Below are positions 1-41,174 of a stretch of DNA of 41,174 bases, in pieces (positions within the stretch are counted from its first letter, which is position 1; each line of letters starts with the position of its first letter). The position numbers and the translations under genes were made by a program. The notes beneath the pieces were generated by a model. The model saw only the letters and a program-made list of their open reading frames with translations. It was not told the DNA's origin and made no database searches. The DNA is taken from contig PMJO01000092.1 of the NCBI GenBank assembly GCA_003158455.1, positions 42,826 through 83,999 on the forward strand. The letters run 5' to 3'. The stretch is from Myxococcales bacterium (GTDB lineage: Bacteria > Myxococcota_A > Polyangia > Fen-1088).

Positions 1-1036
1 GACGAAGGGATCGCCCGACTGTCTTGCGCAGCCCGGGGAAGCGCAACCGTTCGCCACTCCGCAGATGCCGGAGTTTCGTCACGCAGCCATGCCGGAACCG
101 GATGACTTCGACAGCGCGCTCGGTCGACGCGCTTGTCAGTCCAACCGCGCACAGGCCGTCGAGCAGCGAGAAAGTGGGTTCGAAGGCCGTGTCATCGTCG
201 TCATCGTCATCGTCGGGCTTGGCGCGGGTAGGTGGCTGGGGCCTCGGCAGAGGCTTCTCGGTGGTGACCACGAAGAGTCTGGTGGCCGGCACCGCCTCTA
301 CCTTGGGGCGCGGAGCTGTGCCCAGGACTGTTGCTGCGGCAATCGCGGGCGCACTCTGCGCAGCAACGGGGGCCGGTGGCATGGGTCGCGACGAATTCGC
401 AGGGGACGATGAGAGCCCGGCCGGGCGAGCAGACGCAGCGGGCATCGACCGCGCGACGGGTTGGGCGACAGGCGCTGGGGGTCTTGGGACGGCGGGCGCC
501 CGCGGTGCGGGCACCGGCGGCGGCCAAATCGCGCCTGTCTCCTCGATCTTCCGCACCGCAACGACCGGTGCAGCCGGGGGTGCCGGACGGGGCGGAGGAA
601 CGGCCGCAGACGGCCGCGGCAAGGATGGCGGCCGAGCTGGAAGCGGCGGAGGTTTCGGCAAGGCCGCCGCAGGTTTGGGGATCGGGCGTACCGAAACCGG
701 AGCGGGCGTCACGTCCGCCCGGTGCAGAGTGATGCGCAACCGGTAGCGCCCGATGGAAACCTCGTCCATCCCTCGGATGGCCTGGGTCGTCACCGCCACA
801 CCATTGACCTGTGTCCCCAGCGTGCTCCCGCAATCCTCGATCTGGCAACCGTCTCCGTCGAAGTGCAACACGGCATGACAGGGCGCCACGTCGACATCCT
901 CCAGTCGGACCATTACGCCGGGATCGCCCCCGATGGTCACCTCAGCCGATGTAAACATCAGCGAGCCGACAAAGCGCGTCTCTTCGAACAGAATGACTTC
1001 GAGCGCGCCGCGCGAGCGAGGGGGCATTCCCGTCAT
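1..1036 (-). CDS. FHA-domain protein with AgmX/Glt-like C-terminal region (3' end cut by window edge)
   Basis: Reading the minus strand from ATG at 1036 gives 345 open codons up to the window edge. Residues about 10-105 look like an FHA fold (TIGGDPG, HAVLHFD, DCGSTLGTQVNGVAV). However, the usual phosphothreonine-contacting Arg and Ser are replaced (GG after TIG; APCHA for SRxHA), so phosphopeptide binding is doubtful. Residues about 110-250 are a Pro/Ala-rich linker, followed by eight consecutive Asp. The last stretch (AVEVIRFRHG, KLRHLRSGERLRF) resembles the beta-rich segment of the AgmX/GltG gliding-motility family; this is from memory and unverified. No membrane helix is visible in the part present. 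The ATG overlaps the upstream stop as ATGA. A second ATG at 1027 is better spaced from the GGAGGAG motif and may be the real start. The gene lies last in the lipoprotein cluster visible here. Confidence 0.75.
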   Translation of the reverse strand, partial: MTGMPPRSRGALEVILFEETRFVGSLMFTSAEVTIGGDPGVMVRLEDVDVAPCHAVLHFDGDGCQIEDCGSTLGTQVNGVAVTTQAIRGMDEVSIGRYRLRITLHRADVTPAPVSVRPIPKPAAALPKPPPLPARPPSLPRPSAAVPPPRPAPPAAPVVAVRKIEETGAIWPPPVPAPRAPAVPRPPAPVAQPVARSMPAASARPAGLSSSPANSSRPMPPAPVAAQSAPAIAAATVLGTAPRPKVEAVPATRLFVVTTEKPLPRPQPPTRAKPDDDDDDDDTAFEPTFSLLDGLCAVGLTSASTERAVEVIRFRHGCVTKLRHLRSGERLRFPGLRKTVGRSLR

Positions 1037-1470
1037 CTCCTCCCCTGGCCCGGCGAGAGTATCTCCACCGTGCGCGGCCGGAAGCTGTCAGGTACTTGCA
1101 CGATGCTCTTGAACTCGCTGGGTGTGCGCTGGAACAGATAGATCACGCCCGAGGCAGACTGCCCGCGCAGCATACGCTCATCGAATTCGATACGCGATTC
1201 CTGTCGAACCGCCTCGCGCGTGGCCGCGCGCATGTCGCCGGACTGTGGCTTGACCTCGGCCATCGGCTTTGCTGTTGCCGTTTTTCCGGCAGGTACCACG
1301 CCAATATCCGCGGCCGTGCCGCCTCCATCGTTGCTGTGCTGGGCCGCAGGTGTCTTGCCATGGGCGCCGGATTTCCGCTTGGCGGCGGCGAGAGCCGTGC
1401 TCGTGAAACTCCCGGCGAGCCAGACTGCCACTAACGATAGGATGATACGATTGCGCTGTACTACTTTCAT
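1033..1470 (-). CDS. small exported protein, unrecognised
   Basis: This is a 145-residue protein with a clear Sec signal peptide (MKVVQRNR, then a hydrophobic stretch ending near STALAAA). A basic Ala/Gly/Lys-rich segment follows. A more ordered C-terminal half contains RIEFDERMLRGQSASGVIY and then LFQRTPSEFKSIVQ. I do not recognise a named family. Its position, four nucleotides after the VWA lipoprotein stop and overlapping the FHA gene start by ATGA, suggests it acts with the FHA protein at the envelope. No strong Shine-Dalgarno sequence precedes it, which fits translational coupling. The predicted location is periplasm or outer membrane. Confidence 0.75.
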   Translation of the reverse strand: MKVVQRNRIILSLVAVWLAGSFTSTALAAAKRKSGAHGKTPAAQHSNDGGGTAADIGVVPAGKTATAKPMAEVKPQSGDMRAATREAVRQESRIEFDERMLRGQSASGVIYLFQRTPSEFKSIVQVPDSFRPRTVEILSPGQGRR

Positions 1471-1474
1471 GAGA

Positions 1475-3442
1475 TCACTGTGGGGCTAGGAGCATGAGGT
1501 CGTCGTCGGTGACGTGAATGAAAGGGACATTCGGGGTCTTGCTATCCGGGGCAACAAAGCGGACCGGTGCGGTCATGGCCTTGTAGATGGTGTTGCCATT
1601 CGGGGAATCGAGCGGAACTTCGCCCAGATAGAACAGCAGAGTATTCCATCCGCGGCCCGGACGTCCGGTGGGCATCTCGCCGGTTTCGACCAAAGTGATG
1701 TTGCGAACATCCATGTGGAAGCAGGTTCGCAGGGTGGTCCGCAGGAGCACGCGAATATCGGTGCTGCTCGATCCGGGTGGCGGCAACAGGCTCGGATCGA
1801 CGGTGACCACCAACTGGCCACCCTCGGGCGTGTTCAGGGTCAGCTCGCCCGGGCTGGTGAGCGCGACGGAAGCAGTGGGATCGTCCTCCGCCCCAGCCGG
1901 AAGCGTGGTTTCATTCTCGGCCCACGCCAGTCGCGGCGGGGTTTCCCCCGAAAGTCGCAAGGCCCACACCGTGCTCACGCCCAGTTTGCAACTCACGATA
2001 TGCACACCTGGGAATGGGTCGGTCGGGGTGGCCTCCAGACGTTGCGTCGCGACCGGATCCGTGGTGCGATACTGATACCCATATTCCAGATCGCGCGAAG
2101 AATCGTCGGTCCAGGGATCCAGGCCTTGCTTGACCTCCTCGCCATTGGGGATGCCATCCTGATCGCTGTCGATCAATCGATCGTCGACCAGCGGGTCGCT
2201 GCCCAGCCTAACCTCCACCAGATCGGGAATCCCGTCGCGATCAGAATCGGCCAGATAGGGATCGGTGCGCAGCAGAGCTTCTTCGCAATCGTTCAGGCCA
2301 TCGAGGTCGTGGTCTGCGGTTGGCTCGGTGATCTTGGCGCAGGCTTCGAATGTTCCCGGCACCAGAGGATCAAACCCGCTTCCCGGCGTGGCCAGCCGGT
2401 ATTCGATGCCGTCTCCCACCCCATCCCCGTCGGTGTCGGGATTCAGGGGATCGGTGCCGAGTCTGGCTTCCTCCTCATCGGTCAGCCCATCCCCGTCGCT
2501 GTCAGCCACCGGCGCCGGACCGCGCAGGAGCGCATTGCCATTCATGACCACGATGTCGCGTAGGACCAGTCGACTTCCGGGCTGGTCCACGTCGATGGCC
2601 AGAAAGTCCAGGGTGGCGGGAGTCTGTTTCACCTCTTCCCCCAGCCCGGCGGTGGCCATGTCACCCAGGATATCCTGTGCGCCTTGATCGGTACCAAGAT
2701 TGAAGGTGTGGAAGACAAGACCCTGCCCACCATTATCGCGCACATAGCTACGGAGATCCTCCACGGCATTGCGGTAGAGCCAACGCTCGCAGTCCCGGTC
2801 CGCGGGCTTGGGCGTGACGTTGCTACAGAAACTGGCAGCAAATGCCTTCTGACAGTCGTCGCTGCCCGGAGTGAGGTTCTGGGAAATGCACCAGGGGATC
2901 GGCATGGCCGGCGCAGGTGGCCCGGCCGCCACGAACAGCACCAAGTAGCGGGTGCGGCTGCGGGTTCCCGGATCGGAGGCCAGCAGATCATCCTCGATGA
3001 TGGTGGAGAGCACGCGCAGGTTATCGAGGTAGTTGCGCTGCGCTTGCCCCGCACTGGCGGCCATCGCTTCCAGCGCAGATTCGATTTGCACCGGATCGGA
3101 AGAGAATCCCGGAAAGAGCGTCCGCGCCTGGGCCCCCATGAGCAAGAGCGAAACGGATTGGTTGAGACCGCTGTGGCGTCCCAGGAACGAGCGCAAGGCG
3201 TCGATGCGGTGGCCCAAGAGATCACCCGCGACCATGTCGCCCGTTCCATCCATGACCACCAAGATCTTTTGCGGAAACGCGATGGCCGCGGGGTCGTCGG
3301 TGCAGAGGTCACCCTCGAATGAGATCCGGTTGGGTTGGTTGGGCGTGTAGTTCTTTCCGTACAGACTGGCGTCCGTGCACGCCGCACCCAGGGCCAGCGT
3401 GGCCAGGAGAAAGCGGATGGAAGATCTGGAATGGCAGCTCAA
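1475..3442 (-). CDS. VWA-like lipoprotein with TSP3/EF-hand-like repeats; metal site eroded
   Basis: I start this at TTG 3442, which overlaps the upstream stop as TTGA, sits six bases after GGAGG, and gives a lipoprotein signal with lipobox LGAAC (Cys22); the protein is 655 residues. A longer in-frame ATG at 3517 would bury the signal. A VWA-like domain covers about residues 55-300. Where paralogs have DxSxS it has MDGTGDM, and where they have SDG it has AAG, so MIDAS metal binding is probably lost. Several Ca-binding TSP3 motifs (for example [12 protein letters not shown] and [12 protein letters not shown]) occupy about residues 310-450, followed by a C-terminal beta-rich domain. It is paralogous to the proteins at 6521-8173 and 8174-10090, sharing the N-terminal CTDxSLY-type motif and architecture. 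Likely an outer-membrane surface lipoprotein. Confidence 0.85.
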
Positions 3443-4392
3443 TTCGCGCCTCCATCGCCGACACCGCGTGTCCCGGGAGGCCCACGCAGGATCGCCCCTG
3501 ATCGTCCCACGACCCACAGGTCAGTGGCAGACGCTGCGTAGACGCTGACCAACCAGCGCTGATCAGGTGTGGGGATGATGGTGGGATTCTGTCCCCCGGG
3601 CAACTTTGCGACGAAGCCCTGGTTGCCGGCCACCCAGACATCACCGTCGGCCACCGCCACCCCGTGCAGGAAGACCTCGGGCAAACCTACCACCTGGGTT
3701 GCTTTGCCTGCAGCCCAGAAGAAGAAACCCCCTTCCACACCCACGAAATAGGCGCCGTTCGCCCAACGCGTGGCCCCGGCCAGCAGTTTCGTGTAGCCCG
3801 GGAGAGAAACTGCGCTGATGCTCGCCGCCGTGATGTCGATATGCGACACCACGCCCAGGCTGCCCACGACGTACAGACCGCCGTCGGTATCCGTGATCGC
3901 GTAGTAGTTGTCGTTGCGAGAGTTGGTGATGACGGTCCAGACACCGCTGGCGAACGCCAGCGCGACTCCCTGCTCTCCCACGGCGCAAGCCGTGCTAGCC
4001 CCGGCCCACACCGCATTGAGCACCGCAGTGGTCACGGACGCCTCGGCGTTCCACACGCCGCCCTGCCGCCGCAAGATCGTCCCCTGTTCCCCCACGGCGT
4101 AGGCCAGATCTGCGCTCACTACCGCAACCCCGCGCAGATTGGCGGTGGTGCCGCTGTCCTCGGGCAGCAGAGCCGTCCCGTCCCAGTGCAAGACGGTGCC
4201 TTGCTCCCCGACGACGAAGACATTGTCGGCCGCACTGCCCGAGACGGCATTGAAGTTGGTCGGGCCCGCGTCCACCGATTCCCAGAGCGAGGACAGCGAA
4301 TCCGGGCTGGCGTCACCACGCGACGGCACAGTCACCTGGTCGCAGGCCGCGGCGGCCACCAGGAGAAGCGAGAGAAGCGAGGCGATGCGCAT
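3439..4392 (-). CDS. YCF48/BNR-like beta-propeller lipoprotein
   Basis: A 317-residue protein with a short lipoprotein signal ([17 protein letters not shown], Cys17). The mature part has about six propeller-like repeats built on a VGEQGT-type core: [66 protein letters not shown] and [13 protein letters not shown]. This pattern is typical of YCF48/BNR-like propellers, and the fold assignment rests on the repeats alone. The gene starts 12 nt after the PPC-like gene and its stop overlaps the TTG start of the next VWA gene, so it is a middle member of the operon. A scaffold role for the neighbouring VWA lipoproteins is inference. Confidence 0.85.
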
Positions 4393-4404
4393 GGGAAGGA
4401 GTGA

Positions 4405-6549
4405 TTAGAAAGCGATCCCGGCAGGACACTGGTTCTGTGCCTTGCAGAAGCAACCACAGATGATTTCGGCCGGGGCGTCTTTTCCTGAGGAGGGTTCGTT
4501 GCCCATTTCGGAGCAGGAAGCGGGACAGCCGGGAGTCACAGTCTTGAGACGAAATTGGTATTGGCCGCTGGCGCCAAAATCCCAGTCATCGGCACCCGCG
4601 TCGCGCACCTGTAGATAGTACCGATAGTCCGCTATGCCTCCGTCCACCGCCAGTCCGTGCTTCCGGGAGGCGAATGAACATTCCGTGCAGTCCCCATCAC
4701 CAAACACATCGGTGACGGGCGTTGCCGTGGGAACCGTACCGGCATAGGTCCAACTTTCGTGCAGGGTCAGATCATCGTCGCGCATAAAGAACACCGGCCG
4801 GACCGGTGATGCTCCAGGCTGCACGTATTCAAAGACCAAACCGCAGTCTAGGCCCGGACAAGGGTGTTCGAACCAATACCAATCCTCGTCGGTCTGATAG
4901 GAAATGAAACCCGTGATGCTGGTTCCCGCCTTGATCTGGGCCGTGATGTCCTTGGCCCGGGCTTGGTTGGGAGCCAGATTGGTGGTTTGGATAGGATAGG
5001 GGTTGTAGAAATTGTTGCGGCTAGCGGGATCGGGACTGGCGTCACCCGGATCGGGTTCGGGCACCACCCGCACGTCCAGGGTGTAGGAAACCTTTGGGTC
5101 ATATTGATCATCTTGGTTGTCGTGCACCACCACATAAACCGGCCCTGGGTAGAAGATCGGCTGTGCCGTCTGCACCAGGTTCTTCCCGTCCGCGCCGGTC
5201 TTCATGCCGCCATCCGAATCGTGCACCGAAAAGATGGTTACGCCGCAAGCGCTCTTGCCGGGGCTGTCGGGTAGGGGCAGACACAGGTTCGACGCCACAC
5301 ATTTCCGACACGCGGAGGTGGTACAGGCCCCGGCCGTGGCGTCTACGCATTTGTGCGACAACTCGCAGTCCTCATCCTTCGTGCACGCAATCTGCAGCAC
5401 GCTGCAATCCGCATCGGTGGTGCACGGGCTGGCCGGATGCGGTTCCAGAATATCCAATGCCAGATCCATCGCGGTTGCCGGGATGCGGAGCTTGGCCTCG
5501 ACAACGGCTGGGGCGCTGGTGGCACGCAGGAGGAAGATATCCCGATCCCCGCGCGAGCCAATGGCGCCCGTCTGGGTCTTGAATGTCACGTCCGCGCCGC
5601 TGTACACCGCCCCGCAGGGCGCTCCCGGCCCCGCCAGACAGGTCGCGCCGGCGGGGGTGTCGTTGCGGACGGGAGTTTCGTTGCCGTCAGTCTCGGCGCG
5701 GCCACCCAGGGTAACCGTGTACCCGGCCTCGGGCCGACGATCCGGGGTCGCACCCTCGGGATAGCCGAAAGTGAAGAACAGGGTTCCCGTGGCGGGCGCC
5801 GCCTGGGTGATATCCAGGGGCGTAGCCGCGGGCGGCACTTGCCCCGTGCCCAGAACCTTGCCCGCGCTGTCCGTAATCTGATAGGTCAACGCCGCCTTGG
5901 CCGCGGCAGGGTTGTTTACCTGAAAATTCAAGATGGCGTCGCTAGCGGTCAGGGTGACGGTGTACACATCGGTGTCCCCCACAAACGAGATGAATCCCGG
6001 CAAGCCATCAGCTGGCTTGGCCAAAGCGGCGCTTCCGTTGGGTTCATGGGTGTCGGGATCGGTGCCCGGCGCGACCTGCAGAACATAGATGTTTGAATTG
6101 TCAGCGGCGGTGTTGCTCACATCGTTCACGCGCAAGACATATGGTCCGGGCTGGGGCACGCCAAAGGTGGTGACCACCGCGCTCTTGCCGTCGTTGGGTG
6201 TCGTGTCACTGGCGGTTGCCCCCGGCACCTGGGAGCCGTCCGCTTGCAGCAGGCTGACTTGCAGGGTCACCTTGGTCAGGGCCGAGGGATAGGCCAGGTT
6301 CACGTCGAGCAGGTTCATCCCCGGGTCAACATTGACGGAAAAGAAGTCACGATCGCCGGGCGGACATATCTGGCCGGTTGCCTTGGCGCCGGACGCCAGC
6401 GGAATCGCGCTGCTTGCGCCGGTCGAGTCGTCGGCCACACACCCGCTTGCCGGCGCGGCGGCATCCAGTGCAACGCTGCCCTTCTTCGAGCTGCTGCACC
6501 CGAGCAGGGCGAGCGTGCCACTAAGGAACCACGCAGTCGCGATTCGCAT
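4405..6549 (-). CDS. large lipoprotein with PPC-like beta domains and a Cys-rich insertion
   Basis: A 714-residue protein with lipobox LALLGC (Cys18). The mature part contains at least three beta-sandwich segments with the DRDFFSV / DTDVYTVTL / DRDIFLL / DEDWYWF signature of bacterial pre-peptidase C-terminal (PPC) domains. A Cys-rich insertion (about residues 370-440, with CTTDADCSVLQIACTKDEDC) resembles the disulfide-rich repeats common in myxobacterial surface proteins, and a second Cys cluster lies at the extreme C-terminus (CGCFCKAQNQC). The start overlaps the end of the upstream VWA gene by 29 bp; I keep it because it gives an intact lipoprotein signal. No catalytic motif is seen, so an adhesive or structural role is likely. 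Confidence 0.85.
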   Translation of the reverse strand: MRIATAWFLSGTLALLGCSSSKKGSVALDAAAPASGCVADDSTGASSAIPLASGAKATGQICPPGDRDFFSVNVDPGMNLLDVNLAYPSALTKVTLQVSLLQADGSQVPGATASDTTPNDGKSAVVTTFGVPQPGPYVLRVNDVSNTAADNSNIYVLQVAPGTDPDTHEPNGSAALAKPADGLPGFISFVGDTDVYTVTLTASDAILNFQVNNPAAAKAALTYQITDSAGKVLGTGQVPPAATPLDITQAAPATGTLFFTFGYPEGATPDRRPEAGYTVTLGGRAETDGNETPVRNDTPAGATCLAGPGAPCGAVYSGADVTFKTQTGAIGSRGDRDIFLLRATSAPAVVEAKLRIPATAMDLALDILEPHPASPCTTDADCSVLQIACTKDEDCELSHKCVDATAGACTTSACRKCVASNLCLPLPDSPGKSACGVTIFSVHDSDGGMKTGADGKNLVQTAQPIFYPGPVYVVVHDNQDDQYDPKVSYTLDVRVVPEPDPGDASPDPASRNNFYNPYPIQTTNLAPNQARAKDITAQIKAGTSITGFISYQTDEDWYWFEHPCPGLDCGLVFEYVQPGASPVRPVFFMRDDDLTLHESWTYAGTVPTATPVTDVFGDGDCTECSFASRKHGLAVDGGIADYRYYLQVRDAGADDWDFGASGQYQFRLKTVTPGCPASCSEMGNEPSSGKDAPAEIICGCFCKAQNQCPAGIAF

Positions 6550-8173
6550 CGAAGACCTCCTCGCTCGGCGTGGGGCCGAACGCTTTCTTGAACGCCGTCA
6601 TGGGCAGCATCATTTCACCCGACGCGGGCGTCTTGACCTCGGGATCCCAAAGGTAGGTAGGCCGCGCGCACGCGACCTGGTGATTGCCGAAATCCTCGGG
6701 AGAGTCCGCGGGGGTCGAGGCCACGCGGATGAGTATGGTGTTGGTCCCCTCGGGCAATCCCTGCGCGGCCATGGTCGGGGCCAGGGTGATGTTGCTGACG
6801 GTGAAGTCGTAGCACAGGCGCCCGGGCTGGGCGCGCTGGTCGCGGAGCAAACTGATGCTGTAGCGGTAGGCAATGACGGAGAAATTGGCCACGTCGTTGT
6901 GCAAGGGATCGGTGTGAGCCTCCAACTCCGTGCCGTTGCGCGCGCCATCGAAATCCGAGTCGTAGAGCGTGTCACTGGCCGCGGGATTCGTGCCCATCCG
7001 CACCTCCAGGTCGTCGGGGAATCCGTCGGCGTCCGAATCGACCAAGCGGGAATTCGTGCCGAAGTAACGTTCCTCACAGTTGAGCAATCCGTCGCCGTCG
7101 TCGTCGCGACGATCGGTGGCCATGCGGCAGTCCGCGTCGCCGGAGAACAGCGGATCGAACCCGGCATTGCTCTGGCGAACCTCCAGCAGATCGGAAAACC
7201 CGTCGCCATCGGTGTCAACCAGCAAAGGCGAGGATCCCACTAGTTCCTCCTCGGCGTCCGACAGCCCGTCGCCATCGCTGTCGACCACGGTTTCGCCGTT
7301 GACCGGCAGGGCATTCAGATTCATGGCGACCAGTTGCTTTAGCGCGAAGGTGCGCATGAACGAGGTAAAATCTATGTAGAAGAGATTGATTCGCTGGGTG
7401 GCATCAAAGGCGCGATAGGTGCCGCCGCCCATAGTGGCCATTTCGGCCAGCAGCTCCTTGGCCTGCAATTGCACGTAGTCCGGCGTATTCGGCGCAGACA
7501 AATACACCGTGTGAAAAGCCAGTTCGGCCAAACGCTGTTGCTTTTCCAGGTCTACGATGCTCTGCAAAGAATCGTGAATCTCAGGGGGCATTCCATATTC
7601 CACGCTGGTCGGAGTAGGCAGCCCGTCCGAGATGAACACGATCACGTAGCGGGCACGGCTGCGTGCGGTCGCGTCCAGCGCGATCATATCCTGCTGGAGC
7701 ATCTCGTAGGCGGTGTCAAGGGCGCCTACGTAGTTGGTTTCGCCCACCCCGACGTTGAGCGCGGGCAAACGCAGTTTGACCTCGTCGCTGGATGCGGTGA
7801 AGCCACCCAACTGTCCGGTACTGTCGCGGGTCTGGATGGCCGTGCTGCTTTGAAAGGTGATGAGCCCGTATTCCACGCCGCTACCCGCAGGGTACGTGTT
7901 AAGGACGTCCTCCACCGCCGTCGCCCGGCGGTTGAAACAGGCGCTCTGTGGGCACGGATTAGGAATGGGATCCGTGACATTCATGCTCTGCGAGATGTCG
8001 ACGATGAAGAGGATGCGTACCGGGAACTCGGCCGGCTGCGGGGCCTCGGTGCAGAATTGCCCGTGAATGGTCAACCGATCGTCGCGAACCGCCGGCTGTT
8101 GTTTCGCTGGGTACAACGATGTGTTGGAACAGGCGACCAGAAGCACGGCCCCGAGGGCCACCCGCAAGCGCAT
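6521..8173 (-). CDS. VWA + TSP3-repeat lipoprotein (intact MIDAS)
   Basis: A 550-residue protein with lipobox LLVAC (Cys15). The VWA domain spans about residues 50-260 with an intact first MIDAS motif DISQS (Asp59), and later SDG within VIVFISDGLPTP. TSP3-type Ca-binding repeats follow (DSDGDGLSDAEEE, DTDGDGFSDLLEV, DSDADGFPDDLEV), then a C-terminal beta domain with an YRYSISLL segment that the paralogs share. The ATG directly abuts the stop of the upstream paralog (TAGATG), so the two are cotranslated. Metal-dependent protein-protein contacts at the cell surface are the expected role of such VWA domains; the partner is unknown. Confidence 0.9.
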   Translation of the reverse strand: MRLRVALGAVLLVACSNTSLYPAKQQPAVRDDRLTIHGQFCTEAPQPAEFPVRILFIVDISQSMNVTDPIPNPCPQSACFNRRATAVEDVLNTYPAGSGVEYGLITFQSSTAIQTRDSTGQLGGFTASSDEVKLRLPALNVGVGETNYVGALDTAYEMLQQDMIALDATARSRARYVIVFISDGLPTPTSVEYGMPPEIHDSLQSIVDLEKQQRLAELAFHTVYLSAPNTPDYVQLQAKELLAEMATMGGGTYRAFDATQRINLFYIDFTSFMRTFALKQLVAMNLNALPVNGETVVDSDGDGLSDAEEELVGSSPLLVDTDGDGFSDLLEVRQSNAGFDPLFSGDADCRMATDRRDDDGDGLLNCEERYFGTNSRLVDSDADGFPDDLEVRMGTNPAASDTLYDSDFDGARNGTELEAHTDPLHNDVANFSVIAYRYSISLLRDQRAQPGRLCYDFTVSNITLAPTMAAQGLPEGTNTILIRVASTPADSPEDFGNHQVACARPTYLWDPEVKTPASGEMMLPMTAFKKAFGPTPSEEVFDANRDCVVP

Positions 8174-10090
8174 CTATTGGACTCCGGCGTCCGGTTGGCA
8201 GATCGAGGTGAGATTTCTGCAGTCTCCCGCAGACCACTGTTTCTGGTTGAAGGGCGCCTGAACGAATCTCCCGGCAGGATTGAAATCCATGCAAGGTAGC
8301 GGGGGTGGGCAAACCGGAACCTCCTGGCATTGCTTCATCAGCGGAACTACGCCATCGGAGGGAGACTTGATTGAGTTGCCCACCAAACGCACGTCCGCGC
8401 AAGCCACCCTAACATTTCCATAGTCGAGCACGCGCCCCGCCGGCACCTCGTCAAAGTAGACGAGCACGCGATTTACCCCCAGCTTTTCGCTGGTGCCCTT
8501 GCCGGTGGTGAGCAACTTGATGTGCCGTATGTCGATATGGTAGCAGCGCTCTCCCGTGTCCTTGGTGAAGGGCGCCAGGTCGTAGAGGTAGCGAGTAGGT
8601 TGATAGCCCGGGGGCGGCGCCACGTTGGGATTGGTGTGGGCGGTGATCTCGTCCAGGTTGCGCTCGCCGTCACCGTCCATGTCGCCGAAAGCATCGTTGG
8701 CGTCCAGGGGATTCATTCCGGCGAAAAACTCCAGGCCGTCGGGGATACGATCCGCGTCGCTGTCGGGCAAGCGGGGATTAGTTCCGAGAAACTCTTCCTC
8801 GCAGTCGCGCAGCAGATCACCATCGGAATCGCCCCGCTTGTCGTTGTCACAAGGAGTGAGCGGTTTGTTGGGATCCAGGGGATCGAATCCCGAGGCTCGG
8901 TTGCGTTCTTCAAATAGATCGGTGTAGCCGTCGCCGTCGCTGTCCGCCGGATCGGTGCAGTTCGGGGGGCCCTGCCCCACGCAGGTGTGTCCGGCCTGTT
9001 CATCCTCGTCGGTCAGCCCGTCGCGATCTGTGTCGGCCTTCAGGCCATCACCGACATCGATGACCGACAGGTTGGTCGCGATCACTCCTGCCAGGGAATT
9101 CTCCTCTATGTACGGGGTGTAGTTGATGCTGAGAAAATCGATCTTGGAAGCCGAGTCAAATTCGGTGAAGGTACCCAGGCCGTGCTCGGCCATGGCGCTC
9201 ATGAGCGCCACGCCCCCGTCCCGATCCAGCCCGAAGGGCGCGGCCAGCGGGTCAGACGCAGCCTCCGGATCGTAGAGGAAGGCCGTGTGCAACCGGATCT
9301 CGCCCAAGTGATAGAAATCCTGCAGTCCCATGATGTCGTCCACCGCGCGCAAAATCTGGGGCGTCAGATTGTAGTCAGCGCCCGCGCCCAGGTCGGGATA
9401 CAGGTCGGCCGAAAGGGGCGGATCGAAGGCCGTGCTCCAATCCTTGCGCGGCACTGTACACACCAAGTAGTCGTCCTGGCAGACTGTCGCCCGGCAGTGC
9501 TTGTGGGCGGGGCACTGGCCGGTGCCACAAGGAGTGGGGCTGGCGCTACACTGGGGATCGGGGGTGCCGTCGGAAAAGAAGACGATGATGTACTTGGATC
9601 GAGCCCGCTCGGCTGGCGAGCTGGCCACAATGTCCTTGGAGATCATCTCGTAGGCGGCGCCCAGCGCGCCTTGGTAATCGGTCAGCCGATCCGCCTGGGT
9701 GAGATCGATGGTGCCCAGATCAGGCGGATTGGCGAACCCCGGGGTCGTGCTGATCACCGAGTTGAATGCGATCACCCCGAACATGACGGCAGGATTGTCT
9801 TGATAGCGAGTCAGCACGGCGCTCACGGCGTCGGCGCGCTTGTGCGAGCGGTCGGTGACGCTCATCGAGTCCGAGGTGTCCACCAGAAAAAGAACCTTGA
9901 CCGGGAACACCGCATCCGTGTCGGGCGTCAGACAGACATCGCCAGTGATGCGCAGTTCATCGTCGTAGGCCGTGCCGGCATCGCCGCGAGCCGGTTCCAA
10001 CCCCACATCGGTGCACGCAGCCAGCAGCACGAGCAGTCCAGGGACTGCCGAGCGGAGTGAAGTCGCCGCGGGTTTGCTGCCTGACAACAT
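8174..10090 (-). CDS. VWA + TSP3-repeat lipoprotein (intact MIDAS)
   Basis: With ATG at 10090 this is 638 residues and has a lipoprotein signal ending LLAAC (Cys26). In-frame alternatives are GTG 10111 and ATG 10183; the last lies inside the hairpin at 10167-10203, so I reject it. The VWA domain carries DTSDS at Asp71 and SDG within IIVFFSDGTPDP, both MIDAS-competent. A Cys-rich loop (CSASPTPCGTGQCPAHKHC) is inserted after the second motif and is absent from the other two paralogs. TSP3 repeats (DTDRDGLTDEDE, DSDGDGYTDLFEE, DMDGDGERNLDE) lead to the shared C-terminal beta domain. It is the first of the three VWA paralogs in transcription order. Confidence 0.88.
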   Translation of the reverse strand: MLSGSKPAATSLRSAVPGLLVLLAACTDVGLEPARGDAGTAYDDELRITGDVCLTPDTDAVFPVKVLFLVDTSDSMSVTDRSHKRADAVSAVLTRYQDNPAVMFGVIAFNSVISTTPGFANPPDLGTIDLTQADRLTDYQGALGAAYEMISKDIVASSPAERARSKYIIVFFSDGTPDPQCSASPTPCGTGQCPAHKHCRATVCQDDYLVCTVPRKDWSTAFDPPLSADLYPDLGAGADYNLTPQILRAVDDIMGLQDFYHLGEIRLHTAFLYDPEAASDPLAAPFGLDRDGGVALMSAMAEHGLGTFTEFDSASKIDFLSINYTPYIEENSLAGVIATNLSVIDVGDGLKADTDRDGLTDEDEQAGHTCVGQGPPNCTDPADSDGDGYTDLFEERNRASGFDPLDPNKPLTPCDNDKRGDSDGDLLRDCEEEFLGTNPRLPDSDADRIPDGLEFFAGMNPLDANDAFGDMDGDGERNLDEITAHTNPNVAPPPGYQPTRYLYDLAPFTKDTGERCYHIDIRHIKLLTTGKGTSEKLGVNRVLVYFDEVPAGRVLDYGNVRVACADVRLVGNSIKSPSDGVVPLMKQCQEVPVCPPPLPCMDFNPAGRFVQAPFNQKQWSAGDCRNLTSICQPDAGVQ

Positions 10091-10166
10091 ATGCTTCGCT
10101 GAAGTGGTCACATCACCTTGTGGTTCATCAGGGGTTGGCGAGTGACGGACGATGTCTTGTCCTCGC

Positions 10167-10203
10167 GGCAGAGAAGGTGGCACCGGGCAAAGCCTTCTCT
10201 GCC
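10167..10203 (-). terminator. 11-bp perfect inverted repeat between the TSP3 and VWA genes
   Basis: GGCAGAGAAGG (10167-10177) and CCTTCTCTGCC (10193-10203) are perfectly complementary with a 15-nt loop. The hairpin begins 14 nt after the stop of the TSP3 gene and lies about 77 nt upstream of the chosen VWA start. On the minus strand no U-tract follows, so it is not a classical Rho-independent terminator. It could be a processing or attenuation hairpin that lowers expression of the downstream lipoproteins relative to the TSP3 protein. Confidence 0.5.
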
Positions 10204-10216
10204 ATCTCAGGGAGGA

Positions 10217-11503
10217 TTAGCGCCGACGCCGCCAGAGTACCAGCAGGCCCAACCCCAAGACAACCAATAGGCCGGCGGGACGCCGTCCCGAAATCGCGCA
10301 GCCGCCGCCACTGTCGATCGGGTCGCCGGTCACCGTGATGGTGAGGTTGGCCTCAGCGTGCTGGACTGACGGCTCGTTCGGGTCGGCCTTCGCCAGATCC
10401 GCACTCACGGTCAGGTTGTACTGGCCTGGGTTATGCGGGATCAGCAACGGCCGCTTGTCCCCGTTGCTGGGGGCGCACTCGTAGCCGTCCCCGCAGGTGG
10501 CGTCTCCGTGCGGGTTCCTCACCGTGTCGTTGGAACCAGAGGGGGCGATCACGTTCCAGGTGAATGTGACATTGACGCCCTGGCGGTTGGCGAAGAGGGA
10601 GAGGTTGATGGTGTCGCCGGTGCTCGCCGTGACCAAGGGAGCCGCAACGACTTGGAACGGGAAGTTGGGATCCAGACACTGGCTTGGATCCGGATTCTTC
10701 GCGACGACCATGCAGAAGTAGTCATCGCAGGCGTCGCCAAGACCATCATGGTCCGAATCTTTCTGGTCGGGGTTCGGCACCAGCGGGCAATTGTCATTGC
10801 CGTTGGGTATCTTGTCCCCGTCCGCATCCGGATCGCAGTTGTCGCCCACCCCATCGTGGTCGGTATCTGTCTGTTTGGAATTGGCCGCCAGGGGGCAGTT
10901 GTCGGCGTTGTCCAAAATGCCATCCCCATCGGCATCGCCGTTCGGGCAGGTGGTCACGTTGGCCAGGAAAGGACAGGGATCGTCCTTGTTGGGTATGCCG
11001 TCGCCATCGATGTCGGGGTCACAGGCATCGCCCAGGCCATCCCCATCGGTGTCGGTTTGCGCTTTGTTGGGAACCAGCGGGCAATTGTCTTGGGCGTTGG
11101 GAACGCCATCGTTGTCCATGTCGGGATCGCACGCGTCGCCTATCCCATCCCCATCGTTGTCCAGCTGATCCTTGTTCGCCACGTGCGGACAGTTGTCACA
11201 CACATCGCCCACCCCATCGCCGTCGGAATCAGCCTGATCGCGGTTCGGACGGAATGGACAATTGTCGATATCGTCCTCGTAGCCGTCGCCATCATAGTCG
11301 TCCGAGGTGGAATAGGTGATGCCGATGTCGGTGTTGTTCACCAGGATCGAGCCGCCGCCTCCCCCGCCACCGCCGCCGCCATTGTTCTTGGGTGTGCCAC
11401 AGAAACCGGTGCCGCACTCACCATCAGTTTGCGCCATCACGGGCAACGCCACCAACAAGACCCCAGCCACGAGATTCACCGAAAACAACCCCGATTTTCT
11501 CAT
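10217..11503 (-). CDS. thrombospondin type 3 repeat protein with MYXO-CTERM-like tail
   Basis: A 428-residue protein with a Sec signal peptide ending at VMAQ, then a run of ten Gly (about residues 42-51). About ten or more consecutive Ca-binding TSP3 motifs follow (residues about 68-265, DSDGDGVGDVCDNC type with paired Cys), then an Ig-like beta domain (about 280-390). The C-terminus is GGGCAISGRR, a hydrophobic helix and WRRRR, matching the MYXO-CTERM sorting pattern (Cys, helix, Arg cluster) processed by myxosortase in Myxococcota. A good Shine-Dalgarno sequence (GAAAGGAGA, 11510-11518) precedes the ATG. Expected to be a rigid, Ca-stabilised surface protein, possibly the lead gene of the VWA cluster. 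Confidence 0.9.
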   Translation of the reverse strand: MRKSGLFSVNLVAGVLLVALPVMAQTDGECGTGFCGTPKNNGGGGGGGGGGSILVNNTDIGITYSTSDDYDGDGYEDDIDNCPFRPNRDQADSDGDGVGDVCDNCPHVANKDQLDNDGDGIGDACDPDMDNDGVPNAQDNCPLVPNKAQTDTDGDGLGDACDPDIDGDGIPNKDDPCPFLANVTTCPNGDADGDGILDNADNCPLAANSKQTDTDHDGVGDNCDPDADGDKIPNGNDNCPLVPNPDQKDSDHDGLGDACDDYFCMVVAKNPDPSQCLDPNFPFQVVAAPLVTASTGDTINLSLFANRQGVNVTFTWNVIAPSGSNDTVRNPHGDATCGDGYECAPSNGDKRPLLIPHNPGQYNLTVSADLAKADPNEPSVQHAEANLTITVTGDPIDSGGGCAISGRRPAGLLVVLGLGLLVLWRRRR

Positions 11504-11709
11504 CGCATGTCTCCTTTCGTGGCCAGTAGGTTGGACTTCGTCAGTTCATGAGAACAGCTTAATCGTAACATGTCTAGCGGAACCAGACGGCCAATTCTCC
11601 TTTTGCTTTCCATACGTTAACCGACATCGTCTTACCCAGGGGCACCTGTGCGGACAGCTGCATTCGCAGACTAGCGAGCGCTGCAACTGACCACAGAAAG
11701 ACTTCAATC

Positions 11710-12183
11710 TCAGATCGCCGTCTCGGTCAGGCTGAACCGCAGGAAATAGGAGCAGTAGGCATCGCTCGACAGCTCGACCAAATGATCGCCCGGCAGGACG
11801 GTGTGGATGGGCATGGCGATTATTCCGTCATCGCCTGCGGCTTGAAAGATGTCGACGCCCGCGCTGTCGTACAGTTCCTTTTCGCTGCAGCTCGGTTCCG
11901 AAACCTCCAGGCGCAGGGACGTGCCGGGAGCATGGCGATTGTCGAGGTAGATCTCGAACTTCAGATCGGATTCGGCCTTGGTGCGTACGATGAAGCGGCG
12001 GGCGCTGGGGAAATCTCCCTCGAGGTAGTGCCCGGTGTCGAGCACACAGCGGGCTGTGGTTCCGCAAGCGGTGGGAATGCTGTCTTCGCAGACCATAGGA
12101 TCGCGGCCTATTGTGAAAAACGATTCATTGCCGCAGGCACCCAGCCCGAGCAGCACAAGCGCTAGGGCGATCCGTCTTGTCAC
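11710..12183 (-). CDS. small lipoprotein, unrecognised
   Basis: I start at GTG 12183, whose GTGA overlaps the stop of the preceding gene and which gives a signal VTRRIALALVLLGLGAC with lipobox LGAC. The product is 157 residues. An ATG at 12261 would add 26 residues lying inside the upstream gene and bury the signal. The mature part has five or six Cys (CEDSIPTACGTTARC, SEPSCSEKE, AYCSYF), probably disulfides, in a beta-rich domain with VELSSDAYCSYFLRFSLTE near the end, reminiscent of a PPC-like fold. It is the last gene of a three-gene lipoprotein operon. Confidence 0.8.
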   Translation of the reverse strand: MTRRIALALVLLGLGACGNESFFTIGRDPMVCEDSIPTACGTTARCVLDTGHYLEGDFPSARRFIVRTKAESDLKFEIYLDNRHAPGTSLRLEVSEPSCSEKELYDSAGVDIFQAAGDDGIIAMPIHTVLPGDHLVELSSDAYCSYFLRFSLTETAI

Positions 12184-12644
12184 TGAGCCTGCACCTTGTC
12201 CTGAAAATCGCCATTCAGGGTGCGCCCCGCGGCTGGATCCAACAGGGTGGTGTGGAACCAACCCGTGACGTTCGCGTCAGCAACCGGCTCTTGGTCGAAA
12301 TGGATCTTGCCAACCTGTAGGGTGAAGTCGGTGGTGGTGGATTCCACGCGCTGGACTACCCCACGCGGCAGCCCGTTCGCCAGTGGCGCCGTCATGTCGA
12401 CGTCCATCCCCGCCACGGGTTGAATGTCGCCAATGCTCACCGTTACCTTCACCACCTTGGCCAGCACGGTCTGTCCGGACATGCGCAGGTATTCGACGGA
12501 AACCTCATCGTCCGCCGCCCGGATGATCTGGGTCTGGTCGAAGTCCAGGCTGAATACCTGGGACACGCTGCCGTACAGGCGGTTGGGTGGATCGCCACAG
12601 CTGGCGAGGAAAAGCAGAGGAACCAAATAGCGAGCTGTGCGCAT
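12180..12644 (-). CDS. small lipoprotein, unrecognised
   Basis: A 154-residue protein with signal MRTARYLVPLLFLASC (lipobox LASC, Cys16). The mature domain (SQVFSLDFDQTQIIR, then VSVEYLRMSGQTV) looks like an all-beta domain; I do not recognise it. Its ATG at 12644 overlaps the upstream stop by one base (TGATG), and its stop overlaps the next gene's GTG, so all three genes are translationally coupled. Predicted outer-membrane lipoprotein facing the periplasm or the surface. Confidence 0.82.
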   Translation of the reverse strand: MRTARYLVPLLFLASCGDPPNRLYGSVSQVFSLDFDQTQIIRAADDEVSVEYLRMSGQTVLAKVVKVTVSIGDIQPVAGMDVDMTAPLANGLPRGVVQRVESTTTDFTLQVGKIHFDQEPVADANVTGWFHTTLLDPAAGRTLNGDFQDKVQAQ

Positions 12645-13999
12645 CAGGGCTCCTTGGCAACCCGCAGGATCGCCTTGCTGCCGCCTGCGACGAGATCGGG
12701 GTAGCTCGACTGGAAGGCAATCACGGCCTTGCCATTCACGAAAGCCAGGGCGGTGTACTGTCCTTCGCTGACACCACTGTCGCCGGCGATTTTCTGGGTC
12801 TTCCAGATCCCCGCATTCCGACGGGCTAGATACAAGCCATCCTTGTTCAAGTCGCAGCCCGTGCCCACGCCATAGTCGTTGCAGCGGTAGTAGGCGATGG
12901 CAGGATTGCCGTCACCGTCGAAGGCTAGCGATGGGTAGAAACCGGTGACGCCGTCGCGATCCACGTCAACCGGTGCTGTCCAGGTGCTGCCGTCGCTGGA
13001 TTCGCTGTAGGTCAGAAGCTGGCTAGTGTCACCACAGTAGGCCAGCGCGTGCAGACCCTGGCTGCTGACGGCAAAGCCCAGTTGTTCGCGGATTTTCCCC
13101 ACGAATAGCTGCTGCGACTGCCAACCCTGGTCGGTCTGGTGGTCCAACCAGATGGCCGGTTTGGTCATGTTGTAGTGGACAACCGCGGCTTTGCCGGTTG
13201 GCGAAAAGCCGAGACGGATATAGCTGCCGCCGCCGCGAGCAACGTCCACCGTATAGATAGAATACGCACCACCGATCGCGAACTCCACGTCCGAGCTGTT
13301 GAAGTCGGTGTCCGCAAATCCAAAGTGCAGATCGCGAAAAGCCACCGCCAGATTGCCCGAGGATGGATCGAGCGCCAGCGCAGGCCAGTAGCCGGTGGCA
13401 TCGCCTTGATTGCACACGTCTTGGGCCGAGCAATTGACCGCCTGGTCAGCCGGCATGCCGCTCGACTGCGAATTCGCTGCGATGTCGCTGGGTGTGCCCA
13501 ACACCCCGCCGCTCACACTGGCCAGCATGAGATCCGAAGCCCCGCAGCGCATGCTCCCCGACGGACCGCCGGTGTAGGCCAGCACCGGCGCGCCGGTCTT
13601 GTCGAAGGCCAGGCCCACGCCCATCATGGCGGCGTAGGGCTGCGAGGTAGCGATCGTCCCGACAAAGCCGCTCGCAGAGGGAAGCACGACGCAGATGTCG
13701 AAAACCGGGGCGGTGGCGGCACGAGCTTCGATGGTGCACGTGGTCTGCCCACTGGTTTGCGCCAGGGTGGCAAAGGCCAGGTTGCCGCCCGACGCAGCGG
13801 CCACGGTCTGGTAGCCCGCCTGCTCCCCACATTCGGGAACATCGAAGAACTCCCAGGCCAGTGCGCCGGCTGTCGTATCCGTCGCGACCGGTGCGTCGCG
13901 CCTGGCGACCGCTGCATCGGGTCCAGCGCCGCTGCCTCCCGAGCAGGAGATAGCCAGGATCGCGACGATCGACATCGACAGGTTGATCGCGGTGCGCAC
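12644..13999 (-). CDS. lipoprotein with beta-propeller-like repeats
   Basis: A 451-residue protein with lipoprotein signal (VAILAISC, Cys near 19). After a short Ala/Gly/Asp linker comes a repeat-rich domain in which segments such as LAFDKTGAPVLAYTGG, LALDPSSGNLAVAFRD, LGFSPTGKAAVVHYN, LAFDGDGNPAIAYYR and LAFVNGKAVIAFQ recur about every 50-70 residues. This is the pattern of BNR/sialidase-like propeller blades, though catalytic Asp/Arg motifs of sialidases are not evident. It is the first gene of the three-gene operon (13999 to 11710). Function unknown; a surface binding protein is plausible. Confidence 0.82.
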   Translation of the reverse strand: MRTAINLSMSIVAILAISCSGGSGAGPDAAVARRDAPVATDTTAGALAWEFFDVPECGEQAGYQTVAAASGGNLAFATLAQTSGQTTCTIEARAATAPVFDICVVLPSASGFVGTIATSQPYAAMMGVGLAFDKTGAPVLAYTGGPSGSMRCGASDLMLASVSGGVLGTPSDIAANSQSSGMPADQAVNCSAQDVCNQGDATGYWPALALDPSSGNLAVAFRDLHFGFADTDFNSSDVEFAIGGAYSIYTVDVARGGGSYIRLGFSPTGKAAVVHYNMTKPAIWLDHQTDQGWQSQQLFVGKIREQLGFAVSSQGLHALAYCGDTSQLLTYSESSDGSTWTAPVDVDRDGVTGFYPSLAFDGDGNPAIAYYRCNDYGVGTGCDLNKDGLYLARRNAGIWKTQKIAGDSGVSEGQYTALAFVNGKAVIAFQSSYPDLVAGGSKAILRVAKEP

Positions 14000-14081
14000 G
14001 AACAGCTAGTGTCCACCCAAGGAGCAAGTCCGTCAACCTGGTGGCTCAGGTGGGACAAGGTGAGCCGAGTAGAAGAAGCCG

Positions 14082-15821
14082 CTATAGACTGCGCTTGTAG
14101 ATCTCCGCGCCCACGAAGACGCGGAATAGATCAGCATCGCAGCGGCCGGTCTTGACCTCGCTCTCCAGGATGGCCAGCGCACGGTGCGCCGGGACCGCGG
14201 CTTTGTAGGGCCGGTCCGCCGCAGTCAGCGCATCGAAGATGTCGGCAATGGTCAACATGCGCGCCTCGACGGGGATCTCGGCACCGCGCAGGCCGGCCGG
14301 GTAGCCTGCGCCGTTGAGCAACTCGTGATGGGCGGCGGCGATCTGCGGCACCTTGCGCAGCGATCGGCCCCAAGGAATGGTCTGCAGAAAGGCCACCGTG
14401 TGATTGACGTGGCTCTCGATCTGCTGGCGCTCCGACGGCGTCAGGCTGCCGCGCGGCACCTGCAGGGCCGCCAACTCCTCCGGCAGAAGATACGGCCTGG
14501 ATTGGCCGACTTCGTCGACGTACTTCCACGCCGCCACTTCCGCCAGGCGAGCCAGCACCGGTTGTTCCAGCAAAGTCGGCTCGTTGGCCGTCAGCACCAA
14601 GCGCCAGCACTCTTCCAGGGCGGCCAGTTGCTCGCTCTGCTCCCGCTCGATGGCCGGGAAAGCGTCGGCCGAACTGCCCCGTCGGATGTACTCCAGTTGC
14701 TGGCGCAGTGACTCGGCCTCGACCGATTTGCGAACGTAGGCTAGGCGCAGGCGGATGGCCTCAAGTTGGTGGTCGTAGAGCTTCTTCGCCTTCACCAGCA
14801 CCTGCTCACGCACGCCGACTTTCCCGAAGTCGTGCAACACCCCGGCGTATTCGATCTGGCGCAAGTCTTCGCGCGAGAAATGCAGGGGAGCGAGAGGTCC
14901 CTCGTCGACCGCATCCACTTTCTCGGCCAGGGCTACGCTCAAACTGGCCACGCGACGCGAATGTCCGGAGGTGGTCGGATCGCGCGATTCGATCGCGGTG
15001 ACTGAAGCGTCGACGAAACTCTCGAACAGGCGACGGATTTCGTCGTACAGAATGGCGTTCTCCAGTGACACCCCGGCCTGCGAAGCCAGCGCCAGCGCCA
15101 TCTCTTCCGCACGCTCGTCGAACGGAATCACACCCTCCTCGAAATCGGCCGGGGTGGACAGGACCTCGCGCGGCCGGCGCTTCTTGTTGATGAGTTGGAT
15201 GACGCCGATGACCTCGCCCTCGGCGGACAACATGGGCACGGTCAACATCGAACGCGCGCGGTAGCCGATCTTGTCGTCGAAGCTGCGGTTATGCGCGTTG
15301 CTCCCGGCGGCCGCTGCGGCCTGCCCGATGTCGGGCACGTTGATCGGCCGACCGGCCAGCACCGCCCGACCCGCCACCGAGGTGTCGTCAACCGGTAGGG
15401 TGAACTCCTTGAAGTCCACCGCGACGGAATCGTTTTGCGACAGCATGAAGTGCAAGCGGGCCGGATGGCTCGGCAGGCCGCCCGCCGGGGTTTGCCAGCG
15501 ACGCCAGCCGACTTCCCCCAGGGTACACGGCAGCCGCGCCGGATCGCCGAAGGCCAAGCTGTCGGGCTGGCCGTTGCCGTCGGCGTCTGCGGCCTCGATC
15601 ACGTACACGCTACCCGCATCGGCGCCGGTGATCCGGCGGCTCTTGTCTAGGATAAGGTCGAGCAGTTTGCGGATATCCCGCTCGGAAGACAGGGCGCGTG
15701 AGATGGCCAGCAGCTCTTCGCGCTCGTAGCGCGAACGATCGATGGGACTCGGCCCCCCGGACCCGGGTTCGTTCGCCGCCACGGCGTCAACCCTCGCTGC
15801 CCGGCGGCCGGCCGGCGCCAT
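14082..15821 (-). CDS. GAF + HD-GYP domain protein (putative cyclic-di-GMP phosphodiesterase)
   Basis: Up to 579 residues. Residues about 45-245 form a GAF domain ([39 protein letters not shown]). Residues about 275-575 form an HD-GYP domain with GHSRRVA, the HD pair in [22 protein letters not shown] with the GYP signature, and [16 protein letters not shown]. The HD pair, HH and GYP motifs are kept, so hydrolysis of cyclic-di-GMP is likely. An insertion of about 100 residues (about 370-460) separates the HD and GYP halves. The ATG at 15821 overlaps the PhoH gene by 35 bp; GTG 15782 is an alternative that avoids overlap. A cytoplasmic signalling protein, cotranscribed with PhoH. Confidence 0.9.
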
Positions 15822-16884
15822 TGTTCTGCGCCTTGCGGTCGTAGGCCCGGATGATCTCGGCCACCAGCGGGTGGCGGACCACGTCGACCTCGGTGAAGCG
15901 GCAAAAAGCGATGCCCTCGATCCCGCGCAGGAGCGATTCGGCCTCGGTCAGGCCGGAGCGCCGGTAGTCGGGCAGATCGATCTGGGTCACGTCGCCGGTG
16001 ATCACCGCCTTGGACTCGTAGCCCAAGCGGGTGAGGAACATCTTCATCTGCTCGCCGGTGGTGTTCTGCGCCTCGTCCAGAATGACGAACGAATCGTTGA
16101 GGGTGCGGCCGCGCATGAACGCGATGGGCGCGATCTCGATCATCCCGCGTTCGACCAACTGATGGGCGCGGTCGAAGTCCATCATGTCGTGGAGGGCATC
16201 GTAGAGCGGCCGCAAGTACGGCGAAACCTTCTCTTCCATACTGCCCGGCAAGAAGCCCAACCGCTCGCCTGCCTCAAGCGCCGGCCGGGTCAGCACGATG
16301 CGCTTGACCCGCTTCTCCATGAGTTGGCGCAGGGCCAGCGCCATGGCTAGATAGGTCTTGCCGGTTCCCGCCGGCCCGATGGCGAACACGATGTCGCGCT
16401 CGCGGATGGCGTCGACGTAGCGCTTTTGCGCCAAGCCTTTGGGCGCGATGGGCCGGGCGCGGCTGCCCACCAGGATGGTGTCGGAGAAAACTTCCTGCAG
16501 GTTGGCGTTGGCATCCCCGCGCAGCACGTGTGCCGCGCGCGTGACATCCTCGGGCCCTACCGAGCGGCCGCCGCGCACCATGCGGTAAAGCTGCTCCACC
16601 AGGCGGCGCGCCTGAGCGATGGCGTCGGTCGGACCCAGGAAAGTCAACTCGTTGCCCCGCGAGTGCAGCCGAGCGCCTGTTTCCAGCTCGATCCGCTTGA
16701 GATTGGCGTTCTTCTCGCCGAACAACGAGAGCGCAACCCGGTTGTCGTCGAGGACCACTCGGTCCGACTCGACATCCGTAGTTTCTCGCAGGGGATCGCT
16801 TGGCCGCTGACTCAATCGAACCTGATCCTGTGTACCACGGAACTGCGGCCACGACCAGCGCCCTGTGCTGCGACGAGTTTCCAC
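15787..16884 (-). CDS. phoH: PhoH family ATPase (YbeZ-type)
   Basis: 365 residues from GTG 16884. Residues about 42-105 are the KH-like N-terminal domain typical of bacterial PhoH/YbeZ ([16 protein letters not shown]). The P-loop NTPase follows with Walker A GPAGTGKT at 170-177, [17 protein letters not shown], and Walker B VILDEAQN (Asp270/Glu271) with the family-specific [10 protein letters not shown]. It is a cytoplasmic protein linked in other bacteria to RNA/ribosome maturation through YbeY. The N-terminus before residue 40 is not conserved in sense; a TTG at 16815 is an alternative start. In many genomes a 7TM-HD protein and YbeY follow PhoH; here a GAF/HD-GYP gene follows and no ybeY is present in the window. 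Confidence 0.92.
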
Positions 16885-16962
16885 CCAATTGCCGCGCCTT
16901 GCGGCGCGCCAAGATCACCTGCATCTCGCCGCCCGAAGGGGCCGGCCTCCCCTATTTCGGGT

Positions 16963-17020
16963 GTGTCCCACATGACCCGTCAGAAAGCCGGCCCTCGAGC
17001 CGACGGGGCACGTGGGACAG
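16963..17020. repeat. REP-like nested palindrome
   Basis: The arms 16963-16981 and 17002-17020 are complementary at 16 of 19 positions (GTGTCCCACATGACCCGTC against GACGGGGCACGTGGGACAG). The loop contains a small CGGC/GCCG stem. The element is flanked by near-identical CCCCTATTTC words on both sides (about 16950 and 17023). It sits immediately 3' of the SGNH hydrolase stop codon. The GGGACTGTCCC/AAATAGGGG wording recalls REP elements mobilised by TnpA-REP transposases, but only one copy is present in the window. Confidence 0.6.
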
Positions 17021-17025
17021 TCCCC

Positions 17026-17769
17026 CTATTTCCGCCAGAAGGTCCTCACGACGCGCGCCCATTCATCAGCCATGAGTTGATGTCCAGCAGGGGTGGGCTG
17101 CACCCCGTCCCAAATCCAGTACTCCACCGGCGCCTTGTCGCAGGCGTCATCGAACATCTTCTGAAAATGGACTACCGGGGCTTTGTACTTCGCGCCCAGT
17201 TTCGCAACGATCTGCTGAATCTTTCCGAGGGCGTCCAGCCACTCACTCAACCGCGCCTTGGTGCGCGTTCCGGGAAGCATGAAGGGCTCACACAACACTA
17301 TCTTGATTCCCGGCAGGGCTGCGACTGTGTCGGCCAGCAGCTTGTCATAGGCTTGTTCGAACTCCTCGACCGGGACCTTCTTGCCGGCATCCAGGTTGTG
17401 CCAAACATCGTTGATCCCAATCAAGATACTCAGCACATCCGGCTTGAGGGCGATGGTGTCATTCGGCCAGCGAGCGAGCAGATCGGGAATCTTGTTGCCA
17501 GCGGCACCGCGATTGAAAAAGGTGAGATTCCGTTCGGGGGAATGCGCGCCAAAGTCAGCCGCCAGGATGTAGGCATAGCCGTGGCCCATGTTGTGGTTGA
17601 GATCATCGATTGGCCCGCGACCGCCATCGGTGATCGAGTCGCCTTGGAACAAGATGCGGGCACCTTTGCGAAAGCCCGCGGGCGCGCCGCCAGCGGCCTC
17701 GGCCGAAGGCGCGACAAAGGCAAAGGCCAGTACAGCGAAGAACAGTTGAGTCACGGTTGTCTTGGTCAT
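17026..17769 (-). CDS. exported SGNH/GDSL-type hydrolase (esterase)
   Basis: 247 residues from ATG 17769, chosen because it follows a GGGAG ribosome site and gives a clean signal peptide (MTKTTVTQLFFAVLAFAFVA, cleavage near AEAA); an in-frame ATG at 17859 would extend it by 30 residues without support. SGNH blocks are all present: block I LFQGDSITDGG (nucleophile Ser45), block II NRGAAGNK (Gly), block III ILIGINDVW (Asn), and block V DGVQPTPAGH (Asp221, His230). The fold is typical of secreted carbohydrate or lipid esterases such as rhamnogalacturonan or xylan acetylesterases; the substrate cannot be told. A nearby GH30 enzyme makes a role in polysaccharide deacetylation plausible. Confidence 0.92.
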   Translation of the reverse strand: MTKTTVTQLFFAVLAFAFVAPSAEAAGGAPAGFRKGARILFQGDSITDGGRGPIDDLNHNMGHGYAYILAADFGAHSPERNLTFFNRGAAGNKIPDLLARWPNDTIALKPDVLSILIGINDVWHNLDAGKKVPVEEFEQAYDKLLADTVAALPGIKIVLCEPFMLPGTRTKARLSEWLDALGKIQQIVAKLGAKYKAPVVHFQKMFDDACDKAPVEYWIWDGVQPTPAGHQLMADEWARVVRTFWRK

Positions 17770-17960
17770 GGTGTGCTCCCAATATTTCGCCGATGCGCGG
17801 GCTGAAAACGTAGGGGAATAGGCAACTACAGCGCCGTCCCGCGAGGTGCTCCTTGCCAACCTCGCAGATTGTCAGGGTTTCGTCAATTGCAGCGCCCATC
17901 GCATGCCGATCCGCGCATTCAGCAAGTGCCCCCAAACTGCCGAAGGTAGGGACATCTCGG

Positions 17961-19118
17961 ATGAGGCGAGAAAAAACTACCTTGGTGGGCACGCCCACCG
18001 TCCTTGCGCCAGAAGCCATTTTTCTGGTGGGAGAGTTTGGCTTGCCCGAGGAGGAGGTTGCCGTGGTGGCCGCGCTGTCGAGCCACGCGACCGCCCAGTA
18101 CTGCCCCGATGTGAACGCCCCCTCGCCGCTGGTGGCTGCGGTGGTCGAGCGCGCCAAGCGCCATCTGGGGGAAGCCGCCGCAGCGCTGCCTCCTGGCTCG
18201 GTGCTGCTTGGCCCCGCCAAGCCTCGGGACGGGGAGGGATTCGCCTTTGACACCACAGCAGCCATCGCGATGGCCGCGGCCGCCGCAGTCTTCGAGACGG
18301 CAGGACAGTCCATCCGCCAGCACAAAGACGAAATCCTGCTGGTGGCCGAGGCTGCCCATCGCGCGACGCAAACTGGAATCGGTGCGGAAGGCGAGTTGGC
18401 CGCCGCCCTGCACGGCGGCCTGATCAAGGTCGCCTTCCAACCAAACGCCGCCGCACACATCGAGGCCTTGCCACCACCCGCGGGGCTGCATCTGGTCGTC
18501 TTTCAGACCGGACGTGCCCTGTTTCCCGCCGACTGGCTGGCATGCGTGCACCAATTCGCCGAACGCTACCCCATCGCGTATGCGCAGATCATCAAAGACC
18601 TGCTTGAGCGGGCCGGCCGTTTCGCGGCAGATCTATCCGAGGGCAACGCCACGGCTGCCATTGCCTCGGCGGAGCGCTACGGCAGTTGCATCATCCAACT
18701 CGCGGCTGCGGTCTCAGCGCCCATGCAATCCGCGCCCTTGCAGAAGGCCATGGAGTTGGCCAAGGCGATCGGCGGTATCGCCAAGACCACCAGCCGCAAC
18801 GACCTCGGCATCGCGATCTTCGCCACCCCTGAGGCCGCGATCCTATTTGCCCGCGCGTGCGAGCCCCCCCTGAGCCCACTCTCCATCGATCTGGAACGTG
18901 TCGGCGTACGCCGTCTGGTCCTCCCCCAGATCGGAGAATCCGCGGAGGTACACACACCTATTCCTGAAACTGGCCCTTCGTCCATATCGGCCCAGGCAAT
19001 CGTGCGCAGCTTTCTCGATGACACCAGCACGGAAAGGACGCTGCCCGCGCCAGATCCTGAGATCTGTGCTTCGCCACCACATCATGCGAGCCAGACTTTC
19101 TTCCCGCGGTGGCGCTGA
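17961..19118 (+). CDS. GHMP-kinase fold protein with degenerate motifs (phosphomevalonate kinase-like)
   Basis: 385 residues from ATG 17961, preceded by AGGGA; an upstream ATG at 17853 is possible. The frame shows the GHMP layout: an N-terminal strand/turn VLAPEAIFLVGEFGL (compare APGKxxLxGEY), an Ala-rich central helix FDTTAAIAMAAAAAVFE, GIGAEGELAAALHGGLIKV (compare GSGxDVAAAxHGGxI), and a C-terminal KTTSRNDLGIAIFAT (compare KPSGAGGGDxAIAL). The position of every signature is kept but the Gly/Ser residues that bind ATP phosphates and the substrate are not. I read it as a phosphomevalonate/mevalonate-kinase-like protein that has lost or altered catalysis. No other isoprenoid gene is nearby. 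Confidence 0.75.
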   Translation: MRREKTTLVGTPTVLAPEAIFLVGEFGLPEEEVAVVAALSSHATAQYCPDVNAPSPLVAAVVERAKRHLGEAAAALPPGSVLLGPAKPRDGEGFAFDTTAAIAMAAAAAVFETAGQSIRQHKDEILLVAEAAHRATQTGIGAEGELAAALHGGLIKVAFQPNAAAHIEALPPPAGLHLVVFQTGRALFPADWLACVHQFAERYPIAYAQIIKDLLERAGRFAADLSEGNATAAIASAERYGSCIIQLAAAVSAPMQSAPLQKAMELAKAIGGIAKTTSRNDLGIAIFATPEAAILFARACEPPLSPLSIDLERVGVRRLVLPQIGESAEVHTPIPETGPSSISAQAIVRSFLDDTSTERTLPAPDPEICASPPHHASQTFFPRWR

Positions 19119-19386
19119 CGGCCACATCATCTTGTATCCGACCGGCCCGTTGCATTTCACCGCAGGCGGCAAAACTCCGTCAAGAATTCGGAGCGTCTGT
19201 TAGCGCGGTGGTTGGCGGCGTTCCTTCGCCCGTGACCCGGTTGCGCAAATCGGGCAAGCAGGCAGTTCGCGGTCGCCCGGCCATTGAGCCGCAGCGAGCT
19301 GTGGACATGTACCAGTGGTCCGGCGTACGATGGACAATTCCGAACGCATTTCGTTCTTGCTGAGCTCGATTGCCAAAGGAAGCTCC

Positions 19387-21438
19387 ATGAAAAATGCATA
19401 TCTCTTCGGCGTCGCAACGGGTCTCGTCATCTGCTTGATCGCTCCGATCGCATCGGCGGATGTCACCATCGATCGCACCACGAAGTACCAAAGCATCGAA
19501 GGCTTTGGCTTCTTCGGTGCGGCGGACGCGTGGTGGAACCAAGCCACGGTGCTCAATGCGACGTGGAGCCAGATGGTGATTGACGACTTGGGCATCACGA
19601 TGTGGCGGAACGAGTATTACCCGACGGCGACGGCGGCCGCGCCTCAGGACGCCCAGTGGAATGTGCAAAAGCCCGTCGTGCAGTCGCTCTACGCCGCTGC
19701 GAATGCGAGCAAAGTGCCGCTCAAGACAGTGCTCAGCGTTTGGTCGCCGCCTGCCGATTACAAGTGCATCGTCGCCGCCAACGGCGTGCCAACGTGGGGC
19801 ACCTGCGCGACGCCGTTGGTGCGACCGACTGACACCAAGGGCGGCAACATCCTCGATCCCTCGATGGTCGATTCCTTCGCGGGCTGGCTGGTCGCCGGCT
19901 TGCAAATGTACAAAGACATTGGCGTCGATGTGTATGGCCTTAGCATGCAGAACGAGCCGATGTTTTGGGAGTCGTATAATTCCTGTTTCTACGAGCAAGG
20001 GCAGTACGCGCAGCACCTCTCCGAGGTCGGACCGAGCATCAAGGTGTCGTTCCCCAATGTGAGGCTTTTTGGTTCGGAGAACATGCTCGGTATCGAGTGC
20101 GGCGCGGGCACCAATGGCACCAACTTCGACCCATACTTCTATACTGCGGCGATCATGAACAATTCGGCGGCACTCTCGGTGATCGACAAGTTGGCCGTGC
20201 ATGGCTACGTCGACGGCGTCACGGCGACGGCGACGAGCAAGCTCGCAACCCTGTGGACTTCCTATCGGACGGCAACCGCATCCACAAACAAGTCGCTCTG
20301 GATGACCGAAACATCGGGCTACAACCACACGTGGACGGGCGGCCCCTGCACCTCCGACGCGACCAACACTTGCTCCGGAGCTTTCGATCTGGCGCAGGCG
20401 ATCTACGCGGGCCTGTACTACGGACACATGACGGCGTGGCTATATTGGCAGGGAAGCGGCGGCACCAAGCCCGCGGACTTGAACGAATATGATCTGATGG
20501 CGGGACCCGCCAACCCTGGGAAGAACTACTATATTTCGAAGCAATATTATCGCTATATCCGCCCGGGTGCGCAGATGGTGGATGTCAAGAGCAGCGACCC
20601 CAACATCCTCGCCGTGGCCTTTGACAACACGCAAATGGGGGGCTTCACGATTGTGGCGATCAACACGGGAACGGCAGCGACGCCGCTGACCCTCGTGGGC
20701 AACAATTTGCCTTCGTCGTACAAGACGATTCGAACTTCGGCCAGCGAGAACGCTGTCGATCTAGGCACCGTTGCTGCGGGCAGCATTACGCTGGCTCCGA
20801 GTTCGATCACGACTCTGGTCAGCGGCAACTATATCGAGGCGCAGGCGCCGACTACTGACGCAGGCGCAGGGAACGACTCCGGAGGCAATACCGACTCCGG
20901 CAGTGCGACCGGCTTCGACGGTGCGGCCGGGAGTGGAGGCCGGGGCGGAACTGGCGGCGCGACCAACGCGGGTGGCGCGATCGGCTCCGGCGGGACAACC
21001 GGCAGAGGTGGCGCAACCGGCAGCGGCGGTGCGACCGGGAGCGGAGGCCGGAGGGGAACTGGCGGCGCGATCGGCAGCGGCGGCGCGACCAATACCGGTG
21101 GTGCGCTCAGCTCCGGCGGGTCGCCCGGCAGCGGCGGCTATGGCAGAGCCGGCGGCGCGATCGGCGGCGGGGGTGTGGCGGGCAGCGGAGGGGCGACCAA
21201 TGCGGGCGGTGCGCTCAGCTCCGGCGGGTCGCCCGGCAGCGAAGCTGGCGACGCGGCCGGCAGCGGCGGCACGATCGGCGGCGGTGGCGCGGCGGGCAGC
21301 GGCGCTAGCACGGCTTCACCCGGGGCCTCTGGTTGCTCGTGCAATGTGAATGGCGGTGCTTCTAGCTCGCACAGCAGAGCTGTTTTCACACTCGCGGGTA
21401 TTGCAGCACGCATCGCGCTGCGCCGTCGCCGGAAGTAG
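19387..21438 (+). CDS. secreted GH30-family glycoside hydrolase with Gly-rich stalk and MYXO-CTERM-like tail
   Basis: 683 residues from ATG 19387 (AAAGGAAG upstream). A signal peptide ends near IASADV. Residues about 25-490 form a GH30 (beta/alpha)8 plus beta-side-domain enzyme: acid/base Glu190 in SMQNEP and nucleophile Glu308 in WMTETSGYNHTW, with TMWRNEYYP and YFYTAAIM-type core segments. GH30 enzymes include glucuronoxylanases, glucosylceramidases and beta-1,6-glucanases; the exact substrate is not readable. Residues about 495-640 are a Gly/Ser/Ala/Thr-rich stalk, then GASGCSCN, a hydrophobic helix and LRRRRK, fitting MYXO-CTERM processing and surface attachment. Likely degrades external polysaccharide together with the SGNH esterase. 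Confidence 0.92.
   Translation: MKNAYLFGVATGLVICLIAPIASADVTIDRTTKYQSIEGFGFFGAADAWWNQATVLNATWSQMVIDDLGITMWRNEYYPTATAAAPQDAQWNVQKPVVQSLYAAANASKVPLKTVLSVWSPPADYKCIVAANGVPTWGTCATPLVRPTDTKGGNILDPSMVDSFAGWLVAGLQMYKDIGVDVYGLSMQNEPMFWESYNSCFYEQGQYAQHLSEVGPSIKVSFPNVRLFGSENMLGIECGAGTNGTNFDPYFYTAAIMNNSAALSVIDKLAVHGYVDGVTATATSKLATLWTSYRTATASTNKSLWMTETSGYNHTWTGGPCTSDATNTCSGAFDLAQAIYAGLYYGHMTAWLYWQGSGGTKPADLNEYDLMAGPANPGKNYYISKQYYRYIRPGAQMVDVKSSDPNILAVAFDNTQMGGFTIVAINTGTAATPLTLVGNNLPSSYKTIRTSASENAVDLGTVAAGSITLAPSSITTLVSGNYIEAQAPTTDAGAGNDSGGNTDSGSATGFDGAAGSGGRGGTGGATNAGGAIGSGGTTGRGGATGSGGATGSGGRRGTGGAIGSGGATNTGGALSSGGSPGSGGYGRAGGAIGGGGVAGSGGATNAGGALSSGGSPGSEAGDAAGSGGTIGGGGAAGSGASTASPGASGCSCNVNGGASSSHSRAVFTLAGIAARIALRRRRK
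21085..21241 (+). repeat. 49-bp direct repeats inside the GH30 Gly-rich stalk
   Basis: Copies at 21085-21133 and 21193-21241 are nearly identical (the central word GCGCTCAGCTCCGGCGGGTC is exact), 108 bp apart, in frame. They encode ATNxGGALSSGGSPGS. The whole stalk 20870-21310 is built from imperfect GGCGCGACC/GGCAGCGGCGG words, a substrate for slippage and length variation. Confidence 0.8.
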
Positions 21439-21726
21439 TCGGCGCCGATTTCCGTCACGTACGATGCGTGGCTGCCCGAGGGTGGCATGCAGCCCACGTA
21501 CCCGGGGGCTCGACATGGTAGTCGCGCCAATCGGCGGAGCGGCCCACGCCGATGCGCGCGCACGTGGTTTGTTTCGTCCACCAGGACGTCACGGATTCAT
21601 TGCCTCGGATTCCTCTCTTGCGGATGAATCGTGGGTAACGCTACGTCTTCACCACGAGGTCGCTGGCACCGCAGACGGTGACGCCGCAGACGCCGCGATA
21701 GAGTAACCTGCTCGTCACGGCGACCC
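21439..21726. other. intergenic region without a visible gene
   Basis: 288 bp between the GH30 stop and the YihY start. Short frames here are interrupted and lack ribosome sites. I see no clear terminator hairpin or promoter. Confidence 0.5.
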
Positions 21727-22626
21727 ATGAAGATCATCAACCCTCGCATCGTCCACGTCATCAAGAACCCAGTCGCCTTCGCGCTCCGGGTGCTGAAGGC
21801 CTTCCAGGCCAACCAGGGCCTGCTCCTCGCCGGCGCCGTCGCGTACTACGCGCTGCTATCCATCGTGCCGCTGCTCATCCTGGTGGTTATCGCGCTGTCG
21901 CGGGTGATCGCCCAAAACGTCCTCCTGACAACATTGCGCGAGGCACTGGAATACGTGGTGCCGGGCCAAGGCAAAGCGGTGGTGGTGGAACTGCGCAGGT
22001 TCCTAGAGCACCGCGAAGTGATCGGCTGGGTGCTGCTGGTCACGATGCTGTTCTTCAGCTCGCTCGGCTTCAAAGTGTTGGAGAGCGCGATCTCGGTGAT
22101 CTTCCAGCACCGCGTGGCCAAGCAAAAGAGGCATTTCCTGGTTTCCCTGCTGCTGCCCTTCGGCTACTTCGTTTTCATCGGCGCGACGCTGTTCGTGGGC
22201 ACTTTCGTGATCGCCGACCTGGTGACGATCGGCGGCTCGAATCTCGCTATCCTGGGGCGTAGCTGGTCGCTGAGCGGCTTCTCGCGCTTGCTGATCTACG
22301 TCGGCAGCGTGACCGTGGAGATTCTGCTCATCTCAGCCGTCTACTTCTTCATGCCGGTGGGCAGGCTGTCGGCGCAGCACGCGCTAATCGGCGGCGCCAC
22401 CGCGGGCCTGCTTTGGGAATTCATCCGCCATGTACTGCGCTGGTATTTCGGCACCCTGTCGCAAGTCAGCGTGGTGTACGGTTCGCTCGCCACCGCCATC
22501 ATTGTGCTGCTCAGCCTGGAAGTGGCCGCCACGCTGCTGTTGCTGGGCGCGCAGGTGATTGCGGAATACGAAAGGATCGAGATCGGCGCAACAGAGAATC
22601 CGCGAGTGCCGATTGCAGGCGACTGA
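21727..22626 (+). CDS. YihY/BrkB family inner-membrane protein
   Basis: 299 residues with six predicted membrane helices. Family signatures are LLLAGAVAYYALLSIVPLL near the N-terminus, FFSSLGFKVLESAI, PVGRLSAQHALIGGATAG and the C-terminal VYGSLATAIIVLLSLEVAA followed by LLGAQVIAEYER. This family (formerly mis-called ribonuclease BN) comprises integral membrane proteins of uncertain transport function. No strong Shine-Dalgarno sequence is seen before the ATG. It is a single gene with DUF362 following on the same strand 134 bp later. Confidence 0.93.
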   Translation: MKIINPRIVHVIKNPVAFALRVLKAFQANQGLLLAGAVAYYALLSIVPLLILVVIALSRVIAQNVLLTTLREALEYVVPGQGKAVVVELRRFLEHREVIGWVLLVTMLFFSSLGFKVLESAISVIFQHRVAKQKRHFLVSLLLPFGYFVFIGATLFVGTFVIADLVTIGGSNLAILGRSWSLSGFSRLLIYVGSVTVEILLISAVYFFMPVGRLSAQHALIGGATAGLLWEFIRHVLRWYFGTLSQVSVVYGSLATAIIVLLSLEVAATLLLLGAQVIAEYERIEIGATENPRVPIAGD

Positions 22627-22760
22627 GTCAGCCGCGCCGCGGATCACCACCACGTCATCTCGCTGGAGGCGACCACGGCGCCAGCCCTTGCGGTACGCTG
22701 CTGGCGCTTTTTCCCGCCGTGGCGGCTGGCATTTCGAGATGGCCAAAGTATCCTACTCCC

Positions 22761-23750
22761 GTGCCAGATTCGACCTCTCCTACCAAGCCGAAGCGCCTGT
22801 TCACCCGTCGCAGGGCGCTGACGGGAATCGGCGGCGTGGTTGGCGCGGGTGCATTGGGGGTCGGCGGATTCTTTCTCCTCGATAAGTACGATCGCTTCGC
22901 CCGATCAGCCGACCGCACAATCCGCGATCATCGCGTGGGACATGGGGCCACCCGGCCGCGCATGGTGATTGCTCGTGGTTTGGATCCGGCACGCAGTGTT
23001 CGTGCGGCGGTGGAGCGCCTGGGAGGCATGTCCGCCTTTGTTGGCCCCACTGACGTTGTGGTGGTCAAGCCCAATATTGGATGGGACCGGACGGCGGAAC
23101 AGGGCGCCAACACGCATCCGCAAGTGGTGGCCGAAGTGGTTCGGCTTTGCCGTGAAGCGCGCGCCAAGCGTGTCATTGTCAGTGATTGTCCCGTGAGAAA
23201 GGCCCGCACAGCCTTTGAGCGCAGTGGCATTTTGGCCGCCGCTGCAGCCGCCGGCGCAGAAGTCATCCTTCCCGAGGACAGCCGCTACTACACCGTGGAG
23301 ATCTCGAAACGCTTGGGCACCTGGGACGTGCTTGAGCCCTTTGTCATCGCTGACAAGATCATCAACATCCCAGTGGCCAAGCATCATGACCTCACCGGCG
23401 TTACCGCGGGTCTCAAGAACTGGCTGGGCATCACCGGCAAGACCAGAATCACCTTTCACTCCGATTTGCAGCACTCCATTGCGGAACTGGCCGCACTCAT
23501 GCGTCCCACATTGACAATTGTGGATGCGTCACGCGTCTTGCTGGAACACGGTCCTGGCGGTGGCAATCTAGCTGACGTCAAACCCACGAGAACAATCGCC
23601 GCGGGGGTTGACCCGGTGGCGCTGGATGCGTGGGCGTTCACTCTCTTCCCGAACAAACCCATTCCGGAAAACCTGCGTATCGCGGAGGGAATGGGGCTGG
23701 GACATGTCGACTTCGCTGCGCTCTCGCCGGAGGAGATCATAGCCGGCTGA
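22761..23750 (+). CDS. DUF362 domain protein with Tat-like signal
   Basis: 329 residues from GTG 22761 (frame open further upstream, but that part has no sensible protein character). The N-terminus has a twin-arginine-like motif FTRRRALTGIG and a Gly-rich hydrophobic core (VVGAGALGVGGFFLL). The DUF362 domain follows: DVVVVKPNIGWDR, HPQVVAEVVRLCREA, VIVSDCPV, INIPVAKHHDLTGVTAGLKNWLG and AGVDPVALDAWA. Such proteins are often linked to iron-sulfur proteins, but no ferredoxin Cys motif is present here. The function of the family is not settled; probably periplasmic. Confidence 0.85.
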   Translation: MPDSTSPTKPKRLFTRRRALTGIGGVVGAGALGVGGFFLLDKYDRFARSADRTIRDHRVGHGATRPRMVIARGLDPARSVRAAVERLGGMSAFVGPTDVVVVKPNIGWDRTAEQGANTHPQVVAEVVRLCREARAKRVIVSDCPVRKARTAFERSGILAAAAAAGAEVILPEDSRYYTVEISKRLGTWDVLEPFVIADKIINIPVAKHHDLTGVTAGLKNWLGITGKTRITFHSDLQHSIAELAALMRPTLTIVDASRVLLEHGPGGGNLADVKPTRTIAAGVDPVALDAWAFTLFPNKPIPENLRIAEGMGLGHVDFAALSPEEIIAG

Positions 23751-23794
23751 GGCTGCCTGGCACGACAGCCACATCAGACATACCCGCGGAGCCT

Positions 23795-24379
23795 TCACTC
23801 CGTCCGCTGTGCGAGCATGCGCTCGATGCGGCGGTCAGGAACCAGCCAAATCAGCGCGACGAAGACGTACAGCCCATTGGCTAGCCACGGACTCACAAAT
23901 GCCAGCGGGATGGCACTGAGGTAGCACAGCGGCGAAAGCTTCCCCTTCCAGTCGCGGCCAATGGCTGCGGCGAGCAACGAGTTCGGCCCTTGTTGCGCAA
24001 TGATGCTGCGCTGAAGGATGTAGTAAGCGATGGACGCCATCAACAGCACCACCCCGTAAATCGCGGCGGGTGCGTGCGCGCGGTGATTTCCGCCCATCCA
24101 AGCCGTGGTGACGGGAAAAAGCGACAACCAGAACAGCAAGTGCAGATTCGCCCACAGAATTCCACCGTTCACGTGCCGGGTGGAATGGAGCATGTGGTGG
24201 TGATTGTTCCAGTAGATGCCGACATAGAGGAAACTCAGGAGGTAGCTCGAAAACACCGGCAAGAGCGGCTTCAGCGCCGCCAGGTCGCTCCCACCCGGCA
24301 CCTTCAACTCCAGCACCATGATGGTGATGATGATGGCCAGCACGCCATCGCTAAAGGCTTCCAGCCGGTTCTTTTCCAT
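23795..24379 (-). CDS. TMEM175 family membrane protein (putative K+ channel)
   Basis: 194 residues, about six hydrophobic helices. The first helix carries RLEAFSDGVLAIIITIMVLE, the FSDGVxAI signature of the TMEM175 family, followed by the second-helix LSFLYVGIYWNNHHHMLH. Bacterial TMEM175 proteins are tetrameric K+-permeable channels. It converges with DUF362 (45 bp apart) and lies downstream of the ATPase pair on the same strand, separated by 51 bp. Confidence 0.92.
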   Translation of the reverse strand: MEKNRLEAFSDGVLAIIITIMVLELKVPGGSDLAALKPLLPVFSSYLLSFLYVGIYWNNHHHMLHSTRHVNGGILWANLHLLFWLSLFPVTTAWMGGNHRAHAPAAIYGVVLLMASIAYYILQRSIIAQQGPNSLLAAAIGRDWKGKLSPLCYLSAIPLAFVSPWLANGLYVFVALIWLVPDRRIERMLAQRTE

Positions 24380-24430
24380 CGACTGGAAGCATAGGTTATC
24401 GCCGCAGGCTCGGCCATCAACGGTAGACGT

Positions 24431-26704
24431 TCAGCTCTCCTTTCCCGCTCGCTTGCTTCTCCGATCTCTCCGCCCTGCCCGTCCCCGTTTGTCTTTCAGG
24501 TCGGGGTTCTTCGGCGGAGGTGCGAGTTCAAGCAGGAACTTGAGCAGTTCCTCGGCCGGGACTCGCACCTCCGGTGCCAGATGCGCGAGGCTCGCGCCCG
24601 GCCCCGCAGCGGCCGCACGCAATGCCTCATAGAGCGGCAGTAGCCTTTCCTCCATGCCGGCCTCCTTGAGCAGGTCGGCCATTTCGCGAGCGAAGCCGCG
24701 TCGGCCAAAGGTTACGAGGCAGCACCTCACGATTATGGGATCCGGCACCTTTCCGGTGGTTTTCCAATGGTCAAGCACTTGCAGAACTCGCGTGCGCGCA
24801 ATGGGCCACCGATCATCCTCGGCAGCGCACTCCGCTGCGACAAACACTGCGAGCGCGACGAAGTCACCCTTCTGAAGGGCTCGTGCAATGACCGAATCGG
24901 GAGTCATATAGTTGCAGTAGATCCCAGAAGACGCTATTGCGAAGCTGAGCGTTACCTCGGCGTCTTCCGCCAGCGAAGCGATGTCATCGACTTCTTCGGG
25001 TCTCGCCACATCAGGCAGACTTGGTGCCTCTCCCCTGCCGATCGCTGCCCGAAGGCGAGAGCCCACGCCTGGTAGGTCAGAACGTATCTGCCGGAGGATG
25101 TTCGTCGGTAGCCGGGACGAGGCCGCTATTCTTCTTGAGATCTCAACCTTCTCGCGAGCAGGCAGCCGGGGATCGCATGCGAGCTTCTCCGCGAAGCTCG
25201 CTGCGCTCATGCCCTTCGGCCATGACACCTTGGCCTGGACGATACGCGCCCGCAAATCCCGCATCGCCTTGACCCGATCAAGCACGGGAGCCAAATGTGC
25301 ATCCTCGCCCTCTAGCTCCAGCATTTCGCGCCATTCCTGCGGCCGGCTACACTCATCGACCAAGGCCTGAACCGCCCGCAGTTCCAAACGCCGACGCAGC
25401 CCAGGTTCCTCCACGGCCGACGCAAAGGCAAACAGCTTGGCAGCGCCACCCTCGTTCGCCTTGCGCCCCGCGGGCGTGGCCAGAAGCTCCTCGGCCCGCT
25501 TCTGGAGGTCCTCCTCGCCGTAGAAGACGCGCAGGAACTCCACCAGCCATCCAAGGCGCCGCCGCAAACGGCGGCTTGCGCGCATCAGATACCAGATGTT
25601 GAAGAAGCGCTCGGCCACCTGGAATCCCAGCTTGCTAGCGCCAGGCAAGGCCACCTTGGAAAGCAAACCCTGCCGGCAAAGACGATCGAGCTGCGCTGAA
25701 ACGACATTCACACCAAGACGCGTGTGGCTCGCGCAGTCCGCCGCCGTGATCGGGTGCCAATGCAGGGCCACGGCATCGACAATCAACTGGCTCTGGGTTG
25801 GCAGATCATCAAAGCGCGCCTTGTAGTACGGCGTAAGCTGATCGAGAAGACCTTCCAGATCCTCTTCGACGCGTCCGTTCTTCCCCGCTGCGAGAATACC
25901 GTGGAGCAGAGCCAACGTACGCGGCATGCCCCCGGTCAGAACGTAGAGGGCCTTGAACCGTCCTGGATCCGCCGCGATGATGGTTTCCACCTCGGGCGTG
26001 TTCGCGAGGCTGGCCAGCTCAATGACCAGCTTGCGGGCCTCGTCTTCCGGCAAAGGTCCCAGCTCGTGCACGTGGAAAAAGTCATAGAACGGAGATTCGT
26101 AGACCAGTGACTCCTGAAGGAATGTGGTACTGGCGCCGATGACGACCAGGCGATTGTCTGCCGAAAGTGCCTCCCGCAAGGGCCAGTGCGCATCCCGCAG
26201 GCGTTCCAAGACGATGTCCATGTTATCGACCAAGAGAACTAGCATCTTCTTGCTGCGTTTTGCCCAACCTGTCAGCAGGGCGAGCGCTTGAACCGCGCGT
26301 TGGTCGTCCTCTAGATCTTCGAGCGCCTTCACCTCGGCATCCAGCTTCATCGCGCCTTGGTGATCCCCGCGTTGCTCAAGGGTGTCCGTCAGTGCGTCTA
26401 TGCAGTTCATCCAGAAGTCCGACGGGCGGGCGACGTTGTACTGCTCCTCAGGAAAACGCAGGGGCACACAAACTCGGGCGAGCTTCGCGTCGTCCTCTAT
26501 GCCGTATGCGATCCGCAGCAGCAGCGTCGTCTTGCCCGCGCCGCGGGCACCGACCAGCAGATGGTGTTGCTTGCCGCCGCGACGCAAATCATCGAGCAAT
26601 TCATCAAAAAGAGCGTGGCGTGCGACGAAGCTGGCAACAAGATCGCTGCGTTCCAGGAGATGAGGGTTGTAGATCGCGGTCGTCATCCGCTTGTTTGTGG
26701 TCAT
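24431..26704 (-). CDS. AAA/STAND-like ATPase with winged helix and long helical C-terminus
   Basis: 757 residues from ATG 26704, which overlaps the upstream stop as ATGA; a longer frame to 26809 lies within the upstream gene. The P-loop ATPase has Walker A GARGAGKTT (52-60), Walker B MLVLLVDNMD (Asp160) and a sensor-like LVVIGAST. A winged-helix segment follows (LPTQSQLIVDAVALHW, VSAQLDRLCRQGLLSK, about residues 335-400). The remaining roughly 350 residues are helical and repeat-like, ending in a basic tail (KDKRGRAGRRDRRSKR). This is the ORC/MalT-like STAND layout: nucleotide-switched sensor plus C-terminal ligand module. The ligand and effector are unknown. Confidence 0.85.
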   Translation of the reverse strand: MTTNKRMTTAIYNPHLLERSDLVASFVARHALFDELLDDLRRGGKQHHLLVGARGAGKTTLLLRIAYGIEDDAKLARVCVPLRFPEEQYNVARPSDFWMNCIDALTDTLEQRGDHQGAMKLDAEVKALEDLEDDQRAVQALALLTGWAKRSKKMLVLLVDNMDIVLERLRDAHWPLREALSADNRLVVIGASTTFLQESLVYESPFYDFFHVHELGPLPEDEARKLVIELASLANTPEVETIIAADPGRFKALYVLTGGMPRTLALLHGILAAGKNGRVEEDLEGLLDQLTPYYKARFDDLPTQSQLIVDAVALHWHPITAADCASHTRLGVNVVSAQLDRLCRQGLLSKVALPGASKLGFQVAERFFNIWYLMRASRRLRRRLGWLVEFLRVFYGEEDLQKRAEELLATPAGRKANEGGAAKLFAFASAVEEPGLRRRLELRAVQALVDECSRPQEWREMLELEGEDAHLAPVLDRVKAMRDLRARIVQAKVSWPKGMSAASFAEKLACDPRLPAREKVEISRRIAASSRLPTNILRQIRSDLPGVGSRLRAAIGRGEAPSLPDVARPEEVDDIASLAEDAEVTLSFAIASSGIYCNYMTPDSVIARALQKGDFVALAVFVAAECAAEDDRWPIARTRVLQVLDHWKTTGKVPDPIIVRCCLVTFGRRGFAREMADLLKEAGMEERLLPLYEALRAAAAGPGASLAHLAPEVRVPAEELLKFLLELAPPPKNPDLKDKRGRAGRRDRRSKRAGKES

Positions 26705-27876
26705 ACGACGTGCCTTTCCCAGTAGCGGCGCAGAAGCCCGGAACGAAAGCGCCATCTGCCCTCCTGCTCGACCAAGTAGCCATCGTTGAGCAGGACGTCC
26801 AAAAGCCAACGAACCGTCTTGCGACGCACGGCAGGGTCTGGGACCTCGCCTGCCAAGCCCTGATCGAGCGACGAGAGGGTCGTGCCTTTGGGATCACGGG
26901 CGCAGGCTGCCAGCATGGCGCGTGCGAAAGCATCCTCAGGGGCGCCCAGTGCCCCACGCAGCCGCTCTTCCCACGAGCTGAAGTACGTTCGCCGTGCCAA
27001 CAGATCCTCGATGGCAGCGTCCAGATGTGCCTCTGACGAGGTCGCGCCCCGGGCGCGGTCGCGCAGAGCGCTAAAGATGACCTGCAGGTGATAGGGAATG
27101 AGCCACTCGGCGTGTTCGCAAATCCGCCGACGTAGCTCCGGCCCAACCTTCATCCGGTAGCTGCGCGCCAGTTCCGTCAAGAATCGGTCGGCGGTTTCTG
27201 CATCGTACGGGCCGAGGCGCCAGTCCCGAAGATCGTTGATGGTGTCCGTCAGGCGGTGTCTTCGGGTGACGCTGTCCAGGCCCACGGACCCGGCGAGGAT
27301 GAAGCGGAGCTTCGCGCTAGCCTCAGGTAGTTGGCGAAGATTCCGAAACCATTGCAAGAAGCTGCGCACGCGCTCGCCCGTGGCATCGTGAGCGGCGATG
27401 GTCAAGACGAAGATCGGAAACTCGTCGATAAGGATCAACCAAGGCTGCTTGGCCTGCAAAATGCCTGCGAATGCGCGGTTGGCCTCATCCTGCCATTCCC
27501 TGGCGCAGCCATCGACATCAACGCCTGTGCCCGCGACCTTGATACCCCGTACCCGCCGCCCGTGCCTCTGGATCCACGTCACGATGGAATTCGGTTTGAG
27601 CTTCTTGCCCGCCTTCGTCTCGTAGATGCTGCGTAGCGCGGCTTCGACGAATTGGGGCTCGTTCTTAGCCGCAGCTACGCTGACGTAGGCTCCTACTGCG
27701 GACTCATCCCGGTTGACGTCTGACGCAAGCGCATGTAGGAGCGACGTCTTGCCCACTCGGCGCGGCGCCAGCAAGAGGATGTGCTCGTCTTCGCAGATGC
27801 GTCTCAGCTCCCGTAATTCGCGATCGCGCCCAAAGAAGTTCTCCCCGTCCACCGGCTTTCCGATGATGTTCTTCAT
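26701..27876 (-). CDS. AAA ATPase (archaeal-type ATPase_2/ORC-like)
   Basis: 391 residues from ATG 27876. I reject the in-frame ATG at 27954 because those extra codons would run through the TGTAC operator-like array. Features are FFGRDRELREL, Walker A APRRVGKTS (37-45), Walker B WLILIDEF (Asp151), sensor LRFILAGSVGL, a LGPYDAETADRFLTEL lid, and a C-terminal winged helix (RRKTVRWLLDVLLNDGYLV, RFRSGLLRRYW). It is the first gene of a two-gene module with the larger ATPase, joined by an ATGA overlap. A stress, defence or regulatory role is possible; no nuclease or toxin gene is adjacent. Confidence 0.87.
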   Translation of the reverse strand: MKNIIGKPVDGENFFGRDRELRELRRICEDEHILLLAPRRVGKTSLLHALASDVNRDESAVGAYVSVAAAKNEPQFVEAALRSIYETKAGKKLKPNSIVTWIQRHGRRVRGIKVAGTGVDVDGCAREWQDEANRAFAGILQAKQPWLILIDEFPIFVLTIAAHDATGERVRSFLQWFRNLRQLPEASAKLRFILAGSVGLDSVTRRHRLTDTINDLRDWRLGPYDAETADRFLTELARSYRMKVGPELRRRICEHAEWLIPYHLQVIFSALRDRARGATSSEAHLDAAIEDLLARRTYFSSWEERLRGALGAPEDAFARAMLAACARDPKGTTLSSLDQGLAGEVPDPAVRRKTVRWLLDVLLNDGYLVEQEGRWRFRSGLLRRYWERHVV

Positions 27877-27893
27877 GGTTTTCCGTCCCCTTT

Positions 27894-27948
27894 CGCGTAC
27901 AGCATGCGCGTTGTACATCACATCCGTTGTACAACATAGCTGTTGTCC
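27894..27948. promoter_or_regulatory. 16-bp-period TGTAC operator-like array
   Basis: GTACA occurs at 27897, 27913 and 27929, and GTTGT at 27910, 27926 and 27942: every step is exactly 16 bp. The central unit GTTGTACAAC (27926-27935) is a perfect palindrome. The array ends 18 bp upstream of the chosen start of the ATPase operon. It is well placed to bind a regulator cooperatively and control that operon. Confidence 0.6.
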
Positions 27949-28105
27949 GCGCAAGGCCCGCTGGAAGACTGCCGGACACTTAACTCAAAAATGCGTCAGT
28001 CCGTCGGTGACCGCCCGTGAGCACAGGATGCGACCGGAACCGGGACCGGGACGAACCACGGCCGGCCAGCGGCAAGCTCAGGGGCGTCGAGTTGCGCCGG
28101 AGATC

Positions 28106-28894
28106 CTACGGCCGTCGCAGGCCGGTGGCACCGTCGAGGAGCAGGTCGAGGACAGCACCCTTCCGATCGCGGGCCACTGGGATGCGAATCTCGCGCGGAG
28201 GTTCGTCGCCGACGACTACCACTGTGTCGCCGTCCTGGTTCTCGATGGCGCGGACGTGCGCGGTGTGCACCAGCCATTGGCGATGGACGCGCAAGAACTC
28301 GCTGCCGAGCGACACTTCGATTGCCGCCAGCGACAGATCGACGTCGAAGCGCCCGCGTGCCGTGTGGACGAACATCAGGCGTTCCGCTGCCTCAAAGGCC
28401 CAAACCTCGTCCCGCGCAAACAAGACCAGCCCCTTCTTGCTGCGTGCGACGACCCGGTCAAGAACCGATCGCGGCGCGGCATGGGCAAGCCGCTGCTGGA
28501 GTCGCATCAGGCACTCCGCCACCCGATCCTCGTGAATCGGCTTGAGCAGATAGTCAGCCACGCCGAGTGCGTACGCCTCGACCGCATGTTGCGAAAGTGC
28601 CGTGGCCAGAACGAAAAGTGGCGCCTGCGGCGTGCCCGCGAGAGTCCGGACCAGATTCATGCCGGCCTCGTCGCCATGGGCGCTGCCGAGGTGAATGTCC
28701 ACGAAGGCGACATCGACGACGATCCCACCGGGAGCCAGCGCTTGCTGCGCCTCCGGAAGCGTCGCCACCGCCGCGGCCACCACGGCCTGCCCGGAGGCGT
28801 GCAACATCTCGACTAGGTAATTGCGCGCCGCCCATTCGTCCTCGACCACGAGCGCGCGCAACCTGCGCGATTTTGGTTCAATCTGCGCGGCCAT
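28106..28894 (-). CDS. LytTR-family response regulator
   Basis: 262 residues. The receiver domain (about 12-130) has acidic pocket VVEDE, phospho-acceptor Asp66 in VAFVDIHLG, and Lys118 in DYLLKPI. The C-terminal LytTR DNA-binding domain (about 148-250) has VWAFEAAERLMFVHT, LGSEFLRVHRQWLVHTAHV and the terminal VARDRKG. LytTR regulators bind pairs of short direct repeats. The ATG overlaps the kinase stop (TGATG), the usual coupling for LytS/LytTR pairs. The cognate kinase is the upstream gene. Confidence 0.93.
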   Translation of the reverse strand: MAAQIEPKSRRLRALVVEDEWAARNYLVEMLHASGQAVVAAAVATLPEAQQALAPGGIVVDVAFVDIHLGSAHGDEAGMNLVRTLAGTPQAPLFVLATALSQHAVEAYALGVADYLLKPIHEDRVAECLMRLQQRLAHAAPRSVLDRVVARSKKGLVLFARDEVWAFEAAERLMFVHTARGRFDVDLSLAAIEVSLGSEFLRVHRQWLVHTAHVRAIENQDGDTVVVVGDEPPREIRIPVARDRKGAVLDLLLDGATGLRRP

Positions 28895-29943
28895 CAGCCT
28901 GCCTCCGGCGAGTGAGGGATCTCGATCGTGGCGCGCGTGCCTGCAGACGATGATTCGAGGCGGAGACTGGCGCCCGGGTGGGCGACGCTGATGCGCTCGC
29001 GAACCAAGCGCAAGCCAAGTCCCTCCTTTGTCCCAGGCAGCATTCCGGGTCCATTGTCCTCGACAACTAGTTGCAGTGTCCGGTCGACAAAGCGCGTGCG
29101 CAGAATCACCACGCCCCCCTCATTCCTGCACAGCGCACCGTGTTTGACGGCGTTCTCCAGCAGCGGCTGGAGCAGGAGCTTGGGCAGTGGAACCGCCGTC
29201 GTCTCCGCAGCGACATCCCATTGAAAGCGGAGAGTGCCTCGGTGCCGTACCTCGAGGATCTCGGCGTAGCGCCGAAGCCAGTTGATGTCGGCCTCGAGCG
29301 GGCGAATCTCGGGCGACGACTCGAGCGCGTCGCGCAGGAGATCACCGAGCGCCGCCAGCAGCCGGCGGGCCACCAGCGGCTCGTCGACGGTGAGGGCGGC
29401 AACCGCGTGGAGCGTGTTGAGCAGAAAGTGGGGTTGCAGGCTGGAGCGTAGCTGCGCGAGCTCCGCCTCTCGGCGGATGCTGTCGGCCGCGAGGCTGCGG
29501 AGCTTGACGTCGCGGATCACGGCAGGAAGACAGAAGACCAGCGCCCACAGTCCTCCGATGCCGAGGCCGATAGAAATGGCGAGGGCGAAGGCTCGCAAGC
29601 TGCTCATCGCAAGATCAGAGTGCAGCCAGACCGTGAGGGCGCCAAACAAGGTGGAGACGACAACGCCCGCAACCAGCATGACGATACGTCCTGTATTCCG
29701 GCTTCGCAGCCAGCGATAGCCAAGCGTGAGGACGGCCGCCTGTACGACCATAACGGTAGACGGAATGATCGTGTGGCGCCACGACGTGCCTTCGAGCGCG
29801 TCGTGCAGGGAGTGAGCGGCGGCAGCAAGCGCCACGGCCCCGAAGGCAAGGGCGAGGTGCCGGGGACTCTCGGATCTCCTGCTCGATGGCCAGGCGGTAT
29901 CGCCGGGAGAGCCGCTAGCGCTGTTTCGTAGCATACCCGACAT
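28894..29943 (-). CDS. LytS-type (His_kinase/PF06580) sensor kinase
   Basis: 349 residues. Roughly four membrane helices lie in residues about 25-150 without an obvious extracellular sensor domain. The kinase core starts with the H-box LRSSLQPHFLLNTLH (phospho-acceptor His in QPHF), then the N-box LLQPLLENAVKHG, the G-box EDNGPGM and GLGLRLVRERI. It partners with the LytTR regulator. The start overlaps the methyltransferase end by 29 bp; a second ATG three codons later (29934) is equally possible. The signal it senses is unknown, perhaps a membrane or redox cue given the DUF4405 gene in the operon. Confidence 0.92.
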   Translation of the reverse strand: MSGMLRNSASGSPGDTAWPSSRRSESPRHLALAFGAVALAAAAHSLHDALEGTSWRHTIIPSTVMVVQAAVLTLGYRWLRSRNTGRIVMLVAGVVVSTLFGALTVWLHSDLAMSSLRAFALAISIGLGIGGLWALVFCLPAVIRDVKLRSLAADSIRREAELAQLRSSLQPHFLLNTLHAVAALTVDEPLVARRLLAALGDLLRDALESSPEIRPLEADINWLRRYAEILEVRHRGTLRFQWDVAAETTAVPLPKLLLQPLLENAVKHGALCRNEGGVVILRTRFVDRTLQLVVEDNGPGMLPGTKEGLGLRLVRERISVAHPGASLRLESSSAGTRATIEIPHSPEAG

Positions 29944-30622
29944 ACGCGACCTTGGGATTTCCGCCGACCTTCATCTCGAAGCCACCATGGTGAAGCCCGA
30001 CCGGCTTGATCCCAGCTATCTCACGGCCAACCAGCCCGTGCCGGGCCATCATCAGAGTGAGATCCTCGGGCTTGATGAACTTGCGCCAATCGTGGACTGC
30101 ATAGGCGTGCTCGGACACGTTCAGACTACGGTACTCCCGGCGGAGTCTCCGGTCGAGAAGCCACGCGATCAGCACCCTCGACAGGAGATTGCGATTGAAG
30201 GTGTCGTAGCAGAACGCGCCGCCGCCCCTGAGGACCCTTGCGACCTGTCCGATCACTTGCTCCAAGTCGTCGACGTGCTCGAGACAGTCGGCACACACCA
30301 CGGCATCGAAGTGTCCGTCGGCGACAGGGATCTCCTCGGCCTTCCCGGACTGGTAGTGGATGCGTAGTCCGCTTGCCGCGGCATGGTCTCGGGCAGCCTG
30401 TAGCGCCCTCTCCGAGATATCGATCCCGGTGACGTTCGCCCCCCGCTTGGCGAACTCTTCGGCGATGATGCCGCCACCGCACCCCACGTCCAGCACGTTC
30501 AGCCCGTCGAGGCACCCGATCTTCTCGTGAAAGTAGTTGAACTTCAACGCCGCCATCCGGAGAAGCGAATGGCGGGGGTTCCACCAGTCCATCTGGCTGT
30601 AGATTTCAAGGCTCTGGGCCAT
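29915..30622 (-). CDS. class I SAM-dependent methyltransferase (UbiG-like)
   Basis: 235 residues from ATG 30622, chosen because its ATG comes one base after the upstream stop (TGAGATG). SAM motif I is VLDVGCGGG (43-51), followed by VTGIDISERALQAAR and DAVVCADCLEHVDD (post-II), with YDTFNRNLLSR and a C-terminal KPVGLHHGGF. The N-terminal EIYSQMDWWNPRHSLLRM is close to UbiG (3-demethylubiquinol O-methyltransferase), whose WWDxxGxFxxLH motif it echoes. Quinone or polyketide-like phenol methylation is plausible; the substrate is not determinable here. Second gene of the four-gene operon. Confidence 0.9.
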   Translation of the reverse strand: MAQSLEIYSQMDWWNPRHSLLRMAALKFNYFHEKIGCLDGLNVLDVGCGGGIIAEEFAKRGANVTGIDISERALQAARDHAAASGLRIHYQSGKAEEIPVADGHFDAVVCADCLEHVDDLEQVIGQVARVLRGGGAFCYDTFNRNLLSRVLIAWLLDRRLRREYRSLNVSEHAYAVHDWRKFIKPEDLTLMMARHGLVGREIAGIKPVGLHHGGFEMKVGGNPKVAYVGYATKQR

Positions 30623-30623
30623 C

Positions 30624-31187
30624 TCACACTTCTCTTTCTTCGACGTTTGACCACGCTGGAATGCAGTGTGCCCATGACCAAAATCCTCGCACAATTGCAC
30701 GCCAGCGATGGCCCACATGGTGCGCGGTCAACCCCAGCATCACGAGTCCAGCAATATTGTGGACGTCGACGAGTTGGTGCCTGATGTGGGACAGTCGTCC
30801 GAGCGAGGACGGGCCCTCGATCGGCGCCGAACCACTGATGAACATCCAAACCGCGATTCCGGTCACCGCGACCGTCCCGAAGGTCGCATACAAAACCAGC
30901 TCCGTGATCGCACGCGACTTGCGCCCGCGCGAGAAGCCGCGCTGCAGCCGTGTCACGAACCCTCCCCAGTTGAGCGCGACGTGAAGGCCGATCCCAGCAA
31001 CCACCATCAACGCTGGCAGCCGGTGGAAGTTCAGCCAGGTGAGGCGAGTGAGCCCGAGCGCAGACGTGCGCAATGCTCCCTCGCCAACGTGGAAGTCGAG
31101 GAACAGAAAGACTCCGCTCGCGAACGTCAGGAACGCGGCGACAAGAAGGACAACATCAACAAGGAACTTGAACTGATTGCGACGCAT
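30624..31187 (-). CDS. DUF4405-type membrane protein (putative b-type haem)
   Basis: 187 residues, about four helices arranged as two similar halves. Each half has His residues placed as in cytochrome b561-like/DUF4405 proteins: FHRLPALMVVAGIGLHVALNW in the first, and HNIAGLVMLGLTAHHVGHRW in the second, so a haem-binding two-helix pair is plausible. It is the first gene of the operon that continues with the methyltransferase, kinase and regulator, with only one base between stop and next start. Electron transfer in the inner membrane is inferred, not shown. Confidence 0.82.
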   Translation of the reverse strand: MRRNQFKFLVDVVLLVAAFLTFASGVFLFLDFHVGEGALRTSALGLTRLTWLNFHRLPALMVVAGIGLHVALNWGGFVTRLQRGFSRGRKSRAITELVLYATFGTVAVTGIAVWMFISGSAPIEGPSSLGRLSHIRHQLVDVHNIAGLVMLGLTAHHVGHRWRAIVRGFWSWAHCIPAWSNVEEREV

Positions 31188-31285
31188 GCCCTCATCATAG
31201 GAAGCGGCGGCAGGAGCCGCGCCGCTGAACCGACGAACCGCGTCCCCTTTCCGACGAACCGTAGTCCGGTGGACACCGGCCGCAG

Positions 31286-31798
31286 CTACTTCACGATCAG
31301 GCCGCAGGCTATGCGATCACCTGCGTTGCCGGCTGGATCGGTCTTCATGTCGTCAGCTTTGGCGTGAATGACCAGTGCGGTTCCCCCGTTGCTGAAGAGC
31401 GAATGGTCGTCTGTACCCAGATTCACGCCCTTGTTGACAATCGTGGCTTTGGCATTGCCCTTTGCATCTGCTGTGAAATTCAGCATATCGCCGGCGTGCG
31501 CGCCCAGCGGATTCTCCAGGCCGTGCTTCTTCCCCTCAGGATTGAAGTGCGGACCGGCGGACTTGAAGTCGGGCGCCTCACATTTCGCGTTCTGATGAAA
31601 ATGGATGGCGTGCTCACCAGGCGGCAATTTGCCCAGGTTGAGCTTCAGTTCGACACCCGAAGTAAGGGGCTTGATCTTGACGGTTCCAACATCCTTGCCC
31701 GTGGCATCCTTGACCGCAACCGTGATTCCACTTCCCTTGGCCACGCTCCCGGCTGACACAAGAGAAAACAGGAAGAACAACAGAATGGTTTTGCGCAT
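31286..31798 (-). CDS. sodC: Cu/Zn superoxide dismutase, exported
   Basis: 170 residues with a signal peptide ([20 protein letters not shown]). Metal ligands and loop motifs are all recognisable: [11 protein letters not shown] (two Cu His and the disulfide Cys), [12 protein letters not shown] (bridging His), GAHAGDMLN (Zn His/Asp region), [11 protein letters not shown] (Cu His) and [13 protein letters not shown] (second disulfide Cys and Arg). It dismutates superoxide in the periplasm. It is a single gene; the neighbouring haem/sensor operon is on the same strand but 98 bp downstream. Confidence 0.95.
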
Positions 31799-31940
31799 GG
31801 TTGGTAATCCTAGCGCCTAAGATACCCGTGTCCACCATCTACGCTGGTCCACGCCTGGATTTTGTAACATGGGCCTACCCTCGGGCATCCAGACGTCTAG
31901 GGGTGGTTTGCACCTGGATTCTGGAGCAGCCAAGCTGCTC

Positions 31941-33002
31941 TCACGTCTGGCGGGTCGTGCTGTCCGTCGGGGCAGAAGCTTGCAGAAAGCAGTGGGTGCT
32001 GACCCCCAGCCTTCCGTGCATGGCGTAGGCGGTCGCGGTGCAGCCGCCCCGACAACGCTGGGCCTGCTCACAGTCAGCGCACGCACCGGACAATTGTGTG
32101 GGCGTGTAGCGGCGATTGTAGCTGAATCGATTGGGGTCGTTCCACATCGCGACCAGTGATTCTTCGCGCACATTGCCCTCGGTGCAGATATCGGGCAAGG
32201 CCAGACAACCCTTCACCCGGCCGTCACTGGTCACCCCCAGGGCATCCAGTCCGGCGCGGCAGCCGAGCCACGGGCGGGGGAAACCGCCCTGAATCGTGCG
32301 CAATTGCAGGTCATCGCTGGTACCGTATCCGATATTGTCAGTTAGGTGCGGGCGCAGGCCTGGCCGCCGCGCCAAACCCCGGAGCACGCGCAGAAACTCG
32401 GGCATCATGGCTGGCGGTGCGATGAGATGTCGGTTCTCCTCAGCACGGCCCAGGGGCAGGGTCAGCTGCAACTGCCAGCCCAGCACGCCTGCGTCCTCGA
32501 GAATGGGGGCAAGGGATTCCAGTTCCGCGAGGTTGCCCTGGTTCACCTGGCTGGTCACGCCCACCTTGAGTCCAGCCCGGTCGACGAATCGGATGGCGCG
32601 CAGGGCCTGCTCGAAACACCCCGGCACCCGTCGCTGCGCATCGTGGGTGCTAGCGAGTCCGTCGATGCTGATGGTGACTGAATGCAGACCACAATCCCGC
32701 ATCACGGAAGCCACGCTTTCATCGAGACCCTGGCCGCAACTGATCATGTCGACCAACATGTCGCGGGCGCAGCCGGCGCGGACCAGATCGACCCAACCCG
32801 GATAGAGCAGCGGCTCGCCTCCCATCAACGAAATGCGACGGCAGCCCAGATCGGCGAGCGAGCCCACCACGCCCAGCCATTCATCGTGGTCGAGCTCGCG
32901 GGCTCGCGGCGCGCCGGCGTGCGAGCCGCAAGTCTGGCATCGGCACGGGCAGCGCAAGGTCAGTTCCAGCGCGACCACGAACGGTGCGGCCGAGGGCTTC
33001 AT
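31941..33002 (-). CDS. radical SAM/SPASM maturase (second enzyme)
   Basis: 353 residues from ATG 33002, overlapping the first maturase's stop as ATGA. The radical SAM CxxxCxxC motif is CPCRCQTC with Cys18, Cys22 and Cys25. The core continues with RISLMGGEPLLYPGW and SVTISIDGL. The C-terminal SPASM domain carries extra Cys for auxiliary FeS clusters: WLGCRAG, VKGCLALPDIC, and CADCEQAQRCRGGC with a later HCF. SPASM enzymes commonly modify ribosomal peptides or proteins (thioether, C-C or cyclophane links, as in PqqE, AlbA and anSME). Third downstream partner of the twin 303-residue proteins, hence the candidate substrate assignment. Confidence 0.92.
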   Translation of the reverse strand: MKPSAAPFVVALELTLRCPCRCQTCGSHAGAPRARELDHDEWLGVVGSLADLGCRRISLMGGEPLLYPGWVDLVRAGCARDMLVDMISCGQGLDESVASVMRDCGLHSVTISIDGLASTHDAQRRVPGCFEQALRAIRFVDRAGLKVGVTSQVNQGNLAELESLAPILEDAGVLGWQLQLTLPLGRAEENRHLIAPPAMMPEFLRVLRGLARRPGLRPHLTDNIGYGTSDDLQLRTIQGGFPRPWLGCRAGLDALGVTSDGRVKGCLALPDICTEGNVREESLVAMWNDPNRFSYNRRYTPTQLSGACADCEQAQRCRGGCTATAYAMHGRLGVSTHCFLQASAPTDSTTRQT

Positions 33003-34072
33003 CCACAGCCCCCGCGCACGCGGAAAAGACAAAACGGATTTGAATAGATGCTGCCCGTGGTCCAGTAAGCCATGGTGGTGCAGCCCGCGCGGCACAAGGG
33101 TCCCACCCGGCAGCGGCCACAGGGACCGGCAAGTTTGCCGGCATCGAAACGCGTGCTGTAGGCGAAGCGCTCGGCGTCGTTCCAGATCGTGGTAAGCGAT
33201 TCGTCGTGCAGATCACCAGCGTCGAACTCGGGCGGCATGAAGGAGCAGCCTCGCACCCGGCCGTCGTAGGTGATGGCCACGGCGCGAATGCCGGCCTGGC
33301 AGCCATTCCACAGGGACCGGGCGTCCGCGGAGCCGCGCAGGCCCAGTTCGCGTTCGGTGAAGTAGCCGATGGTGTCGCTAACATCGATTCGCGGCGTCCT
33401 TCCCGTGGCGCGCGCGTCGACCAGAAACGCGGTCAAGGTTTCGAGATCCGCGGGCGCAATGACGAACGGTTGCGCCACCTCAAGCACGCGGCCCAAGGGA
33501 ATGACGAGCTGGATTTGCCAGCGTTGCACGCCCAGGCCGGACAGGTAGTCGCGCAGGGCCGGCAGTTCCGCCAGATTCAGCCGATTGACCGCAGTCATGA
33601 CCACGGTCTCGATGCGGGGCAGAGCGCGCTCGACGGCAGCCACGGTCTCGCGCCAAGGGGACGGTCCCGCGCCGGGGCGCAGCCGGATGCGATCGTGGGT
33701 GGCCTGCAGCCCGTCAAGTGAAATGCCGACTGCTGCGACACCGGCGTCCAGAGCGCGGGCCAAGCGTTCTTCATCGAGCAAAGTTCCGTTGGTGATGAGG
33801 GCGGTGCGCAGTCCAACCCCGGTGAAACCGCGACAGAGTCGCTCCCAATCTGGGTGCAACAGCGGCTCGCCTCCCGTGACGTCGACGTGGCGGCAACCGA
33901 GCTGCATCAACTCGTGTGCCACGCTACAAATCCGTTCAGTCGGCAACTCGCGGTGGGAAACTTCGCCGCAGTGGCTTTCACAGTGGATGCAACGCAGGTT
34001 GCACCGACGGGTGATTTCGAAGATGCAAGTGTGCGGCTCGCGCGCCACCCGATCAAGCGGGTGCCGATTCAA
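32999..34072 (-). CDS. radical SAM/SPASM maturase (first enzyme)
   Basis: 357 residues starting at TTG 34072, whose TTGA overlaps the stop of the upstream candidate substrate gene. CxxxCxxC is CNLRCIHC (Cys24, 28, 31). HVDVTGGEPLLHPDW and GISLDGLQATHDR complete the core. The SPASM region has NGCQAG, GCSFMPPEFDAGDLHD, CGRCRVGPLCRAGC and PFCLF. It is clearly paralogous to the second maturase along its full length (similar spacing and SPASM layout). Coupled translation with the substrate gene suggests a dedicated modification enzyme. No separate RRE (peptide-binding) domain is visible. Confidence 0.92.
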   Translation of the reverse strand: MNRHPLDRVAREPHTCIFEITRRCNLRCIHCESHCGEVSHRELPTERICSVAHELMQLGCRHVDVTGGEPLLHPDWERLCRGFTGVGLRTALITNGTLLDEERLARALDAGVAAVGISLDGLQATHDRIRLRPGAGPSPWRETVAAVERALPRIETVVMTAVNRLNLAELPALRDYLSGLGVQRWQIQLVIPLGRVLEVAQPFVIAPADLETLTAFLVDARATGRTPRIDVSDTIGYFTERELGLRGSADARSLWNGCQAGIRAVAITYDGRVRGCSFMPPEFDAGDLHDESLTTIWNDAERFAYSTRFDAGKLAGPCGRCRVGPLCRAGCTTMAYWTTGSIYSNPFCLFRVRGGCG

Positions 34073-34980
34073 ACGAAACGAACCCCGGCGTAGATGATTA
34101 TGGGTTTACAGACCCACGGCGTGTTCGGATCCAAAGACGTCCCGGACGAAGGCGATATTTCGTACATTCCTCCGCAAAGAGTCGACCTGATTAGGCAGCT
34201 AAGTTGGCTCTCAACAAAACTGCAGTCGTCGCCTGCAAATCCCTCGGCCAAGAAGCCCGCCCATGAATCGCCCATTTGCGCCAGGCAAACGAGGATTCCC
34301 TGTTGCGTCTGGTCAGGAATATTGCAGCTATCCATGATGTCCTGGATAGTGACCGCGGCCCCGTCGGACCGACTGGCTGCCACAGCATCTGTAGCGGCCG
34401 CAGCATCTGGAGCGGGAGGCCCGTCAGGGAGCTTGATGTATGGAAGGTCAGGGTTGGCCTCGGGCTTCGCGGCATCAGGGACCTTGGGCGTGATAGGTGC
34501 GTCGGGCAAGCTGGTGACGGTCGAAGCATCAGCGGGGCTCGCATCCTGCGCCTGGGCACGCAGGCCCGAGTCGCCGCAACCGACGCTGGCCGCCCCGCCG
34601 AGAAACAGCAAGAGCCCGAGCGCCGGAGCGGACAGAGCCGCGGCCAGACGGCGAAAGGTTGCCGGCTCTGCCGTCTGGCATGCCAGGGCAGCGCGGATCT
34701 CACGCAGAAGCGCGACGTAGCGTCCACTGTCGAGCAACTCATTGTCGACCAGGGTTCCGGGCGTCGCCGCTTGCCGCATCTTCAGATCGCAGGCCAGGGT
34801 TTCAAGCAGCCCGCGCAACGAGGTCCAGAATATGTCGCACGCGTGGCGAGCGACCAGCGTGGCATGCAGCGCAGCCAGGGTCTCCTCGGTGGTGGCCCAC
34901 GGCTTGACCTTCATTCCGCACATCTCGATCAGAAATGAGCGAATGCGCTGGATGGCGGAGGGAATCATCAGGTTTTCCAT
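34069..34980 (-). CDS. candidate rSAM substrate B: helical N-domain, lipobox-like segment, six-Cys C-domain
   Basis: 303 residues. Residues 1-110 are a helical, presumably cytosolic domain (QRIRSFLIEMCGMKVKPW). Residues 110-135 read like a complete lipoprotein signal (FRRLAAALSAPALG then LLLFLGGAASVGC, Cys135), yet sit mid-protein. Residues 140-208 are an Asp/Ala/Pro linker. The C-terminal domain (209-303) has six Cys (219, 232, 253, 262, 269, 291) and ends NTPWVC followed by IIIYAGVRFV. No family is recognised. The gene precedes and is translationally coupled to the first maturase. The ribosome site GGAGTAGTT is shared with the twin gene. A role as a radical SAM-modified envelope protein is inference. 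Confidence 0.85.
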   Translation of the reverse strand: MENLMIPSAIQRIRSFLIEMCGMKVKPWATTEETLAALHATLVARHACDIFWTSLRGLLETLACDLKMRQAATPGTLVDNELLDSGRYVALLREIRAALACQTAEPATFRRLAAALSAPALGLLLFLGGAASVGCGDSGLRAQAQDASPADASTVTSLPDAPITPKVPDAAKPEANPDLPYIKLPDGPPAPDAAAATDAVAASRSDGAAVTIQDIMDSCNIPDQTQQGILVCLAQMGDSWAGFLAEGFAGDDCSFVESQLSCLIRSTLCGGMYEISPSSGTSLDPNTPWVCKPIIIYAGVRFV

Positions 34981-35016
34981 CTAACTACTCCAGATCATGC
35001 GAAGGAGTGGGGATTT

Positions 35017-35040
35017 ATCAGCAAGCAAATGCCGATTCAA
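35017..35040 (-). pseudogene. vestige of the maturase start after substrate gene A
   Basis: Right after substrate A, the minus strand reads TTGAATCGGCAT then TTGCTTGCTGAT, aligning with the first codons of the real maturase (TTGAATCGGCAC, CCGCTTGAT). The frame (MNRHLLAD versus MNRHPLD) soon ends in unrelated sequence. It marks the breakpoint of the tandem duplication. Confidence 0.6.
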
Positions 35041-35948
35041 ACGAAACGAACCCCGGCGTAGATGATTACGGGGCTGCAGATCCACGGCGTGTTCGGATCG
35101 GACGCAAGTGAGATGACGTACTCTCCCCCGCACATTGTTGACGCCAAGAAACAGCCAAGGTCGCGGCTGACAACACTGCAGTTCACACCTGCCAATTGGG
35201 CGGCTGGAGACTTCCCGTACAAGCCCGCCCATGAATCGCCAAGTTTCGCCAGGCAAGCAAGGACCTGCTGTTGCGTCTGGTCAGGAATATTGCAGCTATC
35301 CATGATGTCCTGGATGGTGACCGCGGCCCCCCCATCAGACTGACTGGCTGCCACAGCATCTGTAGCGGCCGCAGCATCTCTGGCGGGAGGCGCGTCAGGG
35401 AGCTTGATGTATGCGAGGTCAGAGTTGGCCTCGGGCTTCGCGGCATCAGGGACCTTGGGCGTGACGGGTGCGTCAGGCACGTTGGTGACGGTCGAAGGAC
35501 TCGCGTCCTGCGCCTGGGCTCCTCCGTGCAGGCCCGAGTCACCGCAACCGACGCTGGCCGCCCCGCCGAGAAACAGCAAGAGCCCGAGTGCCGGAGCGGA
35601 CAGGGCCGCGGCCAGGCGGCGAAAGGTTGCCGGCTCTGCCGTCTGGCATGCCAGGGCAGCGCGGATCTCATGCAAAAGCGCAGCGTAGCGTCCACTGTCG
35701 AGCAACTCATTGTCGACCAGGGTGCCGGGCGTCGCCGCTTGCCGGGTCTTTAGATCACCGGCCAGGGTTTCGAGCAGCCCGCGCAACGAGGTCCAGAATA
35801 TGTCGCATGCGTGGCGAGCAACCAGCGTGGCATGGAGCGCCGCCAGGGTCTCCTCGGTGGTGGCCCACGGCTTGACCTTCATTCCGCACATCTCGATCAG
35901 AAATGAGCGAATGCGCTGGATTGCGGAGGGAATTATCAGGTTTTCCAT
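35037..35948 (-). CDS. candidate rSAM substrate A (twin of B)
   Basis: 303 residues with the same plan as its downstream twin. Only about five substitutions occur in the first 135 residues (for example Cys64 of B is Gly here). The lipobox-like Cys135 and the linker are kept with small indels. The six C-terminal Cys are at 219, 232, 257, 266, 273 and 291, so their number is conserved while the intervening loop (residues about 243-268) is rewritten. The ending NTPWIC followed by VIIYAGVRFV is nearly invariant. The ATG follows TGGAGGTAGTT. It is the first gene of the four-gene operon and is divergent from the CocE-type hydrolase; the 93-bp gap 35949-36041 must hold promoters for both directions. 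Confidence 0.85.
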   Translation of the reverse strand: MENLIIPSAIQRIRSFLIEMCGMKVKPWATTEETLAALHATLVARHACDIFWTSLRGLLETLAGDLKTRQAATPGTLVDNELLDSGRYAALLHEIRAALACQTAEPATFRRLAAALSAPALGLLLFLGGAASVGCGDSGLHGGAQAQDASPSTVTNVPDAPVTPKVPDAAKPEANSDLAYIKLPDAPPARDAAAATDAVAASQSDGGAAVTIQDIMDSCNIPDQTQQQVLACLAKLGDSWAGLYGKSPAAQLAGVNCSVVSRDLGCFLASTMCGGEYVISLASDPNTPWICSPVIIYAGVRFV

Positions 35949-36041
35949 GCAACTACCTCCATGTTCCGAGAAACCCGCCGCTTTTGCCGCGACCTTGCGG
36001 ACGTTCCCAAATCGAAAACGAAGGTTTAAGTTTGGACCGGG

Positions 36042-37835
36042 ATGTCACAGGTTGTCAACTGCACAAGGGCCACAAGCGCGGGGTTCCCGGTCGCGCTTTT
36101 CATCCTCCTGGCGGAGTGTGGTCCGCGCCCGATCGCTTCGGATGCCCAGGCCACCGGCAATGACATCGTCGAGAGAGACGTGGACGTGCCCATGCGCGAC
36201 GGGGTGAAACTGCGCGCGGACGTGATGCGGCCAGCTGGCCGCGGGCGGTTCCCCACGCTGGTTTACCGCACCCCGTACGACAAGGAACAGGAACGCCGGG
36301 AGCAAACCACCTTTGCGCGCGCGCTGGAACGCGGCTACGCGGTGGTGGTGCAGGACGTGCGTGGTCGCTACGCCTCCGAGGGTGAATTCCGTCCCTATCA
36401 ACAAGAAGGCCAGGACGGATTCGACACCATCGAGTGGGCCGCGACCCAGAACTGGTCGAGCGGCGCCGTCGGCAGCTTTGGCCTGTCCTATCCCGGGGCG
36501 GTGCAGTGGCTGGCAGCGGTGGAAAATCCCCCTCACCTCAAGGCGATGGTTCCAGCCATGACCTTCGCGTCGCACGAAAACCTGATCTACGCGCACGGGC
36601 CCTTCGACATGTCGTGGATCGAGTGGGCCTGGAACGACATTGCCCCGAACCGGCGCGCCCGAGGTCATCTGGCGGGGCCGTCGAACTATGACGAGGCGGC
36701 TGCCACGTGGGACAATGAGGGCCCGCGCATGCAGAGCGCGCTGCCTCTCGACCGGATGGACGCCCTACGTGACGTCGCCCCGTTCTACTACGAATGGTTG
36801 CAACACCCGCCGGAGGACCCGTGGTGGGCCTGGGCCGATCTGCGCCCCAAGTACGGCAAGACCCAAGCCGCGGTTCTCAATCTGTCGGGTTGGTACGACG
36901 AGGGCTACGGGCCCGAAGGTGCGACGACCGGTTTTCACGGACTGCTGGCCGCTCGGCACGGCCAGGCGGCAGAGGTGGCGCTGCTTCTGGGACCCTGGGT
37001 CCACGGGGTGAAGGAAACCGCAAGCGCGGCGGCCGGTGAACGTCGTTTCGCCGACAACGCGAAGATCGATTACGACGGCCTGGTCCTCGATTGGATGGAC
37101 CACCACCTGCGCGGCGCGGCCCTGGACCGCGGCAGCCCGGTCCGTTACTACGTGATGGGCGCGGACATTTGGCGAGAAGCTCTTGCCTGGCCGCCCGCCG
37201 CAGTCCGCACCAGCTTCTACCTGCACCAGGCCGCGCCCGGGAAAGTCGGGTTGCTCACGCGCAGTTTCCAAAACCGCGGGTCGAGCGCCTTCGTCTCCGA
37301 CCCCGGCCACCCGGTCAGGAACAAGTACGAAGATCTGGGCGCGCACGATTACCGCGAGCTGGCCCTGCGCAAGGACGTGCTTACCTTCGATAGTGGGCCG
37401 CTAGCCGCAGACACCGAGGTCACCGGCCCCATCGACGCGGAAGTCTTCGTCAGTTGCACCTGCCGCGACCTTGACCTGTGGGTGCGGCTCTACGACCTGG
37501 CACCCGATGGCGCGGCCTGGAATCTCATGAGCCCCGGTCCCGACGTGATGCGCGCCAGCTATCGTGACCAGGGAAAGGGCCGCCAGTTGCTGCGGCCGGG
37601 CCGGATCTACGAGATCGACGTGCGTGGGCCCATGACGAGTAATCTCTACAAGCAGGGTCACCAGATCCGCGTGCAAGTCTTCGGTTCGTTCTTTCCCGAC
37701 TTCTCCCGCAACCTGCAAAGTGGAAAGAGCGAACGTACCGTTGCCAGCGTCCACAAAGCCACGATCCGCATCCATCACGATCGACTTCACCCTTCGCATA
37801 TCGTGCTGCCCATTGTGGCTGGAGGTAGCCATTGA
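36042..37835 (+). CDS. CocE/NonD family alpha/beta hydrolase (X-Pro dipeptidyl-peptidase S15 type)
   Basis: 597 residues. The N-terminus has a hydrophobic segment ending ILLAEC, a possible lipobox. The S15 catalytic domain has nucleophile Ser149 in GSFGLSYPG, Asp286 in SGWYDEGY and His321 in LGPWVHG, plus VVVQDVRGRYASEG that is typical of the family. A C-terminal jelly-roll domain (about 400-590) follows, with TEVTGPIDAEVFVSC and YEIDVRGPMTSNLY. CocE-type enzymes hydrolyse esters or peptides; the natural substrate is unknown. A possible role in proteolytic release of the neighbouring candidate substrate is speculative, based only on divergent adjacency. Confidence 0.93.
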   Translation: MSQVVNCTRATSAGFPVALFILLAECGPRPIASDAQATGNDIVERDVDVPMRDGVKLRADVMRPAGRGRFPTLVYRTPYDKEQERREQTTFARALERGYAVVVQDVRGRYASEGEFRPYQQEGQDGFDTIEWAATQNWSSGAVGSFGLSYPGAVQWLAAVENPPHLKAMVPAMTFASHENLIYAHGPFDMSWIEWAWNDIAPNRRARGHLAGPSNYDEAAATWDNEGPRMQSALPLDRMDALRDVAPFYYEWLQHPPEDPWWAWADLRPKYGKTQAAVLNLSGWYDEGYGPEGATTGFHGLLAARHGQAAEVALLLGPWVHGVKETASAAAGERRFADNAKIDYDGLVLDWMDHHLRGAALDRGSPVRYYVMGADIWREALAWPPAAVRTSFYLHQAAPGKVGLLTRSFQNRGSSAFVSDPGHPVRNKYEDLGAHDYRELALRKDVLTFDSGPLAADTEVTGPIDAEVFVSCTCRDLDLWVRLYDLAPDGAAWNLMSPGPDVMRASYRDQGKGRQLLRPGRIYEIDVRGPMTSNLYKQGHQIRVQVFGSFFPDFSRNLQSGKSERTVASVHKATIRIHHDRLHPSHIVLPIVAGGSH

Positions 37836-37865
37836 CGCCACCGGCCACAGTGCCGTCTGCACCCG

Positions 37866-38165
37866 CTATGGAACGCCAAAGAAGTGGCGACTGAGCAGGC
37901 TGGTGCCGAGGCTTGCCGCATTGGCGATCAAAGACCACAGCCACGCACGACGTTTGCCGAAGAAGAAGGCGAAGTAGGCCGCTTCCCCCAGCCAGGCGAA
38001 GAGTTCGCCGGTGACTGCCTTGGTTACATAACCGGCGTGCCAGTACGGTCCGAAAATGCCAAACCACATCAGGGGGTGAGTGATGGCAGTGGCACCGAAG
38101 GCGACGGGCAAGGAGACGGAGAGGCCCCACATATAGATGGGGATCTCCACCAGCTGGCCGAACAC
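37866..38165 (-). CDS. small integral membrane protein, unrecognised; start uncertain
   Basis: 99 residues from GTG 38165 with three to four hydrophobic segments (WGLSVSLPVAFGATAI, MWFGIFGPYW, WLGEAAYFAFFFG, LWSLIANAASLGTSLL). The frame stays open upstream for ten codons to a TGA at 38196-38198. Those codons encode a plausible first helix (RAWFIAFVFGQLVEIP), but they contain no ATG/GTG/TTG, only an ATT at 38189 preceded by AAAGGTGTGAG. Either an ATT start or a 5'-truncated gene is possible. No family is recognised. Confidence 0.55.
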   Translation of the reverse strand: MFGQLVEIPIYMWGLSVSLPVAFGATAITHPLMWFGIFGPYWHAGYVTKAVTGELFAWLGEAAYFAFFFGKRRAWLWSLIANAASLGTSLLSRHFFGVP

Positions 38166-38230
38166 AAACGCGATGAACCAGGCGCGAATGGGGACTCACA
38201 CCTTTCGTGCGCGATCAGAGCGGGGATTGG

Positions 38231-38608
38231 CTATCGCCGCGGCCGGCGTCGCACGAAGAAATAGGCGACGGAGAACGCGCTGGCGATCAACCACGGGGCC
38301 AAGCTGCGGGCGAGATGTGAGCCCGCCAACGAGCAACCCGAGTCACTGCTTGAGTCGGTCCCGCTACCGGATCCGCCGAGCCCTCCTATGGCGGTTTTGC
38401 CGCCGCTGCCCGAGTCGCTGCCTCCGGTGCTTGTGGCGCCACCAGACCCTGACATGCCGCCTGACGGGGCCGGGAGCGGGCTGCCTCCGGTGCTTGTGGC
38501 GCCACCCGACGACCAGCCACCTGTTGGGGCCGGGAGTGGATTCGCGAGGGCGAGGTGGGCGGCAAAGAGCGACGCCGCCAAGAACGCGAGAGTGCCGATC
38601 TTCTTCAT
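38231..38608 (-). CDS. short Gly/Ser-rich exported protein with MYXO-CTERM-like tail
   Basis: 125 residues from ATG 38608 (GGAGAATCCCT upstream). A signal peptide (MKKIGTLAFLAASLFAAHLALA) is followed by a linker-only region with two copies of GGATSTGGS separated by PLPAP. The tail SSDSGCSLAG, hydrophobic helix, FVRRRPRR fits the MYXO-CTERM pattern. No folded domain is present. It may be a minimal surface anchor, a remnant of a larger surface protein, or a substrate for glycosylation. Confidence 0.78.
   Translation of the reverse strand: MKKIGTLAFLAASLFAAHLALANPLPAPTGGWSSGGATSTGGSPLPAPSGGMSGSGGATSTGGSDSGSGGKTAIGGLGGSGSGTDSSSDSGCSLAGSHLARSLAPWLIASAFSVAYFFVRRRPRR
38416..38504 (-). repeat. 63-bp-period in-frame repeat in the small MYXO-CTERM gene
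   Basis: CTGCCTCCGGTGCTTGTGGC begins at 38416 and again at 38479, exactly 63 bp apart (21 codons). The repeat encodes GGATSTGGS plus the PLPAP linker. Confidence 0.75.
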
Positions 38609-38719
38609 AGGGATTCTCCACTCAAAAATCAGGGCCCGTCCTGCACGGTACAGAAGAGCACCAGGCACCAAGCTATCATAGGTCCGCGTCCTCGCGCATG
38701 GTATTTTGGCAGGGAGCTC

Positions 38720-39781
38720 ATGGCTGAGAGCCGTTTCGCCCGGCGTATCCCGCTGCTGCTAGGGACAATCCACGCTTTCGTGGATGTGATATGTGTCACT
38801 GCCGTGCTGCGGGCGCTGCGCACACACGACATGGACGCCGCAGGCACCTACGCGATTGTGGTCGGCTATGATCTGATCGCGTTCGCGGTTCAGCTCCCCC
38901 TCGGTCTGCTGGTGGACAAAGTGAACGCCCCACGCGCTGCCAGCATCGCCGGCGTCGTCTTGAGCGCGATGGCTGTGCTTTCCGCAACTGGGCGCGCGGA
39001 CGTGACGATGGGGTTGGCCGGGATCGGAAACGCGCTTTTCCACGTTGGCGCGGGGGGCGTGGTCCTCGCCAACGCCCGCGGACGAGCCGCGCCCGCGGGG
39101 TTGTTCGTCGCACCCGGATCACTCGGACTGGGGCTGGGATTGTGGCTAGGTCCTCGGGCCCACATCCCAACCTGGCCACTGCTGATGCTTGCGGCTGTTT
39201 CGGTTGCTGGGGCGGCACTGGTGAGAGCCCCACTTCATCCCCAGCCTCCCGCGGTCGAGCCGGAACGCGGGATGCCAGCTCGACTGTGGCTGGCGGCTCT
39301 ACTTCTCCTGCTTCTGTCCGCGACCGTTCGTGGTTTCATCGAATCAGTGGGCTGCCAATGGTGTCCGAAAGCGACGTTCCTGATGGTTGCCCTGCCCCTG
39401 GTGGGCTTCACCGCGCGGCTGCTTGGCGGCTACGCCTCGGACCGCCTGGGTTGGGTCGAGACCAGTGTCGGGGCTTTACTGCTTTCTGCGCCTTTCATCG
39501 CATTCAACCACGGCTCGCTTGTGCCTGCCCTGGTCGGGCTGTTGCTGTTTCAGATGACCATGCCGGTCACGCTGATGGCGGTCTGGCGGGTCATGCCGCG
39601 AAGGCCCGCCACAGCCTTCGGATTCCCATGTGTCGGTTTGGTGGTGGGGACCATCTTGTCGGGCGAAGCTCCCATTCGACGGATGCTGGACGCCCCGTTC
39701 CTGCTCGGGCTCGTCGCCGCCTCAGCCACAGCCATTTTGCTGGCCCTGGAACTCATCGGAATCAGGCGGAGACAGGATTGA
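38720..39781 (+). CDS. MFS-type transporter
   Basis: 353 residues from ATG 38720 (AGGGAGCTC upstream), about ten to twelve hydrophobic helices. The first half has FAVQLPLGLLVDKVNAPRAA, the loop 2-3 G-x-x-x-D-K/R motif of the major facilitator superfamily. The second half has FTARLLGGYASDRLGWVETS in the equivalent place. It is somewhat short for MFS (usually about 400) with a compact middle loop. The substrate cannot be read from sequence. It is monocistronic, convergent with nothing, followed by the VWA lipoprotein 102 bp later. Confidence 0.85.
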   Translation: MAESRFARRIPLLLGTIHAFVDVICVTAVLRALRTHDMDAAGTYAIVVGYDLIAFAVQLPLGLLVDKVNAPRAASIAGVVLSAMAVLSATGRADVTMGLAGIGNALFHVGAGGVVLANARGRAAPAGLFVAPGSLGLGLGLWLGPRAHIPTWPLLMLAAVSVAGAALVRAPLHPQPPAVEPERGMPARLWLAALLLLLLSATVRGFIESVGCQWCPKATFLMVALPLVGFTARLLGGYASDRLGWVETSVGALLLSAPFIAFNHGSLVPALVGLLLFQMTMPVTLMAVWRVMPRRPATAFGFPCVGLVVGTILSGEAPIRRMLDAPFLLGLVAASATAILLALELIGIRRRQD

Positions 39782-39883
39782 CGGCCACCCGGTCCACCAT
39801 TGGGACAGAATCTGATTGCGCACTGCGGACACGTGCGTACAGGCCGACTATCAGCTAGGATTCATCTCGGGTGTGAACGCAGC

Positions 39884-40912
39884 ATGCTTAGCAAGTCGAT
39901 CGTACTGCCGTCTCTGGTTCTGGTGTCCGGTTGCATTGGCTATCGCACCCCGCTCAATGATCTACCCGTCACCGACGCCGGGATCACTTGCGCCACGGGC
40001 AGCTTCTCGATGGCTCACCCCAAACCCACGGTGATGCTGGTTCTCGATCGCTCTGCATCCATGGCAACCGCGATGGAGCCCGGCGGAAACTTCCCGACCC
40101 GGTGGTACGCCCTGACGTCGGCCCTGGCCAGCGTGCTGCCACCGGTCGACAACACGATGGCGATCGGCGCGCTTATCTTTCCCGCCACCGCAAGAGCGCT
40201 GGAATGTTCGGTCGCCAGCGTGGCCAACCTGCGGCCGGCTACGGGCAACGTGGCGGCTTTGACCAGGCTGATGAATACCACCGTGCCGGGAGGCGGCACA
40301 CCCACCGCGATCGCCATCGACACGGCCGCCAAGTTGCTACTCGGAATGCGCACCGCCACCGCGGCGCGAGCCCTGGTCTTGGCCACCGATGGAGGGCCAA
40401 ATTGCAACGCGGGCCTCAACTTCGCGACCTGCCGATGCACGAACGGGCCTGGAGTTAGTACCTGCGGCGCCTCACAATGCCTGGATGACACCCGCACGGA
40501 ACAAACCATTTCCGAGTATCAGTCGCAAGGACTGCCGACCTACGTAGTTGGCATCCAAACCAAGGGCGACCCCGAGTTCAGCGACGTTCTCGACGCGATG
40601 GCGGTCGCGGGTGGGCGGCCGCAAGTGGGCGCCGGGCAAAGCTATTACGCTGCCAGTTCCGAGGCGGAGCTCAATGCGGCTCTGACGACGATCCGCAATC
40701 AGGTCGGGGCTTGCACGTATTTGACCTCGTCGGTTCCTGATCAGAACGGATCCATCGTGGTCAGCGTGGATGGTGTCCCGCTTGCGCCCGACCAATGGAT
40801 ATGGGGCAATCGCAGCAATGGCGAGATTGTTTTGCAGGGTGACGCGTGCCAGACGGTTGCGACCGCAAAAGCTCCGGCACTGAGCGCCACGGTCGAATGC
40901 GTGGGCGGTTGA
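39884..40912 (+). CDS. VWA-domain lipoprotein
   Basis: 342 residues from ATG 39884, giving lipobox LVSGC (Cys17). The VWA domain covers about residues 45-245 with intact MIDAS: VLDRSASM (Asp55), GGTPTA (Thr) and LATDGGP (Asp). A Cys-rich loop (CNAGLNFATCRCTNG, then CGASQC) is inserted after the third MIDAS motif, as in the VWA protein at 8174-10090. A small C-terminal Cys-containing domain follows. There are no TSP3 repeats, so it belongs to a different subgroup from the left-hand cluster. Expected at the outer membrane. Confidence 0.9.
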   Translation: MLSKSIVLPSLVLVSGCIGYRTPLNDLPVTDAGITCATGSFSMAHPKPTVMLVLDRSASMATAMEPGGNFPTRWYALTSALASVLPPVDNTMAIGALIFPATARALECSVASVANLRPATGNVAALTRLMNTTVPGGGTPTAIAIDTAAKLLLGMRTATAARALVLATDGGPNCNAGLNFATCRCTNGPGVSTCGASQCLDDTRTEQTISEYQSQGLPTYVVGIQTKGDPEFSDVLDAMAVAGGRPQVGAGQSYYAASSEAELNAALTTIRNQVGACTYLTSSVPDQNGSIVVSVDGVPLAPDQWIWGNRSNGEIVLQGDACQTVATAKAPALSATVECVGG

Positions 40913-40921
40913 TTCGCCGGA

Positions 40922-41174
40922 CTACTTTGCCAGCGCCTGCTCCAGCGCCACGGCCACCGCCACTGAGGCGCCGACCATGGGGTTGTTGCCCATGCCTATG
41001 AAGCCCATCATCTCCACGTGCGCGGGCACCGAGGATGAACCGGCGAACTGGGCATCGCTGTGCATGCGGCCCATGGTGTCGGTCATGCCATAGGAGGCGG
41101 GACCGGCAGCCATGTTATCCGGATGCAGGGTGCGACCCGTGCCGCCGCCACTGGCCACCGAGAAGTACTTCTTG
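40922..41174 (-). CDS. C-terminal fragment of an unrecognised protein
   Basis: 83 codons open from the right edge to TAG at 40922. The segment is Gly/Ala/Met-rich with strongly patterned motifs: SVASGGGTGRTLHPDN, SYGMTDTMGRMHSDAQFAG, and GFIGMGNNPMVGASVAVAVA then LEQALAK. It looks like the conserved core of an enzyme, not low complexity, but I cannot name the family. The gene converges with the VWA lipoprotein, whose stop is 9 bp away. Confidence 0.7.
   Translation of the reverse strand, partial: KKYFSVASGGGTGRTLHPDNMAAGPASYGMTDTMGRMHSDAQFAGSSSVPAHVEMMGFIGMGNNPMVGASVAVAVALEQALAK

Follow-up and report, generated by a model that had tools for sequence, protein, structure and literature searches.

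What do two neighboring radical SAM/SPASM enzymes act on when they are encoded directly behind a pair of similar 303-amino-acid proteins? This question is raised by four genes in a 41,174-nucleotide stretch of Myxococcales DNA (the window), for which a sequence-only reading had proposed a maturase/substrate system displayed at the envelope. Our analysis points to a radical-SAM-modified lipoprotein system as the probable answer, wherein cytosolic SPASM enzymes would modify a short C-terminal tail and the lipoprotein pathway would anchor the product.

Operon anatomy and the twin proteins

The four genes form a genuine operon on the minus strand, in which the twin genes are followed by those for the enzymes rSAM-A and rSAM-B. 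Twin 1 (35037..35948, characterized by sequence, alignment and an AF2 model) and twin 2 (34069..34980, by sequence and alignment) are candidate substrates that have the same architecture and are 86% identical. The TTG start codon of rSAM-A (32999..34072, 357 amino acids; Pfam, motifs and trees) overlaps the TGA stop codon of twin 2 as TTGA, and the ATG start codon of rSAM-B (31941..33002, 353 amino acids; Pfam and motifs) overlaps the TGA stop codon of rSAM-A as ATGA, all at the places where the sequence-only reading had put them. A 384-amino-acid version of rSAM-B with a GTG start (31941-33095) is merely an upstream alternative. DNA alignment of the spacer that separates the twins (34981..35036, minus strand) reveals that its first 17 bp or so resemble the opening codons of rSAM-A. 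This match is the scar of a tandem duplication whose unit reached into rSAM-A.

Each twin comprises an N-domain, a lipobox-like segment that ends in ASVGC at Cys135 (aligned codons at 35544..35546 in twin 1 and 34576..34578 in twin 2, minus strand), a linker, a C-domain with six cysteines, and the tail. In twin 1, the N-domain (residues about 9-115) and the six-Cys domain are helical and the linker is disordered. The tail reads YAGVRF in both proteins (minus strand; 35043..35060 in twin 1, where it is followed by V and the stop codon, and 34075..34092 in twin 2), and motif conservation marks it as our proposed modification site. Because the tail and linker have pLDDT values below 50 in the AF2 model, the tail is probably accessible.

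The twins match no Pfam or NCBIfam family, with nothing convincing even at an E-value of 10, and a Foldseek comparison of the AF2 model with the PDB gave no match below an E-value of 2. Similarly, none of the candidate substrates has a Pfam match to Nif11. Between the twins, dN/dS is about 0.12 for the N-domain (dS 0.16) and 0.66 for the C-domain (dS 0.36). Given these values, and given that other families and a second phylum have the tail too, the twin pattern is not a product of chance.

The radical SAM/SPASM enzymes

Both enzymes match the Pfam models Radical_SAM and SPASM above cut-off. The SAM-binding [4Fe-4S] motif reads CNLRCIHC in rSAM-A (33980..34003, minus strand) and CPCRCQTC in rSAM-B (32928..32951, minus strand), and the SPASM domain of rSAM-A, with its auxiliary-cluster cysteines, was located by Pfam and motif at 33029..33301 on the same strand. 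The CxxxCxxC motif and the SPASM cysteine pattern are present in both enzymes and in 45 of 47 family rows. The AF2 model of rSAM-A bears its best likeness to the RiPP maturases SkfB, PqqE, SuiB and CteB (TM-score 0.74 for SuiB). By motif and fold, rSAM-A belongs to the radical SAM/SPASM peptide maturase family, and its function is predicted on this basis.

The top NCBIfam models of the two enzymes are likewise peptide maturases. The best for both is TIGR04103 (nif11-class peptide maturase 3), of which we take PlpX to be a member, yet the scores of 198.5 and 233.8 bits place both enzymes far below its cut-off of 725 bits. TIGR03913 (GDL-motif peptide maturase) gives 193.7 and 209.5 bits versus a cut-off of 591.75, and neither enzyme is therefore assigned to it. 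The third-best model for rSAM-A is TIGR04133 (rSAM_w_lipo), at 156 bits with a cut-off of 425.

The tail and its enzymes across relatives

Relatives were found with the N-domain alone, so the tail was not a criterion, and the counts from these alignment searches are lower bounds. At least 40 N-domain relatives occur in Myxococcota, and 35 of the 40 carry Y-x-G-[VA]-x-[FLM]. This tail lies within the last 16 residues in 34 of them, and in the 35th (L076) it is followed by a 24-residue extension. It occurs in 0 of the 3,710 other ORFs of these loci, on which the background was measured. All 38 tails contain Y-x-G, with an invariant Tyr, and each has exactly one Lys or Arg at position 2 or 5 (38 of 38, a regularity underlain by only about two independent switches). 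The conserved end that had been read as IIYAGVRFV is invariant as YxGVxF rather than as the full string, and the suggestion that the aromatic tail plays a part is supported. The tail is missing from two distant N-domain relatives, L061 and L062, the second of which lies close to SPASM genes. The genomes surveyed are mostly MAGs, and the hosts are uncultured relatives of myxobacteria that live in soil and sediment.

SPASM genes adjoin 26 of the 29 tail loci, which supports the suggested coupling of maturase and substrate; two loci (L058 and L065) have rSAM-A alone. Relatives widespread without radical SAM genes, which would have spoken against this coupling, were for the most part not seen: there are three solitary copies (L014, L067 and L076), each in a genome that has a complete locus elsewhere. 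No gene besides those for the radical SAM enzymes and the substrates is conserved in the surveyed loci. The enzymes rSAM-A and rSAM-B form separate clades, and the YxGVRF tails have their own subclade in each. Because the probably lipid-anchored proteins beside the enzyme pair share this short conserved tail, it is the likely site of the putative modification.

Stripped-down relatives indicate which parts of the precursor are essential. L088 carries, by sequence, a plain N-terminal lipoprotein signal and the tail without the N-domain. L091, from Coatesbacteria (where the search for relatives covered its own genome), has two copies of YKGVDF behind an unrelated N-terminal part. Since both adjoin both enzyme kinds, tail-proximal elements probably matter more than the family N-domain. 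This domain had been proposed as the recognition leader, a role in keeping with its conservation in most members; however, L088 and L091 weaken the case for an obligatory leader. At the other end of the precursor, L096 terminates in ...TAC-YKGVTPEA and L074 in ...IGC-CDCSSIYNGVRMV, and their mature parts would be just C-YKGVTPEA and C-CDCSSIYNGVRMV. L096 lacks an aromatic residue at position 6, and therefore Phe cannot always participate.

The lipobox cysteine is nearly invariant in 32 aligned rows, and the segment, judged from sequence alone, is internal in most members. A lipobox behind about 115 cytosolic residues is unusual. The cysteines of the C-part number 0 to 8 across the family, with 6 to 8 kept in the YxGVRF branch; both L017 copies, L072, L088 and L091 have none and retain the tail and the enzyme kinds. 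The architecture described for the twins, lipobox-like segment and six-Cys domain included, is common to the pair, but the six cysteines are not conserved beyond near relatives.

Proposed pathway, alternatives and known systems

In the system that we propose, 303-amino-acid precursors would be made in the cytosol, where rSAM-A and rSAM-B, whose translation is coupled to that of the precursors, would work in turn on the Y-x-G-V-x-F tail. The internal hydrophobic segment would serve as a type II (lipoprotein) signal, wherein Lgt would lipidate Cys135 and Lsp would cut off the 134-residue N-terminal part, a very large leader. The product would be a lipid-anchored envelope protein in which a flexible linker and a small domain, probably held by disulfide bonds, carry the modified tail. 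What we observe directly is how the operon is built, which genes occur together, that the tail is conserved and co-inherited with the enzymes, and that minimal precursors exist; modification and lipidation are the proposed steps of the pathway. The large precursor foreseen by the sequence-only reading is retained here, and anchoring via the lipobox appears likely.

Our tentative first choice for the chemistry is a C-C cross-link between a tail aromatic (Tyr1 or Phe6) and the single Lys or Arg at position 2 or 5. Lys2-Phe6 and Tyr1-Arg5 share their i,i+4 spacing with streptide.

The next-likeliest chemistry, which we consider somewhat unlikely, is a splicease-type, Tyr-centered rearrangement of the tail backbone. 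TIGR04103 is the leading model for both enzymes, the tail Tyr is invariant, and PlpX, a SPASM enzyme whose gene cluster has precursors of the Nif11 type, cuts tyramine out at Xaa-Tyr-Gly (PMC11002830). Next to sister SPASM enzymes of Myxococcota, YG(A/V/I/G)P motifs also occur in the products of 11 of 107 adjacent genes, including several lipoproteins, as compared with 10 of the 296 other genes (p = 0.01). However, the tail Gly is at Tyr+2 rather than Tyr+1, the TIGR04103 scores are low, and the loci do not conserve an RRE gene resembling PlpY.

It is improbable that the enzyme pair builds a small molecule or cofactor for which the lipoproteins are carriers or receptors instead of substrates. 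AhbD-, NirJ-, PqqE- and mycofactocin-type models score on the enzymes too, but below the peptide-maturase models. Moreover, no further biosynthetic gene is conserved in the loci, and the minimal precursors, once processed, would retain little beyond the tail.

Even less probable is a tail that acts as a C-terminal sorting or assembly signal, such as a beta-signal-like strand for an envelope machine, with the radical SAM enzymes acting elsewhere. Outer-membrane beta-signals are C-terminal and have alternating hydrophobic residues, and the tail is alike in placement and pattern. This idea is weakened by tails that stand right after the lipobox Cys (L096), are duplicated (L091) or are internal (L076); in addition, both SPASM clades are co-inherited with the tail type, and the neighborhoods conserve no gene for an envelope machine. 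Least probable is the core favored by the sequence-only reading, in which C-domain cysteines are thioether cross-linked as in sactipeptides or ranthipeptides: SPASM enzymes often form thioethers and the YxGVRF branch conserves its cysteines, but we reject this core because the family as a whole does not, and disulfides explain the cysteines of an exported domain.

A serious possibility, although one that we do not yet favor, is that Myxococcota and one or more further phyla share a "radical lipoprotein" strategy that extends across the whole family. A SPASM clade would place Tyr-centered chemistry on lipid-anchored envelope proteins (at YxGVxF here and, among the sister systems, at YGxP and YxAP repeats), the two-enzyme YxGVxF branch would perform a modification unseen before, and the extreme would be the nine-residue lipopeptide of L096. 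If the proposed tail modification is correct, whole envelope proteins, not short peptides, would be tailored at a hexapeptide tag. The six-residue target, YAGVRF or YKGVSF, is small enough for direct enzymology, and two separate enzyme clades with matched tail types allow mix-and-match tests of which enzyme modifies what. Widespread ribosomal beta-amino-acid peptides and proteins were reportedly described by Scott et al. 2022 (Chem), which may already cover part of the sister YG systems.

Among the papers that we searched, none describes the recurring twin/radical SAM system or contains the YKGVSF motif, and none names TIGR04103. Spliceotides resemble it in their SPASM radical SAM enzyme and Tyr motif, but they use XYG with an adjacent Gly whereas the tails have Y-x-G, and their Nif11 or nitrile-hydratase leaders and RRE protein PlpY were not found in the twin system; PlpXY splicing is also reported to be leader-independent (PMC11002830, PMC10533398). 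In streptide (SuiB) and the RRR Arg-Tyr family, SPASM enzymes form Lys-Trp or Arg-Tyr C-C links (PMC8326336), and SuiB ranks with the structures most similar to the rSAM-A model. However, these are short secreted streptococcal peptides with one enzyme each and no lipoprotein. TIGR04133 likewise combines a SPASM enzyme with a lipoprotein, but rSAM-A falls below its cut-off and the twins match no model of a partner lipoprotein.

By analogy, the closest concept is probably that of the DAG-RiPPs (DybA/DybH chryseobasin-type, NedA), in which a cytosolic enzyme acts on a conserved C-terminal motif before lipidation and anchoring, and for which C-terminally modified proteins larger than 30 kDa are also reported (PMC12636315). 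The order of events, with modification in the cytosol followed by the lipoprotein pathway, is the one proposed for the twins. However, the DAG-RiPP enzymes are MNIOs (DUF692), a class to which the two radical SAM/SPASM enzymes do not belong, and the text of that paper nowhere mentions radical SAM. Their motifs are Cys-based (CPxCGxG, EGKCG) whereas the Tyr-x-Gly-Val-x-Phe tail has no Cys, and their signal is N-terminal whereas the lipobox here is mostly internal, behind a 115-residue domain. If our proposal is true, radical SAM chemistry would join the RiPP-lipoprotein hybrids so far described for MNIO enzymes.

Organization and origin of the window operon

The two 303-aa substrate candidates, twin 1 (35037-35948) and twin 2 (34069-34980), are followed on the minus strand by genes for two radical SAM/SPASM enzymes, rSAM-A (32999-34072) and rSAM-B (31941-33002). 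The sequence-only reading described four genes on one strand linked by TTGA and ATGA overlaps, and both coordinates and overlaps are confirmed in the sequence: the TTG start of rSAM-A overlaps the TGA of twin 2, and the ATG start of rSAM-B overlaps the TGA of rSAM-A. The system is flanked by genes that, by eye, resemble a Cu/Zn superoxide dismutase (31286-31798) and a CocE/NonD-type S15 hydrolase (36042-37835); neither adjacency is conserved.

Both enzymes match Radical_SAM and SPASM above the Pfam cut-offs, and the twins match no Pfam family and have only meaningless NCBIfam matches. The rSAM-A model (pLDDT 85.5, pTM 0.86) best matches the RiPP maturases SkfB, PqqE, SuiB, and CteB, along with anaerobic sulfatase maturases. 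An AlphaFold2 model of the twin, built with 32 sequences, has confident helical N- and C-domains and pLDDT <50 in the linker and tail; no PDB fold match for it was found.

The twin pair is the product of tandem duplication, because DNA alignment reveals that the spacer after twin 1 retains about 17 bp of the rSAM-A start. Between the twins, purifying selection on the N-domain is strong (dS 0.156, dN 0.018), the C-domain is far less constrained (dS 0.364, dN 0.240), and the tail is unchanged. The N-domains are 96% identical, whereas the twin 2 C-domain is closer to that of a relative from another species (L013, 82%) than to that of twin 1 (68%). Thus, the leader part was homogenised or the genes recombined, through gene conversion or domain shuffling of this part within 34069-35948.

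A recurring family with a C-terminal tail

A search with twin 1 recovered relatives from its own genus and family and from further families of the class. Alignment A1, which covers only residues 1-135 (N-domain to lipobox), was then used for wider searches, in 379 genomes from the phylum and 318 from the class. At least 21 of the 318 class genomes were positive, representing at least 13 of 152 genera. Because the search relied on the N-domain only, the C-terminal tail serves as an independent test. The sequence Y-x-G-[VA]-x-[FLM] lies within the last 16 residues of 34 of the 40 N-domain proteins collected from fetched loci, and is the ending of none of 3,710 other ORFs of at least 60 aa in the same loci. 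One further member (L076) carries YKGVAF and then 24 more residues.

The proteins lacking a tail are distant N-domain relatives (two in L061, one in L062) and fragmentary or spurious matches (L077 and L078). The L061 and L062 C-termini have acidic runs and a terminal His (GDGTH, DDDDH), possibly another tail type, and L062 carries two convergent SPASM genes. At L077:355-591, the end of a SPASM gene is joined in frame to an N-domain start, apparently what a deletion left of the operon. Scanning GTDB species genomes with an rSAM-A alignment yielded hosts that are MAGs carrying the label Myxococcales or Deltaproteobacteria, several of which come from fen and groundwater to judge by their titles, as well as the stripped-down outliers described below.

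Tyr and Gly never vary across the 38 tails, Val hardly does, and position 6 is Phe in most. Every tail has Lys or Arg at either position 2 or position 5, never at both, giving 24 K-type (Y[KR]GVx) and 14 R-type (YxGVR) tails. The C-domain, from lipobox to tail, varies in length and carries 0 to 8 Cys, and nothing in the mature part except the tail is conserved. A helix with the consensus LFxxxxPxxVAxxLE lies 15 to 85 residues upstream of the tail in 22 of 24 K-type members (14 of 520 background proteins have this pattern); its counterpart in R-type members is helical and rich in Cys.

The substrate gene is next to one to three SPASM genes in 26 of 29 tail loci, usually rSAM-A and then rSAM-B. 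The genomes of the three solitary copies (L014, L067, and L076) hold complete loci elsewhere (L009, L064, and L019), so modification could occur in trans. No other neighbour is conserved across loci, be it an RRE, a protease, or a transporter. In a likelihood tree of 47 enzymes, rSAM-A and rSAM-B fall in distinct, well supported parts, each with a subclade tied to YxGVRF tails. L073 has the tail YRGVAF, yet its enzymes fall in the YxGVRF clade; here the basic residue has moved.

Stripped-down members and sister systems

In L091 (Candidatus Coatesbacteria), an unrelated N-part is accompanied by a lipobox, the helix, two copies of YKGVDF, and two SPASM genes. L088 lacks the N-domain and has a plain N-terminal lipoprotein signal, the helix, YKGVTF, and two SPASM genes. 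The helix precedes the lipobox in L096, and therefore the mature lipoprotein would be C-YKGVTPEA. A 142-aa protein (L074:6641-7066) has the N-domain, the lipobox, and then CDCSSIYNGVRMV, with the tail nearly straight after the lipobox (IGCCDCSSIYNGVRMV). A normal-length copy adjoins it, and the short protein could be the precursor of a minimal lipopeptide or could have arisen by deletion. The features common to the stripped-down members suggest that the essentials are the lipobox Cys, the Y-x-G-V tail, and the SPASM enzymes.

Contig C178 of the window's own genome (L201:4314-6371) encodes a third SPASM enzyme of this group (35-38% identical to rSAM-A/B) beside a 290-aa lipoprotein whose Gly-rich linker holds about nine Tyr-Ala motifs (YMAP, YSAP), such as LYMAPM, VYSAPM, KYSAPM, and AYMAPL. 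In many Myxococcota, SPASM genes adjoin YG(A/V/I/G)P-repeat proteins, several of them lipoproteins (for example, L192:4015-4425, L242:5567-6067, L243:803-1213, L211:5248-6216, and L197:5690-6595), and some begin with a zinc-ribbon-like CPxCxRH...CPFCG. YGxP occurs in 11 of 107 SPASM-adjacent genes versus 10 of 296 others, and its YG resembles the splicease XYG motif. Part of this YG branch may already be covered by Scott et al. 2022. Judging by the pairing of SPASM genes with Tyr-motif lipoproteins, the YxGVxF system appears to be a single branch within a wider group of lipoproteins modified by SPASM enzymes.

Candidate modifications and known systems

The system is real and recurring, could not be assigned to any named family, and has a clear-cut candidate target motif. 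The hydrophobic segment, whose Cys is nearly invariant, is most plausibly a lipoprotein signal, and therefore the N-domain would be an unusually large removable leader. Since the enzymes show no export signal and use SAM and Fe-S clusters, rSAM-A and rSAM-B would act on the tail in the cytosol, ahead of export.

One candidate product is a streptide-like cross-link between the single Lys/Arg of the tail and its Tyr or Phe, for which both tail types offer i,i+4 spacing (K2-F6 or Y1-R5); however, L096 lacks Phe6, which disfavours an obligatory Phe link. Another candidate is Tyr-centred splicing of the tail. The best NCBIfam score for both enzymes, far under the model's cut-off, is to TIGR04103, which we take to be the PlpX splicease family. 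A review equates the PlpX class with IPR026482, and a TIGR04103-IPR026482 link was not found in the literature searched. PlpX targets Xaa-Tyr-Gly (PMC11002830), and its splicing does not need the leader (PMC10533398).

The closest concept is the DAG-RiPPs, in which a C-terminal motif is modified in the cytosol before the protein enters the lipoprotein pathway (PMC12636315), as proposed here. DAG-RiPPs rely on MNIO enzymes and Cys motifs, whereas this system has SPASM enzymes and a Y-x-G-V tail. The YxGVxF system, with its putative modification, would belong with the RiPP-lipoprotein hybrids as a new form.
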